Assembly (NCBI RefSeq): GCF_016907845.1
Contig: NZ_JAFBCS010000001.1
Coordinates: 1,736,001-1,800,000, forward strand
Length of the DNA: 64,000 bases
Direction: 5' to 3'
Source: Arcanobacterium pluranimalium
Lineage (GTDB): Bacteria; Actinomycetota; Actinomycetes; Actinomycetales; Actinomycetaceae
Shown: piece after piece, positions 1 to 64,000 of the stretch
Layout: every line of letters starts with the position of its first letter
Position numbering within the stretch: the stretch's first letter is position 1
The notes under the pieces: model-generated
Told to the model about the DNA's origin: nothing
Database searches by the model: none
The model's input: only the letters and a program-made list of their open reading frames with translations
Program-made: the position numbers and the translations under genes

Positions 1-165
1 TCCAGCACAATGCTCCGATTGCATTAGCATTCCTTTCAGCAAAATCACTCATGAAAAGTCTACCCTAGCAAGGACCAAATCACCGCGATCTCCAACTAGT
101 TTCACTCCCAACGTCACACTATTCAACATTCATTAACTCGCTTTAATTCGATAGTATTTTCCTAC

Positions 166-193
166 GACGCCGTTTTCCGGCGTTTCTTTTTTA
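166..193 (+). terminator. Rho-independent terminator of an upstream gene
   Basis: A six-base stem ACGCCG (167-172), a five-base loop and CGGCGT (178-183) are followed by a run TTCTTTTTT. The orientation serves a plus-strand gene that ends left of the window. The rest of positions 1-263 shows no gene I can support. Confidence 0.65.
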
Positions 194-263
194 TGTTCCG
201 ATTGCGTTCCGATTGCGTACCAATTGTGTTCCGAGATTAATAGAAGGATTGCGAAACTGTTTT

Positions 264-1907
264 ATGCCTGATGCGAGTACACCCAACGATCGCCTTAAAA
301 ACTCTCGATACATAAAAGTCGACGGTTCAAAGCGCGTATACGACCGCAATAGAATCCTGATCGTGCTGCTGGTCTCGCTCATGATGTCGCTGCTCCAAGT
401 TTCGTCGGTAAATACAGCTCTCGCAGCAATGCAAGAGTCTCTCAAAGCTACTGACTCACAGTTGCAGTGGGTGCTATCTGGCTACACCTTGGCGATAGGA
501 ATTACCCTCGTGCCAGCCGGCCGGCTCGGTGACATGCTCGGCCGCTCCTTCATGTTTTCGCTGGGTTTGGCAATCTTTACGGTTTCGTCTTTGGCATTAG
601 GTTTTGCCAACTCAGCTGTAGAACTCAATCTTTTGCGCTTTGTACAAGGACTCGCTTCAGGTATTTTTTCACCTCAAATCACCGGTTTGATCATCCAGTA
701 TTTTAATGGTCGGAGCAGAGCCAAAGCCTTTGCGTACTTCGGACTCGTCGTCTCGATGTCTGTAGCTGCTGGACCAGTGCTTTCTGGCCTTTTTATCGCA
801 TTTTTCGGCGCCGATATGGGCTGGCGGCTCTCATTCGCATTCAATGCCCCGCTCGGGATTATTGGGCTACTCTTAGCTCTTTATTGGCTTCCTTTTAAGA
901 CCGAAAGAAAGCTCTTTAGCCGCAAGTCGAAAACCCCGCAGCGCTCGCCTAAGGGCAATGAGAAAGCCATTCCTGAACAACCAGCAAAATCTACACATGA
1001 AAGCACAAAGCATCGCAACAAAATCGATCTTGACCCGGTGGGAATGTGCTTACTGGGAATCGCCGTGCTCGCCATCATGTTGCCATTTATGGTCAAAGCA
1101 CCCGGCTGGAAATGGTTCATTATCGTCGCTGGATTCGCTCTTCTTGGATTGTGGTCAGCTTGGGAGCACTATTACAAGAAACGCGGAAATTTGCCGATGG
1201 TGGATCTTGATCTCTTCCGGATTAAGTCTTTTTCCTATTCGACCGGCATTTCTGCCTTGCAATTTCTTGGCGCTCCATCAATGTTCGTGGTTTTGGCAAT
1301 CTTTTTACAAGACGGACTCGGCGTATCTGCCCTCGCCTCGGGGCTGGTGACGCTTCCCAACGCATTGATTTCAGCGTACGCAGCCATGTGGGCTGGGAAA
1401 CGCTCTTATGATCACGGGCGCGGAATTCAAGCTATTGCCATTGCTTTGATTTTATTTGGAGCTCTCGGGATGGTCATTGTGGTGTGGAGCGTACACCACG
1501 GCGCATCGTTTTGGTGGTTTGCACTCCCCCTTGTCTTTACTGGATTTGGCGGAGGCGCCATGGGCTCGGCAAACCAAACACAAGCTATGATCGACGTGCC
1601 AGCGAGCTATGGCGGTACCGCCGGCGGAGTAATCCAAACAGCTCAGCGCATGGCAACGGCAATCGGAACCGCACTCGTCACTGCGATATTCTTTGCAACT
1701 CGCGGCACGCCGGCCAATATCAATTGGTACTTCGGCATTGCTACAGCTTATGTAGTTATCGCCATGATATTTATCGCAGCCTTGGTTCTGTCGTTTATAT
1801 TCTGGCGCGATGGCTATCATGATCGCCATGCTATTGAACACAAGCGTTTAGCGCACGCACCAACATTTTCCCGCACTCGTGTTTTGCGCAAAAGGCGATC
1901 AAAGTAG
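264..1907 (+). CDS. MFS transporter, DHA2 (EmrB/QacA) family, 14 TMS
   Basis: Membrane proton-coupled exporter of the drug:H+ antiporter 2 family; the substrate cannot be read from sequence. The protein is 547 residues, the usual length for 14-helix DHA2 carriers, and hydrophobic throughout except for a basic cytoplasmic loop in the middle (DNA about 900-1020). Motif A appears as GRLGDMLGRS after helix 2 and motif C as AAGPVLSGLF in helix 5. The frame is open back to a TTG at 213, but the ATG at 264 is preceded by AGAAGGA (242-248) and gives a more ordinary N-terminus, so I chose it. It stands alone: a terminator lies before it and a promoter for the ECF operon after it. Family is clear; function as multidrug exporter is inference. 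Confidence 0.85.
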   Translation: MPDASTPNDRLKNSRYIKVDGSKRVYDRNRILIVLLVSLMMSLLQVSSVNTALAAMQESLKATDSQLQWVLSGYTLAIGITLVPAGRLGDMLGRSFMFSLGLAIFTVSSLALGFANSAVELNLLRFVQGLASGIFSPQITGLIIQYFNGRSRAKAFAYFGLVVSMSVAAGPVLSGLFIAFFGADMGWRLSFAFNAPLGIIGLLLALYWLPFKTERKLFSRKSKTPQRSPKGNEKAIPEQPAKSTHESTKHRNKIDLDPVGMCLLGIAVLAIMLPFMVKAPGWKWFIIVAGFALLGLWSAWEHYYKKRGNLPMVDLDLFRIKSFSYSTGISALQFLGAPSMFVVLAIFLQDGLGVSALASGLVTLPNALISAYAAMWAGKRSYDHGRGIQAIAIALILFGALGMVIVVWSVHHGASFWWFALPLVFTGFGGGAMGSANQTQAMIDVPASYGGTAGGVIQTAQRMATAIGTALVTAIFFATRGTPANINWYFGIATAYVVIAMIFIAALVLSFIFWRDGYHDRHAIEHKRLAHAPTFSRTRVLRKRRSK

Positions 1908-1932
1908 CAAGTCTCGAAATAGTTGGAGCTTC

Positions 1933-1963
1933 TTGAGCAAGCTTAGAGTTTTTCTCATATAAT
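1933..1963 (+). promoter_or_regulatory. Candidate promoter of the ECF operon
   Basis: A consensus -10 box TATAAT lies at 1958-1963. A weak -35 candidate TTGAGC starts near 1933 with a long 19-base spacer, so the -10 carries most of the support. The first ECF gene starts 55 bases downstream. Confidence 0.4.
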
Positions 1964-2017
1964 TTACGCATTAGCTTTATATGATGTCACTAAAATTTCG
2001 AACCGAAGAATGGAAAA

Positions 2018-2614
2018 ATGCCAGAAATGACTTTTTCGATGTCGCCAAAAGATCTGATCAATATCGGCGTATTTTTGGTTCTTTATTTCATCGCGATGTC
2101 TCTCAATGCCCTGGCAGCTGCCGGACCAGTGTGGATCTATCTAGCGCTCGTCATTTCAGCACCCTTGGGCGGCATAGTTTTTCAGCTCTTCTTGTCGCGG
2201 GTAAAACACGGCGGAATGATTTTTCTTTTCGGTATTATTTTCGGCGTGTTCATATCGATGATTCACGGCTGGCCATCACTGGCACTTGTGGTGATCTGCG
2301 CAGTCATTACCGAAGTCATTATTGGCTTAGGAAAATACCGATCAAAACACGTAAATTTCTGGGCATATCCCGTATTTCAGCTCTGGGCGCTCGGGCCGAT
2401 TATCCCTATCTGGCTCAACGCGGAAGAATATCGAAATATGCTCGTCAACTCGCGTGAAAAATCACTGCAGTACGCCCAGGACGTCATAGATCTTTCACTC
2501 AACCCAATGTTCATCGCGTTGATCGCTTTAGGAATCTTCATATTTTCCATCGTCGGTTCGGCCATTGGGCAAAAGATGCTCACAAAGCATTTTAAGAAAG
2601 CCGGAATTGCTTAG
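2018..2614 (+). CDS. ECF transporter S component, MptD/Trep_Strep family
   Basis: Substrate-binding integral membrane subunit of an energy-coupling factor importer. The 198-residue protein has five to six hydrophobic segments and begins, after a short lead, with the KDLINIGVF pattern typical of the Trep_Strep/MptD family. It is followed after 4 bp by a T component and then by a double ATPase, which is the full set for a dedicated (group I) ECF importer. The substrate is unknown; members of this family are assumed to take up vitamins or other micronutrients. Start ATG at 2018 is preceded by a weak purine-rich site; in-frame ATGs at 2027 and 2033 are alternatives. Confidence 0.75.
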   Translation: MPEMTFSMSPKDLINIGVFLVLYFIAMSLNALAAAGPVWIYLALVISAPLGGIVFQLFLSRVKHGGMIFLFGIIFGVFISMIHGWPSLALVVICAVITEVIIGLGKYRSKHVNFWAYPVFQLWALGPIIPIWLNAEEYRNMLVNSREKSLQYAQDVIDLSLNPMFIALIALGIFIFSIVGSAIGQKMLTKHFKKAGIA

Positions 2615-2618
2615 ACAC

Positions 2619-3344
2619 ATGCCTAGCTCATACTTTCCGAACGCAACCACAACGCACCTTGACCCACGCACGAAAATTGTGTTCGCCGTCGTCATCAGCC
2701 TGTGCACAATCAGCGTCGTCAAACTTCCAGTAACGCTCTTTGCTCTGGCGCTCACCACAGCCGTGATTCTTATGGATCAGCTGTGGAAGCTTTTGCTCCT
2801 CTGTGCTTCAATACTGGCGATATTTGCTGTTGTGCTTGCCTGCGGCCTGTACACCGAGTCGTTTTTCTCAGACATCTGCTTGGTTATCGGCGAATACGGA
2901 ACTCGCTTAAGCATCATTTTCACAGTCAACGCCTGGCTGCTGGCCAGCACACAACCGGCTGCCTTGCTCGCGGCTCTTGAACGGTGGCGCCTGCCACGCT
3001 CTTTTACAATTCCTATTGCGATCATGTTTCGCTTCTTTCCAGCGGTGTTGAACGAAGCGAGCGCAATTTGGGATGCGATGCGCCTGCGCGGTCTATTCTC
3101 TTCGTCGTGGCATTTTCTCATTCATCCGATTCGCACCGCCGAATACCTGGTAGTTCCACTCCTTGGCAGCACGTTACAAATCGCTGACGATATTTCCGCA
3201 TCAGCAATGACGCGAGGTCTTGGCGCGCCCAATCGAGCAACTTCGGTAGTAGCAATCGGCATAACATGGCGTGATGTATGCGCTCATGCTGCATTATTGT
3301 GCTTTTTGGGTGTTTTTGTGGCTGCGGTAAAAGGAGCGCTCTGA
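2619..3344 (+). CDS. ECF transporter T component (CbiQ/EcfT family)
   Basis: Transmembrane coupling subunit that links the S component to the ATPases. The 241-residue protein shows the family opening THLDPRTKIV and, near the C-terminal third, the EcfT coupling-helix signatures with Ala-Arg-Gly character: DAMRLRGLF and later SAMTRGLGAPNR. I placed the start at ATG 2619, four bases after the S-component stop, rather than at the TTG at 2565 that lies inside the upstream gene. It ends one base before the ATPase gene starts, so the three genes are one operon. Confidence 0.85.
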   Translation: MPSSYFPNATTTHLDPRTKIVFAVVISLCTISVVKLPVTLFALALTTAVILMDQLWKLLLLCASILAIFAVVLACGLYTESFFSDICLVIGEYGTRLSIIFTVNAWLLASTQPAALLAALERWRLPRSFTIPIAIMFRFFPAVLNEASAIWDAMRLRGLFSSSWHFLIHPIRTAEYLVVPLLGSTLQIADDISASAMTRGLGAPNRATSVVAIGITWRDVCAHAALLCFLGVFVAAVKGAL

Positions 3345-3345
3345 G

Positions 3346-4980
3346 ATGACGACGAATGCATTTCACATTGAATTCGATGCGCTTCGCTTTTCCTATGGCA
3401 ATGAGGAGTCAAGTGCGACTGAACCCAACGAGCCAATTATTGCCTTAGACCTGCGAATTCCTCGCGGCCAATGCGTACTCGTGACTGGCCCATCCGGCGG
3501 CGGAAAATCCACTTTGCTCAAACTTATCAACGGACTAATTCCCCACTACAATGGCGGCGATTTACACGGCACGGTAAATATCCATAGCCGGCAAGGCACG
3601 TTCTGCCCTAGCATACAGCCGCTGTGGCACACCGGAGGGCACGTAGCAAACGTATTTCAAAATCCCAATACGCAGTTCTTTACCACGAATGTGTATTCTG
3701 AATTAGCTTTTTCCTTGGAAAATCGCGCTGTGCATCCGGCGCAGATCAGACGAGAAATTGAGCAAGGTGCAGCTGATTTACATGCGACTCATCTGCTCGA
3801 TCGCTCGCTATTTGCTCTCTCTGGCGGCGAGAGGCAGGCCATAGCCACCACAGCTGCATTTATTCAACGTCCTGAGATCTTCGTTTTCGATGAGCCCACG
3901 TCGAGTCTCGATGCGGCAAGTATTGAAACATTCCGCTCGTCATTGGAAAAAATCAAACAAAGTGGTGCCACCATCGTGATTGCTGAGCATCGTTTTTACT
4001 TCTTAGAAGGAATTATTGACCGCGCAATCGTTATCGACGGCAGCCTTAGGGCCGATATGCCTGCTAGCGAGTTCTTTTCTATGGACGACGACGCCCGCAT
4101 TCGTTTCGGTTTGCGGCAGTTGCGTAGACCAACAGTTTCGACACATTTTCCAACTTTCCCCCTGAAAGTTAGCGATACAGCATCTGACTCATGCCCCGAA
4201 AATATCGCTAATGCGGATGTTTACGCACTTAGCGACGCTCGTATGCCAAGCGATACCGGTACCCAGAACGCGGTTGAAACACAACGTGAGGTAGGTGCGC
4301 GAAGCGGAGTTGGTGCGCGAAGCGGAGTTTCGTCGTCGGACTCCGCTGACGGCAACAACACAACCGGCTTGCGCCTGCACGAAGTGAGAATCGCGCTCCA
4401 CAATCGCAGAAAAATTATGAAATTGCCGAATCTGCATTTCCCGCGCGGAAAAGTGAGTGCTGTTGGGGGCAAGAACGGCATTGGAAAAACCACTCTCAAC
4501 AGGACGCTCGTCGGACTTCATAAATTACGCAGTGGAAAGATACTGCTCGATGGCGAAGAGCTAACTCAGCGCTCCCGGCTCGCGCGCTCGTATTTCGTGA
4601 TGCAAGACGTCAACCGTCAATTATTTTCTGATTCCGTGGAGGCTGAACTCACTATCGGCCAGCGTTCCACAACGCACTGTGGCGATAATTCGCAACTCGA
4701 CGATGCGCTTGATTTGTTTAATCTCGACGCTGTGCGCCACTACCACCCACTGGCGCTTTCTGGTGGGCAAAAACAGCGGCTCGTCGTTGCCACTGCCACG
4801 ATGATGGACAGAGATATTTACGTTTTTGACGAACCAACTTCGGGTCTCGATTGGAAGCATCTCCAGTCCGTTGCAACTGCTTTGAAAAAGCTTGCCCAAC
4901 GAGGCAAGGTAGTCATTCTCGTCACGCATGACACCGAGCTCATGAATGCCTGCGCTGACCTCTACTACGAGCTAGTGTAA
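3346..4980 (+). CDS. ECF transporter ATPase, two fused ABC domains
   Basis: Energising subunit for the S and T components; both ATPase halves, separate EcfA and EcfA' in most bacteria, are one 544-residue chain. Domain 1 has Walker A GPSGGGKST, signature LSGGERQ and Walker B IFVFDEPT. Domain 2 has Walker A GGKNGIGKTT, signature LSGGQKQR and Walker B IYVFDEPT. The linker (residues roughly 265-340) is hydrophilic and carries an exact 18-bp duplication. Note that Walker A of domain 2 has Gly-Lys-Asn-Gly rather than Gly-Pro-Asn-Gly. The start follows AAGGAG at 3331-3336, and the upstream stop is one base away. The gene ends at a 155-bp spacer with no obvious terminator. Confidence 0.9.
   Translation: MTTNAFHIEFDALRFSYGNEESSATEPNEPIIALDLRIPRGQCVLVTGPSGGGKSTLLKLINGLIPHYNGGDLHGTVNIHSRQGTFCPSIQPLWHTGGHVANVFQNPNTQFFTTNVYSELAFSLENRAVHPAQIRREIEQGAADLHATHLLDRSLFALSGGERQAIATTAAFIQRPEIFVFDEPTSSLDAASIETFRSSLEKIKQSGATIVIAEHRFYFLEGIIDRAIVIDGSLRADMPASEFFSMDDDARIRFGLRQLRRPTVSTHFPTFPLKVSDTASDSCPENIANADVYALSDARMPSDTGTQNAVETQREVGARSGVGARSGVSSSDSADGNNTTGLRLHEVRIALHNRRKIMKLPNLHFPRGKVSAVGGKNGIGKTTLNRTLVGLHKLRSGKILLDGEELTQRSRLARSYFVMQDVNRQLFSDSVEAELTIGQRSTTHCGDNSQLDDALDLFNLDAVRHYHPLALSGGQKQRLVVATATMMDRDIYVFDEPTSGLDWKHLQSVATALKKLAQRGKVVILVTHDTELMNACADLYYELV
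4294..4329 (+). repeat. Exact 18-bp tandem duplication in the ATPase linker
   Basis: Two adjacent identical 18-bp units (4294-4311 and 4312-4329) encode a repeated Gly-Ala-Arg-Ser-Gly-Val hexapeptide in the inter-domain linker. In-frame, so it changes only linker length. Confidence 0.9.
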
Positions 4981-5135
4981 TTAAACACTGGTTTACACGG
5001 GGTGAGACGGCCAAAACGGTGACATGCAGCGAGACATCAGCAACGACTCAGCGAAACATAGCAAAAACGTGAAACGGTTACCCGCAGTTGGTGGCTGCTA
5101 TTGCGCAAAGTAATTAACTTTTAGCGTTTTAACGT

Positions 5136-5294
5136 TTAGCGGCCAAAAATCCGACCAAAAATCCCGGCGTTATTAGCCTTTTCGCACGTGCAACGCTCTG
5201 ACTGTGGCACACCTGCCAAAGCCGTTTCAATGTGTTGACCGCAGCCAGTCCAGGTTGCCTTTCCACACGCTGAACACGTCACTTTACTGCACAT
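5136..5294 (-). CDS. Small cysteine-rich (CxxC) protein, 52 aa
   Basis: Short reading frame below usual cut-offs. It starts MCSKVTCSACGKATWTGC and ends with a repeated Gly-Arg-Ile-Phe-Gly-Arg type tail. It has six cysteines: one at position 2, a CSAC pair at 7/10, one at 18, and a CTC pair at 35/37, plus His-21, an arrangement that suggests a zinc or iron-sulfur ribbon. A good ribosome-binding site (GAGAAAGG) sits 8 bases before the ATG on the minus strand. I believe similar 45-55 residue proteins occur as conserved hypotheticals in actinobacteria, but cannot verify that here. Upstream are three 16-bp repeats, suggesting its own regulated promoter. Function unknown. Confidence 0.75.
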   Translation of the reverse strand: MCSKVTCSACGKATWTGCGQHIETALAGVPQSERCTCEKANNAGIFGRIFGR

Positions 5295-5322
5295 AATAAT
5301 ACCTTTCTCAACAGCACAATTT

Positions 5323-5368
5323 ACACAGGAGACTTCTTATACAGGAGACTTCACATATAGGAGACTTC
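5323..5368. repeat. Three 16-bp-spaced AGGAGACTTC repeats
   Basis: The decamer AGGAGACTTC occurs at 5327-5336, 5343-5352 and 5359-5368, exactly 16 bp apart, with partly conserved spacers. The array lies 33-74 bp upstream of the small CxxC gene (transcribed leftward), so it may be an operator array or a leader element; on that gene's strand each unit reads GAAGTCTCCT. Confidence 0.85.
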
Positions 5369-5492
5369 ACCAAGCTCAGCTTAAGTTAATTCTCAACAAG
5401 TCTCACTTTATAGCACTGTGAATCTAAGAGTTATCTAACTTTGATGCAAGAAGACAGTGATCTGGCGCGATATATCTCAACTGAGAATGTGG

Positions 5493-5530
5493 TGTGGGTG
5501 GCAAACAGTGAATACTGTTTGCCACCCACA
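5493..5530 (-). terminator. Long perfect hairpin downstream of tsf
   Basis: A perfect 17-bp stem (5493-5509 with 5514-5530) closes a four-base loop 33 bp after the tsf stop. No T-run follows on either strand, as for several other transcript ends in this window. Most likely a terminator or RNA-stabilising hairpin for rpsB-tsf. Confidence 0.65.
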
Positions 5531-5562
5531 AAATATGAAAGAATATACGCTAATTATGCTGA

Positions 5563-6414
5563 TTATTCAGCAGCAGATTCTCCAACGCGAACGCGCACGA
5601 AGCCAGTGACGTTACCACCAGAGGAGGCGATAACTTGGCCAACCGTGAGCTTTGGATCGCGAGCAAATGCCTGCTCTACCAGCACGATCTGCTTGAAGAA
5701 GCCCTTGAGACGACCTTCAACGATCATTGGCACAGCCTTTTCTGGCTTTCCTTCAGCAAGAGTGAGCTCGGTTGCGATACGACGCTCGTTCTCAACAACT
5801 TCTGCTGGAACGTCTTCGCTGGTCAAGTACTCTGGACTGAGCGCAGCAATGTGTACAGCGACGTCGTGTGCAACTGATGCTGCGGCGTCGTCTGTTGCTA
5901 CGATAACTGCCACCTGTGGTGGAAGATCGGTAGCGGTACGGTGCATATAAGACTCAAGGTGTGCACCCTTGATAACCTCAACGCGACCAACTGCGAGTTT
6001 CTCGCCAATAACGCCGATGAAGTTGTTTACGCGGTCTGCGATGGTGCCATCAGCGTGAGGAGCTGCGAGAACTTCTTCAACGGATGTTGCACCAACAGAA
6101 ACGGCTGCTTCGAGAATTTCCTCAGCAAAAGCAATGAACTTCTCGTTCTTAGCCACGAAGTCCGTTTCAGAGTTAACTTCAACGATGTAACCAATCTGGC
6201 CGTCTTCTGCGTCAACAATCTTGGAAAGAACGAGACCGTCCGATGCGGTACGACCTTCGCGCTTTGCAGCAGTCTTGAGTCCCTTGAGGCGAAGAATTTC
6301 TTCAGCCTTAGCAACGTCTCCCTCAGCTTCCTGAAGAGCGTTCTTTACGTCGAGCATGCCAGCGCCGGTCTTATCGCGAAGCGCCTTGATGTCTGCGGCA
6401 GTGTAATTTGCCAT
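5563..6414 (-). CDS. tsf: Elongation factor Ts
   Basis: Nucleotide-exchange factor that regenerates EF-Tu-GTP during translation. 283 residues, normal for the family. The N-terminal UBA-like domain contains the diagnostic segments LRDKTGAGMLDVKNAL and EAEGDVAKAEEILR; the EF-Tu contact region reads VEVNSETDFVAKN. The ATG is preceded by GGAGGG at proper distance. It lies 26 bp after rpsB, the standard rpsB-tsf operon. Unlike many actinobacteria, pyrH and frr do not follow; a small CxxC gene and an ECF operon do. Confidence 0.97.
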   Translation of the reverse strand: MANYTAADIKALRDKTGAGMLDVKNALQEAEGDVAKAEEILRLKGLKTAAKREGRTASDGLVLSKIVDAEDGQIGYIVEVNSETDFVAKNEKFIAFAEEILEAAVSVGATSVEEVLAAPHADGTIADRVNNFIGVIGEKLAVGRVEVIKGAHLESYMHRTATDLPPQVAVIVATDDAAASVAHDVAVHIAALSPEYLTSEDVPAEVVENERRIATELTLAEGKPEKAVPMIVEGRLKGFFKQIVLVEQAFARDPKLTVGQVIASSGGNVTGFVRVRVGESAAE

Positions 6415-6440
6415 TATTTTCCCTCCGGAAATTTAGGTTT

Positions 6441-7283
6441 TCAGGCCTGTGGTTCTTCGGTCTTCTCTGCGGCTACTTCTTCAGTAGCGGCTTCTTCAGC
6501 AGCAGGAGCAGCCTCACCCTCACCAGCAAGAACTTCACGCTCCCACTCTGGCATAGGCTCTTCTTCAACCTGCTCCACGTTGCCCTTTGCGCCACCGCGG
6601 GCAAGAAGACCCTCGGCTACAGCGTCAGCGACGACGCGGGTGAGAATTTCGATCGAGCGGATGGCGTCGTCGTTACCTGGAATAGCGTAATCAACTTCGT
6701 CTGGATCACAGTTGGTATCGAGCACAGCAACAACTGGGATGTTGAGCTTCTTAGCTTCGGCAACTGCCAAATGCTCTTTGTTGGTGTCAACAATCCAGAT
6801 AGCCGAAGGCGTCTTGGCCATATCGCGGATACCACCGAGAGTGCGGTCAAGCTTCTCCTTCTCACGACGCATCATGAGAAGTTCTTTCTTGGTGCGACCT
6901 GAGCCTGCGACGTCATCGAAATCGATGAGTTCGAGTTCCTTCAGACGCTGAATACGTGCGTGAACGGTTTGGAAGTTGGTGAGCATACCACCGAGCCAGC
7001 GCTCGTTAATGTATGGCATACCAACGCGCTCGGCCTGCTCGCGAATCGGCTGCTGAGCCTGACGCTTGGTGCCGACGAAAAGGATATTTCCACCGTGTGC
7101 CACGGTTTCCTTAACGAAGTCATAGGTGCGGTTGATATCGTCAACCGTCTTTTGAAGATCAATAATGTAGATGCCATTGCGATCATTGAGAATGAAGCGC
7201 TTCATCTTTGGGTTCCAGCGACGGGTCTGATGACCGAAGTGGACACCAGCTTCAAGCAGCTGGCGCATTGTAACGACTGCCAT
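6441..7283 (-). CDS. rpsB: 30S ribosomal protein S2
   Basis: Structural protein of the small ribosomal subunit. 280 residues with the family start [22 protein letters not shown], followed by [11 protein letters not shown] and [15 protein letters not shown]. The C-terminal 35 residues are a Glu/Ala-rich acidic tail, common in actinobacterial S2. First gene of the rpsB-tsf unit; its leader contains two small hairpins (7307-7323 and 7329-7350) that could take part in autoregulation. The M23 peptidase gene is divergent upstream. Confidence 0.97.
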
Positions 7284-7679
7284 GGTCGTCCTTTCTTAGT
7301 GCGGCGAACCGCGATTATCGGTTGATATCTGAAAACGGGATTGTTTTCAGACCCTGGTATGCATTTACCTACCTACGCGAAACGAGTTTCGCACCGAAGA
7401 TAAGTAACCCCGCAGGCAAGGCATACGCGAAGTCTGGAGAGCAATACATTGTTCACAATATTGCCACTCTACAGCCTTTTCATTTTACTCAAGAGCAACG
7501 CGAAAATGCTAGTTAGATCGACGCAAATAGGTGTGTTGGCGGACATATTCGAATACACCCGGCAGAACTTTCGCACATGCAAGCCTTTCACTTGTCCACA
7601 TTCTCGTTTTCTGCGCAGCTCTTCCACAGCCCGTTCCGCTTGCTCTCAATCGCGCATTGCAAAGCGAGATGATAGGCGC
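7284..7679. other. rpsB / M23 peptidase divergent spacer with leader hairpins
   Basis: This 396-bp spacer carries the rpsB 5' leader. Two inverted repeats lie near the gene: AACCG/CGGTT (7307-7323) and CTGAAAAC/GTTTTCAG (7329-7350, six-base loop). I could not place convincing promoter boxes. The plus-strand frame is open from 7449 but reads as basic non-family residues until the signal peptide at 7680. Confidence 0.5.
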
Positions 7680-8309
7680 ATGATTACTTTTCTAACACCA
7701 CATATCCTCGTATTGATGCTCAGTTTTAATACCCTGAGCTGCAACTATGGCAGTAACCTCGCCTCTCGCTTCGCTCAAGATTTGGCTCAGTTCCAACATT
7801 CTTCATACGCGCCGGAGAAGATACGCAATACTCCTCCAGACCGAATCAAAGATCCGGCTGTGCAATGGAATGACTACATCGATTCAGTTCTCAATCCGAT
7901 GCCAACTACTCCCTATCGTTGTCCACTTTCCCAGGATTGTACGGTAATTCGTGCTTTCGAAATCGGCGAGCACAATTGGGAGCCCGGGCACCGCGGAGTT
8001 GATCTTAAAGCCGATGCGGATCCGAGAGTATTCGCTCCTGCAGACGGCGTGGTGAGCTTTGTAGGAGTGATCGATTCTCGTCCGGTAATATCCATTACCC
8101 ACGAATCAGGGATCCGCACCACCTACGAGCCTGTTACCAGTGAGCTTAGTGTTGGAACACATGTGCGGCGTTCTGATCTGATCGGCCTAGTAATTCCCGG
8201 CCACTGCTCACATGGCATTTGCCTGCATTGGGGAGCAAAAACAGATGCCAATACGTATATTAATCCACTGAATCTCCTAGAACCTTATGTTGTAAGGCTG
8301 ATCAAATAG
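7680..8309 (+). CDS. M23 (LytM-type) metallopeptidase-like protein
   Basis: Probable exported cell-wall endopeptidase or its regulator. From ATG 7680 the protein is 209 residues: a hydrophobic signal segment (MITFLTPHILVLMLSF), a linker, then the M23 fold with the metal-ligand motif HRGVDL and APADGVVSFVG. The second zinc motif, normally HLHF, reads CLHW, so its first His is replaced by Cys; I recall the same ACLHWG variant in the actinobacterial M23 protein encoded next to rpsB (as in mycobacteria), so this is probably a lineage feature rather than decay. The open frame reaches back to 7449, but no signal peptide or homology is visible there. Confidence 0.75.
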   Translation: MITFLTPHILVLMLSFNTLSCNYGSNLASRFAQDLAQFQHSSYAPEKIRNTPPDRIKDPAVQWNDYIDSVLNPMPTTPYRCPLSQDCTVIRAFEIGEHNWEPGHRGVDLKADADPRVFAPADGVVSFVGVIDSRPVISITHESGIRTTYEPVTSELSVGTHVRRSDLIGLVIPGHCSHGICLHWGAKTDANTYINPLNLLEPYVVRLIK

Positions 8310-8370
8310 GCACGCGACCAACGGCAGACTCCAATATGATCTACACGGCGCCGTTATCGAGCGCGTTTAC

Positions 8371-9438
8371 TCAGGCACGCGGATGAGCTAATCCAAAGGC
8401 TTTCCGCAAACGATCTGTAGAGACGTGCGTATACCTTTGTGTTGTACCAAGAGATGAATGGCCGAGAATCTCTTGCACAATGCGCAAATCTGAACCGCCG
8501 TCGAGCAGATGGGTGGCCGCACAGTGACGCAAGTCGTGTGGACTTATATCTGGAACATTGGCTTGTGCAGTGAGCCTATGTAACTGTTCACGCACTGCGC
8601 GCTGATCGATGCGACCACCGCGTTGCCCCAAAAAGACGGCATTCGTATTCCCTTTTAGCACCTCCTGGCGGCTCGCAAGCCAAATCTCCAAAGCATTCCA
8701 AGCGGGCGCCCCAACTGGCACGATACGCTCTTTATTACCTTTACCTACTACGCGAAGTGTGCCATCATCAAGCAAATCTCCCAGATCAAGGCCTACACAT
8801 TCACTAACGCGAATACCTGTTGCATAAATAAGTTCAAATATCGCCCAGTCACGGACGCAAAATGGCTCACCAGATTCTGCACGCTGCTTAAGATAATCGA
8901 GAAATGTATCCATTTGAGTACGCGAGAGCACAGTCGGAAGTTCATTTGCTGCTCGTGGCGCTTGTATCCGCAATCCGGCATCAGCATCAGCAATTCCTGA
9001 TTTAAAGAGCCAATGTGAAAAAGTTTTTAGGGATGCACAATGCCTAGCCAAAGAAGCACGAGCGTGTCCCGCAGCTGATTTTTCAGCAAGCCAGCTGCGC
9101 ATATCGGTCACATCGATATGTTTGAGTAGGGCGACGGCGTCGTCTACTTCTTCACTACCTGGTAGTTCTTCACTACTTGGTTCTGCACCATCTAGTTCTA
9201 TTTTGCCTGGCTTTGCACTGCCTGATCCTGCACTATCGAGTTCTGCAGCAACAGCAAAATCAGTTTGTTTGAACAAAAACTCCAAAAAAGATTCCGCTTC
9301 GTTGACGTATGCACGCACCGTGTGCGGCGAATATCCCCGGCCTACACTCAAAAAAGTGGCATATTCGTCAACAATCTTGCTAATAGACGCTGGCAGCGCC
9401 ACAAAACTGTTGTGATCATTCGTTTTTGCCACCAGCAC
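8371..9438 (-). CDS. xerC: Tyrosine recombinase XerC-like
   Basis: Site-specific recombinase that resolves chromosome dimers at dif with XerD. 355 residues, about 50 longer than usual. The N-terminal core-binding SAM-like domain has SVGRGYSPHTVRAY; the catalytic domain has ATGIRVSE (Arg), GKGNKER (Lys), HDLRH (His-x-x-Arg), LGHSSLGTTQRYTHV (His and nucleophile Tyr). All catalytic residues are present. The extra length is a Ser/Gly/Glu-rich insertion (about residues 64-100) encoded by degenerate repeats. The GTG at 9438 overlaps dprA by 23 bp; other starts are possible. Chromosomal context (dprA-comM) argues for a housekeeping XerC, not a phage integrase. Confidence 0.85.
   Translation of the reverse strand: MLVAKTNDHNSFVALPASISKIVDEYATFLSVGRGYSPHTVRAYVNEAESFLEFLFKQTDFAVAAELDSAGSGSAKPGKIELDGAEPSSEELPGSEEVDDAVALLKHIDVTDMRSWLAEKSAAGHARASLARHCASLKTFSHWLFKSGIADADAGLRIQAPRAANELPTVLSRTQMDTFLDYLKQRAESGEPFCVRDWAIFELIYATGIRVSECVGLDLGDLLDDGTLRVVGKGNKERIVPVGAPAWNALEIWLASRQEVLKGNTNAVFLGQRGGRIDQRAVREQLHRLTAQANVPDISPHDLRHCAATHLLDGGSDLRIVQEILGHSSLGTTQRYTHVSTDRLRKAFGLAHPRA
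9148..9255. repeat. Degenerate 18-bp repeats inside xerC
   Basis: Two adjacent near-identical 18-bp units (9148-9165, 9166-9183) are followed by looser copies sharing TGCACTA/ACTACCTG words to about 9255. They encode the low-complexity insertion of the recombinase. Confidence 0.65.
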
Positions 9439-10603
9439 CTCGCTTTACCCATAGACCAAGATTGTGTTCAACTCTTCTCGCAAGTAACAGTTTACCCAAG
9501 ATTGAACGAACTGCTTCAACATTCACTCCAGCCAAACGTGCGATGCTTTCCGTTGAAGCACCTTTACGAAGAGGAACCGCATCAAAGACGCGCTCAGTAT
9601 CTGCGTCGTAGCCATCATCGGCTCCCGCTCCAGCAAAACAATCAATATTCCCAGCTTCACTGAAAATATTCAGTTGTCCGATACTTCCGAGCATTTCTCG
9701 TGCATGACTTGGATTCATGAGCAAGGTACCACCATTGCGAATAAGTTCATTGCAGCCAGCCGAAAAATGAGATTCAACCGATCCAGGAATAGCTCCAACT
9801 TCCCTGCCAATTGCTAACGCATGCCGAGCAGTGTTGAGCGCACCAGATCGAAACGATGCCTCTACAACGATAGTGCCACTGCCTAACGCAGCGATGATCC
9901 TATTACGAGCTAAAAAGCGATATCGTTGCGGAGCTGCTGCCAGCGGCGACTCCGAAATGATAGCTCCGTCTTCTTTCAAAACCTGCGTAAAAAGTTCGTG
10001 ATTTGCTTTCGGGTAGGAACGATCAACCCCGCCGGCGGAAACGACAATCGTTTTTCCTCCACCCGAGAGCGCACCTTTATGCGCCCAGGCATCGATTCCA
10101 AATGCGCCCCCAGAAACCACAACAAAGTCTTTGGCTAGATCATGTGCGAATTCTAAGGTGGTTCGCATACCTAAGCTGCTCGCATCTCGCGATCCCACAA
10201 TCGATACCATCGGCGCTCGCAAAATACCCGGATTTCCACGCACCCACAGGGCAATTGGCTTACTTGAACCTAAATCCTCGAGCTGCTCAGGCCAGTATTC
10301 ATCACCCGGAATAACTATTGAGATTCCTAGTTTAGCTAACACTGACGTATCAAATGGCGCAAGACTCTCGAGTCTCATTTTCCATCGCTTCACACTGGAC
10401 ACGACCTCAGCTGAACCATATCCAGTCATATTTTGGCTATTGTGACTGTTCCGTATGCGACTCAGCCCCTGGGCATAACCAAATTTTTCTATCCAATTAT
10501 TGGCTTGTTTATCACCACCTTCGGTGATCTGCGTCCATACGATGGCAGCCGCATGCTCCTCATCAAGACGACGTTGCCCACCATTAACGCTATTAACCAT
10601 CAT
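9416..10603 (-). CDS. dprA: DNA-processing protein DprA (Smf)
   Basis: Single-strand DNA binding protein that loads RecA on incoming DNA during transformation. 395 residues from ATG 10603, which starts one base after the comM stop and is preceded by GAGG at six bases; upstream in-frame starts fall within comM. The Rossmann-like core shows SIVGSRDASSLG, SGGAFGIDAWAHKGAL, and RNRIIAALGSGTIVVEA. The C-terminal ~70 residues resemble the winged-helix (DML1-like) domain, ESIARLAGVNVEAVRSIL. Part of the yraN-comM-dprA-xerC operon. Known competence genes elsewhere on the chromosome cannot be judged from this window. Confidence 0.92.
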   Translation of the reverse strand: MMVNSVNGGQRRLDEEHAAAIVWTQITEGGDKQANNWIEKFGYAQGLSRIRNSHNSQNMTGYGSAEVVSSVKRWKMRLESLAPFDTSVLAKLGISIVIPGDEYWPEQLEDLGSSKPIALWVRGNPGILRAPMVSIVGSRDASSLGMRTTLEFAHDLAKDFVVVSGGAFGIDAWAHKGALSGGGKTIVVSAGGVDRSYPKANHELFTQVLKEDGAIISESPLAAAPQRYRFLARNRIIAALGSGTIVVEASFRSGALNTARHALAIGREVGAIPGSVESHFSAGCNELIRNGGTLLMNPSHAREMLGSIGQLNIFSEAGNIDCFAGAGADDGYDADTERVFDAVPLRKGASTESIARLAGVNVEAVRSILGKLLLARRVEHNLGLWVKRGAGGKNE

Positions 10604-10604
10604 T

Positions 10605-12203
10605 TCACACCTCAATTTCTTCACCACGGAGAATGAAAGCCTGACTCAGATCCTCATCGCTCGGTTTGTCATGCCCATTCAAATCAGCAAGACTCCAAGA
10701 AATGCGCAGTATGCGATCAAAAGCTCGCATCGAGAGTTTTCCCTCATAAATCTGATTCTCGAGCATGCGCGAGACTTGCGAATCACTGAGTGTGTTCTTA
10801 CGAAGCCAATTCCCTGGCAACTGCGCATTGTTGGGAATGACTGCTGCTCTTCCCTCCAATTGGATCTCAGAATTTCGTCGTTGTTGACGCTCACGCGCGG
10901 TACTCACCCTGTCTAAGATCGCCGCAGTTGAGTGCTGTCCGCCGATCTTGAGCTGTGCTTTTGTGGGGCGCCGCAAAAGTAATCGCATATCGATACGGTC
11001 ACGAACTGGCCCACCTAAATTTATTCGGTACGACGATCGCTCGCGCGGCGTGCATGTACACCGTCCGTTTGCGTCGAGTAAGTATCCACAACGGCACGGA
11101 TTCGCTGCAGCTATTAATTGGAATCGAGCTGGATAGCTTACGCGAGCACGTGCACGATACAGCTCAATATGCCCCGATTCCAAAGGTTGGCGAAGCGCTT
11201 GAATCGCCGACGTAGAAAATTCTGGAAATTCATCGCAAAATAACACACCGTGGTGGGCTCGGGTTATTGCCCCTGGTCGCGGTATTCCATTGCCCCCACC
11301 GATGAGCGCAGCAGTACTCGCAGTGTGGTGAGGAGCTGCATACGGCGGTCGCGAAGGCAAAGCTCGCACGGACTTCCCAAAAACGGATTGAATTGCGGCC
11401 ACTTCAACGGCATGTTCAGGGCTAAGATCAGGCAAAAATCCAACGAAACGTTCAGAGAGCATGCTTTTCCCGACGCCGGGTGGGCCTATCAAAAGCACAT
11501 GATGCCCACCACATGCTGCCACTTCAAGTCCATGGATTGCTTCATCTTGCCCGCAGACATCGGCAACATCAAGCAAAGTTTTATTGTTTTCTGGATCGAT
11601 ATTCCCAGATCCGCCTGTTTCATCAAAGGATTGTTTAGCTTGGTTGACAGCTCCACTAACAGGTGATTTAGCTATTTTATCCCCAGTTTTTGCCCCTAGC
11701 ATTGCGGCGAAATCAGCAATGTGCGACACTCCGGTAACTTCTATGCCAGAAACTAACTGTGCTTCAGCACAGTTTTCATGCGGCACAATCACACAGTCGA
11801 AGCCTTCCTGCTGAGCTGCCAGTACGGCCGGCAAAATCCCGCGCACAGCCCTGATTGTTCCATCAAGGCCTAGCTCACCAAATATCATTGTTTTCTTGGG
11901 CAGCTCTCGAAAACCTTGGGCACTTAATATCGCCGCAGCAATCCCCAAATCGAAGCTTGTACCAGATTTCGCGCGATCTGCTGGCGAAAGATTGACCACG
12001 ATACGCATATTCGGCCATTGCAGACCGACATTTTGAAAAGCAGCTCGCAACCTTTCTTTAGCTTCATTAACGGCCGCATCCGGCAGGCCGACGATCATAA
12101 AATTAGGCAGTCCACTCAATAACGCAGCTTCAATCAGCACGCTAGTTCCATTCAAGCCAAGCAAACTGATGGTATGCGATCTTCCTACTTGTGCCGTATT
12201 CAT
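10605..12203 (-). CDS. comM: YifB/ComM family magnesium-chelatase-like AAA+ ATPase
   Basis: ComM is a hexameric helicase that promotes branch migration during natural transformation. 532 residues, typical. The N-terminal Lon-protease-like fold (LLGLNGTSVLIEAALLSGLP, FDLGIAAAIL) is followed by the ATPase with Walker A GPPGVGKSM, Walker B GVLFCDEFPEF and the four-cysteine finger CRCGY...GRCTC. The start ATG overlaps the yraN stop by four bases (ATGA), and dprA begins one base after its stop, so the genes are translationally coupled. Confidence 0.93.
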   Translation of the reverse strand: MNTAQVGRSHTISLLGLNGTSVLIEAALLSGLPNFMIVGLPDAAVNEAKERLRAAFQNVGLQWPNMRIVVNLSPADRAKSGTSFDLGIAAAILSAQGFRELPKKTMIFGELGLDGTIRAVRGILPAVLAAQQEGFDCVIVPHENCAEAQLVSGIEVTGVSHIADFAAMLGAKTGDKIAKSPVSGAVNQAKQSFDETGGSGNIDPENNKTLLDVADVCGQDEAIHGLEVAACGGHHVLLIGPPGVGKSMLSERFVGFLPDLSPEHAVEVAAIQSVFGKSVRALPSRPPYAAPHHTASTAALIGGGNGIPRPGAITRAHHGVLFCDEFPEFSTSAIQALRQPLESGHIELYRARARVSYPARFQLIAAANPCRCGYLLDANGRCTCTPRERSSYRINLGGPVRDRIDMRLLLRRPTKAQLKIGGQHSTAAILDRVSTARERQQRRNSEIQLEGRAAVIPNNAQLPGNWLRKNTLSDSQVSRMLENQIYEGKLSMRAFDRILRISWSLADLNGHDKPSDEDLSQAFILRGEEIEV

Positions 12204-12610
12204 GCTATATCCTTGACGTGGCTCAAGGTGTAGCCTTGCATCTGAACACGCACACCAATACTATCGATAGCTAATCGGTTTGGATGTATCGCCGTTTTAA
12301 CTACCCATTCCACGAGGAGTGCACGTATGCGGCGCAACTTCGTTGGAGTAATTGCTTCTTCTGGTTGCCCGGTAGCAGTTTGCCGTCGAGTTTTTACTTC
12401 TATAGCAACGATTGCCCCACGCGCTGGGTCGAAGGCGATAATATCAAGCTCGCCGCCACGAGTGCGCCAGTTCGTCTCGTGCACCACGAAGTCACATTCT
12501 TCAAGATAACGACGAGCGCAGGATTCGCCCCATCTCCCGAGATCCTGACGCGAGCAATGAAGCAACTCTGCAACGAGTGGAGTTTCAACATAAAAAGTTT
12601 CATTCAGCAT
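12200..12610 (-). CDS. yraN: YraN/UPF0102 family putative endonuclease
   Basis: Small protein with a restriction-endonuclease-like (Holliday-junction-resolvase-like) fold; biochemical role not settled. 136 residues. The family motifs are present: LGRWGESCARRYL, WRTRGGELDIIA, and VAIEVKTRR, which supply the Glu/Asp and Val-x-Val-Lys nuclease-type catalytic core. First gene of the tight yraN-comM-dprA-xerC set; 233 bp separate it from DUF2469 upstream. Confidence 0.9.
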   Translation of the reverse strand: MLNETFYVETPLVAELLHCSRQDLGRWGESCARRYLEECDFVVHETNWRTRGGELDIIAFDPARGAIVAIEVKTRRQTATGQPEEAITPTKLRRIRALLVEWVVKTAIHPNRLAIDSIGVRVQMQGYTLSHVKDIA

Positions 12611-12843
12611 GCTCTGATTTCACCAGAAATATCGACTGATATTTGCTGACGAACTTTTGTTGTGGACTGTATAAACGTTTAGAGGTGCTGTGGGAAACTA
12701 TTTCGAATCAAGCGTTTCCTTCTCATCATCACAAGTACCTTAACTCTCGCACTCGCCCCAACCTCCTGATCCGTAGTCAGGAGCTACGAGTAGTCAGGAG
12801 CTTAGGATATGCCAAATCGCTCTCGCGCAGAGGTTCTTTTCTT

Positions 12844-13161
12844 CTACTCTCGCTCAAAATCCAATTCGCGCGATATATCTGGTTTATTAAGTTCCTCGAC
12901 ATTTACGTCTTTGAACGTCACTACCCGCGCGCTACGAATAAAACGAGAAGAACGATAAATATCCCAAACCCAGGCATCAGTCAGTATTACCTCAAAGAAA
13001 ATATCGCCGGAACTAGAACCACGCACATTCACATTCACATCATTTGCAAGATAAAAACGGCGCTCGGTTTCTACCACGTATCGGAAAAGATTAATTACAT
13101 CGCGATATTCGCGATATAACGCCAATTCGCGCTCTGCCTCATAATTCTCGAGTTCGCTCAT
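12844..13161 (-). CDS. DUF2469 domain-containing protein
   Basis: Actinobacteria-specific conserved protein of unknown function. 105 residues, the usual size, with the hallmark acidic/aromatic N-terminus (ELENYEAERELALYREYRDV) and the VVETERRFYLANDV and WVWDIYRSSRF blocks. Its ATG overlaps the rnhB stop by one base (TAATG), the conserved rnhB-DUF2469 pair. The 233-bp gap that follows contains two copies of GTAGTCAGGAGCT (12773-12785, 12790-12802) and no gene. Confidence 0.9.
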   Translation of the reverse strand: MSELENYEAERELALYREYRDVINLFRYVVETERRFYLANDVNVNVRGSSSGDIFFEVILTDAWVWDIYRSSRFIRSARVVTFKDVNVEELNKPDISRELDFERE

Positions 13162-13898
13162 TATCGTCCTTTCCCTGAGCTAGAAATACCTGGCAATTTC
13201 CATGCCGTTCGGTGATAAATGCTAGCGCCAAATTCTTTCAATGCGGCCACGTGTTTCGCAGAAGAATACCCTTTATTGTTATCCCAATCGTAATGCGGAA
13301 ACTCCTGCGCTAAAGATTCCATCAGCGAGTCTCGCGAAACCTTAGCTAAAACAGAAGCACCGGCAACGACTGCGCATCGCGCATCGCCTTTAACAACTGT
13401 ATGCACAGGCACATCCGGTAACTGAGGTCTTTCATCGAATAGAACTCCCGTTTGATCGGCACTCCACCAGTCATGTGAGCCGTCGAGTAACACAGCATCA
13501 AAATGAAACCCACGCTGATACAGCTCATCTACGGCGCGTCGCGCTGCGGCTCGTAAGCCAGCAACGATACCCCAGGTGTTAATTTCTTCAACCGTCGAAT
13601 GACCCACTGCAGCAGCTAACACCCACTGTTCAGTGGGTGCCACCAAATCCTGCCGAACTTGCGCAGACAACAGCTTCGAATCTCGCAATTTTTGTGGAAA
13701 GGCGTCAGAAGTATTCGAATCAATCAGCGCAATTCCAACCGATGCCGGGCCTGCTAACGAGCCGCGCCCAACTTCATCCACACCAGCAAGAACAGGGTTT
13801 TCGTGTCGAATACGCAACTGATCAAGCAACTCTTTTTCAATGAGCCGATCAGGAAATATTCGACTCACGCTGCGCTTAGTTTTTACCTCTGAAGCCAT
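13161..13898 (-). CDS. rnhB: Ribonuclease HII
   Basis: Removes ribonucleotides from DNA and RNA of RNA-DNA hybrids. 245 residues. The first catalytic Asp-Glu is in AGVDEVGRGSLAGP; the third acidic residue is in LLDGSHDWW; the block KGDARCAVVAGASVLAKVSRD supplies the last Asp. C-terminal HYDWDNNKGYSSAKH is typical. Lies 41 bp after lepB and is coupled to DUF2469 downstream. Confidence 0.95.
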   Translation of the reverse strand: MASEVKTKRSVSRIFPDRLIEKELLDQLRIRHENPVLAGVDEVGRGSLAGPASVGIALIDSNTSDAFPQKLRDSKLLSAQVRQDLVAPTEQWVLAAAVGHSTVEEINTWGIVAGLRAAARRAVDELYQRGFHFDAVLLDGSHDWWSADQTGVLFDERPQLPDVPVHTVVKGDARCAVVAGASVLAKVSRDSLMESLAQEFPHYDWDNNKGYSSAKHVAALKEFGASIYHRTAWKLPGISSSGKGR

Positions 13899-13939
13899 AT
13901 CGCACGATTCAATCTTGATCTAAAGCAGGAAAGAATCCA

Positions 13940-14794
13940 CTATTTTGCAGGCGCGCTCGGTGCCGGAACGCCGTCGAAAACGTGAGAAGCATCTGGAATC
14001 TTACCGAAACGACTCAACGGATAAATCTTTAACCATGCACGCCCCTCAATATTAGCAATGGGCACAAAGCCAAAGCCGCGAGCGCGCTGATGGAACCGCG
14101 AATCTTTCGAATTTGAACGGTTATCACCCATAACCCAGATATGCCCTTGTGGAACCACGACGTCGAACGCATCCATAGACGGCTGGGCGCCTTCACGCAC
14201 ATAAGATTCGTCAATAGCTTTGCCATTAACGAGGATTTTAGCACCTTGACCAGCACAACTAATGTGATCGCCAGGCATACCAATAATTCTCTTCACCAAA
14301 TGTGTACCAGCATTTTGCGGCAGCAAACCGATAAGCTGGCCAAAATCCCGCAGCGTACCTCGGATTCCATCCGCCTGTGGAACTGGTGCGTCGCTGAGCC
14401 AGTCGCCAGGATCAACAAAGACGACGACGTCGCCACGCTGCAAATCCTGTTCCGAATCTGCCAGCTTATTCACCATGATTCGATCACCAGGAACCAATGT
14501 GTTCATCATCGACTCTGAGGGGATCTCAAAGGGCTGCACCAGAAAAGTTTTCAGCAAAACTGCGCAAAGCAGAGCAACAACTACCACCACACCAAATTCG
14601 ACAACAGAAGATATTATCCGCTGGCCAAGAGATTTCGCTGGCACTTCATCACTATGTGGCTCAGCGTCAGTCGATGCCTGGTCAGGTTGCGCCGGATGCG
14701 AAACTGCGCGTTTCGCCCCAGGATCAGGGGGAAACGACGGCGGCATCGTCTCGTCGTCTTGCGTCAAACGCCTGACATCCGACTCTTGATCCAT
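13940..14794 (-). CDS. lepB: Signal peptidase I
   Basis: Membrane serine protease that removes signal peptides from exported proteins. 284 residues: a disordered Pro/Asp-rich cytoplasmic lead of about 60, one transmembrane segment (VVEFGVVVVVALLCAVLL), then box B PSESMMNTL with the catalytic Ser, box D THLVKRIIGMPGD with the catalytic Lys, and box E GDNRSNSKDSR. Ribosome-binding site GGGAG precedes the ATG. A TATGAT at 14815-14820 with TGGCAA (TTGCCA on the minus strand) at 14836-14841 may be its promoter, spacing 15. Confidence 0.95.
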   Translation of the reverse strand: MDQESDVRRLTQDDETMPPSFPPDPGAKRAVSHPAQPDQASTDAEPHSDEVPAKSLGQRIISSVVEFGVVVVVALLCAVLLKTFLVQPFEIPSESMMNTLVPGDRIMVNKLADSEQDLQRGDVVVFVDPGDWLSDAPVPQADGIRGTLRDFGQLIGLLPQNAGTHLVKRIIGMPGDHISCAGQGAKILVNGKAIDESYVREGAQPSMDAFDVVVPQGHIWVMGDNRSNSKDSRFHQRARGFGFVPIANIEGRAWLKIYPLSRFGKIPDASHVFDGVPAPSAPAK

Positions 14795-14814
14795 GCGTTC
14801 TCCCAGCTGTTTGA

Positions 14815-14841
14815 ATCATATTCTGTCTATTTATTTGGCAA
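14815..14841 (-). promoter_or_regulatory. lepB: Candidate lepB promoter
   Basis: On the minus strand TTGCCA (-35) and TATGAT (-10) are separated by 15 bases and lie about 20 bp before the lepB ATG. The short spacer makes this tentative. Confidence 0.3.
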
Positions 14842-15042
14842 TTCTAACATCGTCACGATTGGTAAAATTTGAGCGAAACTCCGCCGCCACAAAGCAAGCT
14901 GTTTTTCCTGCGGCGCACGCTTCATTTGCCAATCGTGTGTGAGCATCAATTGTTCCGAACAGAATTCTACATGGAGCAGTGCATATTAGCTGTGCGATAC
15001 CACGAACCACCGCGCAATACACACCACAATCAAAATCACATG

Positions 15043-15072
15043 AAAAATGAGCCCTATCCGTAGATAGAGCCC
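15043..15072 (-). terminator. rplS Rho-independent terminator
   Basis: Ten-pair stem (15049-15058 with 15063-15072, two G-U pairs) with a four-base loop, followed on the minus strand by five Ts. It lies 14 bp after the rplS stop. A T-run also follows on the plus strand. Confidence 0.8.
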
Positions 15073-15085
15073 ATTTTTAAGAAAG

Positions 15086-15439
15086 TCACTTGTTATCGGT
15101 ACGCTTTTCCTTGATCTTTGCAGCCTTGCCGTGAAGGTCACGCAGGTAGTAAAGCTTTGCACGACGCACATCACCACGAGTAACAACTTCGATGGATTCA
15201 ACATTCGGAGAGTGAAGTGGGAACTTACGCTCAACTCCGACGCCGAAAGACACCTTACGAACGGTGAAGGTTGCACCTACACCCTTGCCACCCTTGCGAG
15301 CGATAACGACGCCTTGGAATACCTGGATACGGTGACGGTTACCTTCAACAACCTTCACGTTCACCTTAACGGTATCGCCTGGACGGAAGTCTGGACGCTC
15401 AACCATCTGGGACTGTGCAATTGACTGTGGAATCTCCAT
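15086..15439 (-). CDS. rplS: 50S ribosomal protein L19
   Basis: Large-subunit protein at the 30S-50S interface. 117 residues from ATG 15439; typical blocks are [30 protein letters not shown] and [18 protein letters not shown]. The frame is open to a GTG at 15457 that would add six residues (RNDRI type); the ATG gives the canonical family length, but spacing to the nearest GGGTGAG is long, so the start is uncertain. Last gene of the rimM-trmD-rplS group and followed by a good terminator. Confidence 0.95.
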
Positions 15440-15600
15440 GATTCGATCATTTCTCACCCTGCGCGCAGGTCAGAGTGGGTTCAGGGCTTTGAAACACCAA
15501 ATGAAACACCAATTGGAGTCCCAAAGCCGAGCGGATATTTTCTTATCAGAACGCAAACCCCCTGCGGCAGGCACTGCGCTCATTTCGATAAGCAACTCAA

Positions 15601-16968
15601 CTATTTTGCCACATTTAATGGGCGAACCATAGTCACATCACTGTTGATCGTATCACCTACGCGGAATTGTCGCTTTCCCGCCCGAGAGAAGCCCAAGTTC
15701 TTATACGCCTTTTGCGCACGCCGATTACTTTCATGCGTACCGAGCCAAATAGTCCAATTCGACTGCGTACCGAGCTTGTCTTGCAGAACCTGAACCGAGT
15801 AATCAAATAATGCGGAGAAAACGTATCTGCCTCGCCACCGCTGGCCAACATAAGCCTTAGACATATAGACCAGCTTCACCGCTTCCTCCGTCAAGCTATT
15901 TGCACAGCTCTTTGGGGCACCGGCAGCGATTTGGGCTTGGTCATTTCCGTGTTCATAGAGCGCGTACCCAACAATGTGACCAGCGCAATCACACGCTACG
16001 AACACCGAGTACAACTCTGAATCGTGAATGAAATGAGAAAATTTTTCCGCGCTCAGATTCTCCTCGATAAAAGCCGTCATATCCGCTTCCGACATTCCCG
16101 CTGGGCACGCATCCACAAAGGTGAGCTGCGCAAACTGTGCCAGCGCTACGGCGTCGTCTGCTATCGCTTGGCGAAAACTCAACCGCTCGAGACGCTCGCC
16201 ATCCTGGGCACAAAACCACCCGAACCGGGCCAATTCCTCAAGGTCACCCTTATCGAGCTGAGTTGCTTTGAGCTGCGCAATCATATCGGGGCGACGCTGC
16301 GCGGTTCGTTCAAGCGAACGGTTACGACGCCAACGATGCACCGCCTGGTGGTTGCCCGACGTCAAAACCTCAGGCACCGCAATTCCGCGAAAATCAGCAG
16401 GTCGCGTATACACCGGATATTCCAGCAGTCCAGCTTCGGAATGGGATTCTTCGGCGAGCGACTGCGGATTTCCCACCATGCCTGGCACCAGCCGCGATAC
16501 CGCCTCAACTAAGGCGACGCTCGCAACTTCTCCCCCGTTGAGCACGTAATCGCCAAGGGAAAACTCGAATACTTCTACACCGGCTTGATCAGAGTAATAC
16601 TGCGCGATACGCGAGTCGATTCCCTCATAACGCCCACACGCCAAAATAATATGCTGCTTTTTCGCCAGCTCTTCGCACTTGCGTTGGGTAAGTGGAATGC
16701 CCGACGGCGTCGGGATCGCGAGCACGGTAGGCGCGGTAGTTTTCGCAACTGTCGCGTCAATTGCTTGTGCCCACACATCGGGTTTCATCACCATACCCGC
16801 ACCGCCGCCAAAGGGGGTGTCGTCTACCGTGCGATGAATATCGTGCGTCCAGTTCCTGATGTCATGAATCGATACCGAAATGATTCCGCGCTGTTGAGCT
16901 TTGCCAACCAAAGAAATTTGCAGCACGTCAAAAAATTCTGGAAATGCTGAGATGATGTCAAAATGCAT
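15601..16968 (-). CDS. trmD: tRNA (guanine37-N1)-methyltransferase TrmD fused to a C-terminal GNAT acetyltransferase
   Basis: N-terminal part (about residues 1-245) is TrmD, which methylates G37 of tRNAs to prevent frameshifting: MHFDIISAFPEFF, GGGAGMVMKPDVW, ACGRYEGIDSRI, SLGDYVLNGGE, and LTSGNHQAVHRWRR mark the trefoil-knot SAM site and tRNA-binding residues. The remaining ~200 residues form a GNAT-like domain, with FRQAIADDAVALAQFA at its start, KLVYMSKAYVGQRWRG at the acetyl-CoA loop position (the usual Gln/Arg-x-x-Gly-x-Gly/Ala), and NRRAQKAYKNLGFSRAG at the C-terminus. The ATG at 16968 has GGAG eight bases before it; a GTG at 16989 overlapping the rimM stop is the alternative. No stop separates the domains. 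Confidence 0.9.
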   Translation of the reverse strand: MHFDIISAFPEFFDVLQISLVGKAQQRGIISVSIHDIRNWTHDIHRTVDDTPFGGGAGMVMKPDVWAQAIDATVAKTTAPTVLAIPTPSGIPLTQRKCEELAKKQHIILACGRYEGIDSRIAQYYSDQAGVEVFEFSLGDYVLNGGEVASVALVEAVSRLVPGMVGNPQSLAEESHSEAGLLEYPVYTRPADFRGIAVPEVLTSGNHQAVHRWRRNRSLERTAQRRPDMIAQLKATQLDKGDLEELARFGWFCAQDGERLERLSFRQAIADDAVALAQFAQLTFVDACPAGMSEADMTAFIEENLSAEKFSHFIHDSELYSVFVACDCAGHIVGYALYEHGNDQAQIAAGAPKSCANSLTEEAVKLVYMSKAYVGQRWRGRYVFSALFDYSVQVLQDKLGTQSNWTIWLGTHESNRRAQKAYKNLGFSRAGKRQFRVGDTINSDVTMVRPLNVAK

Positions 16969-16985
16969 GAAGAACGCTCCGGCTG

Positions 16986-17573
16986 TCACTCGCCCTCGAG
17001 GTTGCGAGTCTCGTCGGCGTCATTGAGGTGCCCGGCTTCGTCTAGGTGCCATGCGTCGTCCGCAAGCTCATCGTCAGAAAACAGGCCCGCAGGCGCGTCA
17101 ATAATCACGCAATGGTCGTCGATATCAACTTCCGTGACGATCTCATGCACAAATGGAACTTGCGCAATGCGTCCGTCAGGTTCGCGCACAAGGAGCAAAT
17201 CTTGAGCCGGCATCGGCTGCAATCCCACTACAATTCCCAGCTCGTAGCCATCTGGATCAAGCGCTTCTAAGCCAACGAGTTCGTGGGAGTACCACGCATC
17301 TTCTTCAACGTCATCTTCATCTGTTTCGATAACTAGTTGAACTCCTCGCAGAGATTCAGCCGTAGTGCGATCGTTGATCCCTTCAAAACGCGCAAAAGTC
17401 ATTCCCTTGTATTCGCGAGTTTTTAACACAGTGAGTGGGCCGACGTCGGCAGGTTCCGTTTCGAGGGCAGCACCAGTATGAAGACGACGTTGCGGGCTAT
17501 CGGTGCGCACGTCCAGTTTGACTTCGCCTTTGAGCCCATGAGCGGCTCCAATAATAGCTACAATGAGCTTCAC
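16986..17573 (-). CDS. rimM: Ribosome maturation factor RimM
   Basis: Binds S19 and assists maturation of the 30S head. 195 residues from GTG 17573, which follows AGGGG at five bases; start gives VKLIVAIIGAAHGLKGEVKLD, the family N-terminus. C-terminal PRC-barrel half includes WYSHELVGLEALDPDG, AQDLLLV and the VPFVHEIVTEVD block. An acidic tail follows. It is the first gene of rimM-trmD-rplS and is separated from khpA by a strong hairpin. Confidence 0.93.
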   Translation of the reverse strand: MKLIVAIIGAAHGLKGEVKLDVRTDSPQRRLHTGAALETEPADVGPLTVLKTREYKGMTFARFEGINDRTTAESLRGVQLVIETDEDDVEEDAWYSHELVGLEALDPDGYELGIVVGLQPMPAQDLLLVREPDGRIAQVPFVHEIVTEVDIDDHCVIIDAPAGLFSDDELADDAWHLDEAGHLNDADETRNLEGE

Positions 17574-17630
17574 TACGACCCCTAGCAATAGTTAATGAGA
17601 TATCTTTGTGCTGTATAAAATATACCTGAT

Positions 17631-17667
17631 AAGGGAAAACCCGCGCTTGATGCGCGGGTTTTCCCTT
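17631..17667 (-). terminator. 16-bp perfect hairpin after rpsP-khpA
   Basis: Perfect stem 17631-17646 with 17652-17667 around a five-base loop, 11 bp after the khpA stop. Its 3' arm on the minus strand contains TTTT but no T-run follows; it probably ends the rpsP-khpA transcript. AT-rich sequence between it and rimM (17610-17630) could hold the rimM promoter. Confidence 0.7.
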
Positions 17668-17678
17668 AAGAAAGTATT

Positions 17679-17915
17679 TCAGCGATCAGTTTCGATCACA
17701 TCTACTCGAACAGCGCCATTGGTAGAAAGCGCGTTAACGACGGAACGTAGAGCCTTTGCAGTACGACCGTTGCGTCCAATAACGCGTCCCAGATCCTCAG
17801 GATTCACACGGACTTCAAGCAATTCACCACGACGGTTATTACGAGTTGTAACTTCAACGTCATCGGGATTATCCACGATTCCACGGACCAAATGTTCCAA
17901 GGCTTGTGCGAGCAT
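17679..17915 (-). CDS. khpA: KH-domain RNA-binding protein KhpA
   Basis: Small single-KH protein (YlqC family) that binds RNA, known in other Gram-positives as partner of KhpB. 78 residues; the Gly-x-x-Gly loop is IGRNGRTAKALR, preceded by VNPEDLGRV. Its ATG overlaps the rpsP stop by one base (TAATG-type), the conserved rpsP-khpA pair. Confidence 0.93.
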   Translation of the reverse strand: MLAQALEHLVRGIVDNPDDVEVTTRNNRRGELLEVRVNPEDLGRVIGRNGRTAKALRSVVNALSTNGAVRVDVIETDR

Positions 17916-18382
17916 CAGGCTTCCTCAGACTCTTCAGCGCCAGCTTCTTCAGCTGGTGCTTCTTCGGCTTCTGCAGCTGCTTTTGCTTCAGCTTCTGCCT
18001 TAGCACGAGCTTCTGCCTTAGCTGCACGAATCTTCTCAGCATCGTTCTGAACTGCCTTAACAGCTTCTTCACGAGCCTTTTCAGCGTCGACCTTTTCAAC
18101 AGTCTTCAAGGTTGACTTACCCTCGAGACCCTTGGCGGCCTGCCAGTCACCAGTGATCTTCAGCTGAGCAAGAACTGGCTCTGAAGGCTGTGCGCCAACC
18201 GAAATCCAGTACTGAGCACGCTCAGAGTTGATGTCAATGGTAGATGGCTGTGTATTCGGATTGTAGAAGCCGATCTCTTCAATAACGCGACCATCGCGCT
18301 TCTTGCGAGAATCAACAACAACAACACGGTACATAGCTTCACGGATCTTGCCCATGCGCTTTAAACGAATTTTGACTGCCAC
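17915..18382 (-). CDS. rpsP: 30S ribosomal protein S16 with Ala/Glu/Lys-rich C-terminal extension
   Basis: Small-subunit protein needed for 30S assembly. 155 residues; the first ~90 are the S16 core ([30 protein letters not shown] is the family start, split here: [10 protein letters not shown], then [15 protein letters not shown]). The last ~65 are a charged helix rich in Ala, Glu and Lys ending in a very acidic stretch, as in other actinobacteria. I chose GTG 18382, which gives the canonical Met-Ala-Val-Lys start; a GTG four codons earlier overlaps the AGGAG site itself. Confidence 0.93.
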
Positions 18383-18802
18383 TTGTGCGGTCACTCCTGT
18401 TTCTTTGTTTCATTGGATTATCACTACTCAGCGGTGGGAACACGCATTTCGTAACTCTCCGAACTGAGATTCCGTTAAGATGAGAGGGGCTTAACGTCCT
18501 CTGAGTACAACGTTATATTCTGCCAGAAATTGCGCGAAGATAACAGTTAGAATCTCATTCTTCTCGGTGGTACCGCTCACGCGGAATTATCCGTTCAGAT
18601 CCAATACCCCAAACCGCATTTATTCATCCAAACCCGCGTTCACTTTCATCCAAATTTTTACTTTTACCCAAATTTTTTACCCAAACCCGTGTTCACGCTG
18701 GCGAATATCGTGTTTTCGGCCATCTGAACTGTGGGTAAACAGTCAAAACTAATTGGCTTCCCACATAGTTATTTCACTTTGCACTAGCGCACAATAAAAG
18801 TT
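18383..18802. other. rpsP / CDF transporter divergent spacer
   Basis: 420 bp without a gene. It holds a seven-pair inverted repeat CGTTAAG/CTTAACG (about 18472-18497), a plus-strand segment at about 18566-18590 reading GGTGGTACCGC followed by a small GCGG hairpin that resembles the T-box core, and two imperfect copies of CCAAACCCGYGTTCAC near 18630 and 18680. The rpsP promoter must lie here but I cannot place it. Confidence 0.5.
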
Positions 18803-19780
18803 ATGAACACTGAAACCATTAATCTAGCTAAATTTGCATGGCTCTCAATTGCCGCTGCAATAGTGACCATCGCAATGAAAGTTGCAGCATATATGCTTAC
18901 CGAATCGGTATCGCTGCTCTCGGACGCAATGGAATCGGTGGTCAACCTCGTGGCCGCAATCGTGGCTCTCTACGCCTTAAAACTGGCTGCAAAACCAGCA
19001 GATTCCCGCTATACATTCGGTAGATCAAAAGCGGAATACTTTTCTGCAGCCATCGAAGGTGCCATGATTTTTGGAGCAGCGGCGCTGATACTTTTCGTTT
19101 CAGTACAGCGAATTCTCACCCCAGTACCTCTCGAGAACCTCGGAATCGGCCTTGTAGTTTCGGTATTGACGACTGCCATCAACGGATTTGTTGGCTACTA
19201 CATCTTACAGTCAGGGAAAAAATACTCCTCACCTACCCTTATCGCAGATGGAAAGCACCTCCTCACCGACGTCATCACCACCATTGGCGTGATTTTTGGC
19301 GTGTTCCTCGTCAAAATTACTGGTCTAGAAATCCTCGATCCAATCGTGGCAATCGTCGTTGGCTTCAACATCATCTGGATCGGTATCGGATTGATTCGCA
19401 CCTCTTTGGCTGGCCTCCTCGATGCCACTCTCCCGGCGGAAGAAAATCACGCAATCGTAGAAATCTTGAAATCTTTTCAATCCGACACCGTAAGTTTCCA
19501 CGGGTTACAAACTCGTCAAGCCGGAAGACTGCGTTTTATCCGAGTTGATGTGCAAGTGCCCGGTATCTGGACGGTGCGCGAGGGGCACGACTTCGCTCAT
19601 CAAATCGAAGCAAAGATCGAAGAAAAACTCTCCGATGCATCAGTGACGATACACGTGGAGCCGATTGAAGATCCGGCTTCGTACAATGATATTCCGCAAG
19701 GCTTCGTTCCACTTGATGGCGAGGACGGCTTCGTGCCCGTCAATCTTGAAACAGGTAAGCCGATCACGTTTCAGCAGTGA
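18803..19780 (+). CDS. Cation diffusion facilitator (CDF) family transporter
   Basis: Proton-driven exporter of divalent metals (Zn, Fe, Mn or Co) across the membrane. 325 residues with six hydrophobic segments. Helix 2 carries SLLSDAMESVVN, giving the first metal ligands Asp and Glu; helix 5 carries DGKHLLTDV with His and Asp; the C-terminal cytoplasmic ~100 residues form the dimerisation domain (FHGLQTRQAGRLRFIRVDV). An extra C-terminal stretch of about 30 residues follows the domain. Monocistronic; ends convergent with the amidohydrolase gene eight bases away. Metal specificity not predictable. Confidence 0.9.
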   Translation: MNTETINLAKFAWLSIAAAIVTIAMKVAAYMLTESVSLLSDAMESVVNLVAAIVALYALKLAAKPADSRYTFGRSKAEYFSAAIEGAMIFGAAALILFVSVQRILTPVPLENLGIGLVVSVLTTAINGFVGYYILQSGKKYSSPTLIADGKHLLTDVITTIGVIFGVFLVKITGLEILDPIVAIVVGFNIIWIGIGLIRTSLAGLLDATLPAEENHAIVEILKSFQSDTVSFHGLQTRQAGRLRFIRVDVQVPGIWTVREGHDFAHQIEAKIEEKLSDASVTIHVEPIEDPASYNDIPQGFVPLDGEDGFVPVNLETGKPITFQQ

Positions 19781-19788
19781 GACGCTAC

Positions 19789-20916
19789 TTAGCGATGGGC
19801 CACGATGCGCCCGCCGATGAGCACGTAGCTCGGTGATAAAACGGCACTGATATCCTGCTCTGGGTCTCGGTCATAGACCACAAAATCGGCCACAGCGCCG
19901 TCCTCCCACGAAGTTAATCCCAGACGACGACGCCCACCGTAACTCGCTGCGTCCATAACTACATGTGCTGGAATTCCGTTGCGAACGGCGTCGCACAGCT
20001 CAGTAGGGAGTCCACGTCGATCAACGTCAGCGGATGTATCCGAACCCATGAGGAAATGCGTTTGCGCCTGAACCATCATCGCCAAGTGCTCACGACGCCG
20101 CGCGTCCATATCCAACATACGCCGAGCATACACAGGATATTTTCCAGCATCTGCCGCAAACTCAGGGAATCTGCTGATTTGATTTACGGTTGGCGTGATA
20201 AGCACACCCTGCTCACGTGCTCGCACTAATTGATCCCAATCCATGCCAGTGCCGTGCTCAATACCATCAACACCAGCATCGAGTAAATCATCAATCGTCT
20301 CATGTGCGAAAGTGTGCACGGTGACTTTAGTATTGAGGTCATGAGCTGCGCGCACAGCAGCAATTATCGTCTCGCGCGGCCACAGCGGTTCAAGATCTGA
20401 AAACTCGCCTTTGTCTCGGTTGATCCAATCGCCCACAATTTTTATCCAGCCATTGGCTTTTTCGCACTGCTGACGAACTTGGCGCACAAGATCGTGCGGT
20501 TCAGTATCAATCCCGGCATTGCGAATATAGCGCTTAAATCGCGCAATGTGCTGGCCACAGTAGATAACTCGCGGCTCGGCCTCGGTGCGAATCTGTCCGG
20601 CGTCGCACTGACCCCCACAGTCGCGTATCGCCGTTACACCTAACGCTACGCAAGCTCGAAGACGACGGTGCACTTCGGCGTCGTCAAGAAGCTCAGGAGT
20701 GTACGAAAGCCCCGGATGCGTGTGGGCATCAACGAGACCTGGATAAATGAACCCGGTGATCTCTTTGCTAGAACCCGCGGCCGGCGGAGTATGAGAGATT
20801 TTTCCATCCACCACCCAAATTTGGTCCGTCGTGAAGCCGCGCAGTTGCCCGCTCAGGCGTATGACGCCACAGTCACGGGTTTCACGATCAGGGGTAGTGA
20901 GCTGGTAATTAGTCAT
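19789..20916 (-). CDS. Metal-dependent amidohydrolase family protein
   Basis: Cytoplasmic hydrolase of the imidazolonepropionase/prolidase-like amidohydrolase superfamily. 375 residues. Metal ligands: His-x-His in YPGLVDAHTHPG, a Lys candidate in WIKIVGDW, His in KVTVHTFAHE and GIEHGTG, and Asp in FLMGSDTSADV. The N-terminal beta-sandwich and C-terminal GAVADFVVYDRDPE are standard. Its ATG overlaps the ffh stop by four bases, so it is translationally coupled to ffh, an unusual partner. Substrate unknown. Confidence 0.85.
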   Translation of the reverse strand: MTNYQLTTPDRETRDCGVIRLSGQLRGFTTDQIWVVDGKISHTPPAAGSSKEITGFIYPGLVDAHTHPGLSYTPELLDDAEVHRRLRACVALGVTAIRDCGGQCDAGQIRTEAEPRVIYCGQHIARFKRYIRNAGIDTEPHDLVRQVRQQCEKANGWIKIVGDWINRDKGEFSDLEPLWPRETIIAAVRAAHDLNTKVTVHTFAHETIDDLLDAGVDGIEHGTGMDWDQLVRAREQGVLITPTVNQISRFPEFAADAGKYPVYARRMLDMDARRREHLAMMVQAQTHFLMGSDTSADVDRRGLPTELCDAVRNGIPAHVVMDAASYGGRRRLGLTSWEDGAVADFVVYDRDPEQDISAVLSPSYVLIGGRIVAHR

Positions 20917-22469
20917 CGCAAGAACTTCGACAAAGCTTCCATATCCACATCTTGTGCTGAGCCAGCGGCAGCACCAAATGCGCTACCTTTTGCCGGGCTG
21001 GCAACCTGTTTTTGTGCTTCAAGCTCCTGCTGACGCCGTTTTGCTGGATTTCCCGAACGACCCTTCTTATTGCCAGAGGACTTACCGGTATTCTTCTTAC
21101 GCTGCTTCTTGGTGTAACCACCACCGAAACCGGGCATACCAGGAATACTTGGCATCCCAGGCATACCACCACCGCGCGACATCGCCTGCATCATCTTCTT
21201 CGCCTGCTCGAAGCGATCCATCAGCGAATTGACTTCTTGCACGCTTGTGCCTGAGCCTTTTGCGATACGCTGACGCCGCGAACCATTGAGAATCTTTGGA
21301 TCGTTACGCTCGGCTTTAGTCATGGAACGAACGATTGCAACCTGCCGATCAATATCGCGTTCATCGAGGTTATCGAGCGCATCACGATACTGATTCATGC
21401 CTGGTAACATGCCCATGATCTTCTTCATTGAGCCTAGTTTGCGCATCTGCTCAAGCTGCTCGATGAAATCGTCAAGAGTGAAAGATCCTTGAGCCATTTT
21501 CGCTGCCAAATCTTCAGCTTGGCGCTCTGACCACGTACGCTCAGCCTGCTCAATGAGCGTGAGCAAATCACCCATATCGAGGATGCGCGAAGCCATTCGA
21601 TCTGCGTGGAAGCGTTCAAAGGCATCGAGCTTTTCACCCGTTGAAGCAAAAAGCACTGGCATACCGGTCACGCCACGCACCGAGAGCGCCGCACCACCGC
21701 GGGCATCGCCGTCGAGCTTGGACAATACCACGCCTGTGAAGCCCACGCCGTCGCGGAAAGCAATAGAGGTATTGACGGCGTCTTGACCAATCATTGCATC
21801 AAGCACGAAGAGGATTTCATGCGGATTGACGGCATCGCGAATATCGCGAGCTTGCTGCATCATCTCTTCGTCGATACCGAGACGACCAGCGGTATCAACC
21901 ACGATCACGTTGAAGTTATTCTCTTGAGCATACCGCAGCGAATCGCGCGCAACTTTGACTGGATCGCCAACGCCGTTTCCTGGTTCAGGAGCATAGACGC
22001 TCACACCTGCGCGTTCACCTACTACTTGCAGCTGATTAACTGCATTTGGACGCTGTAGATCCGAAGCTACGAGAAGTGGTTTCTTACCGTTTTCACGCAA
22101 CCAACGTCCAAGCTTTCCAGCCAAGGTGGTCTTTCCAGCACCCTGCAGACCTGCCAGCATAATGATCGTCGGCCCTGCGCTTGCCCAGTTAAGATCGCGG
22201 CTCTCCCCGCCCAAGACTTCAATGAGCTCGTCATTGACGATCTTGACTACCTGCTGAGCCGGATTCAGAGCCTGTGAAACCGCTGCTCCTGTTGCTTTTT
22301 CGCGCACCGCAGCAGTAAAAGAGCGAACCACTGGCAATGCGACGTCCGCATCAAGCAAGGCACGCCGAATATCGCCAATGACGTTCTCGACGTCTTGCTC
22401 AGTAAGCTTGCCGTGCTTTCGCAGGTTACGAAGTGAGCCAGTTATACGATCTGAAAGAGAATTAAGCAT
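20913..22469 (-). CDS. ffh: Signal recognition particle protein Ffh
   Basis: GTPase that binds 4.5S RNA and signal sequences for co-translational targeting. 518 residues: N domain, G domain with GLQGAGKTTLAGKL, VDTAGRLGIDEEMM and KLDGDARGGAALS, then the Met-rich M domain (MKKIMGMLPGMNQY; DRFEQAKKMMQAMS). The Gly/Met/Pro-rich plus Lys-rich tail continues about 85 residues past the M domain, as in related actinobacteria. An SRP RNA gene is not in this window. Confidence 0.97.
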   Translation of the reverse strand: MLNSLSDRITGSLRNLRKHGKLTEQDVENVIGDIRRALLDADVALPVVRSFTAAVREKATGAAVSQALNPAQQVVKIVNDELIEVLGGESRDLNWASAGPTIIMLAGLQGAGKTTLAGKLGRWLRENGKKPLLVASDLQRPNAVNQLQVVGERAGVSVYAPEPGNGVGDPVKVARDSLRYAQENNFNVIVVDTAGRLGIDEEMMQQARDIRDAVNPHEILFVLDAMIGQDAVNTSIAFRDGVGFTGVVLSKLDGDARGGAALSVRGVTGMPVLFASTGEKLDAFERFHADRMASRILDMGDLLTLIEQAERTWSERQAEDLAAKMAQGSFTLDDFIEQLEQMRKLGSMKKIMGMLPGMNQYRDALDNLDERDIDRQVAIVRSMTKAERNDPKILNGSRRQRIAKGSGTSVQEVNSLMDRFEQAKKMMQAMSRGGGMPGMPSIPGMPGFGGGYTKKQRKKNTGKSSGNKKGRSGNPAKRRQQELEAQKQVASPAKGSAFGAAAGSAQDVDMEALSKFLR

Positions 22470-22591
22470 TCACATACCTTGGTCTGAAATCTGCAATGAA
22501 CTGTCTGTCATTCTATGTCACCGCTGGGTCAGAAACGAATCTGATAGCGCAAAATTGATCTCGTAGTGATCAAGCAAATCTGCACTATACG

Positions 22592-23734
22592 TCACGAAAG
22601 CAAAGAATCCACAAAGGCTTGGGCATCGAAAGGTGCAAGATCGTCCGCACCCTCGCCAAGGCCAATAAACTTCACCGGCACTCCCAGTTCTCGTTGCACC
22701 GAAATGACGATTCCACCTTTGGCCGTGCCATCAAGTTTCGACAGCACAATTCCAGTAATGCCTGTCACTTCAGCAAATACCTGTGCTTGACGCAGTCCGT
22801 TCTGCCCGGTGGTCGCGTCAAGAACCAGCAGTACTTCGCGAACCGGAGCGTTCTTTTCCATCACGCGCTTGATTTTGCCCAGCTCGTCCATCAGACCAGC
22901 TTTGTTTTGCAAACGTCCAGCGGTATCTACAATGACGACGTCGCTGCCGCAGTTTACGCCCTCGCGTACCGCTTCGAATGCCACAGACGCCGGGTCAGCA
23001 CCAACTTGTTCTGAACGCACAACGTCCACACCAATCCGATCACCCCACGTTTGTAACTGATCGGCAGCGGCAGCGCGGAATGTATCTGCTGCACCGAGCA
23101 CGACGGAATAATCTTGAGCTACGAGCAGTCGAGCGAGCTTTCCAGTGGTTGTGGTCTTTCCAGTTCCATTCACGCCCACCATGAGGATGGACGCTGGAAT
23201 CTTCTTCCCATCAGCATCCGTTTGTGGGGTGATGTCGAGCTCGCGAGATTTCTCTATCGATACGAGATTAATTAACTCAGCTCGCAGTACGTCTTTAATA
23301 ACGACCGGATCTGAAGTGTTACGAATCTTAGCTTCTTGCTTGAGTTTCTCGATCAAATACGTTGTTGATTCGAGACCAACATCAGCCATGAGCAGTGTTT
23401 CTTCGATTTCTTCCCAGTCAGAAGCAGACAGATCTGAACGCGACAACACAGCCAGCAAAGCTTGGCCAAGCCCACCTGAGCGTGCAAGCCGGGAGCGCAA
23501 ACGCTCCATTCGCGAAGGTACTGACTCAGGTTTTTCCACCGAAAGCGGAGGAATATCTTCAATAACCTCGGCGTCTTCAATCGCCGAGTCTTCGAGGGTC
23601 TTAGCTTTCTCCCAAGGAAGTTCCGTTTTCTCGCCACTTATTTGCGATGAACGAGATTTCTTGATGAGTACAGCGCTGGCACCGCCAACTGCTACAAGGC
23701 CAATAAGAATATAAATGATCAGTTCTAAAGTCAC
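22592..23734 (-). CDS. ftsY: Signal recognition particle receptor FtsY
   Basis: Membrane receptor GTPase for the SRP-ribosome complex. 380 residues, beginning with a transmembrane anchor (ELIIYILIGLVAVGGASAVLI), then an acidic linker and NG domain: GVNGTGKTTTTGKLA, AADTFRAAAADQL, VDTAGRLQNK, KLDGTAKGG. Located 120 bp upstream of ffh on the same strand, the two arms of the same pathway. Confidence 0.96.
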   Translation of the reverse strand: MTLELIIYILIGLVAVGGASAVLIKKSRSSQISGEKTELPWEKAKTLEDSAIEDAEVIEDIPPLSVEKPESVPSRMERLRSRLARSGGLGQALLAVLSRSDLSASDWEEIEETLLMADVGLESTTYLIEKLKQEAKIRNTSDPVVIKDVLRAELINLVSIEKSRELDITPQTDADGKKIPASILMVGVNGTGKTTTTGKLARLLVAQDYSVVLGAADTFRAAAADQLQTWGDRIGVDVVRSEQVGADPASVAFEAVREGVNCGSDVVIVDTAGRLQNKAGLMDELGKIKRVMEKNAPVREVLLVLDATTGQNGLRQAQVFAEVTGITGIVLSKLDGTAKGGIVISVQRELGVPVKFIGLGEGADDLAPFDAQAFVDSLLS

Positions 23735-23794
23735 ACTTCTAGTGTGTCGCTTTGCTCTTGAAAAGGCAAGAAAAGAACTAATGAAAAGAACTAA

Positions 23795-24172
23795 TTACTT
23801 TGAGGGAGCATCAGAGGAGGAAACACTTGAAAACACTTTGCGTCCTTTATCAAGCGCTTTTTCTGATCCCGAGATTATCGACTGAACGGTTTCCGATTCA
23901 GCGATACCTAGAACTCGTTCGTTGAGCTGATCGAAGCTGACGTAGCCATCTCCCTCAGCTTCTTTAAATGTTGAAAATACTTCGCTAATCGACGTCTCTT
24001 GCGTCTTTACGTCAAAAGCATCGAGATCAAGCTCGTCATTTCGCCAATCCGTCACAGAGTCCTCAAGAATTTTGCGCGCATTGAGATTTTTGCGGCCAAA
24101 TCCAAGCAGGTACATGACGAACAGCACAGAAATGCATGCAGCAACAGCGAAGAGCAAAGCAGTAATCAACAC
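23795..24172 (-). CDS. Hypothetical single-pass membrane protein between smc and ftsY
   Basis: I do not recognise this 125-residue protein. It starts with one transmembrane helix (ALLFAVAACISVLFVMYLLGF), followed by Arg/Lys, so the remaining ~100 residues are likely cytoplasmic. That part is acidic, predicted mostly helical, and ends in a Ser-rich tail. It lies 60 bp upstream of ftsY and 101 bp downstream of smc in the same direction, so it may share their transcript. A role in SRP targeting or chromosome segregation would be guesswork. Confidence 0.7.
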   Translation of the reverse strand: MLITALLFAVAACISVLFVMYLLGFGRKNLNARKILEDSVTDWRNDELDLDAFDVKTQETSISEVFSTFKEAEGDGYVSFDQLNERVLGIAESETVQSIISGSEKALDKGRKVFSSVSSSDAPSK

Positions 24173-24273
24173 ACTATATTTCTATCGATTACAGTTTCAA
24201 AAATCCACTATGAGCAGCACAGTGTTGGTCACAATATAGGCGTTCTCGTCTCACTTCCAATAAGTGAAAGCCG

Positions 24274-27200
24274 CTATTGTGGCACAACATCCTTCAGGCG
24301 CTGTGAAATCACTGTAGTAACACCCTGCTCTTTCATAGCGACGCCGTATAAAGCATCAGCAATTTCCATCGTCCGTTTTTGATGAGTGATCACCAAAAGC
24401 TGAGAACTTTCTTGCAGCTCTTTGAATATATCGAGCAACCGCGAGAGATTTACATCGTCCAGTGCAGCCTCGACTTCATCCATCACATAAAACGGCGATG
24501 GACGAGCCTTAAAAATTGCCACCAAGAAAGCAACAGCGGTGAGCGAACGCTCTCCTCCGGAAAGAAGCGACAGCCGCTTAACTCGCTTACCAGGCGGGCG
24601 CGCTTCAATTTCGATGCCCGTCGTCAAAACCGATTGTGGATCAGTGAGCACAAGCCTGCCCTCGCCACCTGGAAAAAGCCGCGCAAATGTGGAGGAAAAC
24701 TCGCGTTCTACATCGGCAAAAGCGGCGGTCATAACCTCATCAACGCGAGCATCAATATCGCGCACGATCTTCAAGAGATCATCGCGAGATTTGCGCAGAT
24801 CTTGGAGCTGCTCAGTGAGATATTTTTGCCGCTCTTCGAGAGCCGCATGTTCTTCTAAAGCCAAAGGGTTGATCTTGCCCAAACGAGCCAGATCCCGCTC
24901 GGCGCGCGCCAAACGTTTTTCTTGCTGCTCACGCACAAAAGGTTGGTCTACGCCGTCGGAATCTTTCCACATTAGGTGCGGGCCAAATTCCTCAATGAGG
25001 ACGCGAACTTCCATTCCTAAATCGTCAATCGCCTTGGCAGCCAACTGTTCAAATTTCAAGGTGAGCTCAGCAATTACCATATCTTGACGGTGCTGTAGAT
25101 CGTTGAGTTGGCGCTCTTGAGCTTGAAGATCGTCCAGACGACGGCGCGCGGCGCTCAGCTCCGAGTCCCGCTCCGAACGGGAAGCTTCCGCTTCTTGACG
25201 CTGTGCCGTAACTTTTTCTAGGAGCTCTTGGCTGCGCTGCAGAGCAGAAAGTGAATGGTCGCCCACCTTCTGTGCAATCTTAGCCAGCTGTTGACGGCGC
25301 ACGGCAGCACGTTCTTCTTGCGCGATCCTCGCTTCTACAGCTTGCGCAGAATTTTCTAAAGCCTCGGATTTACCGGCAATTGCGCGTAGCCGTTCCTCGC
25401 GTGTGCGCAACATCAATCGCGCTTCGGTCTCGGTAGCACGCGCGCTCACTGTTTGAGTATGCGCTTCAGTACGTTGAGAATTTAGCTCCTGAACTCGCGC
25501 TTCAATATCAGTTGGTTCGGCGCCAACTAATTCTTGTTGTTTGCGGATCCGCTCACACTCCTCGTTGCGCGCTTCGAGCTCAACACCAATTTTGGTGTCT
25601 CGCGCCACGTTGCGCTCAACTTCGTCTTGCGCGGCTTTCAACGATTGGCGCAATACACCCAATTGCGCAGTAACAGCGGCGAGCTGAGAATCTCGCGCAT
25701 TGAGCTGCGAACTCACCGAATCGAATTCCTCTTTTGCACGCACATGAGCGGTCAGACTCTTATCGAGACGCTCTTGCGCACGCTGCAACTCTTCGTTCGC
25801 TTTCGCTGCTTGGGCGACGGCGTCGTCGTACGTAGCTTGCCGAGCGAGAATCGCACCTTGGTTTACTTCCCCTCCCCAAGCATGCTGAGCAGTCAATACA
25901 TCACCGAGCAGAGTGGCCACACGCGGCGCACCTAGTTCAAGCAAAGCTTTCGCCGTCACCAAATCGACGCACAGTACGGTACCAGCGAGTATGCCGGTCA
26001 CGACGTCGGCCACGGGAGAATTCGGGTCGATCACAGATGTGGCCAAACACGCCGTATCCTGGGCAAATCCAGAGTCTTTCAAAGCTCGTTCAGCAATATG
26101 TTCGGCGTCTGTGGTCAAGGGCGCAGTGTGGGTGATGAGCAGTTCTAAGTGACCAGCCTGGGCTTCGCGTGCCGCACGCAGAGCGTCAACGGCGTCTGCA
26201 ATGGAATCGACTACCGCGCCTCCGGCCACTCCCGCCAACGCTGCCTCCACTGCGGCTTCCCAACCTGCCAATATGCGCACCTTATCGCGCACTAAGCCGC
26301 GTATGCCGTTTCGGTAGGTATCGTGCGCCCACGCAGTCGCGTCTTCGGGCGCCAATGAAAGTGCGAGCGTGGCCGCTTTAGTTTTCCACTCCACAGCCAA
26401 AGATTTTGCCTCGTTGAGAGCCAGGCGGGCTGCCTCGACTGCATCATCGGCTTCTTGCAGCTCACGAGCGACTTCCTCGTGCGCAATCGAGAGAGTATCG
26501 TCGCCATCGGTATGCGCAACAATATCTTGTTCCAATAAGGAAACTTGCGCCAGCGCGTCGTCGGAACGCTTCTGAGCAGCTTGAATCGCAGCCTGAACTC
26601 GCTGACGTTCATTAGTTAGAGCCTCGACCCGCGACTGCGCAGTAGATAGCTGCCCGCTGAGCCGCGCCGCGTTCTCTCGGCGATCTGCTAAAGTGCGATT
26701 TATGTGGAGCAGCTCAGCATCGATGCCCCGTTCAAAATGCTCTGCTTTTTCCCGCTGTGAAATGGCTTCCCGCAAGGACTCTTCGGCCTTACTAACTTCC
26801 TTCGTGAATTCTTCTTCCTGCTCACGGGCTTGAGCAGCTCGTTCGCGGATATGCTCGGGAGATTCTCCCCGGTTAATCTGAGCCGATGGGGTGCTGAGCG
26901 AACGATGACGTTCATTCGCTAGCTGCGACAACGATCGAAAACGCTCCACAAGAGAATTGAGCCGTTGCCATTGCTCAGTCAATCCAGCAATATGAGGATT
27001 GGCTTCATCTGCTGCCTGCTGGAGTCGGGAAATATCTTTTTTGCACGCGAGCAGTTTCTCGGCGAGTTCTTGTTTTTGCTGTTCAAGGATACCGTCGTCG
27101 GAAGTTTGCGCAGTTAAACGGGCTTGTGCTTGGGCTGCGTCGTCGGCGAGAAGCCGTGCTCGCGCATCGAAAACGTCACGCTGAATTACCTGAGCACGAC

Positions 27201-27837
27201 GCGCGGTCTCAGCTTGGCGCGCCAATGGTCCAAGTTGCCGGCGCAGTTCCGATGCAAGATCCTCAATTCGCACCAGGTTCGCGTGCATAGATTCAAGTTT
27301 TCGCAAAGCTTTTTCTTTACGACGCCGGTGCTTGAGTACCCCCGCAGCTTCTTCAACGAAATTTCTGCGTTCTTCTGGGGTAGCTGTTAATACCTGATCG
27401 AGTCTTCCCTGGCCAATGATCACGTGCATTTCTTTACCCATGCCCGTATCAGAGAGCAGTTCTTGGATATCAAGCAAACGGCAGGCAGTGCCGTTAATTG
27501 CATACTCTGATCCACCCGATCGGAACAGTGTGCGGGTGATAGTGACCTCGGAAAATTCAATGGGAAGCGCACCGTCGGTATTATCGATGGTGAGCGAGAC
27601 TTCAGCGCGCCCAAGAGCTAGACGTTTGGAAGTTCCGGCGAAGATAACGTCCGCCATATTGCCACCGCGCAGATTCTTTGCACCCTGCTCACCCATGACC
27701 CAAGCCAAGGCATCAACCACATTGGATTTTCCCGAACCATTTGGTCCGACCACGCAATTGATCCCTGGTTCAAATCGCATTGTCGTGGATGAAGCAAAGG
27801 ACTTAAATCCACGCAGAGTCAAAGTCTTTAAGTGCAC
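24274..27837 (-). CDS. smc: Chromosome segregation protein SMC
   Basis: ATPase of the bacterial condensin complex with ScpA and ScpB. 1187 residues. Head: GPNGSGKSNVVDAL (Walker A), LSGGERSLTAVAFL (signature), FYVMDEVEAALDDVN (Walker B/D-loop). Coiled coil about 170-500 and 660-1010 flanks the hinge (around 500-650, GIRGLVRDKVRI, AALAGVAGGAVVDS). Full length and intact. ScpA/B are not nearby. Monocistronic start: the ndk terminator hairpin lies just upstream. Confidence 0.97.
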   Translation of the reverse strand: MHLKTLTLRGFKSFASSTTMRFEPGINCVVGPNGSGKSNVVDALAWVMGEQGAKNLRGGNMADVIFAGTSKRLALGRAEVSLTIDNTDGALPIEFSEVTITRTLFRSGGSEYAINGTACRLLDIQELLSDTGMGKEMHVIIGQGRLDQVLTATPEERRNFVEEAAGVLKHRRRKEKALRKLESMHANLVRIEDLASELRRQLGPLARQAETARRAQVIQRDVFDARARLLADDAAQAQARLTAQTSDDGILEQQKQELAEKLLACKKDISRLQQAADEANPHIAGLTEQWQRLNSLVERFRSLSQLANERHRSLSTPSAQINRGESPEHIRERAAQAREQEEEFTKEVSKAEESLREAISQREKAEHFERGIDAELLHINRTLADRRENAARLSGQLSTAQSRVEALTNERQRVQAAIQAAQKRSDDALAQVSLLEQDIVAHTDGDDTLSIAHEEVARELQEADDAVEAARLALNEAKSLAVEWKTKAATLALSLAPEDATAWAHDTYRNGIRGLVRDKVRILAGWEAAVEAALAGVAGGAVVDSIADAVDALRAAREAQAGHLELLITHTAPLTTDAEHIAERALKDSGFAQDTACLATSVIDPNSPVADVVTGILAGTVLCVDLVTAKALLELGAPRVATLLGDVLTAQHAWGGEVNQGAILARQATYDDAVAQAAKANEELQRAQERLDKSLTAHVRAKEEFDSVSSQLNARDSQLAAVTAQLGVLRQSLKAAQDEVERNVARDTKIGVELEARNEECERIRKQQELVGAEPTDIEARVQELNSQRTEAHTQTVSARATETEARLMLRTREERLRAIAGKSEALENSAQAVEARIAQEERAAVRRQQLAKIAQKVGDHSLSALQRSQELLEKVTAQRQEAEASRSERDSELSAARRRLDDLQAQERQLNDLQHRQDMVIAELTLKFEQLAAKAIDDLGMEVRVLIEEFGPHLMWKDSDGVDQPFVREQQEKRLARAERDLARLGKINPLALEEHAALEERQKYLTEQLQDLRKSRDDLLKIVRDIDARVDEVMTAAFADVEREFSSTFARLFPGGEGRLVLTDPQSVLTTGIEIEARPPGKRVKRLSLLSGGERSLTAVAFLVAIFKARPSPFYVMDEVEAALDDVNLSRLLDIFKELQESSQLLVITHQKRTMEIADALYGVAMKEQGVTTVISQRLKDVVPQ

Positions 27838-27865
27838 CGTCTTAGTGTATTACAAGATTGTGGAA

Positions 27866-27906
27866 ACGTGGCTTGTTCTGCCGAAATTTAGCACAACAAG
27901 CCACGT
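27866..27906 (-). terminator. ndk terminator hairpin
   Basis: A 12-bp perfect stem (27866-27877 with 27895-27906) with a 17-base loop, 29 bp after the ndk stop and 28 bp before smc. No T-run beyond TTT. Probably ends the ndk transcript. Confidence 0.6.
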
Positions 27907-27935
27907 CGTTGATTTTAAGCAAGGGGTGTAGAAAA

Positions 27936-28346
27936 TCAGAACCACACCGATATTTCGTACTGCGCCGATTCCACTCCATCAGAGGAGTGAATGAGGTTAA
28001 GAATTGAATCTCCTGGCCACGAACGACCCAAATCACCGCGAATTGTGCCCGGAGCAGCTTTGGTTGGGTCCGTTGCCCCAGCCAGTGCACGCACTCCTTC
28101 CACCACGCGCTCCCCCTCCACAACGGCGGCAACGACCGGTGCGGACGTCATATATTCCACCATGCTTGGATAGAAAGGCTTATCAACATGCTCGTGATAG
28201 TGCTTAGCAAGCAGCTCCTCAGTGGCTTCTAGCATGCGCATCGCCTTGATTGAATAACCTTTTGCCTCGATGCGGCGCAAGATTTCACCTATGAGTCCAC
28301 GCTGCACACCATCAGGCTTAACAAGAATGAGAGTTTGTTCAGTCAT
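27936..28346 (-). CDS. ndk: Nucleoside diphosphate kinase
   Basis: Transfers the gamma phosphate between nucleoside di- and triphosphates. 136 residues, standard. Start TLILVKPDGVQRGLIGEI; the phosphorylated His is in NLIHSSDGVESAQ; RGDLGRSW and GATDPTKAAPGT are conserved. Follows folC by 113 bp, as in many actinobacteria (ileS/valS-folC-ndk). Confidence 0.97.
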   Translation of the reverse strand: MTEQTLILVKPDGVQRGLIGEILRRIEAKGYSIKAMRMLEATEELLAKHYHEHVDKPFYPSMVEYMTSAPVVAAVVEGERVVEGVRALAGATDPTKAAPGTIRGDLGRSWPGDSILNLIHSSDGVESAQYEISVWF

Positions 28347-28459
28347 GCCGATATTCTACTCCTTTTCAAGTAATTGCTGGATAACCGATCCATACTGACT
28401 GCGTCTGGACTGCAACGTGGGTTGAAGCCAAACTAGGCCAGCTAGACGAGTTAGACGAG

Positions 28460-29977
28460 TTAGGCCAAGCTGTCTGGCTTTCGCGCACCGAGCAGCTCAC
28501 GCGCCTGAGCCGCCAGCATAATCGACCCCATAACCACCACGCAGGCAGGAGATGTGGCATCCGGATCCACCGTTTCAGCAATATCAGCAGCGGACGTGAT
28601 GGCGTTGCCCAGATCAGGCTCAACCACCACCCGATCATCTCCGAAGATATCGACAGCGATACCAGCCAGTTCGTCGATATCCATCGCACGTGCTCCACCC
28701 AAATCGGTGATCACGATCGAGGAAAAGGCCGGCTCAATATTGCCCAAGATGCCCTCGACGTCTTTATCAGCCATCGCGGCAAACACGGCAACTCGCGGGC
28801 CTGGGAAATACTCTTCCAAAGCCTCAACAGTCGCAATCGCACCCGCAGGATTATGCGCTGCATCGACGATAATCGCTGGTGAACCCTTAACGACTTCGAG
28901 ACGCCCTGGAGACGTCGTCGCCATCAAAGCATGCTCAACGACTTCACCATTCAACGCGCCACCGCCAAAAAACGCCTCCACCGCAGTCAAGGCTACTGCA
29001 GCGTTATCCGCTTGATAAGCACCAAGCATAGCGAGCGGAATGTCCACATAGGTGGCGGCCGGCGTCTTGATCGTCATCATTTGCCCGCCAACAGCACGCT
29101 CGCGTTCGATTACGCCAAAATCTTTATCGGCCAACAGCACAGTAGCGGAGTTCTCACGCAAGCTCTGAGCCACGACGTCGAGCACTTGAGGTACTTGAGC
29201 TGCGCAAACGAGCGTCTTTCCCGGCTTGAGGATACCTAATTTCTCAGTCGCGATCTGCGTGAGGGTCGAACCCAGCCACTTCTCGTGGTCGGCGGCAACC
29301 GGCATCAGCACTGCGACGTCGGCATCGATCACGTTAGTGGCATCCCAACGGCCTCCCATGCCGACTTCAATCACGGCGACGTCCACAGGCGCCATTGCGA
29401 AAGCCGAGTACGCCATCACTGTGAACACCTCGAAGAAGGACATCCGCGGTCCGCCTTGTGCCACCGAACGCTCATCGATGAGTTCAATGAAAGGTTTTAC
29501 ATCTTCCCAGGTATCGATGAAATCAGCAGCAGAAATTGCGCACCCATCAATCGTTATGCGCTCGCGCACCGACGATAGATGAGGCGAAGTAAAGCGCCCC
29601 GTCCGCAATCCTCGTTCGCGCAATAGCGCCTCGATCATACGCGCAGTAGAGGTTTTCCCGTTCGTGCCGGTGATGTGAATACAACGATAGGAATTTTGCG
29701 GGTTACCAAGCAAATCCAAGCAGTCTCGCACCCGATCTAGCGAGGGCTGTATCTTATGCTCAGGGGCGCGCGAGATGATCTCTTCATAAATCTCGCTAAC
29801 CCGGTTTTCCAAGGCATAATCATGCGCAAGTTGGTACGTCGGATCTGGTTGAGCTTTAATCTCCTCGATAATCGAGGGGTCAGGCCCCACAATCAACCCG
29901 GAACTGAGCAGCGCTTCTAAAGCCGCACCGTCCAGATCATTGCCATCCTTTGCAAAGTTTTCTTCGTTTTCACTCAT
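28460..29977 (-). CDS. folC: Folylpolyglutamate / dihydrofolate synthase
   Basis: Adds glutamate to dihydropteroate and/or folates. 505 residues, with a ~55-residue acidic N-terminal extension before the catalytic core. P-loop ITGTNGKTSTARM; SPHLSSVRERI; VIEVGMGGRWDATNVI; DAAHNPAG in the C-terminal domain. Starts 8 bp after ileS, the common ileS/valS-folC coupling. The stop lies in a short tandem (TAGACGAGT repeated near 28448-28465). Confidence 0.94.
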   Translation of the reverse strand: MSENEENFAKDGNDLDGAALEALLSSGLIVGPDPSIIEEIKAQPDPTYQLAHDYALENRVSEIYEEIISRAPEHKIQPSLDRVRDCLDLLGNPQNSYRCIHITGTNGKTSTARMIEALLRERGLRTGRFTSPHLSSVRERITIDGCAISAADFIDTWEDVKPFIELIDERSVAQGGPRMSFFEVFTVMAYSAFAMAPVDVAVIEVGMGGRWDATNVIDADVAVLMPVAADHEKWLGSTLTQIATEKLGILKPGKTLVCAAQVPQVLDVVAQSLRENSATVLLADKDFGVIERERAVGGQMMTIKTPAATYVDIPLAMLGAYQADNAAVALTAVEAFFGGGALNGEVVEHALMATTSPGRLEVVKGSPAIIVDAAHNPAGAIATVEALEEYFPGPRVAVFAAMADKDVEGILGNIEPAFSSIVITDLGGARAMDIDELAGIAVDIFGDDRVVVEPDLGNAITSAADIAETVDPDATSPACVVVMGSIMLAAQARELLGARKPDSLA

Positions 29978-29985
29978 ATGCTTGC

Positions 29986-32900
29986 CTAGGCAATCTTCTC
30001 CACAGTAATCTCAAGCTCATGTGCGCCACCATTGATCGTAGCTTCGAGCGAAAGAGTTTCAGACTTGATCATCTCTAAGTGCGTTTCCACAGCTGCAACA
30101 TGCTCTTGTGGCACCGCAAGCGTGAGTCGAATGCGGTCAGCTACGTGCAGATCTTCGGCCTTACGCTTATCTTGAACGGCGCGAATAACATCACGAGCGT
30201 AGCCCTCAGCCTCAAGTTCAGCCGTCAAAACCGTATCGAGCACCACGAATGCACCAGAATTGAGCACTGCAGCAACGGACCCCTCTTCTGCTGAAACGAT
30301 CGTCGTCAATTCAAACTGATGCGGCTCCAAGACAACTGGAGGTTCTACGTGCATCTGCACACCGCCGTCGACGAGCGTCCATTGCCCCGCCTTGGCTGCC
30401 TTGAACAGCGCTGAAGTCTGCTTGCGCATCTGTGGAGCCAGTTCGCGTGGCAATACGGCAAGCTCTTGCGATACCGCCAAACCGGACTCGCGCGCCGTCA
30501 TAATCTTGACCTCTTTGACGTTCACCTCAGAGCCGATGAGCTCTGCGAATGGTGCCAATTTTTGATCTGTAACTACCGAGAGCGAACGTAGCGGCTGGCG
30601 AACGCGCAGTCTATTTGCTTTGCGCAGAGCATGTGCGTTGGACACCACATCGCGAACTTCGTCCATGACCGAAACAAGCTCGTCACCAGCAATATCGCTT
30701 GGCAACTTCGGCCAGTCTTCGATATGGACAGACCGTTTTCCAGTCAGGCCACGCCAAACTTCCTCGGCAACCATTGGCGCAAGCGGCGCGATAACTCGCA
30801 TGAGGGTTTCCAAAGCCGTGTAGAGGGTGTCAAAGGCTCGCTTGTCTTCGCTCCAGAATCGGTCACGCTGCGTACGCACGTACCAGTTCGTGAGCAGATC
30901 CAAGTAGTCTCGCACGACGCCGGTAGCCGACGGAATATCGAGATTGACGAAGTAATCACGTACTGTATCAGCCAGTTTTCCAGTGCGCGCCAGCAGGTAG
31001 CGATCCATGACGTCAAGTGCGTTCACCGCTCCAGGATCGTCAAAGTCAATCGCCGAAGCGACGTATCCCTCACCATTGTTACAAGCTCCCGCATAGAGCG
31101 TGAAGAAGTAATAGCTATTCCATACTGGCAAAATAACGTGTCTTACTGCCTCTCGAATGCCTTCTTCTGCAACCACAAGGTTACCGCCACGCAGCACTGG
31201 TGAGCTCATGAGCATCCAACGCACAGCGTCCGAACCGTATTGGTTAAACATCTCCATCGGATCTGGATAGTTGCGCAGCGACTTCGAGGCTTTACGGCCG
31301 TCATTGCCGAGGATAATTCCATGCGAAATACAGGACGTAAACGCCGGCCGGTCAAAGAGCGCCGTGGACAGCACGTGCATAGTATAGAACCAGCCACGGG
31401 TTTGGCCAATGTATTCCACAATGAAATCGCCTGGGAAGTGGCTGTCGAACCACTCTTCGTTCTCAAACGGATAGTGCTTCTGTGCGTAAGGCATCGAGCC
31501 AGAATCAAACCACACATCGAGAATATCTGGAATGCGGCGCATCGTGGATTGACCAGTCGGATCATCGGGATTCGGGCGGGTCAATTCATCAATATATGGC
31601 CTGTGCAGGTTGGGTTGCCCCTCCTTATCGAGCGGCAAACGTCCAAAATCGCGCTCAAGTTCGGCAAAAGAGCCGTATACATCAATACGCGGATATTCAG
31701 GATTATCTGATTTCCACACCGGGATCGGAGTGCCCCAGTAGCGATTTCGCGAAATCGACCAATCGCGAGCGCCGGCAAGCCAATTGCCGAAAATTCCGTC
31801 TTTGATGTGTTCAGGCTGCCAGGTGATCTCTTGATTCAGTTCAACCATACGGTCACGGAACTGCGTAACGGCAACAAACCACGACGTCACTGGCTTATAA
31901 ATGAGGGGTTTGCGGCAACGCCAGCAGTGCGGGTAGGAGTGAACGTAGGACTGCTCACGCACAAGTACGGCACGCTCGGCATCAGGGCGTCGAGCCAATG
32001 CGCCAGTGCCGTCGCGCAGATCGTTAATAATTGGGCGGTTTGCATCAAAAACGTGCATTTGCGCGTAATCTGAGACCACATTGTAGAACTTGGCGCCCTC
32101 ATCAACGGTTTCAATCACCTTGATGCCTGCGCCAGCCAGCACAAACATATCGTCTTCACCATAAGGAGCAATATGGACTAAGCCGGTGCCATCCTCGGTA
32201 GATACGTAGTCGGCAACGCAAATCTGCCAAGCGTTCGCACCTGGCTCTTCGGAATCTCGGCTGTAGTAGTCAAAGATCGGATAGTAACGTTTACCAGCTA
32301 GATCGCTGCCTTTTACAGTAGCGAGAACCTTTGGTTCCTCCCCTAGCTCTTTCGCGTATGCGCCAAGGCGCGCCTGCGCAACGATGACTTTCTCACCGGC
32401 CAGCGGACCTTCCAGTGGTTCCACAGTCACGTAGTCGATGTCCGGGCCGACGGCGATCGCCAAGTTCGACGGTAAGGTCCAAGGTGTCGTGGTCCAGATT
32501 AGCGCCAATTCGCCCGATTCAAGCCGCAAGCCCACGGTGACGGTCTGATCCTGACGATCCTGGTAGACGTCGTCGTCCATCTTCAACTCGTGGTTAGACA
32601 AAGGTGTTTCGTCATTCCAGCAGTACGGGAGTACGCGGTATCCCTCGTAGACGAGACCCTTATCCCACAGCTGCTTAAACGCCCAAATCACGGACTCCAT
32701 AAATGTAGGATCGAGAGTCTTGTAGCCGCCGTCGAAATTCACCCAACGAGCTTGGCGCGTAACGTATTCTTTCCACTCATTGGCATAAGTCATCACCGAG
32801 GAGCGGCAGGCATCGTTGAATTTTTCGATGCCAATTTTTTCGATTTCCGATTTATCGTCAATACCCAGGATCTTCTCTGCTTCTAGCTCAGCAGGCAGAC

Positions 32901-33207
32901 CGTGAGTGTCCCAACCGAAATCTCGATCAACTTTGTGTCCAAGTTGAGTTTGGAAGCGCGCCACGAGATCTTTGACGTATCCGGTGAGCAGGTGCCCGTA
33001 GTGAGGCAGACCGTTGGCGAATGGAGGGCCATCGTAAAACACGAATTCATTCGAACCCTCACTACCCGAATCGCGATTGTCGATCGAAGCCTGGAAAGTT
33101 TTGTCCTGCTCCCAATAAGCGAGAACGTCCTGCTCAAGCTGGGGAAGATTTGGAGAGGCTACGACGTCGCCATCTCGGTGCAGCGGGTAATGCTTACGCT
33201 CGCTCAT
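29986..33207 (-). CDS. ileS: Isoleucyl-tRNA synthetase (long, type 2)
   Basis: Charges tRNA-Ile. 1073 residues, the longer IleRS2/eukaryote-like form common in actinobacteria. HIGH-type motif [16 protein letters not shown]; editing domain ([13 protein letters not shown]); tRNA-contact [17 protein letters not shown]; class signature loop reads [10 protein letters not shown], so the Met of KMSKS is Ala. C-terminal anticodon-binding region includes [19 protein letters not shown] precedes the ATG. Expression is under a translational T-box in the 5' leader. Type 2 enzymes are usually tolerant of mupirocin (established for the class, not shown here). Confidence 0.96.
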
Positions 33208-33480
33208 ACTTGTGTCTCCTAAGTGTTCGTCTACGGCGAGGACGACTCCGAGCTATGCTCGTTGCCGCGGTACCACCTCGCTTGCACCACAGATGAACTG
33301 CGGTGCCGCTCTTTGGAGACTATGACGAGTCCAACCGTCCGGTTCTAATAGGTTTTCTCATCGTGCGTGCGGTGGCAGACGGTTCGCGGGTTTAACCCAA
33401 TCAAACTTAGGCCAGCCAGGCGCCACATTACTGAGAATACTGTTCTTCCGGAAGCTCCCCGGTGATTGCCGGATCAACGC
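33208..33480 (-). promoter_or_regulatory. ileS T-box riboswitch, translational (actinobacterial type)
   Basis: The leader has the ultrashort Stem I seen in actinobacterial ileS: a CCGG-closed hairpin (33444-33472) with the Ile codon ATC at 33464-33466 read on the minus strand. Downstream is the T-box core GAGGTGGTACCGCGG (33265-33281). Antisequestrator: GCGAGG (33276-33281) pairs with CCTCGC (33236-33241). Sequestrator: GTCGTCCT (minus strand, ending at about 33239) can instead pair with AGGAGAC at the ribosome-binding site (33214-33220). The two structures are mutually exclusive, so uncharged tRNA-Ile would free the start site. No terminator T-run is present, consistent with translational control. 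Confidence 0.9.
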
Positions 33481-33529
33481 TGTATCTATCATGTAGTTTA
33501 GCTTGCGATGGACACGCAAGCATCTCGAT

Positions 33530-33535
33530 ATTATA
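33530..33535 (-). promoter_or_regulatory. ileS leader -10 box
   Basis: TATAAT on the minus strand, about 50 bp upstream of Stem I, fits a transcript start near 33523. No good -35 hexamer is seen. Confidence 0.5.
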
Positions 33536-33634
33536 TTAGCACTCTTTATATTTCATAGAAATTTCGGCCATCGAACAGCTTAAAGCCGGCATAAACACTC
33601 CAATGGATCGTTCTGTATGCTGTGATTGCCAATT

Positions 33635-34375
33635 CTACTTCCTCGCCACGAGCGTATTAGAAGCCTGCGCAACTGGACGCACGATCATCGAATCAATATT
33701 GACGTGAGCGGGCAAGGAAAGTGTCCAGCGCACGGCCTCGGCCACATCTTGAGCTACGAGCGGGTTCTCAACCCCCTCGTATACTTTCTCGGCTGCTTGG
33801 GCATCGCCACGCAAACGGTTGAGTGAAAATTCTTCTGTTTTCACCATCCCCGGCGCAATATCAATAATTCGAACTGGTTCTCCGACGAGCTCAAGTCGCA
33901 GCGTGGCCGGAATTTGGCGCTCGGCATGCTTGGCTGCCACATAACCAGCACCGCCAGGATACGTGCCATGACCAGCAGTCGAGGAGATAAAGACGATATC
34001 CCCACCATTTTCTCGCATATGCGGTAGCACCAGCTGCGTGATCCTCAACGTGCCGAGCACGTTAATTTCATACATGCGCTGCCAATCAGCCACGCTTCCA
34101 GCTGAAACTGGATCCATGCCAATTGCTCCACCCGCACAGTTAACCAGCACATCAATGGCGCCATTTTCATCGATGAAATCAGATATTTTCGCGATACCCT
34201 CATCGGTGGTGAAATCAGCACTAACATAGCTTGCTCCGCAACGATCAGTAAGCTCACGCAAACGATCCTCTCGACGCGCCGTGGCAACGACGTCGTACCC
34301 CGCAGCACACAACGACCGAACGATAGCAGCCCCGATCCCTGTTGACGCTCCCGTAACCAATGCCCGCTTAGCCAT
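33635..34375 (-). CDS. Short-chain dehydrogenase/reductase (SDR family)
   Basis: NAD(P)-dependent oxidoreductase of the classical SDR family. 246 residues. Cofactor motif VTGASTGIGAAIV; NCAGG after strand 4; catalytic Ser in VFISSTAGHGTY and Tyr-x-x-x-Lys in GYVAAKHAERQ; PGMV after the active site. An Arg at ATARRED suggests NADP preference (inference). Substrate unknown; similar enzymes act on hydroxy-amino acids. Its end is 153 bp from the ileS leader promoter; divergent from proC. Confidence 0.9.
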   Translation of the reverse strand: MAKRALVTGASTGIGAAIVRSLCAAGYDVVATARREDRLRELTDRCGASYVSADFTTDEGIAKISDFIDENGAIDVLVNCAGGAIGMDPVSAGSVADWQRMYEINVLGTLRITQLVLPHMRENGGDIVFISSTAGHGTYPGGAGYVAAKHAERQIPATLRLELVGEPVRIIDIAPGMVKTEEFSLNRLRGDAQAAEKVYEGVENPLVAQDVAEAVRWTLSLPAHVNIDSMIVRPVAQASNTLVARK

Positions 34376-34776
34376 ATGCTTCCTTTCTATCAGCGCAAAT
34401 GCGATTCTTTCCGCCTCTTAACTCTAGCTGCCGCCTCGATTATCGCGGTATACGGTTTTGCCACGCCCGCTCAGCTTGCCCTACATGCACACCGCTTAAC
34501 ACTTACCTGTACATCGCTTAACAAACTTGTTCAGCAAAATTGCTCAACAAACTTGCAACATTCCTTCAAGCATCGCGCTTCCGTCACGATTCCCACCGCG
34601 TTGGAGAGGCAACTCCTCATCTACATGCCATTATAGTGCGTCCAGTTCTTCCCTTAGCTCAAGGCTTTCACCTAGCCGCTGAAAATGAGTAAAGTGAGGT
34701 GAAGCTTCGACCGTATTAATCGCCGTTGTTCCACACAGAACAATCAGGGTTCCCAACAGAACAATCAGGAGGAAAA
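34376..34776. other. SDR / proC divergent spacer
   Basis: 401 bp. Direct repeats: two copies of CGCTTAACA plus related CTCAACAAACTTG words (about 34492-34555), and an exact 14-bp repeat ACAGAACAATCAGG at 34735-34748 and 34756-34769; the second copy supplies the start of the proC AGGAGG ribosome-binding site. No gene or convincing promoter boxes seen. Confidence 0.55.
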
Positions 34777-35598
34777 ATGCTCGGTTTTATTGGAGTCGGC
34801 TCGATGGGCGGTGCTATTTTACGTGGCATTCTTGCAGCTGGAATCGTTAACGCACCGGACGTCGTCATCACTCGAAAAGACGAAAATAAAGCTCAGCAGC
34901 TATGCGATGAACTCGGGGTCACTTACGCCGCATCAAACCGGGAACTCGTCGAAAAAGTTGGCAAGAACGGCGTCATCATCTTGGCAGTGAAGCCTTATCA
35001 GATCGCCGAAGTTCTCGAAGAAATCGCCCCAGCCACTCGCAATAACGGCAATATACTCGTATCTGTAGCCGCCGGAACTACTCTTGCAGCTCTCGCACAA
35101 GCCGCTGGTACAGATCAAAAGATCGTGCGCACCATGCCTAACGTCGCCTCCTCCATTGCCGCAGGAATGACGGCGATTTGCCCCAATTCGCACGTTTCAC
35201 TGGCAGAACTGGATCAGGTGCTACAGATTTTTGAATCAGTTGGAGATATCGTCACCATTGACGAAAAAGATTTCTCGGCTTTCTCCGCCCTCGCAGGCTG
35301 CTCCCCTGCCTGGACGTTCACCTATATCGACGCGCTTTCACGCGCTGGACTAGCCGCTGGACTGCGAAAAGATGAGTCGCTGCGGATCGCTGCCCAAGCC
35401 GTCGTCGGGGCTGCGCAGCTGGTGCTCAAGAATCTCGACGACGTGCGTCCGCAAGCTTTAGTCGACACGGTCACCTCACCTGGGGGCACCACAATCGCTG
35501 GACTCATTGCGATGGAAAAAGCTGGTTTTAGCCAGTCCGTGATAAGTGGAGTCGAAGCCGCAATCGAGCGCGATATACAGATTTCACAGGAGAAATAG
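34777..35598 (+). CDS. proC: Pyrroline-5-carboxylate reductase
   Basis: Last step of proline synthesis, NADPH-dependent. 273 residues from ATG 34777, preceded by AGGAGG at 34767-34772; an in-frame ATG at 34726 falls in the repeat leader. N-terminal Rossmann FIGVGSMGGAILRGI; AVKPYQI; VRTMPNVASSIAAGM; signature at the C-terminus LVDTVTSPGGTTIAGL. Complete. ald follows after 169 bp on the same strand. Confidence 0.94.
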   Translation: MLGFIGVGSMGGAILRGILAAGIVNAPDVVITRKDENKAQQLCDELGVTYAASNRELVEKVGKNGVIILAVKPYQIAEVLEEIAPATRNNGNILVSVAAGTTLAALAQAAGTDQKIVRTMPNVASSIAAGMTAICPNSHVSLAELDQVLQIFESVGDIVTIDEKDFSAFSALAGCSPAWTFTYIDALSRAGLAAGLRKDESLRIAAQAVVGAAQLVLKNLDDVRPQALVDTVTSPGGTTIAGLIAMEKAGFSQSVISGVEAAIERDIQISQEK

Positions 35599-35767
35599 CG
35601 AGCAATAATTCGTTGTTGAACGAGGATTTCTGCCCGGCAAAATTCGCACAATATGCGAATTGCTAAAACTTCTAGTATCAGTTTTTCAAAATTGCTTCGA
35701 AAGTGGACTCAAACGTTCTATATTGGGAATGTAAGTCACCAAAGAATTCTACAAAGGAGTTGAAAAC

Positions 35768-36883
35768 ATGATCATTGGTGTACCCAAAGAAATCAAAAAC
35801 AACGAATTCCGCGTAGCACTCACCCCACAGGGAGTCGACGCTCTGGTTAAACATGGCCATACCGTCTATATTCAGGCAGGTGCTGGAATAGGCTCGTCTA
35901 TTTCCGACGACGAATACATCGCCGCAGGCGCGCAGCTCCTTCCAAGCGCCGAAGCAGTCTGGGCTGACGCGGATATGATTATGAAAGTCAAAGAGCCGAT
36001 CGAACCTGAATATGAGCTGATGCGCGAAGGGCAAATACTTTTCACATACCTCCACCTCGCAGCAGACCGCCCGCTCACTGAAAAACTACTTGAAAAGAAA
36101 GTTACCTCAATTGCCTATGAGACGGTTCAAACCGACAAGGGAGGCCTACCTCTACTGTCACCGATGTCGGAAGTTGCTGGCAGACTCTCGGCTCAGGTAG
36201 CTGCAAATCTTCTCATGAAATCCGCAGGTGGACGCGGAATCTTGATGGGCGGAACGGCAGGAACTGCCCGAGCCAAGACGATTGTGCTCGGTGGAGGAAC
36301 CGCCGGTTACGAAGCAGCAAAAGTGGCGGCAGGAATGGGTTCTCGAGTGACCGTATTCGACGTCAATATTGAACGCCTAATGTATCTAGAAGACGTCAAT
36401 CGCGATGAGATCGACACCGCCTACTCCACTCCCCTCGCCGTGGCCGAAGCAATTAAAGATGCAGACGTAGTCATTGGTTCTGTGCTCATCCCAGGAGCAC
36501 GCACGCCACGCCTCGTCACCAACGAAATGGTTGCCACGATGAAACCCGGTTCAGTACTCGTCGATATTGCCATTGACCAAGGTGGATGCTTTGAAGATTC
36601 ACACCCCACCACGCACGCCGATCCGACGTTCACCGTGCACAATTCGACGTTCTACTGCGTGGCAAATATGCCTGGAGTAATGCCACGCACTTCCACGTAC
36701 GCCCTGACCAATGCGACGATGAGATATGCTCTCCTTCTTGCCGATAAAGGCTGGAAGAAGGCACTCAATGATCACACTGATCTGCTGCGCGGCCTGACCA
36801 CCCACAACGGTGAATTGTATTGTGAGAGCGTCGCTTTGGCTTTCGATATGGGCTCCAAAGACCCAGTTGAAGCTATTAAATAA
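35768..36883 (+). CDS. ald: Alanine dehydrogenase
   Basis: NAD-dependent interconversion of alanine with pyruvate and ammonia. 371 residues, standard. N-terminus [19 protein letters not shown]; substrate Lys in MIMKVKEP; His in YLHLAAD; NAD fold [19 protein letters not shown]; signature [25 protein letters not shown]. The ribosome-binding site AAAGGAG is strong. A long terminator (36988-37047) follows. It is next to, not within, the accessory sugar/transketolase region. Confidence 0.95.
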
Positions 36884-36987
36884 CGTGTCGGGCATTGCAA
36901 GCTCTTCACAGCTTTTAGCCGCGGCTGATTAACTGAACATCAGTTGAATCTATTCGCGTTCGGCTAGCTTCACAGTAGAAGCCAGAT

Positions 36988-37047
36988 GACGGGTGGCGTA
37001 TTGAGAACGAGACTTCTTCCGTTCTCAATACGCCACCCGTCTTTTTG
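36988..37047 (+). terminator. ald Rho-independent terminator, 21-bp stem
   Basis: Perfect 21-bp stem 36988-37008 with 37021-37041, a 12-base loop, then TTTTT. One of the longest hairpins in the window. Confidence 0.9.
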
Positions 37048-37296
37048 CACTTTCTAGTCCCAAGTACCCAAACACGGATCCTTTTGAATAATTTATTAGT
37101 TTTCAAATTTGACAGAATTAGCACACTTTTTCATACACATTCCACGAAATCTTGTTGCACAATGTTTCAACCACATATTTATTTTCGGTTATTTTCAAGG
37201 AAATATACCTGCAACAATTTTCAAAGACGTACATATCTTGCAATATCAACAAAAATCCTGCTCAGACAATTGCCTGTTTTCTACCCCTAAATCAAA

Positions 37297-37324
37297 TTGA
37301 CGGCATGCCGAGCGTGTGTAAAGA
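37297..37324 (+). promoter_or_regulatory. Promoter of the sugar ABC operon
   Basis: TTGACG (-35, 37297-37302) and TAAAGA (-10, 37319-37324) with a 16-base spacer put the transcript start near 37331, exactly at the palindromic operator. Confidence 0.65.
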
Positions 37325-37330
37325 TAAAGC

Positions 37331-37350
37331 CGTTATCTGGGCAGATAACG
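37331..37350. promoter_or_regulatory. Palindromic operator at the sugar operon start
   Basis: Perfect nine-base arms CGTTATCTG and CAGATAACG separated by GG. It sits just downstream of the -10 box and 25 bp before the first start codon, a standard position for a repressor (LacI, GntR or ROK type not decidable). Confidence 0.7.
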
Positions 37351-37374
37351 ACAAAGATGTCATTGGAGGACACA

Positions 37375-38940
37375 GTGAATTCGACTGCCGAGAATCCCAT
37401 CATTCTAGAGATGCGCGGCATCTCAAAAGAGTTTCCGGGGGTTCGTGCACTTGACCACGTAACGTTCCAAGTCACAAAGGGAAGTATCCACTCCCTGTGC
37501 GGCGAAAACGGTGCGGGAAAGTCAACGTTGATGAAAGTGCTCTCTGGTGTATGGCCCTACGGCACGTACTCCGGAGATATCGTCTACGAAGGCGAAGTGT
37601 GCCAGTTTAAGAACATCCGCGACTCAGAATCACGCGGAATCGTCATCATCCATCAAGAGCTCGCTCTCATCCCCGAGCTTTCCATTGCCGAAAATATTTT
37701 CCTCGGCTCGGAAATCAAAAACGGAATGAGCATCGACTGGGTGGAAACCCGTCGTCGCGCTCGTCTGCTTTTAGCCGAAGTTGGTCTCGACGACGATCCC
37801 GATACGCCAGTTAAAGAGCTTGGCGTTGGCAAGCAACAGCTTGTAGAAATCGCGAAAGCGCTATCGAAGAACGTCAAACTTCTCATTCTCGATGAGCCCA
37901 CCTCAGCGCTCAATGAAGAAGAATCCGCCCACCTCCTTGATCTTATGATTAAGCAGCGCGAGCGCGGCGTCTCCCAGATCATGATTTCCCACAAACTCAA
38001 TGAGATTGCCGCTGTTTCGGACCACATCACAGTCATCCGTGACGGCAAAACTATTGAGACGATGTCCATCGAAGACGGCGACGTAGACGAAGACCGCATT
38101 ATCCGCTCGATGGTTGGACGTCCGCTAGACAACCGCTTCCCTGACCGCGAACCAAAGATTGGCGACGTCGTCTTTGAAGTGCGCAATTGGAACGTACGCC
38201 ACCCTGTCAACACCGAACGCTACATCTGCAAGAACGAGTCCTTCCACGTTCGCGCTGGTGAAGTTGTGGGACTCGCAGGTCTCATGGGAGCTGGCCGTAC
38301 CGAATTGGCACGCTCCATCTTCGGACGTTCCTACGGAATTTTCGAAAGTGGCCAAGTATTTATCGATGGCAAGGAAGTGACAATCAAATCGGTGCCGCAG
38401 GCAATCGCGGCTGGTCTGGCGTATTTGCCCGAAGACCGTAAAGTACAAGGTCTTAACTTGCTAGACGATATTAAAGGCCAAACGGTATCTGCCAAGTACA
38501 AGAAAGCCACCCATGGCGGGATGTCGATTGACTGGCAGCACGTTCGCCAAATCACCGAAGAATATCGCCGCGATCTGCGCATCAAGACGCCGTCAATCGA
38601 TACCGGAGTTTCCACACTTTCGGGTGGAAATATGCAAAAAGTGGTGCTCGGAAAATGGATGTACACCGACCCACGCGTCCTGATCTTGGACGAACCAACT
38701 CGTGGTATCGACGTCGGGGCAAAATTCGAAATCTACACGCTCATCGCCAAACTCGCGCAAGCAGGTATGGCCGTGATCGTGATTTCCTCTGAGCTCCCTG
38801 AACTTCTCGGTATCACCGACCGCGTCTACACCATATTTGAAGGCTCCATCACCGGCTCGGTTCCAACCAGCGAGGCCGATCAAGAAACCTTGATGCGCCT
38901 CATGAACCCCACGTCGTCTAAATCCAATCCAAGAAAGTAG
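37375..38940 (+). CDS. Multiple-monosaccharide ABC transporter ATPase (MmsA/XylG type)
   Basis: Double-domain ATPase energising uptake of a pentose or hexose. 521 residues from GTG 37375, which follows GGAGG at five bases; the ATG at 37357 lacks a site. Domain 1: [54 protein letters not shown]. Domain 2: [16 protein letters not shown] (degenerate Walker A, as in the family), [39 protein letters not shown]. Part of ATPase-permease-binding protein operon. Confidence 0.9.
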
Positions 38941-38949
38941 TTACCAAAG

Positions 38950-40212
38950 ATGATGAGTTCAATTAAACAATTGCTGGGTGGTAATCTACGCCAGCTAACC
39001 ATGGTTATGGTTCTTGTTCTGGAAATTCTTTTCTTCAATTGGCAAACGGGCGGCACTGTAATCTCTGCTCAGAACTTGCAGAACGTTATCTCCGGAAACG
39101 CTTACGTGCTGATCTTGGCTATGGGCATGGTACTCGTTATTATCGCTGGACACATCGATCTTTCGGTCGGTTCCGTCGCCGCCGTCGTGGGCATCGTGCT
39201 TGCAATCACGACGACGGTCAATGGCATGCCGTGGTACGTCGGCTTGCTTATTGCCATCGGTTGCGGTGTTCTCGCTGGTATCTGGAATGGTTTCTGGGTG
39301 TCGATGATCGGCGTGCCAGCCTTCGTGGTAACGCTTGCCGGCATGCTCTTCTTCCGCGGTTTGAACCAGTGGATTGGAAAATCCACCTCAATTCCAGTAC
39401 CAGAACAAATCAAGTTCCTCGGTTCTGGCTACATGAACTGGCTTCCGCCTCTGAGCTTTGGCAACTGGATCGTCAATACGGAAACAATCATTCTCGCAAT
39501 TGTTGCAACGGTGGTAACCACACTGCTCAAACTTCGCCGTCGCGTGCGCCTAACTAAGGCTGGCGCCGAAGTTAATCCGTCGTGGGTGTTTATTGCACAG
39601 CTAGTATTCATCGCAGTGGCTATCCTCAGCCTCGGTTGGGTATTTGCAACCGGACGTCCAGGAACATCTTTCCCTGTTTCCGGCCTGATTGTGGTAGCTC
39701 TCTTCTTGATCTACAACTTCCTGGCTCGCAATACTCCGCTCGGACGCGGCGTCTACGCCGTCGGTGGAAACCGTACGGCAGCAGCACTGACCGGAATTTC
39801 CGTGCGTCGGATCAACTTCTTCGTTATGTTCAACTCTGCAGTTCTAGCAGCAATTGCAGCAGTCGTCTTCGTCGGACGCTCCAACGCTTCTACCCCATTC
39901 GACGGGCAGAACTGGGAACTCGATGCCATTGCTTCCGTGTTCATTGGCGGAGCCTCAGTTTGGGGTGGTATCGGTACACTTGGTGGCACGATGGTTGGCG
40001 CTATGGTGATGGCATTCTTGAACAACGGTCTCCAGCTGCTCGGCGCGGGAGCACACGTCACCTCGATGGTTAAGGGACTCGTGCTACTGGCAGCCGTTGC
40101 ATTCGACGTCATCTCAAAGATGCAAGGCCGGCCATCAATCATCGGCGCATTGACCAAGTCATTTAAGAAAGAAAAAGGCACACTTGAGCCGCCAAATCCA
40201 GCTCAGGCCTAG
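38950..40212 (+). CDS. Sugar ABC transporter permease (MmsB/XylH type)
   Basis: Membrane channel subunit; 420 residues with about ten hydrophobic segments. Diagnostic stretches: LAMGMVLVIIAGHIDLSVGS, VPAFVVTLAGMLFFRGL, GRGVYAVGGNRTAAALTGI, GGASVWGGIGTLGG. Starts nine bases after the ATPase stop; the ribosome-binding site is weak, suggesting coupling. A large inserted soluble-looking stretch (LLKLRRRVRLTKAG) is the usual XylH/MmsB cytoplasmic loop. Confidence 0.9.
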   Translation: MMSSIKQLLGGNLRQLTMVMVLVLEILFFNWQTGGTVISAQNLQNVISGNAYVLILAMGMVLVIIAGHIDLSVGSVAAVVGIVLAITTTVNGMPWYVGLLIAIGCGVLAGIWNGFWVSMIGVPAFVVTLAGMLFFRGLNQWIGKSTSIPVPEQIKFLGSGYMNWLPPLSFGNWIVNTETIILAIVATVVTTLLKLRRRVRLTKAGAEVNPSWVFIAQLVFIAVAILSLGWVFATGRPGTSFPVSGLIVVALFLIYNFLARNTPLGRGVYAVGGNRTAAALTGISVRRINFFVMFNSAVLAAIAAVVFVGRSNASTPFDGQNWELDAIASVFIGGASVWGGIGTLGGTMVGAMVMAFLNNGLQLLGAGAHVTSMVKGLVLLAAVAFDVISKMQGRPSIIGALTKSFKKEKGTLEPPNPAQA

Positions 40213-40233
40213 CGCAAAAGCGCAAACCACAGA

Positions 40234-40265
40234 CTGCGGCTTCGGCCGTAGAGCGATGTCGCTCT
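40234..40265 (+). promoter_or_regulatory. Intercistronic hairpin pair before the binding-protein gene
   Basis: First hairpin: seven-pair stem 40234-40240 / 40245-40251 closed by a TTCG tetraloop in a C-G frame. Second: AGAGCG-ATGT-CGCTCT (40250-40265). They share the middle bases, so they may alternate. Such structures commonly protect or separate the mRNA for the more abundant binding protein. Confidence 0.6.
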
Positions 40266-40305
40266 AACCTGGGGCACCAGGACTAAACAACAAGTGAGGT
40301 AAAAA

Positions 40306-41421
40306 ATGCGAATGATCAAAAAGATCGCTGCAATTGGTGCAGTTGCAGCCCTATCATTATCAGCTTGCTCCGGCAACGCTGGTGACAAGTCCGATAGCAC
40401 GGCAGAGAAGTCTGGCGCAGCAGATATCGGCGTTTCCCTTCCACAGAAGACCTCAGAGAACTGGGTTGAAGCAGAAAACTACTTCAAGGAACTGTGTGAA
40501 GCATCGAATCTCAAGTGTGATGTACAGTTCGCCAACGACGGCGTTCCACAGCAGCAGCAGCAGCTCGATGCAATGATCACCAACGGCGTTAAGGTTCTCA
40601 TCATCGGCGCAGTTGACGGAACTTCCCTCGGTACTCAGCTCCAGAAAGCTGCAGATGCCAAGATTCCAGTGATCGCATACGATCGTCTTCTTCTTGAGAC
40701 CAAGAACATCGACTACTACGTTGCATACGACAACTTCGGTGTTGGTGTGAAGCAGGGCGAGGCACTGCTCAAGGGTCTTGAGGCTAAGAAGGCTGGCGGC
40801 CCATGGAACATCGAGCTTATCGCAGGTTCGAACGATGATTCGAACTCCGCAAAGTTCTTCGATGGCGCAATGTCCGTTCTCAAGCCACAGATCGAAGCTG
40901 GCAAGGTAAAAGTTGTATCGGGTCAGAACACGCAGGATAAGGCTGCAACCCAAGGTTGGAAGCCAGAGAATGCACAGAGCCGTATGGACGCAATCCTCAC
41001 CCAGCACTACCCAGGTTCAGCAGTTCCAGATGGTATCCTCTCCCCGAACGATACCCTCGCACGCGCTGCTCTTACTTCGGTACAGCAGGCAGGCAAGTCG
41101 CCACTTCCAGTTGTGACTGGCCAGGATTCCGAGCTTGAGTCGCTGAAGTGGATCATGGAAGGCAAGCAGTACTCCACGATCTCGAAGCCGACCAAGCCAC
41201 TCGTTGAGAACGTCATATCCCTTGCTAAGGAACTCATCTCAGGCAAGAAGGATCTCAAGGAACTCAACGGAATCAAGGTTGACGCCAAGCAGTACAACAA
41301 CAAGGTAAAGGATGTTCCGGCATTCCTCCTTGAGCCAAAGGTTGCAACCAAGGATAACGCTGCTGAGATTTACAAGGACGAGCCGAAGAAGCTAGAGGCC
41401 GTCAAGAGCGTAACAAAGTAA
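40306..41421 (+). CDS. Sugar-binding lipoprotein of the monosaccharide ABC importer (ChvE-like)
   Basis: Extracellular binding protein anchored by lipid: signal MRMIKKIAAIGAVAALSL with lipobox SAC. 371 residues, periplasmic-binding type 1 fold: DIGVSLPQKTSENWVEAEN, LIIGAVDGTSLGTQLQKA, IPVIAYDRLL, VAYDNFGVGVKQGEALL, VVTGQDSELESLKWIMEG. The pattern matches multiple sugar-binding (ChvE/xylose) proteins; the actual sugar is unknown. Codons are strongly restricted (AAG, TTC, CTC rather than rarer ones), as expected for high expression. AGTGAGG precedes the ATG. Followed by a terminator. Confidence 0.9.
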   Translation: MRMIKKIAAIGAVAALSLSACSGNAGDKSDSTAEKSGAADIGVSLPQKTSENWVEAENYFKELCEASNLKCDVQFANDGVPQQQQQLDAMITNGVKVLIIGAVDGTSLGTQLQKAADAKIPVIAYDRLLLETKNIDYYVAYDNFGVGVKQGEALLKGLEAKKAGGPWNIELIAGSNDDSNSAKFFDGAMSVLKPQIEAGKVKVVSGQNTQDKAATQGWKPENAQSRMDAILTQHYPGSAVPDGILSPNDTLARAALTSVQQAGKSPLPVVTGQDSELESLKWIMEGKQYSTISKPTKPLVENVISLAKELISGKKDLKELNGIKVDAKQYNNKVKDVPAFLLEPKVATKDNAAEIYKDEPKKLEAVKSVTK

Positions 41422-41442
41422 TCTCGTAGAGAGTACTTAATC

Positions 41443-41475
41443 GTGGGTCGCAGCTACCGCTGCGACCCGCTTTTT
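41443..41475 (+). terminator. Sugar operon Rho-independent terminator
   Basis: GGGTCGCAG / CTGCGACCC nine-bp stem with flanking GC pairs and TTTTT, 22 bp after the stop. Confidence 0.85.
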
Positions 41476-41595
41476 ATGCTTCTGGAGTGTGCGAACCGCG
41501 CTGGGCAAACTGTGCGGCACTACGGCGCTAGGTAAACAGTGCAACGTACCATTCAAGAACTTACGCAATACATGATGTGGGTTATAGGACAAAGC

Positions 41596-41630
41596 ACTGG
41601 GGTGGCAAGAACGATTCTTGCCACCCCAGT
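41596..41630 (-). terminator. 16-bp perfect hairpin at the end of the transketolase operon
   Basis: Stem 41596-41611 with 41615-41630 and a three-base loop, 29 bp after the VOC gene stop. No T-run; similar in design to 5493-5530, 47921-47956 and 58860-58895. Confidence 0.65.
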
Positions 41631-41658
41631 CATCTTTCATAGGAGATAAAAGAGAAGA

Positions 41659-42213
41659 TTACATATAGTAGGAGCCAAACTGAGCTTTCTTCATGACTCT
41701 ACCGACGATATTCGATGCACAACCAAGAATTAGTCGATTTGCATGATAATCGATCAATTCGATTAGGTTTCCATCAGGATCTTTCATAAAAGCCCAATGA
41801 GTACCGTTGTTGTACTGCACACCGGTAACGAATTCGACTCCCCTAGCTTCTAGTTTGCGCTTCCATGCCGGCACATTCGACACCGAAATAGCCGCGTGGG
41901 AGTAACCATTCTTCTGCCAGTTAGTCGCCTGGCCTGGAATCTTAGGCGTAAACTCGAAGATTTCAAGCATCGCATTACTCTTCGTACCCAGGAATCCAAG
42001 TCGAATCGAAAGCCCAGTTTCACCGTACAAACTTGCTAATTTATCAGCAGTTTCACCCTCAATATGAAGCTCATTGACTAAGTGGAAACCAAACATTTCG
42101 TTGTACCACTTAACAGCCGCCTCAAAATCAGAAACGGTGACGCCTACGTGGTTCAGCCCATGATTGCGACCGCGCGTCAAGAATAACTTGACTGACTTTA
42201 ATACGTTATTCAT
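41659..42213 (-). CDS. VOC (glyoxalase/dioxygenase superfamily) metalloenzyme
   Basis: 184 residues, one full vicinal-oxygen-chelate domain. The four expected metal ligands are seen in two beta-alpha-beta halves: His in GLNHVGVTV, Glu in AMLEIFEF, His in YSHAAISV and Glu in GNLIELIDY. The N-terminal basic lead and C-terminal ~30 residues (GRVMKKAQF) are extra. It is the last gene of a six-gene operon; its ATG overlaps the preceding stop (ATGA). Reaction unknown: VOC enzymes do isomerisation, epimerisation, ring opening or glutathione addition. Confidence 0.75.
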   Translation of the reverse strand: MNNVLKSVKLFLTRGRNHGLNHVGVTVSDFEAAVKWYNEMFGFHLVNELHIEGETADKLASLYGETGLSIRLGFLGTKSNAMLEIFEFTPKIPGQATNWQKNGYSHAAISVSNVPAWKRKLEARGVEFVTGVQYNNGTHWAFMKDPDGNLIELIDYHANRLILGCASNIVGRVMKKAQFGSYYM

Positions 42214-43028
42214 TTGGCGTAACCTCCAACAGTTTGCATTAGTTCACCGAGCTCAGCACCATACTCAGGCGCTCCTTGCATAACGATCTTCTGTGACACA
42301 GTTGCCTCGATCATATCGTCAACATCAAGGAGAATTCCCAGCGCGCTACGTGTGGAATCAAATGCCATTGCGAAGAACGGCTTGGAGCGAGTATACGATC
42401 CACGCACCGCCTTTGAACGGCCACCTTTCACACGCACATACGCATCAAGATCCTCGCGTCCCATCACCGTGAGTTGATATACGCGGTCTGGCTGGCGATT
42501 TGCCCAATCTCTGAACAAGGGATGCTTAGCCTTATTCAATTGAGAAATACCACTCGTGAGGAGGTAGAACATGCACTTGACTAGGAGTGCCTGCTCATCA
42601 GGATCCTCAGGTGGCTCAGTTGCTCCAAGCAACTTCGACATTCTCAACAGTGAACGGATAGTCGCAACGAGCAAGCCGAGATTTGACAATGCCCCTTTCA
42701 TCTTTGGAAGCTTCGTCCCACCAGTGAAGAACGTATTGAGATCTTCTCGAGAGGCAAACTCAAGTTCGACATTCGGAGCCACGTGCTCACCGAGCTGAAC
42801 AGTGACCTCGCCGTCTTCCACAATAAGGTGCGTTGCAATCTTTCCCGGTTTACCGTCGTCGGCATTCTCCCCCGTCAGCGCCGAAATTTGCACTACGCCA
42901 TTCTTTCCACGAAATGCTTTCTGCAGCGCCGGCGTCTGGGCAATAATCGGCTTAAGTACGGGAACGACTGCATTAAGGAATACGATGCTCTGATACCGGA
43001 CGTCGTCCGCAGTCTTTTCCTCAGCCAT
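42210..43028 (-). CDS. Tandem SCP2-like protein B
   Basis: I do not recognise a named protein. The 272 residues read as two sterol-carrier-protein-2-like repeats: first around HLIVEDGEVTVQLGEHVAPNVELEF and LNTFFTGGTKLPKMKG, second around RVYQLTVMGREDLDAYVRVK, RSKAVRGSYTRSKPFFAMAF and SQKIVMQGAPEYGAEL. The pattern (anionic strand, Gly turn, hydrophobic strand, then Lys-Gly before a helix) matches SCP2 modules that bind lipids or flat hydrophobic ligands; no catalytic residues can be pointed to. It shares this two-module design with protein A at the other end of the same operon. No signal peptide, so cytoplasmic. Confidence 0.5.
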   Translation of the reverse strand: MAEEKTADDVRYQSIVFLNAVVPVLKPIIAQTPALQKAFRGKNGVVQISALTGENADDGKPGKIATHLIVEDGEVTVQLGEHVAPNVELEFASREDLNTFFTGGTKLPKMKGALSNLGLLVATIRSLLRMSKLLGATEPPEDPDEQALLVKCMFYLLTSGISQLNKAKHPLFRDWANRQPDRVYQLTVMGREDLDAYVRVKGGRSKAVRGSYTRSKPFFAMAFDSTRSALGILLDVDDMIEATVSQKIVMQGAPEYGAELGELMQTVGGYAK

Positions 43029-43030
43029 GA

Positions 43031-44041
43031 TCAGACCTCATCATCCCAATCGTCGTCTTCCTCGATTTCAATGCGCATCAGCTCGCGAGCGGTTTCGAGA
43101 ATGCCGTTTTCGTCGTAGCCATAGTGTGCAAAGAGATCTTCTGGCTGGCCGATCATTGACCACTTGTCTGGGATACCGAGCTTGCGGAAAGCGAAGCCCT
43201 TTCCAGTACGAGCAGCGATATCGGCCACCGCTGAACCCAATCCGTGTGCGATATTGGCATCTTCAACGGTGATGACGCGGCGGGTTTCTGCCACTGCAGC
43301 CTTGATCGTTTCCTCGTCGAGCGGCTTAATCGAGTACAGGTCAATAACTCGTACCGAAAGTCCGTCCTCAGAGCGCAGCCGCTCCGCAGCTTGAAGTGCG
43401 CGCCAGACCGGCGCACCCGAAGCCATAATGGTGATATCCGAACCATCCATGAGCGTATGCGATCCACCAATTCGGAAATCCGGAATTGGCTCATTGTAAA
43501 CTTTCTGATCAAAGCCTCGGTTCACACGCACATAAGCTGGGCCAACATGCTCAAATACCGCTTCTACCGCCTGTGCAGTAGCCATACCGTCGGCCGGGCA
43601 CAGCGTCACAAGATTCGAAATTGAACGCAAAATGCCGAAGTCTTCCGGGCTCTGATGCGTCGACCCTGCCTGCCCAAAGGACAGTCCAGAGTGCGTAGCA
43701 ATCACTTTGACGTTCGCGTTGCCGTAGCAAATATCCGTGCGCAACTGTTCGAGAGCTCGGAGCGTTGCAAAGGAAGCGAAAGTCGATACGAATGGCACGT
43801 ATCCGCATTTCGCCATACCTGCTGCCATGCCGAACATGTTCTGCTCCGCAATTCCTACGTTGAAGAATCGCTCAGGAAAAGCGTCTGCCAGCAACCCGAT
43901 CTTTGTGGACTTCGCAAGATCACCTGAAAAGCCAACGATCTCTGGATGCTCTTTTGCGAGTTCAACGAGGGTGCGCCCATAAACTTCGGCAGTAGCCATC
44001 TCGGCACCGTCGAGCATTGTGTAGGTAAGTCCTCCAGCCAT
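43031..44041 (-). CDS. Transketolase C-terminal subunit (split transketolase)
   Basis: Second half of a two-subunit transketolase: pyrimidine-binding domain plus C-terminal domain. 336 residues. FNVGIAEQNMFGMAAGMA carries the Glu that activates the TPP aminopyrimidine; FASFATLRALEQLRTDI and HSGLSFGQAGSTHQSPED follow; C-terminal domain VRVIDLYSIKPLDEETI. The very acidic last ten residues (EIEEDDDWDDEV) are unusual. Starts one base after the N-subunit stop, so the two are co-translated to make one enzyme. It transfers two-carbon ketol units; the acceptor or donor here is not known. Confidence 0.88.
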   Translation of the reverse strand: MAGGLTYTMLDGAEMATAEVYGRTLVELAKEHPEIVGFSGDLAKSTKIGLLADAFPERFFNVGIAEQNMFGMAAGMAKCGYVPFVSTFASFATLRALEQLRTDICYGNANVKVIATHSGLSFGQAGSTHQSPEDFGILRSISNLVTLCPADGMATAQAVEAVFEHVGPAYVRVNRGFDQKVYNEPIPDFRIGGSHTLMDGSDITIMASGAPVWRALQAAERLRSEDGLSVRVIDLYSIKPLDEETIKAAVAETRRVITVEDANIAHGLGSAVADIAARTGKGFAFRKLGIPDKWSMIGQPEDLFAHYGYDENGILETARELMRIEIEEDDDWDDEV

Positions 44042-44042
44042 C

Positions 44043-44906
44043 TCACTTCTCCTTAATCTTTGCTACGCGCTTTGCATGGTATTCTTCGAGTGCCTTATGC
44101 CCTTCAACAGCCTGATCGCCACCAAACGAGCCATAATGCCACTTGTAGTCACCAGCAATAGAGTCAATGCCTTCACCCTTAATAGTGTTGGCAATAACCA
44201 TCACTGGCTTATCTTTGATCTCATGCGCGGCTCGGAATGTTTCGACCAATTCAGGAATATTGTGGCCATCGATATCGAATACTTCCCAGCCAAATGCTCT
44301 CCATTTATCCGCGAACGGTTCGAGAGCCATAACGTCTTCAGTCATGCCGTCAATCATCGCTTTGTTTCGATCGACGATGCCGATAAGTCCACCGAGTTTG
44401 AAGTGCGACGCCGACATCGCCGCCTCCCATACGGAGCCCTCGTTACACTCGCCGTCACCTAAAAGACAGTAGGTATTAAAGTTTCGACCAGATAGCCGCG
44501 ATGCAGCCGCCATTCCGACGGCGATCGACAAACCGTGTCCTAAGGAGCCAGTTGCAATTTCGACACCAGGCACTTTCGATCCGTCGGGGTGCATACCAAG
44601 CGGTGATCCAGTGTGATTGAAATTTTTAAGCCATTCTTTTGGAAAGCAGCCCAAATCAGCCAAAACTGGCGCGTATCCAACACCGATATGCCCTTTTGAA
44701 AGGACGAAACGGTCACGATCTGGATCGTCGAGTTTCGAGGGATCGAAGTTCATCACTTCGTGGTACAAAACGGTGAGAATATCGACGGCAGATAGCGAAC
44801 CACCAATATGCCCTCCTCCTGCCCAAACGACTGTATCAAGTGTCAATGAGCGTAAGTCATGAGCCTTGTCTTCAAGGCGTCGCCATGTTTTTGCATCGAT
44901 TGCCAT
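44043..44906 (-). CDS. Transketolase N-terminal subunit (split transketolase)
   Basis: TPP-diphosphate-binding half of the two-subunit transketolase. 287 residues. GGGHIGGSLSAVDILTVLYH; RDRFVLSKGHIGVGYAPVLA; TGSLGHGLSIAVGMA; Mg/TPP motif GDGECNEGSVWEAAMSA ending at IGIVDRNK. ATG overlaps the aminotransferase stop by one base. Split transketolases are typical of dedicated sugar or sulfo-sugar pathways and of some archaeal/actinobacterial secondary routes rather than of the pentose-phosphate cycle, so this is probably not the housekeeping enzyme (inference). Confidence 0.88.
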   Translation of the reverse strand: MAIDAKTWRRLEDKAHDLRSLTLDTVVWAGGGHIGGSLSAVDILTVLYHEVMNFDPSKLDDPDRDRFVLSKGHIGVGYAPVLADLGCFPKEWLKNFNHTGSPLGMHPDGSKVPGVEIATGSLGHGLSIAVGMAAASRLSGRNFNTYCLLGDGECNEGSVWEAAMSASHFKLGGLIGIVDRNKAMIDGMTEDVMALEPFADKWRAFGWEVFDIDGHNIPELVETFRAAHEIKDKPVMVIANTIKGEGIDSIAGDYKWHYGSFGGDQAVEGHKALEEYHAKRVAKIKEK

Positions 44907-46189
44907 TACATAACCTTTCCAAGAAGTTGCTTCACATTCTTACTGACGACGCGGTAGGCTTCGTCTGCGACGTCGAGAGTATGCTGAATGTCCTCATCTG
45001 TTAGCGAAGCGTTAATGAACAAGTTGTGATGACTGGAGAAGAATACTCCACGCCGCACGCACTCGCCCACAAACGCTTGGTGAATAAAGTTATTAGGATC
45101 AGCTTCACCCCGGTAACCGGCGGTACGCATAAACCACATGGACGGTTCCCCAGAGATGACTAAATCAAATCCGTTTGCTGATGCCACATCGCTCAAACCA
45201 GCAGTGAGTTTCTTGCCTTTCTCGGTGCAGACCTTTGCAACGTCTATCTCACGCATCTTGTTAATACATGCGATTGCGGCTGCCATTGGCGCAGCGGAAA
45301 GCCAGTATGATCCGGTATAGAACACGGAAGAAACCGCGTCCATGTACTCTTTCTTTCCAACCAGTGCCGAGATGTTGTAACCGTTTGCAAGAGCCTTACA
45401 GTAGCAGGCCAGATCTGCTTCGAATCCGTAATGAACATCTGATCCGCGCACGTCAAGACGGAAACCACACCGAACGTCGTCGATAATCAGAAGGATTCCT
45501 TCCTTGGTGCACAGATCGCGAACTTTGGTCCAATATCCATCTGGAGCGAGACGGTTGTCTTCAACAATTGGATGGTGGTACGGAGTCGCGATGATCGCAG
45601 CAATCTGACCACGATTTGCAAAGACTGCCTTCTTCAATGCAGAGAAGTCACCAAATGGCGTATAGATATTATTCGACACGTCTGCCTGGGTGATACCAGG
45701 GTGATCCGCATGCTGCGTCCACGGCGCAACACCGTGATAACCGCCGTAATGCATCAAGATTTTGTCGCGATTCGTTGCAGCTTTCGCCGTCATCACCGCC
45801 AAACTGGTGACGTCGCCACCGTTCTTTGCGAAAAATGCCCAGTCTGCACTCGAGATTGTGTCGGTGAGAAGTTCTGCTAGTTCTACCATACGTTCCGTTG
45901 GCAAAATCGTGCAGTCACCTTTTTTATATTGCTCGGCGGCAGCCGCATTGACCTCCGGATCGTTGTATCCGAGGATATTGGGGCCATAAGCGCACATGTA
46001 GTCGATGAATCGGTTTCCATCCAGATCCCAGAAGTACGAGCCTTTGGCGCGTTCGAGATAGAGCGGATAGTTACTCACCGGCATAAAGCAACCTTCAGCT
46101 GGTCCTAAATGCCCATATACACCGCCTGGGATAACTTTTGTTGCGCGTAAGAAAAGTTCTGAACTCTTTGGGTATGTGTAAGTTTCCAT
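44906..46189 (-). CDS. Class III aminotransferase, glutamate-1-semialdehyde aminomutase-like
   Basis: PLP enzyme moving an amino group to or from an aldehyde or ketone. 427 residues. SSELFLRATKVIPGGVYG and FIDYMCAYGPNILGYNDPEV match the GSA-aminomutase-like subgroup. The Asp that holds the pyridinium is in LLIIDDVRCGF; the Schiff-base Lys is in CYCKALANGYNISALVG. True HemL would have PSKYGGLPVG-type and no such operon; together with transketolase genes this points to amination or deamination of a sugar-derived carbonyl compound (inference). Nine bases separate it from the SCP2-like A stop. Confidence 0.85.
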   Translation of the reverse strand: METYTYPKSSELFLRATKVIPGGVYGHLGPAEGCFMPVSNYPLYLERAKGSYFWDLDGNRFIDYMCAYGPNILGYNDPEVNAAAAEQYKKGDCTILPTERMVELAELLTDTISSADWAFFAKNGGDVTSLAVMTAKAATNRDKILMHYGGYHGVAPWTQHADHPGITQADVSNNIYTPFGDFSALKKAVFANRGQIAAIIATPYHHPIVEDNRLAPDGYWTKVRDLCTKEGILLIIDDVRCGFRLDVRGSDVHYGFEADLACYCKALANGYNISALVGKKEYMDAVSSVFYTGSYWLSAAPMAAAIACINKMREIDVAKVCTEKGKKLTAGLSDVASANGFDLVISGEPSMWFMRTAGYRGEADPNNFIHQAFVGECVRRGVFFSSHHNLFINASLTDEDIQHTLDVADEAYRVVSKNVKQLLGKVM

Positions 46190-46198
46190 TGTTTCTTC

Positions 46199-46948
46199 CT
46201 ATCCAAGGTAGTGGGGCACGAGGCCGAGTAGCTTGTTGAAGTTGTCAAGGATTGGTACGAACCCTCCGAGCTGGATCTGATCTTTACCGACTGCTTCGAA
46301 GCTAGGTATTTCACCACGTAGCACGCCGCCAGCTACATCCAGATCCGCGAAAACCATCTTTGCACTCGGCTTATCAGATAGCCCTTCGACTACGCGGAGC
46401 TTGTGATCTTTGATGCGAATAATCAGTGCCGGACCTCCAACGACTGCAAGTTGTAGATCGCCGTCTCTCATTCTGCTAGCGGCTTCCTTGCCTGCAACAT
46501 CATGATTTGCGATTTCCGCCAGAGCATACGCCGCAATATGCAATGTGAGGATCGTATTGCGACGCCGGAATTCGGCGTCTTGGAGTTTCTCAGGCGTAGG
46601 CATGAGATATTCAGTCAAAATATTTGTGAGGTTAGTGAAAGGTCCGGTCAAGAATTTGATTCTCCGAATGCCTCGCACTGGAATAGGTGCACCCGTTCCC
46701 GCAAACATCTTGTTGACCATCACCGGAGCAGGAAATGCCAGGTTCATGGTGTTGGGCCCTGCGCCAGACAGATGCTTGATAGTACCGTTTTTGATTACCA
46801 ACCTCATGGTGCCCTTTGGGCTGGTGAATTGGATTGTTTCATCGGCATGAGCGATGACTTGCGCAGCTTTATCGTCGAGCTGAACCAAAGTCTCAAGTGT
46901 GCGCAGCACACCAAAAAGATTGACTCGACTTAATGTTGCATTATCCAT
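46199..46948 (-). CDS. Tandem SCP2-like protein A
   Basis: First gene of the operon, not a family I can name. Start ATG 46948 follows AGGAGG at eight bases; an upstream in-frame ATG (47050) lacks a site. 249 residues appear as two SCP2-like modules: TSPKGTMRLVIKNGTIKHL then NTMNLAFPAPVMVNKMFAG, and LQLAVVGGPALIIRIKDHKL then SAKMVFADLDVAGGVLRGE. It parallels protein B in layout although the two differ in sequence. The middle is basic and helical. Likely cytoplasmic carrier or scaffold for a hydrophobic ligand; no catalytic motif identified. Confidence 0.5.
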   Translation of the reverse strand: MDNATLSRVNLFGVLRTLETLVQLDDKAAQVIAHADETIQFTSPKGTMRLVIKNGTIKHLSGAGPNTMNLAFPAPVMVNKMFAGTGAPIPVRGIRRIKFLTGPFTNLTNILTEYLMPTPEKLQDAEFRRRNTILTLHIAAYALAEIANHDVAGKEAASRMRDGDLQLAVVGGPALIIRIKDHKLRVVEGLSDKPSAKMVFADLDVAGGVLRGEIPSFEAVGKDQIQLGGFVPILDNFNKLLGLVPHYLG

Positions 46949-47293
46949 ATAGGTCGCCTCCTCGTTGAGCTTTAAGATAATAGTACCGTCAGTTCGGATA
47001 AATTTCGTGCGTTTTATAAAAGTTTTCAACAGAGCGAAAACATTTGCCACCTGAGATGCGGATCCATTTCGGGACTTTCGTCCGAACCGAAGCTGGTAGT
47101 TCCGTCATCGATAAGTTCAATCTCGATTCAAATAGGCAGCTTGAGCAGACCACACCACATGAATCACACTCTTATCGATAAAGCAACTGCTCTAAACCCC
47201 AATTTCGCGGGGAAAATGCGCCCTGAGCAAAACAAGCGACCACTTATGCCTCACGAGTTCTGCCACCGGGTCAGAAAATGAAAGTATATTTTC
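46949..47293. other. Promoter region between the transketolase operon and DUF1801 gene
   Basis: 345 bp. It contains two ATCGATAA elements, one within a perfect TTATCGATAA palindrome (47172-47181) and one at 47107-47114, possible operators. Minus-strand TACTAT and TATAAA words lie near 46985-47020 but I cannot pair them with a -35. A CTGAGATG word (47047) is not part of a TPP riboswitch. Confidence 0.45.
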
Positions 47294-47722
47294 ATGGCAA
47301 CAGTTGAAATGAAAAGCGGGGAAAATCTAGAAGAATTCCTCAGTCCAATCCTGAATAAAATTCCTAACCCAGATAATAAGAAAGCTACTCTCGAGCTAAT
47401 TGCACGAATTCTCAAAACGTATCCGCAGCTAAAACTGCGTATTGCATGGAATCAGCCAATGTTTACTGATCACGGCACGTTCATCTTGGGGATGTCGTTT
47501 GCAAAAGCTCATTTCTCGATCAGCCCCGAGTACAAGGGCATGGTCGAATTTGCGCCTAAGCTCGATAAACTCGGCATGGACTACTCCAAGATGCTGATCA
47601 GAATTCCGTGGGCAGGCGAGGTTCCTTTCGCTCTCATCCAAGAGATCATTGAATTCAATATGAAAGATAAAGCAGAAGTCACCACATTCTGGCGGCATGA
47701 TAAGCGCGACGACGATTGCTAA
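47294..47722 (+). CDS. DUF1801 (YdhG/Fra-like iron chaperone) domain protein
   Basis: 142 residues with the DUF1801 fold: LKLRIAWNQPMFTDHGTFILGMSFAKAHFSISPE (quoted in parts: LRIAWNQPMFTDHG, LGMSFAKAHFSIS), then EFAPKLDKLGMDYSKMLIRI. Family members are proposed iron chaperones; the function is not well established. Divergent from the transketolase operon. ATG 47294 is preceded by a weak site. Confidence 0.75.
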   Translation: MATVEMKSGENLEEFLSPILNKIPNPDNKKATLELIARILKTYPQLKLRIAWNQPMFTDHGTFILGMSFAKAHFSISPEYKGMVEFAPKLDKLGMDYSKMLIRIPWAGEVPFALIQEIIEFNMKDKAEVTTFWRHDKRDDDC

Positions 47723-48001
47723 AGGCCGTCATTAGCGCACGCTTGCTACGGCCAAAGGAGCGCCAACGAGTGCAAAGGAACGCACGAGTGCACGTCCCAC
47801 CAATCCCCCAAGTGCTCAGATCAAACGCTTGCTACGGCCAAACCGAATGCAAACAAGCGCATGGATCAGCCGAACACTGAGCCGATCACAAGCTAAGCCG
47901 GCATAGAGCCAGCAATACAACAATGGGCAGTACCAGATTTCTGGTACTGCCCATTGAGTTACCAACGCAAACATCAGTTTTTGTTGGCCAAGTAGGAAAC
48001 C
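47723..48001. other. Spacer with 18-bp direct repeat and kup terminator
   Basis: 279 bp. An exact 18-bp repeat ACGCTTGCTACGGCCAAA occurs at 47739-47756 and 47825-47842, 86 bp apart. Near 47921 the kup hairpin begins. No gene. Confidence 0.6.
47921..47956 (-). terminator. kup terminator hairpin, 16-bp stem
   Basis: Perfect stem 47921-47936 with 47941-47956, four-base loop, 45 bp after the kup stop and facing the DUF1801 gene. No T-run. Confidence 0.65.
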
Positions 48002-50062
48002 TTATAGGTAAATCGACCCACCGATAATTACAGTGCGATGGCGCGGCAGGCGGAATGCTTCCATTCGCGATCCAGCATTGCGGCTGAGGAACATGTAGAG
48101 CGAACGCCGCCAGCGCAAATACCAAGGAATTTCGTCACTCGGGCGGAAATCCATCACAGATAGGAAGTATCGAGCCTCGTCATTAGCGTAAACAAAATCA
48201 GGATCTTTACCTGAGCTCCACTTCAAATTGTGTGGAATATTTTGATTGTCGTTAAAGCCCAGCTGGATGGTCATACTCATAATGCCATCTTCTGGCTCAC
48301 CAAGGCGTTCAATACTGACACGATCCACGTGTCGCACATGCGGAATATTTCTCACCAATACGCGCACAAATACGATCTGCTCATGAAGCGTATGGTTAAA
48401 ACGCACATTTTCCTTGAGCGCAAGCGGCACAGTGCCAGTGCTTTGATGCAGGTAAATAGCTTGGCCAGGAATTCGCGGCAGATTGAGTGCTCTAATCTTC
48501 GTGAGCCACTCATCGAGCGGCATTTCAATCTCGCCACGCACCTTGTGAACGGTATACGATCCCCACATCCACGTCGTCATAATAATGATCACGCTGAAAG
48601 CAATTGCAATCGGCAACCAACCACCGGTTGGAATCTTCATCACGTTGGCCGCGAAGTAGAACGTCTCGAGAATTCCAACAATCGTGAGCACTGGAAGAAG
48701 CCGAATAATCGACCACTTCCACACGATATGGGCGTAGGCGCAGAACAGTGCCAGTGTGAGCATCTCCGTGCCAGTAACTGCCAAGCCATAAGCGTTCGAA
48801 AGCGCCCCAGAGGATCTAAAGCCAAGAATCAAGGCAGCAACACCAACCATGAGCATGCTGTTGATTCCAGGAATATAAATCTGGCCACCTTCCGACTTCG
48901 AAGTGTGCATAATGCGCATTCGCGGCACCAAGCCGAGGTTCAATGCCTGTTGGGTCACCGAGAAAGCACCAGAAATCACTGCTTGCGAAGCGATAACGGT
49001 AGCCGTCGTCGCCAGAATAACGACCGGCCACAACAAGGATTCAGGCACCAAATTGAAGAATGGATTCGATACGGCCGAGGGTTCGTTAATCAGTAGTGCA
49101 CCTTGACCTAAATAATTGATGGTCAAGCATGGGAATACGAGCAGCAGCCACGCAGTGACGATCGGCTTGCGGCCAAAATGCCCCATATCGGCATATAGCG
49201 TCTCGGCACCGGTAATGGCCAGCACTGATGCACCAAGCGCCACAAAGCCCATGAACGGATGAGCAATAGCAAACGCCAACGCGTGATGCGGCGACATCGC
49301 ACCAATAATTCCCGGATGCGCAATAATATGTGGCACGCCTAGCAGTGCCAGCGTGATGAACCAGCCCACCATCACTGGACCAAAAAGCCTGCCCACCTTA
49401 CCCGTTCCAAATTTTTGGATTGAGAACAAAGCAATCAGGATGATCAGCGAAATTGGCACTACGGCCTTAGTCGCCGCAGGCGAGATGAGCTCCAGACCTT
49501 CCACAGCCGACATCACAGAAATTGCCGGAGTGATAATGGAATCACCATAAAAGAGCGATGCTCCAAGGATCCCTAAAAATGTGAAGATCCCAAATAGTCG
49601 CCGTCCTTTGGTCGCCTTGCGTAAAAGCGCTGTTAACGCGAGGATTCCGCCTTCGCCGTCGTTGCCAGCTCGCATGACCAAGAATAGGTATTTGTACGTC
49701 ACAACCAGTGTGATTGACCAAAATACCAGAGAAATAATTCCGTAAATACTCTCTTGGTTCACCGGGATGAGTCCGTGATCAAGATTGAAAACCGCGTGCA
49801 TCGCGTAGAGAGGGGAAGTACCGATGTCACCGAAAATCACTCCAAGGGCAGCAAGCATCAACGCTGCTTGACTCGATTTCGTGTGAGGTATGCCGTGGGT
49901 ATTAATCTCTCCAGTTTGCGTGGGATCAGTTACAGTTGCTTCCGACGCCGGAGTTTGGGTTGCGTCCTGCGCAACATCATTCGCTTCAACGTCTTGTGCA
50001 CGATCTTCAGATTTCTCGTCCGATTCTGGCTGATCATCTAATTCATCGAATGCATACTGCAT
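48002..50062 (-). CDS. kup: Kup-family potassium uptake protein
   Basis: K+:H+ symporter of the KUP/HAK/KT family. 686 residues: ~65-residue acidic N-terminal tail, then about twelve hydrophobic segments and a ~150-residue cytoplasmic C-terminal domain. Hallmarks: ALGVIFGDIGTSPLYA at the first helix, RAGNDGEGGILALTALL, GAETLYADMGHFG, and TEMLTLALFCAYAHIVWKW. Complete. Followed by a hairpin. Confidence 0.93.
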   Translation of the reverse strand: MQYAFDELDDQPESDEKSEDRAQDVEANDVAQDATQTPASEATVTDPTQTGEINTHGIPHTKSSQAALMLAALGVIFGDIGTSPLYAMHAVFNLDHGLIPVNQESIYGIISLVFWSITLVVTYKYLFLVMRAGNDGEGGILALTALLRKATKGRRLFGIFTFLGILGASLFYGDSIITPAISVMSAVEGLELISPAATKAVVPISLIILIALFSIQKFGTGKVGRLFGPVMVGWFITLALLGVPHIIAHPGIIGAMSPHHALAFAIAHPFMGFVALGASVLAITGAETLYADMGHFGRKPIVTAWLLLVFPCLTINYLGQGALLINEPSAVSNPFFNLVPESLLWPVVILATTATVIASQAVISGAFSVTQQALNLGLVPRMRIMHTSKSEGGQIYIPGINSMLMVGVAALILGFRSSGALSNAYGLAVTGTEMLTLALFCAYAHIVWKWSIIRLLPVLTIVGILETFYFAANVMKIPTGGWLPIAIAFSVIIIMTTWMWGSYTVHKVRGEIEMPLDEWLTKIRALNLPRIPGQAIYLHQSTGTVPLALKENVRFNHTLHEQIVFVRVLVRNIPHVRHVDRVSIERLGEPEDGIMSMTIQLGFNDNQNIPHNLKWSSGKDPDFVYANDEARYFLSVMDFRPSDEIPWYLRWRRSLYMFLSRNAGSRMEAFRLPRHRTVIIGGSIYL

Positions 50063-50155
50063 GCGGACAGCCTAACACTGGAAATCCTAAATCCCTATAT
50101 CGATCGCGAATTGTACAGTATTATCTTCGTTACGAATTGTGGCTTAACGAAGTTT

Positions 50156-50686
50156 TTACGGCATATCTTCCCACATGAGCACGCCGTTTAATCCTCGAAT
50201 TATCGAAACGGCATAGGTGGCATCCTCAGCAATCGCTTGCTCATGAGCTGCAATGAGGTGCGTTAAAAGCCGCTGAGCAGTATCCGTACCGCTTTCAAAG
50301 CCGGCGATGCCCGTCACCTCGCCATGAGAAGTGATCACAACACCAGGCCGCCCACCAAAACGCGCCGCGAGCCCACGCCGCAACCCGGCCGCTGCGGCGT
50401 CGCCATCCTCAACTGGATCAAGATCAAGACCTGCTGGAATACCAGCTCTACTCTGGAAACCTCCTTGGTGGTCGCCCAGGCGAAACCACTTCCCTTGCGC
50501 TTTCGCCACAATTTTTCCGGCGACGACGACGATATCCGTCCCGCGCAAACCGCGGCTGCCATCTGCCCACCGCACCTGCGCCAGCGCGCGCGAAAGGACT
50601 GCTCCCAGATCATCTGAACTCGTTATCTGCGCAAGTCCCGGCACCGGCACGCATATAAAGTCTTGACCATCTATAACCTTATTCAT
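50156..50686 (-). CDS. Short CofE/F420-0 gamma-glutamyl ligase-like protein
   Basis: 176 residues from ATG 50686; the frame is open to 50788 but that would overlap the divergent valS start. N-terminal half resembles F420-0:L-glutamate ligase (CofE/FbiB): VPVPGLAQITSSDDLG, RGTDIVVVAGKIVAKAQGKW. It is much shorter than CofE (~250) and the ligase's central Ala-x-Ala-Gly-Val-Asp segment and the metal motif ITDTFGR are replaced (AGIPAGLDLDPVEDGD; VVITSHGEVTGIAGF). No other F420 genes are here. Function uncertain; it may be a CofE paralogue with changed substrate. Start uncertain. Confidence 0.55.
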   Translation of the reverse strand: MNKVIDGQDFICVPVPGLAQITSSDDLGAVLSRALAQVRWADGSRGLRGTDIVVVAGKIVAKAQGKWFRLGDHQGGFQSRAGIPAGLDLDPVEDGDAAAAGLRRGLAARFGGRPGVVITSHGEVTGIAGFESGTDTAQRLLTHLIAAHEQAIAEDATYAVSIIRGLNGVLMWEDMP

Positions 50687-50774
50687 CATCACGATCATAA
50701 CGAGAGAGGGTGAAGCACACCACCTCAGCGATGAGCAAATTCGGAATTCTTGGCATTCGTGGGAGAATAGAGGC

Positions 50775-53435
50775 ATGACTGAAAACAACTCCGCATTGCT
50801 CGATCACACCGAGGTTCCGGAAAGGGCCGCTCTTGAAGGTCTTGAAGACCGCTGGGGCAAAACATGGGCCGAAACTGGCACCTATTCATTCAATCGCGAC
50901 ACCAGTCGTGATCAGGTTTTTTCGGTGGACACCCCACCTCCAACAGTTTCTGGTTCACTCCACGTTGGCCACGTTTTTAGCTATACCCATACCGACGTTA
51001 TCGCACGGTATAAGCGTATGCAGGGCATGAACGTTTTCTACCCGATGGGCTGGGACGACAACGGTCTGCCCACCGAGCGCCGCGTACAAAACTACTACGG
51101 CGTGCGCTGCGATCCGTCGCTGCCTTACGAGGAGAATTTCGTTCCTCCACACGACGGCGGTGATGGCAAGTCCATCAAATACGCTGATCAAGTACCGATT
51201 TCCCGCCGCAATTTCATCGAATTATGTTGGAAGCTCACCGCCGAAGATGAAAAACAATTCGAAAATCTCTGGCGTCACCTCGGACTCTCCGTTGACTGGG
51301 AGCAAAATTACCAGACGATTGGCGCCAAAGCACAGAAAGTTGCCCAGGCTGCTTTCTTGAAGAACCTTGAACGTGGCGAAGCTTATCAAGCTCAGGCTCC
51401 TGGCCTGTGGGACGTGACGTTCCAGACCGCCGTCGCCCAAGCAGAACTTGAAGCGCGCGACTACCCCGGCGCTTACCACGCCCTTGCTTTCCACGCTGCG
51501 TCGGGAGACGACGTCGTCATTGAAACGACGCGACCAGAGTTACTCCCTGCGTGCGTTGCGCTCATCGCTCATCCCGACGACGAACGCTACCAGCATCTTT
51601 TTGGCACCACAGTGACCTCGCCAGTGTTTAATGTGGAGCTTCCTGTGCTCGCCCACCCAGCCGCCGAGATGGACAAGGGTGCAGGCATTGCTATGTGCTG
51701 TACCTTTGGTGATCTCACCGACGTGCAATGGTGGCGCGAGCTTTCTTTGCCAATGCGTTCTGTGCTCGGCAAAGATGGACGCCTCATTCGGGAAACCCCC
51801 GAGTGGATCACCGATCCTGCTGGCGTGACGATGTATGAAGAAATGGCAGGGAAAACGACTTTCTCTGCCCGCAAAGCACTCGTTGAAAAGCTCAAGGAAA
51901 CAGGCGAAATGATCGGCGATGAAAAGCCGACCACTCGCAAGACTAACTTCTTTGAAAAGGGCGATAAGCCGCTCGAGATTGTGACCTCGCGTCAGTGGTA
52001 CATTCGCAATGGTGGCCAGTCACACACCGAGGCAAACGGTAATGAGCTGCGCGAAAACCTCCTGTTCCGCGGGAAAGAAGTTGATTTCCATCCTGATTTC
52101 ATGAGGGTTCGCTATGAGAACTGGGTGCAGGGCTTGAACACTGACTGGCTAATTTCTCGCCAGCGTTTCTTCGGTGTGCCTATTCCACTGTGGTATCGCA
52201 TCACCGAATCAGGTGACGTCAATTACGACGACGTGCTCGTTCCATCTTTTGAACAGCTGCCTGTTGACCCATCCTCAGATTGCCCTCCTGGTTTTGACGA
52301 GGCGCAGCGCAATGCTCCCGGTGGATTTGCTGCTGAAATTGACATTATGGACACATGGGCAACTTCGTCGCTCACCCCGCAGATTGCTGGTGGCTGGTTG
52401 ACGGATGAGGATTTGTTCAGCAAGGTTTACCCGATGGACGTGCGTCCACAGGGTCAAGATATTATTCGCACCTGGCTCTTCTCGACCATTGTGCGTGCTC
52501 ATCTTGAATTTGGCGAGGTTCCGTGGAAGCATGCAGCGATCTCGGGATGGATTCTCGATCCGGATCGCAAGAAGATGTCTAAGTCCAAGGGCAATGTGGT
52601 CACGCCGATGGGCTTGCTCGAAAAGCACGGTTCCGACGCCGTTCGGTACTGGGCAGCATCGGCTCGCCTCGGCACCGATGCGGCATTCGACGAACAGCAG
52701 ATGAAGATCGGCCGTCGTCTGGCGATGAAAGTGCTCAATGCTTCGAAGTTTGCAATGCAAGCCTCTGGTGTTGGCACGGCCGTTGATCTCGATCTGAATG
52801 CCGTGGTGTGCGAACTTGATAAGTCCCTACTTGCCGAGCTCGCCACTGTGGTTGAGCAGGCCACTGCGGCAATGGAGAACTTCGATCATACCAAGGCGCT
52901 TGAAGTGACGGAAACGTGCTTCTGGACGTTCTGCGATGACTATATTGAATTAGTCAAAGAGCGAGCTAATGACCGCGACGGCGTTTATGCAGCTGCGGGG
53001 CGCGAAGCTGAGGTACGTTCGGCTCGCGTGACGCTCAATATTGCGGTGGATACTTTCGTTCGTCTCCTCGCGCCGTTCCTCCCCTACGCAACTGAAGAGG
53101 TGTGGTCATGGTATCGCACCGGTTCTGTGCATCGAGCTGCATGGCCAGAGGTTTCAGAACTTGCGGTAGTGGAGAATAACGACGCCCAAGCAGCGGTTTT
53201 GCATGCTGCTGGTGCAGCTCTATCTGCGCTACGCAAGGTGAAAACAGAACAAAAGGTCAGCCAGCGCACACCTTATGCCGCCGTCACCTTGCAGGTGCCC
53301 GAGCAGCTGATTCATTCAGTTGAAGCTGCCCGTGAAGATCTGACAAATTCAGCTCATATCCACGGGAAATTCACTATAACATGCGAAAATACAGACGGAG
53401 ATGCAGTTCTCGTTTCGGCGTTTGAACTGGAATAA
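50775..53435 (+). CDS. valS: Valyl-tRNA synthetase
   Basis: Charges tRNA-Val with editing of Thr. 886 residues. HIGH motif PPPTVSGSLHVGHVFSYT; WDDNGLPTERRVQ; DIMDTWATSSLTPQI; DPDRKKMSKSKGNV. It belongs to the short actinobacterial ValS form, lacking the C-terminal coiled coil seen in E. coli, as far as I can see. AGAGGC precedes the ATG. No T-box leader is visible (the 5' region overlaps a divergent gene). folC follows ileS, not valS, here. Confidence 0.96.
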   Translation: MTENNSALLDHTEVPERAALEGLEDRWGKTWAETGTYSFNRDTSRDQVFSVDTPPPTVSGSLHVGHVFSYTHTDVIARYKRMQGMNVFYPMGWDDNGLPTERRVQNYYGVRCDPSLPYEENFVPPHDGGDGKSIKYADQVPISRRNFIELCWKLTAEDEKQFENLWRHLGLSVDWEQNYQTIGAKAQKVAQAAFLKNLERGEAYQAQAPGLWDVTFQTAVAQAELEARDYPGAYHALAFHAASGDDVVIETTRPELLPACVALIAHPDDERYQHLFGTTVTSPVFNVELPVLAHPAAEMDKGAGIAMCCTFGDLTDVQWWRELSLPMRSVLGKDGRLIRETPEWITDPAGVTMYEEMAGKTTFSARKALVEKLKETGEMIGDEKPTTRKTNFFEKGDKPLEIVTSRQWYIRNGGQSHTEANGNELRENLLFRGKEVDFHPDFMRVRYENWVQGLNTDWLISRQRFFGVPIPLWYRITESGDVNYDDVLVPSFEQLPVDPSSDCPPGFDEAQRNAPGGFAAEIDIMDTWATSSLTPQIAGGWLTDEDLFSKVYPMDVRPQGQDIIRTWLFSTIVRAHLEFGEVPWKHAAISGWILDPDRKKMSKSKGNVVTPMGLLEKHGSDAVRYWAASARLGTDAAFDEQQMKIGRRLAMKVLNASKFAMQASGVGTAVDLDLNAVVCELDKSLLAELATVVEQATAAMENFDHTKALEVTETCFWTFCDDYIELVKERANDRDGVYAAAGREAEVRSARVTLNIAVDTFVRLLAPFLPYATEEVWSWYRTGSVHRAAWPEVSELAVVENNDAQAAVLHAAGAALSALRKVKTEQKVSQRTPYAAVTLQVPEQLIHSVEAAREDLTNSAHIHGKFTITCENTDGDAVLVSAFELE

Positions 53436-53509
53436 ACAGCCGTGCTGTTATTTAATTATGAATAAATAGAGGGCTTCATCGGGACGCTCGTAAAACGGAG
53501 AGGACTAAT

Positions 53510-55345
53510 ATGAGTGAATTTTTGGAAGAAGAAGGCATCTCTTTTACGCCTGGAAAAATCCAAGTCACAGAATCGATGTCTGTACCTGCATTGCTACGGC
53601 GTCTCGGTGAAGAAGCCCCCAAGCGCACAGTGATCGAACGCAAATCGACGTTCTCCAACCAGTGGGTTTCAGTTACTTTCGGGCAATTCATCAACGAAAT
53701 CCGGGAAGTAGCTCGAGGACTAATCGCTTCTGGTATCAAGCCGGGCGATAAAATCGCGATCATGGCGCATACGTCCTATGAATGGTCGCTATTTGATTTT
53801 GCTATTCAGTTTGCTGGCGCACATGCCATCCCAATCTACGAAACATCGTCGACGGATCAGGCCAAGTGGATTATCTCCGATGCTGGTATTCGCGCCGCTG
53901 TGGTAGAAAACGCCAATCTCAAAAACGTGCTCGAACCACTTCTTGGCAAAATTAAGGGCTTTGACACCATCTGGATGCTTTCAGATGATGCCCAAGGCAA
54001 GCTCACGCAGCTTGGCGCTAATATCGACGACGCCGAAATCGACAAACGCATCGATGCCGTGCGCGCTGACGATTTATGGACGATCATCTACACGTCGGGC
54101 ACAACTGGACGCCCCAAGGGAGTAGAGCTCACCCAACGCAACGTGCTCCACGTCGTCATGAACGGCCCTACCCACAGCGGACTCATTAAGATACTGTCGA
54201 GTAAGGGATCACGCACTGTTCTCTTCTTACCAATGGCGCATGTATTCGCTAGATTCATTAATCTGGTTGTGTTCTTTGGCGGTAGCGTGATCGGGTATAT
54301 TCCTGATACGCGCAACCTGGTGTCGGATATGCAGACGTTCAAGCCTACGTTCGTGCTGGCCGTTCCACGAGTCTTTGAAAAGATTTACAATGCTGCCGAT
54401 GCTAAAGCAGGTAGCGGACTCAAGCTCCGCACATTCCGCAGTTTTGCAAAGGTTGCCATCAATTATTCGCGAGCTCTCGACACTCCCGAAGGTCCTTCAA
54501 AAGCGCTTTCGCTCCAACGCCAGTTGGGCGATAAGCTCGTTTATTCAACCATTCGCGAGCTCATGGGTGGTCGCCTGAAATACGCCATCTCCGGTGGCGC
54601 TCCACTCGGTGAGCGACTCGGCCACTTCTTCCGTGGTATGGGTATCACGGTGTTTGAGGGCTATGGTTTGACCGAAACCAGTGCTCCTACCACAGTAAAC
54701 CGTTTAGACAAGATCAAGATCGGTTCTGTTGGAGCAGCATATCCTGGGTGCTACGTCAAAGTTGCCGACGACGGCGAAATCCTCGTCAAAGGTGACCACG
54801 TCTTTAAGCGGTACTACAACAACCCCAAGGCCACTGCCGAAGCATTTACAGACGACGGCTGGTTCCGCACCGGAGATATTGGACGTATCGACGACGAAGA
54901 GTACGTGTGGATCACGGGACGCAAGAAAGAGCTGATTGTGACCGCCGGTGGAAAGAACGTTGCCCCTGCCGAGCTTGAGGATCGGCTACGCGGACACCCA
55001 CTCATCTCTCAAGTGGTCGTGGTAGGTGACAAGAGACCATTTATTGGCGCTCTCATTACTCTCGACGCAGACGCGCTCCCCCAATGGTTGAGCAATCACA
55101 ACCTTGAGCCAATTCCGCTCTCACAGGCGATCAATGACCCACAGATCCTGGCGTCCATTGACCGTGCTGTTAAACGCGCTAATAACCACGTCTCGCGAGC
55201 TGAATCGATTCGAAAATTTGTGATACTTCCAAGCGACTTCACCGTTGAAAATGGATATCTTACTCCATCGTTGAAAGTGCGTCGCAATCAAGTTCTCGAA
55301 GATTTTGCCGACACTATCGAAGAGCTATACGGTTCGAAGAATTAG
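53510..55345 (+). CDS. Long-chain acyl-CoA synthetase (AMP-dependent ligase)
   Basis: Activates fatty acids to acyl-CoA via acyl-AMP. 611 residues, FadD15-like bacterial size. P-loop IIYTSGTTGRPKGVELTQRN; A5 EGYGLTETSAPTTVNR; A8 GWFRTGDIGRIDDEEYVWITGRKKE (quoted in pieces: GWFRTGDIGRI, ITGRKKELIVTAGGKNVAP); C-terminal Lys region SLKVRRNQV. A strong hairpin ends it, shared with the chorismate mutase gene. Confidence 0.93.
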   Translation: MSEFLEEEGISFTPGKIQVTESMSVPALLRRLGEEAPKRTVIERKSTFSNQWVSVTFGQFINEIREVARGLIASGIKPGDKIAIMAHTSYEWSLFDFAIQFAGAHAIPIYETSSTDQAKWIISDAGIRAAVVENANLKNVLEPLLGKIKGFDTIWMLSDDAQGKLTQLGANIDDAEIDKRIDAVRADDLWTIIYTSGTTGRPKGVELTQRNVLHVVMNGPTHSGLIKILSSKGSRTVLFLPMAHVFARFINLVVFFGGSVIGYIPDTRNLVSDMQTFKPTFVLAVPRVFEKIYNAADAKAGSGLKLRTFRSFAKVAINYSRALDTPEGPSKALSLQRQLGDKLVYSTIRELMGGRLKYAISGGAPLGERLGHFFRGMGITVFEGYGLTETSAPTTVNRLDKIKIGSVGAAYPGCYVKVADDGEILVKGDHVFKRYYNNPKATAEAFTDDGWFRTGDIGRIDDEEYVWITGRKKELIVTAGGKNVAPAELEDRLRGHPLISQVVVVGDKRPFIGALITLDADALPQWLSNHNLEPIPLSQAINDPQILASIDRAVKRANNHVSRAESIRKFVILPSDFTVENGYLTPSLKVRRNQVLEDFADTIEELYGSKN

Positions 55346-55357
55346 CAGTTAGTCGGC

Positions 55358-55407
55358 TGTAATGTGTGGGGAGGCAAGGCGTGCACCATGCCTCCCCACA
55401 CATTACA
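55358..55407. terminator. Bidirectional hairpin, 19-bp perfect stem
   Basis: Stem 55358-55376 with 55389-55407 and a 12-base loop, lying between two convergent genes; 13 bp and 8 bp from their stops. No T-run on either side. Confidence 0.75.
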
Positions 55408-55414
55408 ACGCCAT

Positions 55415-55708
55415 TTAAGAAAAGTTTCCGGCAATGTCCTCGTGGTGCTGAATCACTTCAGCCACAACGAACTTGAGGAATTTTTCGGCAAATACCGGAT
55501 CAAGTCCCGCCTCTTGTGCTAAATTCCGCAATTGTGCTATTTGCTCGGCTTCACGATCTGTATCAGATGCAGGTAAAGAATACTGCGCTTTCAGTAAGCC
55601 GACTTGTTTCGTGCAACGAAACCGCTCGGCCAGAATATGCACAAGGGCAGCGTCTAAGTTGTCGATCGTCTTTCGATAAGCTTCCAGCTCAGGTGGGACT
55701 TTTACCAT
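55415..55708 (-). CDS. Chorismate mutase, AroQ class
   Basis: 97-residue helical protein: PPELEAYRKTIDNLDAALVHILAERFRCTKQVG (parts: YRKTIDNLDAALVHILAERF; KQVGLLKAQYSLPASDTDRE). The Arg, Lys and Glu positions of AroQ-type mutases (R at ~12 and 28, K ~39, E near DREAEQ) are recognizable. Converts chorismate to prephenate for Phe/Tyr. Seven bases downstream of clpX on the same strand, an unusual neighbour but the spacing implies one transcript. Monofunctional, intracellular. Confidence 0.85.
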   Translation of the reverse strand: MVKVPPELEAYRKTIDNLDAALVHILAERFRCTKQVGLLKAQYSLPASDTDREAEQIAQLRNLAQEAGLDPVFAEKFLKFVVAEVIQHHEDIAGNFS

Positions 55709-55715
55709 CTTAGCC

Positions 55716-57023
55716 TCACTTTTTACCAGGATTTTGACCTACTGCTTGCGCGATTTTCCCCGATAATACCAACGTAGGAGCTGCACTACCGTCAACTACG
55801 TCACCGGTGATCACAATTTTATCCACATCAGTTCGAGACGGAATTTCAAACATCAGTTCACGCAAAATGTTTTCCAAAATTGACCGCAGGCCGCGTGCAC
55901 CAGTGCCACGAGAAATAGCCTCTTGTGCGATTTTACGCAGCGCTTCATCGGTCATCTCGAGCTTAACGCCATCTAATTCAAACATCTTTTGATACTGCTT
56001 CAGCAAGGCGTTTTTTGGTTCAGTCAAAATACGTACCAGATCGTCCTCAGTAAGTGCCTCCACTGATGCGATAATTGGCAAGCGTCCTACCAGTTCAGGA
56101 ATCAGACCAAACTTGTGCAAATCGTCAGGCGTGACCTCTTTGAAAACGTCGGCACCGGCGTCGGAATCATGCAACTTAGCACCAAAACCGATACCGCGGC
56201 GACCAGCGCGCGTGGAGACAATATCTTCCATGCCCGCGAAAGCACCAGCCAAAATGAAGAGCACATTCGAGGTATCAATCTGCAAGAACTCTTGCTGAGG
56301 GTGCTTGCGACCGCCCGTCGGAGGAACAGATGCTACAGTACCCTCGATAATCTTCAAGAGCGCCTGCTGCACGCCCTCGCCCGAAACATCTCTCGTGATT
56401 GACGGATTTTCAGATTTACGCGAGATCTTGTCGATCTCATCAATGTAGATAATGCCTTTTTGTGCGCGCGGAATATCATCATCAGCTGCCTGAATGAGCT
56501 TGAGCAAGATATTTTCGACGTCCTCGCCCACATAACCAGCTTCGGTGAGAGCAGTAGCATCGGCGATGGCAAAAGGCACATTGAGCATTCTTGCTAAAGA
56601 CTGTGCAAGATAAGTTTTGCCAGTTCCAGTCGGTCCCATAAGCAAGATATTCGATTTGCCAATTTCAACCGTATCAGCTTCGTCTTTTGCAGATTTCTTC
56701 GCTGAATCTGACAGAGTTTCTTGAGCCCGAATCCGCTTGTAATGATTGTAAACCGCCACTGCAAGAGTGCGCTTTGCATCAGACTGACCCACCACATATT
56801 CATCGAGGAAATCATATATTTCTTGCGGTTTTGGCAAAGCGGAATCAATGTGTGTAGACGCAGCTTCTTGGCCGAACTCCTCTTCGATGATCTCGTTACA
56901 AAGCTCTATGCACTCATTACAAATATAAACACCAGAACCTGTGATGAGTTTGCGCACCTGACGCTGGCTCTTCTGGCAAAAAGAGCACTTCAAAATATCT
57001 GCAGCGTCAGCAGTTGGTTTCAT
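55716..57023 (-). CDS. clpX: ATP-dependent Clp protease ATP-binding subunit ClpX
   Basis: Unfoldase that feeds proteins to ClpP. 435 residues. N-terminal zinc finger [17 protein letters not shown] ... [14 protein letters not shown]+ core [26 protein letters not shown]; pore loop and IGF-type loop RRGIGFGA; C-terminal [19 protein letters not shown]. Downstream of clpP1-clpP2 but separated by a 307-bp spacer with a hairpin, so probably transcribed separately. Confidence 0.97.
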
Positions 57024-57330
57024 TCCTCATCACACCTCTCAAAACGAGCTTCTTCAATCTTATTCCACACTATTAACAGCATATCTTCCACTTCGCCACA
57101 CCTGAATATCGGGAACACCACTGTGTGAATTGATATGCGATTCGCTCAAAATCTGCACATTGCTCAGCGTAGAAGCTACTCAACGTAGAAGCACTCCCCA
57201 GAAGAAAGAACCGAATGAACGAGCCTAACTTCTGGGGAGCACTTGACCGCAGAGTCAAAATAATTCTCCCGATGCCAAAAGAGGTCACCTCAGCGCCGAG
57301 AAGTTCACCTACGTGAGAATAGACGCGCGA
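57024..57330. other. clpX promoter region / clpP2 terminator spacer
   Basis: 307 bp. A hairpin with an 11-bp stem CTCCCCAGAAG (57194-57204) and CTTCTGGGGAG (57229-57239) with a 24-base loop likely ends the clpP transcript. A small palindrome GCGATTCGC (57137-57145) is next to it. No gene. Confidence 0.5.
57194..57239 (-). terminator. clpP1-clpP2 terminator hairpin
   Basis: Eleven-pair perfect stem with 24-base loop, about 90 bp after the clpP2 stop; no T-run. Confidence 0.5.
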
Positions 57331-58041
57331 TTAAGCTTGTGTTTTTGGATCAGCTTTACGTGATGTGAGCACTTGATCGACCAAACCGTATTCCTTTGCC
57401 TGCTCAGCAGTGAGGATTTTATCGCGAGCGATGTCCTTTTCAATCTGCTCAGCAGAAGTACCAGAATGCTTGGCGAGGGTATCGATCAACCAACGGTTCA
57501 TACGATCGATCTCATCGGCGACGATTGCGATATCCGATGCTTGACCTTGTACACCCTCCATAGCCGGCTGGTGAATCAAGATGCGCGCATTGGGCAATGC
57601 GAGTCGGCGTCCTGGCGAACCAGCGGCCAACAAAATTGCGGCAGCAGAAGCAGCCTGCCCAAGGCATACGGTTTGAATCTGTGGCTTGACGTACTGCATA
57701 GTGTCGTAAATCGCTGTAAGTGCAGTGAACGATCCACCCGGAGAGTTGATGTACATGGTAATCGGCGATTCTGGATCAATCGATTCCAAGACCAACAATT
57801 GCGCCATAATATCGTCTGCCGAAGCATCATCAACTTGCACGCCTAAGAACACAATACGATCTTCAAAGAGCTTCGCATACGGATCTTGACGCTTGTAACC
57901 ATAAGGTGTGCGCTCTTCGAAATTTGGAAGAATATAACGATTAGTAGGCATTGCAGGTGCCGTACCAAATGGCACAGGATTCATACCAGCATTTGGCATA
58001 TTTTGCGCCTGCACGGAGGCATGAGGAAAGAAGTTATTCAT
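57331..58041 (-). CDS. clpP2: ATP-dependent Clp protease proteolytic subunit (second, ClpP2)
   Basis: Serine protease subunit that forms the mixed ClpP1P2 tetradecamer of actinobacteria. 236 residues with a ~40-residue N-terminal extension before the core. Catalytic Ser in LGQAASAAAILLAAG, His in ARILIHQPAMEG, Asp in EKDIARDKILTAEQAKEYG. 14 bases after clpP1; ribosome-binding site AAAGGAGG precedes ATG 58041. Confidence 0.95.
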   Translation of the reverse strand: MNNFFPHASVQAQNMPNAGMNPVPFGTAPAMPTNRYILPNFEERTPYGYKRQDPYAKLFEDRIVFLGVQVDDASADDIMAQLLVLESIDPESPITMYINSPGGSFTALTAIYDTMQYVKPQIQTVCLGQAASAAAILLAAGSPGRRLALPNARILIHQPAMEGVQGQASDIAIVADEIDRMNRWLIDTLAKHSGTSAEQIEKDIARDKILTAEQAKEYGLVDQVLTSRKADPKTQA

Positions 58042-58055
58042 GGTTGTAGCCTCCT

Positions 58056-58766
58056 TTAGTTTGCTTCTTCATTAACTGGAATTGTGCGATCGACGCCGCC
58101 TCCGCCAATTACCGAGGACGAATTCGTGATGATGTGATCTGCGAAGCCGTATTCGACCGCTTCGGTTGCGGTAAACCAGTGGTCACGATCTGAATCTTCG
58201 AGAATCTGCTCCACAGTCTTGCCCGTATGCTTGGCATTGAGTTCAGAGAGTTCTTGTTTCATCTGCAGAATAAGATCTGCATTAATGCGAATCTCCGTTG
58301 CGGTACCGCCAGCTCCACCTAAAGGCTGATGCATCAGCACGCGCGTGTGCGGAGTAATGTAGCGCTTACCCTTAGCGCCAGCTGAGAGCAAGAACTGACC
58401 CATCGAAGCAGCAAGTCCCATGCCAACAGTTGCCACATCCGGCTTGATGTATTCCATAGTGTCAAAAATGGCCATGCCAGCAGTCACCGAACCACCTGGC
58501 GAGTTAATGTAAAGATAAATATCTTTATCTGGATCTTCCGCAGCGAGTAATAGCAGCTGAGCACAAATCATATTGGCATTCTCATCGCGAACCTGATCGC
58601 CGAGCCAAATGATTCGTTCCTTGAGCAAGCGATTATATATTGAGTCTCCAAGGCCAAAACCTTGTTGACCCTCTCCAGCAAGCTGTGGCACGTTGGTCAC
58701 GTAAACTCCTTCTAAATTCAAAGCACTCTTCGCGGTACGAATAAACGGCGAAGAACGTATTTCCAT
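58056..58766 (-). CDS. clpP1: ATP-dependent Clp protease proteolytic subunit (first, ClpP1)
   Basis: First subunit of the paired Clp proteases. 236 residues. Ser in [16 protein letters not shown], His in [14 protein letters not shown], Asp in [18 protein letters not shown]. The first ~25 residues precede the usual actinobacterial start and may be partly propeptide. A candidate ClgR site (58817-58827) and a -10 TATGAA (58802-58807) are upstream. Confidence 0.95.
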
Positions 58767-58816
58767 ATACAGGTTAGCCCTTTTTCGGCTGAATTCTTAG
58801 TTTCATAGGCAGCTTT

Positions 58817-58827
58817 CGCTGATGGCG
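58817..58827. promoter_or_regulatory. Candidate ClgR box upstream of clpP1
   Basis: CGCTGATGGCG matches the core CGCYNANRGCG of the ClgR motif I know from Corynebacterium clpP and clpC. It lies about 50 bp upstream of the clpP1 start and 9 bp upstream of a TATGAA -10 box, a normal activator position. Confidence 0.45.
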
Positions 58828-58859
58828 CAGGAAAACGAGCGGGGGCGCGCAGAGACGAA

Positions 58860-58895
58860 GCGGAGGGAAGAGAAATGGATTTCTCTTCCCTCCGC
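58860..58895 (-). terminator. tig terminator hairpin, 16-bp perfect stem
   Basis: Stem 58860-58875 with 58880-58895 and a four-base loop, 51 bp after the tig stop. No T-run. Separates tig from the ClpP operon. Confidence 0.7.
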
Positions 58896-58946
58896 ACAGT
58901 CGAAGTCGTTAATTAAGGATTATCGTTGATCCTCAATGAACGATTT

Positions 58947-60491
58947 TCAGGCTCCAAAATTGATCAGTTCATCTTTGGTAAGCTTCTTGGCTTCAGCTTC
59001 GCTGAGTTCACCAGTAGATACGCGGTATGCAATCCAGTCGGCTTTCAATGCGGACTTCGCAGGAGCTTCGCCAGTTGCTTCTACAGAATCGCTTGCTTCC
59101 TTGGCTGGCTCAGCAGCTTCTTCAGCTTTTTCAGCCTTCTTTGCAGACGCCTTCTTGGTCACCTTACGGGTCGGCTTCTTGTTAAACTCAGGAGTCTTCT
59201 CATTTTCAGGAGCTTCACCCAAAACAGCAGTGACGTCGACGGTCTTGCCCTTGTCGTCCACGACCTTAGCCAACCGCATAGCCGCAATGACTGCCTTATT
59301 GCGGGCAAGCTCGCCAGCAAAAGCGTTGAGCTGGTTAGCCTGAGCAGCTGCCTGAATGAACTGGTTCGGATCCATTCCGTACATCTGAGCTTGCTGCAGT
59401 AGGAAGTTGAGCAGTTCATCTTGAGCGACGTCTACGCCAAAGCCTTCGGCGTACTCATCAAGCAGCAGCTGCAACTTGAGCTGCTTCTCGATTTCAGCAC
59501 GAATTTCTTTGCCGTGCTCATCATCTGCATCCTTGCCCTCATTGTGCAGGTGATTTGCTACTTCTTCTTCAATCACAGACTGTGGAAGTGGGAACTGTGC
59601 AAGCTTCTCGAGTTCTTCGATGAGCTTCTGCTCTGCACCCATGAGCTGAGCATCTGCCTTCGATTTTGCAGCGGTCTCACGAAGATCAGCCTTAAGCTCA
59701 TCAATCGTGTCGAATTCCGAAGCCATCTGAGCGAACTCGTCGTCGGCTTCTGGAAGAACCGACTCTTTCACGGAGTGAACGGTCACGGAAACGTTCGCCT
59801 CTTCGCCCTCGTGGTCACCACCAGCGAGCTTAGCGGTAAATTCGACGACGTCGCCCGCCTTAGCACCCGTCAGAGCCTTATCTTGTCCCTCGAGCATGTT
59901 GCCGTCACCAATGCGGTAAGAAACGCCAGCGACGTCGTCCACCTCTTCGTCACCAATCTTGGCAACTAGATCGATATTGACGTAATCGCCTTTCTTGGCC
60001 TTGCGGTTCACATCAGTGAGGGTGGCAAAACGCTCCTGCAGATCTACGAGAGCTGCAGCTACGTCGTCGTCGCTAACTTCAGTGGACGGAACTTCAACGG
60101 TGATGTCCGCTGGATTTGGAAGCGAAATCTCAGGACGAATATCAACTTCAACCGTAAACTTAAGTTCGGTCTTATCGCCATTTCCAGACATTTCCGGAAC
60201 TTCATTGATAGCAACTTCTGGACGTGACATCGGACGCACATCAGCTTCCACGACTGCCTGCTGGTAGTAAGCGTCGAGGTTGTCGTTGATGGCCTGCTCG
60301 ATAATGTAGCCCTTGCCAATATTAGCTTCGAGAACGCGGCGTGGCGCCTTACCTGGGCGGAAACCAGGAATATTTACCTGCTTAGCGAGGGACTTCGCCG
60401 CCTTCTCATAGGCTGGCTTGAACTCTTCAGCTGAAACTGCGACGTCCAACTGAACGCGGGTCTCGCTGAGGTACTCGACGGAATTCTTCAC
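58947..60491 (-). CDS. tig: Trigger factor (ribosome-associated chaperone/PPIase)
   Basis: Folds nascent chains at the ribosome exit. 514 residues from GTG 60491 (GGAG eight bases before); an ATG at 60509 has no site. Ribosome-binding loop NIPGFRPGKAPRRVLEANIG; the FKBP domain KKGDYVNIDLVAKIGDEE; long helical arms. The last ~75 residues are an added Lys/Ala/Glu-rich stretch (PTRKVTKKASAKKAEKAEE) ending in a short module ADWIAYRVSTGELSEAEAKK that ends DELINFGA. Core is complete. Confidence 0.95.
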   Translation of the reverse strand: MKNSVEYLSETRVQLDVAVSAEEFKPAYEKAAKSLAKQVNIPGFRPGKAPRRVLEANIGKGYIIEQAINDNLDAYYQQAVVEADVRPMSRPEVAINEVPEMSGNGDKTELKFTVEVDIRPEISLPNPADITVEVPSTEVSDDDVAAALVDLQERFATLTDVNRKAKKGDYVNIDLVAKIGDEEVDDVAGVSYRIGDGNMLEGQDKALTGAKAGDVVEFTAKLAGGDHEGEEANVSVTVHSVKESVLPEADDEFAQMASEFDTIDELKADLRETAAKSKADAQLMGAEQKLIEELEKLAQFPLPQSVIEEEVANHLHNEGKDADDEHGKEIRAEIEKQLKLQLLLDEYAEGFGVDVAQDELLNFLLQQAQMYGMDPNQFIQAAAQANQLNAFAGELARNKAVIAAMRLAKVVDDKGKTVDVTAVLGEAPENEKTPEFNKKPTRKVTKKASAKKAEKAEEAAEPAKEASDSVEATGEAPAKSALKADWIAYRVSTGELSEAEAKKLTKDELINFGA

Positions 60492-60857
60492 AGAGATTAC
60501 TCCACTCATAAGATCTAGAGGGCGGTTCCCCACCCAGTTTTTCTCACCTACCTGCGGATTCATATGAGATACATACGAAGCGAGCCTAGGGCGGTGACGT
60601 TTCCAAGGCGCTGTTCGGCTCGAAACAAACGAATCGCCGCACCAGCTCATATGACGAAGTCAAAACTGAGACGAAGATTAGCTGTATCGAGGAGTACACG
60701 CATACTGTTCCATAATAAAACAGAATCGGCGGTTTAGACCTAATTATCCTCCATGAGAGTAAACACAAGTTTCGACAATCTACGATCGCATGATGCGAGC
60801 GGGGAAAAGAAAAACCCGAGAAATCTTTTTCTTTGATTTCTCGGGCTTTCGCACCGT
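60492..60857. other. tig upstream spacer
   Basis: 366 bp between tig and tRNA-Pro. On the minus strand a weak promoter candidate is TTGTGT and TAATTA with 16-base spacing near 60750-60775, about 260 bp upstream of tig. The part next to the tRNA holds its terminator. No gene that I can support. Confidence 0.4.
60810..60845 (-). terminator. tRNA-Pro terminator
   Basis: Eleven-pair stem 60815-60825 / 60835-60845 and TTTTT on the minus strand, 13 bp after the tRNA. Confidence 0.85.
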
Positions 60858-60930
60858 CGGGGTAGCGGGATTTGAACCCACGGCCTTCCGCTCCCAAAGC
60901 GGACGCGCTACCAAACTGCGCCATACCCCG
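60858..60930 (-). tRNA. tRNA-Pro(UGG)
   Basis: Folds as a standard 73-nt cloverleaf: acceptor CGGGGTA/TACCCCG, D arm GCGC/GCGC, anticodon loop TTTGGGA with anticodon TGG, T loop TTCAAAT. The CCA end is not encoded. Reads Pro codons. Confidence 0.97.
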
Positions 60931-61145
60931 TGCTCAATAAATATTAGACAATGAATTTTGTTTTGACCAATCACATGCAATTGTGTGACATAAACATCAC
61001 CTCGACCACCACCTCACCAGCGAATGTGAGAGCCACGTGAACACGGCAATCAAGCGAGGACAGAGTGTGACCCACCCGTCACTGCCAGCAATTTTCGTTA
61101 CGTGCATTTTCTTGCTAAACTCTTACAGTCGGCTCAGCTGGCAAC

Positions 61146-61216
61146 GCGAGTGTAGCTTAATGGTAAAGCCTCTGCCTTCCAAGCAGATGACGCGGGTTCG
61201 ATTCCCGTCACTCGCT
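61146..61216 (+). tRNA. tRNA-Gly(UCC)
   Basis: 71-nt cloverleaf: acceptor GCGAGTG/CACTCGC, anticodon loop CTTCCAA with anticodon TCC, T loop TTCGATT in CGGG/CCCG context. CCA not encoded. Confidence 0.97.
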
Positions 61217-61224
61217 CGAATTTT

Positions 61225-61256
61225 ATGCAGCCAAGTTTTCTTGGCTGCATTTTTTG
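61225..61256 (+). terminator. tRNA-Gly terminator
   Basis: Eleven-bp stem ATGCAGCCAAG / CTTGGCTGCAT with a TTTT loop and TTTTT directly after. Confidence 0.9.
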
Positions 61257-61360
61257 TGCTGCCATGGGGTGGGAATCGAACCCGCATGAAAGCGGGGCCC
61301 CCGCGTTTTATCAGAGCGGGCGTCCTGAGTTTTTATCAGAGCGGGCGCCCCGCGAGTCCT

Positions 61361-61422
61361 TTTTGGTGCGCTTTTTGCAACTAGTCGATATATATCGAGA
61401 TGTTGCCAAAAGCGCACCAAAA
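61361..61422. repeat. Large imperfect inverted repeat with nested palindrome
   Basis: Arms 61361-61381 and 61402-61422 pair in 20 of 21 positions. The loop contains a perfect 14-base palindrome TCGATATATATCGA (61385-61398), so the whole can form one extended hairpin. Confidence 0.85.
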
Positions 61423-61454
61423 CTCGCATATTTTGCCGTTTATGATCACTCCCC

Positions 61455-61504
61455 AAAAAACGAATCGCGCCACACATCCCAATCCTCAATGCGCGGCGCG
61501 ATTC
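61455..61504 (-). terminator. Metal ABC operon Rho-independent terminator
   Basis: Ten-pair stem GAATCGCGCC (61462-61471) / GGCGCGATTC (61495-61504) with a 23-base loop, followed on the minus strand by TTTTTT (61455-61460). Confidence 0.75.
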
Positions 61505-61582
61505 TCTCGCATAGAGCCCTTCCCTTTTCTCTATACGAATTCTCTACACAAATCCTTGCTGACCTCAGCGATTACACAAGCA

Positions 61583-62494
61583 TTAAACGGCTACATACGC
61601 ACCGTCCGTCAGTGATTCGCGGCGGCGTCGCCGGTATTCGCTGCGCCGGCGCTGACGCCACACAATACGCATCGCGAAAAAGACCAGCAAAAACGTAACA
61701 CCTTCAACAGTTGCCATCATCGCTGATGTCGCTAGATCAAACTGATATGAAATCCCAAATCCCACCACAGCCACAATGATGGAAATCAGCACAGTCATTG
61801 CCATCATCGAAGTCATTTTGCGAGTTAAAAGCCGCGCTGTAGCAGCTGGAACGATCAGCAACGCCACAACCAAAACCGCCCCTGCCACCTTAAACGCAGC
61901 AGTGATAGTAATAGACACAACGAACATCAGTGCATAATTAACCGCCCGCACCGGATAACCGTGCAGCTTGGCCAGCTGCGGATCAAAGGTCGTGACGATC
62001 AAAGCGCGCCACAATATCACAAAACACAATGCGTCAAATATCAACACTCCCAGCATGACCCAAAAGTGCACCGGCCCAAAATCGACGTCGCCAATCACAA
62101 GATGCGTTATCGATGCAATATTTAAATCGCCTTCCAAAACCGCATCTTCATGCAGGTGAATCTTCGAAAATACAGTCGAAAGCATCACCACGCCCAGCGA
62201 GAACAGCGCCGGGAAGAACACGCCGATCGTCGCGTCAGCATTGACGAGGCCAGTGAGACGCAAGGCTTCAGAAGCAAATACGATGATCATTCCCATGAAC
62301 GCTGCGCCTATAATGAGTCCCGGCGAATCGATTGAGCCAATGATCCACGCTGCCAAGACGATCCCTGGCAGCATGCCGTGGCTCATAGCGTCTGCAAACA
62401 TCGACTGTTTGCGCACCACCAAAAACACCCCAGCAACGGCGCACGTAATCGAGGTAATTATCGCCAGCATCAGTACCGAAATTGCCACACTCAT
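61583..62494 (-). CDS. Metal ABC transporter permease (ABC-3 family), second
   Basis: Membrane subunit of a Mn/Zn/Fe importer. 303 residues, eight to nine hydrophobic segments; conserved family blocks CAVAGVFLVVRKQSMFADAM, SHGMLPGIVLAAW and GAVLVVALLIVPAATARLLT. Its ATG shares one base with the preceding permease stop. C-terminus is Arg-rich. Two permeases per importer suggests a heterodimer (as in MntCD/TroCD/SitCD). Confidence 0.9.
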   Translation of the reverse strand: MSVAISVLMLAIITSITCAVAGVFLVVRKQSMFADAMSHGMLPGIVLAAWIIGSIDSPGLIIGAAFMGMIIVFASEALRLTGLVNADATIGVFFPALFSLGVVMLSTVFSKIHLHEDAVLEGDLNIASITHLVIGDVDFGPVHFWVMLGVLIFDALCFVILWRALIVTTFDPQLAKLHGYPVRAVNYALMFVVSITITAAFKVAGAVLVVALLIVPAATARLLTRKMTSMMAMTVLISIIVAVVGFGISYQFDLATSAMMATVEGVTFLLVFFAMRIVWRQRRRSEYRRRRRESLTDGAYVAV

Positions 62495-63429
62495 CAGTGC
62501 GCTCCGATCTCTTGCGCGATTCGCCGCTGTAGTTCACGACGACGCCGCACCCGCCGTATTTTTTGCATCACCAAGGATCGTCGTGGCGAGCATACGAGTG
62601 AAAATAGCAGTGTAAATGTAAGTATCAGCACGATCACAGGCCCGGTGGGCACTGAACCAAGCGAGACTGATAGCCAGGTGCCGAGCACCGAGGATAGACC
62701 TCCTACTAGTCCTGCAATAATCGCCATTGGCAAGAGCCGATTAGCCCATTGACGAGCTGCAGCGGGCGGAATAATCGCAAAGGCCACCATCAGGATTAGA
62801 CCCACTGCTTTCACTCCAAGCACAACAGCTACTACTGTAGGACCAAGCAATAATGGCGTGAGAAATTTGGGCGAAAATCCTTGCACACTCACGAATTGCG
62901 GATCGAAACAAAATGCGGAGAATTCTTTTCTGAACAGGACGACGATCACCAAACACATCGCACCCAAAACGGCAATCGTTAATACATCAGAAATCGTCAA
63001 CGACGTCGCCGATCCAAGCAAAGCCGAGGAAATCCCTCCTTTACCAGGGAAGCTCCCGTGAATGATAACTCGTAGCAGCACGAGGCCTCCTCCGTAGAAG
63101 AGGGCGAGCATAACAGCCATCGTGGTGTCGTCGCCAAGAGGCGTCGTGCGCGCAATCCAATCAGAGAGCAACACTGCCACAAGAGCAGCTAAAACGGATC
63201 CAATCACGAGCACAATCAAAGAGCGTCCATCAACGCCAAATACCGCCGATGCCACGATGAACGCGCCCATCACACCGAGGGTGGAGGCATGACCAATCAC
63301 GTCTGATAGCAAAGACTGGCGTCTTACGTACAGAAAACAACCGAGCACCCCGCATACCAGCCCAATCATGAATGTGCCGATCGAGATGATTCGATAAGAG
63401 TGAGTAGAAAGAAAAGCGATCAAATCCAC
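62494..63429 (-). CDS. Metal ABC transporter permease (ABC-3 family), first
   Basis: 311 residues: GLVCGVLGCFLYVRRQSLLSDVIGHAS, TTMAVMLALFYGGGLVLL, VKAVGLILMVAFAIIPPAAARQWA (quoted in parts) are the ABC-3 marks; C-terminus is basic (RRVRRRRELQRR). Starts six bases after the ATPase gene stop, so the three are one transcript. Confidence 0.9.
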   Translation of the reverse strand: MDLIAFLSTHSYRIISIGTFMIGLVCGVLGCFLYVRRQSLLSDVIGHASTLGVMGAFIVASAVFGVDGRSLIVLVIGSVLAALVAVLLSDWIARTTPLGDDTTMAVMLALFYGGGLVLLRVIIHGSFPGKGGISSALLGSATSLTISDVLTIAVLGAMCLVIVVLFRKEFSAFCFDPQFVSVQGFSPKFLTPLLLGPTVVAVVLGVKAVGLILMVAFAIIPPAAARQWANRLLPMAIIAGLVGGLSSVLGTWLSVSLGSVPTGPVIVLILTFTLLFSLVCSPRRSLVMQKIRRVRRRRELQRRIAQEIGAH

Positions 63430-63435
63430 GAGCAG

Positions 63436-64000
63436 TTACCTCACCGGCGTCTTCGGCTGCATCAACAGCGGCACTTCGATGTGGTGAGCAACGCCGTAAG
63501 TTTTTTCGACCATATGTGGGTGGAACACATCGTGGATCGGACCAGCAGCAGTTACACATTTATTGAGTAACAGCACCCAGGAGCAAAAATTCGCTAACGT
63601 GGACAGATCGTGGTGCACAAGCACGATGGTTTTTCCTTTCGCGCGCAAATCAATGAGCGCCTTGACTATTGCCTTTTCCGAGGCAGCATCCACTCCGGCA
63701 AACGGTTCGTCCATCAAGATCAAATCAGGATCTGCCACAAGCGTGCGCGCTAAAAATGTGCGCTGTTTTTGCCCGCCAGATAATTGTCCGATTTGCCGTT
63801 CAGCTAGATGAGATATACCTACTTGTTCAAGCGTTCGCCATACGGCATCTTTTTGTTCGGAGCGCGGGCGTCGCAGCCATCCGAGGGAGCCATAGGTTCC
63901 CATCATCACGACGTCGTAAACGGTAGCAGGAAAATCCCAGTCCACGTCGGACTGCTGCGGCATATATCCTATGCGTTTACGCACGTGGCGAAGTTGTTTC
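63436..64000 (-). CDS. Metal ABC transporter ATPase (C-terminal part; gene continues beyond the window)
   Basis: Partial. The visible 188 residues contain the Q-loop RIGYMPQQSDVDWDFP, the signature LSGGQKQRTFLARTLV, Walker B LILMDEPFAGVDAA and the switch His in IVLVHHDLSTL. Walker A lies outside. The reading frame stays open through the window edge with no start needed. The binding-protein gene is presumably further right. Confidence 0.9.
   Translation of the reverse strand, partial: KQLRHVRKRIGYMPQQSDVDWDFPATVYDVVMMGTYGSLGWLRRPRSEQKDAVWRTLEQVGISHLAERQIGQLSGGQKQRTFLARTLVADPDLILMDEPFAGVDAASEKAIVKALIDLRAKGKTIVLVHHDLSTLANFCSWVLLLNKCVTAAGPIHDVFHPHMVEKTYGVAHHIEVPLLMQPKTPVR

Follow-up and report, generated by a model that had tools for sequence, protein, structure and literature searches.

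A conserved six-gene unit of Arcanobacterium pluranimalium joins a split transketolase to a FumI-like aminotransferase and SCP2-fold proteins: a possible route for sphingoid bases

Results and discussion

Layout of the six-gene unit

In a 64,000-nucleotide stretch of the Arcanobacterium pluranimalium genome, referred to here as the window, a split transketolase is encoded together with an aminotransferase, a metalloenzyme and two proteins that resemble lipid carriers, which raises the question of what substrate such a set could share. The answer favoured here is that the six genes probably convert sphingosine-type bases into a fatty aldehyde plus a two-carbon piece of sugar, or the reverse.

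Six intact open reading frames, all on the minus strand, occupy positions 41659 to 46948, with intergenic gaps of -4 to +9 bp. The first gene, encoding SCP2-A (46199..46948, 249 aa), starts at an ATG; its frame extends to a GTG at 47050, and the sequence GAGGAGG is found immediately before the ATG at 46948. Next, after a gap of 9 bp, lies the gene for a class III PLP-dependent aminotransferase (44906..46189; Pfam Aminotran_3, 3e-38), which overlaps by 1 bp with that for transketolase N, the ThDP-binding subunit (44043..44906; Transketolase_N, 1.3e-47). The transketolase C subunit (43031..44041; Pfam Transket_pyr and Transketolase_C) is encoded after a gap of 1 bp, and SCP2-B (42210..43028), a 272-aa protein of predicted tandem SCP2-like fold, after a gap of 2 bp. 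The last gene (41659..42213), overlapping the preceding one by 4 bp, encodes a VOC-superfamily metalloenzyme (Pfam Glyoxalase, 8e-19). The gene calls and tight packing of the original prediction therefore hold, with Pfam confirming the aminotransferase, both transketolase chains and the VOC enzyme. Another transketolase of the genome is encoded separately, in an open frame of 691 aa.

A stem-loop with a 16-bp stem (41596..41630, minus strand), located directly behind the VOC stop codon, matches the terminator consensus, with which 10 sites were found around the end of the unit against 6.5 expected. As judged from sequence, this terminator-like hairpin would close the unit and part it from the genes of a monosaccharide ABC system (ChvE type), which are convergent to the unit, have a terminator-like site of their own and end ~240 bp away. 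The transporter was rejected as part of the pathway, since of the 11 loci just three have it next to the unit, namely the window, L017 and L021. The unit itself contains neither an aldehyde dehydrogenase nor a transporter gene. Aldehyde dehydrogenase genes occur near L023 and L026, yet as a seventh gene this candidate was set aside because they encode two different enzymes, the one next to L023 being a succinic-semialdehyde dehydrogenase (NCBIfam) and that at L026 being MdlD-like, below cut-off. Three of 11 loci have an alanine dehydrogenase gene (ald) in the vicinity, with the L017 and L021 sequences ending before the place that ald takes in the window.

Conservation of the gene arrangement

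The order and strand of all six genes are repeated at nine of the ten other loci of the source's family, and the five-gene core without the VOC gene was found at the tenth and also in another family. Given this recurrence the arrangement is not due to chance, and the genes recur as a unit, as had been proposed. The VOC gene is present at 10 of the 13 core loci read, and no VOC match was found at L026, L096 or L097 (for the last, in 9,000 of 10,946 contig bases read). L021 was omitted from alignments A1-A5 and its transketolase residues were not read, nor was the G740 locus, which is a fragment.

The best marker of the unit is SCP2-B, which had no match in the plasmid collection, the one route to sampling Firmicutes. 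Apparent SCP2-B fusions in G610 and G795 were discounted, as their ~600-aa open frames represent ordinary separate genes in GC-rich DNA. An ORF of 227 aa in genome G550 runs into the gene of a FumI-like aminotransferase, a gene order seen in one of three genomes, namely G550 itself; the resemblance of this ORF to the C-terminal part of SCP2-A is suggestive (hhalign E 7e-4, probability only 27%).

Aminotransferase

The aminotransferase has the class III fold, and its catalytic lysine, K265, is invariant in 10/10 aligned operon copies. The label 'GSA-type' given in the original prediction is correct at the level of the family, but the nearest solved enzyme is FumI (PDB 6hbs) and not GSA aminomutase. 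By single sequence, FumI scored 310.7 bits versus 165.7 for the best GSA aminomutase, and by profile comparison 351 versus 206 bits, a lead of 145 bits in both cases. In a 27-row midpoint-rooted tree, with long branches flagged, FumI and the operon enzymes belong to a 22-row superclade set apart from GSA aminomutase with support of 100/100. The operon enzymes form a clade within it, to which FumI is not the sister, grouping instead with proteobacterial enzymes, and other members of the superclade are found in quite different gene contexts. Motifs common to FumI and most operon copies are YGH, CAYGPN, DDVRxGFR, TGSxW and HN. The HemL equivalog cut-off was not reached (TIGR00713, 218 of 527 bits), and the columns of R32 and E406, which we take to be the substrate-binding residues of HemL, hold G and H, respectively, in the operon enzymes. 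FumI is described as an enzyme that deaminates hydrolysed fumonisin at C2, with pyruvate as the amino acceptor (PMC2933618).

Split transketolase

The ThDP-binding, pyrimidine-binding and C-terminal domains of transketolase are all present across the two chains, and G150-D151 and N181 of the N chain are invariant in the aligned operon copies. For the N chain, the nearest solved relative is that of the Carboxydothermus hydrogenoformans split transketolase (312 bits). In the C chain, the residues equivalent to human R318 and D424, presumably sugar/phosphate contacts of transketolase that correspond to R358 and D469 in E. coli, are replaced by A/S and A, respectively, in 10/10 aligned operon copies. 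Two further copies have A/M and A, and all 12 copies examined thus lack both contacts, whereas among 29 relatives of the C chain R318 is conserved as R in 28/28 (one has no readable R318 column) and D424 as D in 26/29. The positions of S345, H416 and R474 are retained in the operon enzymes, which end in an acidic tail, EED[DE][DN]WxDE, absent from 29/29 relatives.

Departures at the contact positions also occur in a few of the 29 relatives and in the transketolase C of L043, a sugar-type locus (D424 to N, R474 to A and H416 to F, with the R318 column unaligned). D469T in E. coli transketolase is reported to offer nonpolar acceptors a hydrophobic surface (PMC10787763), and changes at R358, S385, D469 and R520 to increase activity on aromatic aldehydes; the unaltered Carboxydothermus enzyme, however, already accepts phenylacetaldehyde and cyclohexanecarboxaldehyde (PMC7661550). 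The altered pocket of the operon enzymes suggests a hydrophobic substrate, but this argument is not exclusive. The nearest transketolase outside the source's family in the sample that includes it is that of G267 (46%), the locus of which was dismissed as a relative, its neighbours being FAD-dependent reductase-like (named by eye) with no aminotransferase seen beside the transketolase.

SCP2-fold proteins and VOC enzyme

Neither SCP2-A nor SCP2-B has a match in Pfam (E <= 0.1) or NCBIfam (E <= 0.001), and none was found for SCP2-B in the PDB by sequence. In Foldseek searches, the AlphaFold model of SCP2-A (mean pLDDT 86) was closest to UbiJ-SCP2, an alkylsulfatase SCP2-like domain and SCP2 proteins, and that of SCP2-B (mean pLDDT 91) to SCP2 proteins, alkylsulfatase SCP2-like domains and UbiJ. 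With VIA-align, Z values up to 10.9 were obtained for SCP2-A, nearly all inside residues 108-249. Both proteins are therefore predicted to adopt SCP2 lipid-carrier folds, the N-terminal half of SCP2-A being barely covered. The tandem SCP2 architecture claimed for them is supported as regards the fold; the N-terminal repeat of SCP2-A is read from the order of its secondary structure. These folds suggest a lipid substrate. For UbiJ, it is proposed that the SCP2 fold binds a lipid intermediate on which a group of soluble enzymes acts (PMC9499169).

The VOC enzyme gave weak PDB matches, among others to glyoxalase I and methylmalonyl-CoA epimerase. Its residues H22, E84, H106 and E152, which we take to be the four metal ligands noted in the original prediction, are invariant in 10/10 aligned VOCs. 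Some VOCs (L019, L020 and L024) have N-terminal hydrophobic extensions.

Ceramidase-family companion gene

A full-length neutral-ceramidase-family gene is present in 9/11 operon genomes and in 2/189 others (Fisher p 2.5e-12, with kinship ignored). The two outside the operon genomes are of a different subtype, and for the operon type the counts are 9/11 versus 0/189, with partial matches left unaligned. Seven genomes (G002, G041, G052, G075, G101, G140 and G178) have partial PF04734 matches over the Pfam cut-off (best E 3e-7 to 3e-10) that were not counted as full-length; if they are added, the counts become 9/11 versus 9/189 (p 2e-9). In genus g1, the gene is found in 6/6 operon genomes versus 0/4 others, g1 and g27 being the few independent contrasts behind the association. 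A sialidase-like family used as a lifestyle control (PF13088) was not enriched (8/11 versus 124/189, p 0.75), which argues against the ceramidase being a general marker of host lifestyle. In G130 (L019), the gene lies ~5 kb upstream of the operon on the same contig and strand. As no ceramidase match accompanies the operon genes in G050 and G176, or in G610, G795 and G740 of the other family (the last two incomplete), a ceramidase is not necessarily required by the core.

The companion ceramidases have PF04734 and PF17048 and the residues that we take to be the zinc ligands. The canonical neutral ceramidase motif is GDVSPN, with a serine that is missing from 10/10 ceramidase copies of operon-bearing genomes, which have GD[VTM]V...GN[S/A]; hence their activity on ceramide is uncertain. 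Sphingomyelinase C (TIGR03395) had 0 matches in 200 genomes, and a control search was equally silent.

Proposed pathway and alternatives

The sequence evidence gives close to an even chance that the cassette breaks down sphingoid long-chain bases, either using or detoxifying them. Release of the base from host sphingolipid would fall to a neutral-ceramidase-family enzyme whose gene lies outside the window and which is apparently secreted. In the cytosol, SCP2-A and SCP2-B may bind the base, which is hydrophobic, along with the products formed from it, and hand them on to the enzymes in a UbiJ-like manner. The aminotransferase would, like its nearest characterised relative, remove the amino group from C2, with pyruvate or a different 2-oxo acid as acceptor, and leave a 1,3-dihydroxyalkan-2-one, HOCH2-CO-CH(OH)-R. 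As the head of this compound is exactly that of a ketose, the transketolase could take C1-C2 as a ketol unit, freeing the fatty aldehyde R-CHO, with an aldose phosphate receiving the two carbons and becoming a ketose phosphate of the pentose or heptose pool. Natural D-erythro bases are 3R and canonical transketolase donors 3S, of opposite C3 configuration, and for this reason it is speculated that the VOC enzyme epimerises C3 via an enediolate. The wider proposition, that a transketolase has evolved to use a lipid as a ketose, with transamination and the transfer of two carbons linking sphingoid bases to central sugar metabolism in either direction, within a soluble assembly in which four SCP2 domains act as lipid cradles and the VOC enzyme corrects C3 stereochemistry, is tentative and somewhat less probable than not. 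In the open-access literature, judged by titles and abstract starts, transketolase is not linked with sphingoid bases as a pathway, nor was any named pathway with this gene set found, in agreement with the original prediction.

Aminotransferase and transketolase steps are both reversible, and the cassette might run the other way, the transketolase extending a fatty aldehyde by a C2 ketol unit and the aminotransferase aminating the 1,3-dihydroxy-2-ketone to give sphinganine-like bases without serine palmitoyltransferase. The likeness to SCP2 proteins and UbiJ and the hydrophobic VOC extensions would fit a lipid-making complex, and the five-gene cores of G176 and G610 have no ceramidase match; however, neither the unit nor its conserved neighbours include a gene for a fatty-aldehyde-making reductase, an N-acyltransferase or a head-group enzyme, and the ceramidase-family link points to breakdown, making synthesis unlikely. 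Less likely again is that the same logic makes or breaks some other hydrophobic aminoketone or amino-alcohol, a secondary metabolite or xenobiotic. The varied neighbourhoods across the FumI superclade leave room for this, and the SCP2 folds and altered pocket indicate just 'hydrophobic', but the ceramidase association would be left unexplained, a stable core of five or six genes is shared by two families, and the 20 annotated neighbours include no biosynthetic-cluster genes.

In the original prediction, the unit could either build an aminated sugar-like molecule or degrade one to feed the pentose pool, as in the transketolase pathways for apulose and sulfoquinovose or in glycan loci. L043, on a Methylomagnum plasmid, carries a split transketolase with a class III aminotransferase, an SDR and NeuB-family genes, which shows that sugar loci can contain aminotransferase-transketolase pairs. 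The departure of its transketolase at the contact positions strengthens this alternative and weakens our own explanation. On the other hand, the L043 aminotransferase falls outside the FumI superclade, the nearby sugar ABC genes are neighbours of the unit in no species but the closest ones and are convergent with a terminator-like site of their own, the unit lacks a sugar kinase, isomerase or nucleotidyltransferase, and neither the SCP2 folds nor the ceramidase association is accounted for. Weakened by the FumI grouping, the loss of R318 and D424, the SCP2 folds and the tracking of the ceramidase, the sugar reading is improbable.

If sphingoid-base breakdown is correct, bacteria would have a new way to use or disarm host sphingolipids, and a further C2-C3 cleavage route for sphingoid bases beside sphingosine-1-phosphate lyase and the oxidative routes. 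By turning the base into a fatty aldehyde and carbon for the pentose pool, the cassette would account for growth on, or survival of, host sphingolipids; reversed, the cassette would provide a serine-free route to sphingoid bases. The enzyme pair could also serve against fumonisin-like mycotoxins or in sphingoid-base production. We know of no lipid-acting transketolase so far, and the cassette enzyme would be the first.

Comparison with known systems

In the apulose and sulfoquinovose pathways, sugar isomerase, kinase or sulfosugar genes accompany the transketolase; compared by gene content alone, the six genes include none of these. The C. hydrogenoformans split transketolase (PDB 6yaj/6yak), the best solved match for both chains, has the same two-chain domain split but keeps R and D at R318 and D424, unlike the operon copies, and ends soon past the aligned part without their acidic tail; to our knowledge, it is not part of an aminotransferase/SCP2 operon. 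FumI, the aminopentol aminotransferase of Sphingopyxis sp. MTA144, is in the same class III superclade as the operon enzyme and acts on a sphinganine analogue, aminopentol (hydrolysed fumonisin B1), and by analogy the operon enzyme may act on a sphingoid base; we know of no split transketolase or SCP2 genes at the FumI locus. UbiJ shares the SCP2 fold with SCP2-A and SCP2-B but is a single SCP2 domain and belongs to a different pathway, ubiquinone synthesis.

Pseudomonas aeruginosa reportedly secretes a ceramidase. Its sphBCD genes, described as a system for metabolism of host sphingosine (PMC11893366), handle host sphingoid bases, as proposed for the cassette, but encode a periplasmic oxidoreductase (SphC), a cytochrome c (SphB) and a predicted PLP-dependent aldolase (SphD) without a transketolase or transaminase; family matches of the six genes include none of the three types. 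In the PfSgaAB PKS cluster, non-canonical sphinganine synthesis is attributed to a polyketide synthase and an alpha-oxoamine synthase (PMC12134224). Its abstract mentions neither a transketolase nor a class III aminotransferase, but the cluster would resemble the reversed cassette in providing a sphingoid route outside classical serine palmitoyltransferase operons.

Gene content and recurrence of the unit

Six open reading frames were read from the window sequence, and the original prediction of a tightly packed operon is upheld, with all six genes on the minus strand. The genes encode SCP2-A (46199-46948), a class III aminotransferase (44906-46189), the two chains of a split transketolase, TK-N (44043-44906) and TK-C (43031-44041), SCP2-B (42210-43028) and a VOC-superfamily metalloenzyme (41659-42213). 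All four enzymes of the unit were identified by Pfam and NCBIfam, neither of which recognised SCP2-A or SCP2-B, both assigned by a predicted SCP2 fold. The nearest named record to SCP2-A is from Arcanobacterium bovis (94% identity). A terminator-like site with a 16-bp stem lies at 41596-41630, and another, belonging to convergent ChvE-type sugar ABC genes, at 41443-41470, each being a consensus match only. Those convergent genes form a ChvE/GguAB-type monosaccharide ABC system (37297-41421), found beside the unit only in the window, L017 and L021 among the 11 family loci.

A search with SCP2-A was positive in 11 of 200 family genomes, the source genome included. SCP2-A, the aminotransferase, TK-N, TK-C and SCP2-B are kept in that order at all ten other family loci, and the VOC gene is also present at nine, with no VOC match at the L026 locus of genome G176. 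Recurrence as a unit in other Actinomycetaceae, the check that had been proposed, holds for five genes throughout and for the sixth at nine loci. With an SCP2-B profile, the source genome was the sole match among 396 phylum genomes, and six of 238 order genomes were positive, namely G000, G032, G055 and three from another family, f91. Of the latter, G610 has the five-gene core and lacks the VOC gene, the contig of G795 begins within TK-N, and G740 yields a fragment only. Over the 13 loci read (the window, ten other family loci and two of f91), the core is complete in 12 and the VOC gene is present in 10. Of the 20 neighbouring genes annotated at six other loci, some have housekeeping roles (DnaG, Dus, class II tRNA synthetase), some serve transport and the rest are of other kinds. 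Within the flanks read, the 11 family loci have no gene family in common apart from those of the unit, which is thus self-contained.

The AlphaFold models of the SCP2-like proteins are confident (pLDDT 86 for SCP2-A and 91 for SCP2-B), and their clear Foldseek matches are SCP2 domains, from UbiJ, from animal, yeast, archaeal and Thermus SCP2 proteins, and from the SCP2-like domain of alkylsulfatases. VIA-align gave Z scores of up to 10.9 for SCP2-A, nearly all within residues 108-249, and helix and strand order in the model suggests that the N-terminal half is a repeat. SCP2 folds bind lipids. UbiJ is proposed, in an extract from PMC9499169, to keep the quinone tail in place while a group of soluble enzymes acts.

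Aminotransferase and transketolase

The best solved match of the aminotransferase is FumI (6hbs), an aminopentol aminotransferase, at 310.7 bits for the single sequence, followed by glutamate-1-semialdehyde (GSA) aminomutase at 165.7; in a profile search the values were 351 and 206 bits, respectively. The Arg and Glu positions of GSA aminomutase, which we take to handle its substrate, are replaced in FumI and the operon enzymes alike. A tree built from 27 proteins places the aminotransferases of the operon in one clade, within a superclade of 22 rows that includes FumI, with GSA aminomutase and the aminotransferase of L043, a sugar-type locus, falling outside. However, FumI is not the immediate sister of the operon clade, long branches were flagged and the gene neighbourhoods of other superclade members are unlike, and hence the grouping shows, at the level of sequence, a kinship of chemistry and not proof of substrate. 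FumI removes the amino group at C2 from hydrolysed fumonisin B1, a sphinganine analogue, and passes it to pyruvate (PMC2933618, in part).

An alanine dehydrogenase gene lies near the unit at three of 11 loci, from three genera (window 35768-36883; L023 15542-16657; L026 14049-15167), a count in which L017 and L021 stop short of that place; it would be consistent with alanine/pyruvate as partner in the transamination. In another actinobacterial lineage (L076 27-1921), a 227-aa ORF with weak likeness to SCP2-A has a 4-bp overlap with the gene of a FumI-like aminotransferase. On a haloarchaeal plasmid (L042 3956-9100), two ABC-transporter genes separate a class III aminotransferase gene (34.6% to the query) from one annotated as neutral/alkaline ceramidase.

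Both transketolase chains have the Carboxydothermus split transketolase as their best match. The 2.1 Mb single-contig genome carries a second transketolase, in a 691-aa open frame apart from the operon, and the operon enzyme is therefore probably not the housekeeping one. It retains the ThDP motif and S345, H416 and R474 (human numbering, read from printed alignments), but R318 is replaced by Ala or Ser and D424 by Ala in all ten aligned operon copies; two f91 copies have Ala or Met at R318 and Ala at D424. We take R318 to bind phosphate and D424 to bind hydroxyl in the human enzyme, and the two to correspond to R358 and D469 of the E. coli enzyme. Among 29 relatives (one locus per genome, drawn from the best matches in 149 genomes of the phylum), Arg was found at R318 in 28 of 28 readable sequences and Asp at D424 in 26 of 29.

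According to an extract from PMC10787763, replacing D469 of E. coli transketolase by Thr creates a hydrophobic surface, to the benefit of nonpolar acceptors, and R358, S385, D469 and R520 are positions altered for acceptance of aromatic aldehydes (PMC7661550, in part). From the alignments, it looks as if two of these engineered positions have been altered by evolution in the operon enzyme. This argument is weakened because the unaltered Carboxydothermus enzyme already takes phenylacetaldehyde and cyclohexanecarboxaldehyde (PMC7661550, in part), and because TK-C of L043 departs too (D424 to Asn, R474 to Ala, H416 to Phe; the R318 column is unaligned). L043 (2095-7100, on a Methylomagnum plasmid) combines a sugar-type aminotransferase-transketolase pair, the aminotransferase of class III and the transketolase split, with an SDR and a NeuB-family gene. 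Across the 149 phylum genomes sampled, the closest TK-C from beyond the family (46%; L075 405-6260) lies with two genes that by eye resemble those of FAD-dependent reductases, and has Gly and Met at the D424 and R474 equivalents.

The C-terminus of the operon's TK-C is an acidic tail, EED[DE][DN]W[DEAT]DE (43034-43063), which each of the 12 operon copies examined carries and which none of the 29 relatives has. Our guess is that the tail serves for docking, perhaps onto a conserved basic stretch of SCP2-B.

A proposed sphingoid base reaction and its direction

Sphingoid bases have the structure R-CH(OH)-CH(NH2)-CH2OH. Transamination at C2 would yield R-CH(OH)-CO-CH2OH, which has a ketose head and could thus be cleaved or made by a transketolase. 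A FumI-like aminotransferase and a transketolase with a hydrophobic pocket could therefore connect a sphingoid base with a fatty aldehyde and, through a two-carbon unit, with the pentose pool. This putative scheme would account for the lipid carriers and for every enzyme but VOC.

If the direction is breakdown, a ceramide-cleaving enzyme is expected alongside the operon, and this was checked with PF04734 in the genome sample used for SCP2-A (188 good genomes, 36 genera). Full-length matches occur in 11 of the 200 family genomes, being nine of the 11 with the operon and two of the 189 others (Fisher p 2.5e-12, descent ignored). Partial matches above the Pfam cut-off add seven genomes, all operon-negative, giving 9/11 versus 9/189 (p 2e-9, descent ignored). 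The two full-length exceptions, G056 and G080, carry a different subtype (33-35% identical to the copy in the source genome, which lies outside the window), whereas identity to that copy is 52-100% over the ten copies from operon genomes; the split for the operon-type enzyme is therefore 9/11 versus 0/189 (p 5e-14, partial matches not aligned and descent ignored). An SCP2-B recheck of eight operon-negative genomes, both exceptions included, was negative in all. Within genus g1 the enzyme is present in six of six genomes with the operon and none of four without, and in g27 G055 is the sole genome with the operon and the sole one with the enzyme, with eight other g27 genomes among those listed. 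A lifestyle control, sialidase-like PF13088, was found in 8/11 versus 124/189 (p 0.75).

The copy in the source genome matches Pseudomonas aeruginosa neutral ceramidase at 1.6e-114, has both Pfam domains and retains what we presume to be the zinc ligands; by eye, several copies have a signal-peptide-like N-terminus. Several points count against this evidence. The association is uncorrected for descent, the canonical serine motif GDVSPN is changed to GD[VTM]V...GN[S/A], in a subtype found here in operon-bearing genomes only (L082 4949-7099; L019 647-2767; L085-L089), and PF04734 had no match in G050, G176 or the three f91 genomes, all carriers of operon genes.

The ceramidase accompanies nine of ten VOC-bearing loci and none of the three VOC-less ones (p 0.014; 0.045 without the incomplete G795), and this co-occurrence suggests that VOC fits the core to whatever substrate the ceramidase releases. 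Our guess is epimerisation at C3. Weak solved-structure matches of VOC include glyoxalase I and methylmalonyl-CoA epimerase, enzymes of enolate or enediolate chemistry.

Comparison with known routes

No pathway linking a transketolase to sphingoid bases was found in the titles and abstract beginnings of the open-access papers that the searches matched. Known bacterial routes found in these papers, from extracts of the respective papers, are sphBC-dependent metabolism (PMC11893366), deamination by FumI (PMC2933618) and PKS-based synthesis (PMC12134224). If the transketolase step proposed here, with release of a fatty aldehyde and transfer of C1-C2 to an aldose phosphate, is true, the mechanism itself would be new.
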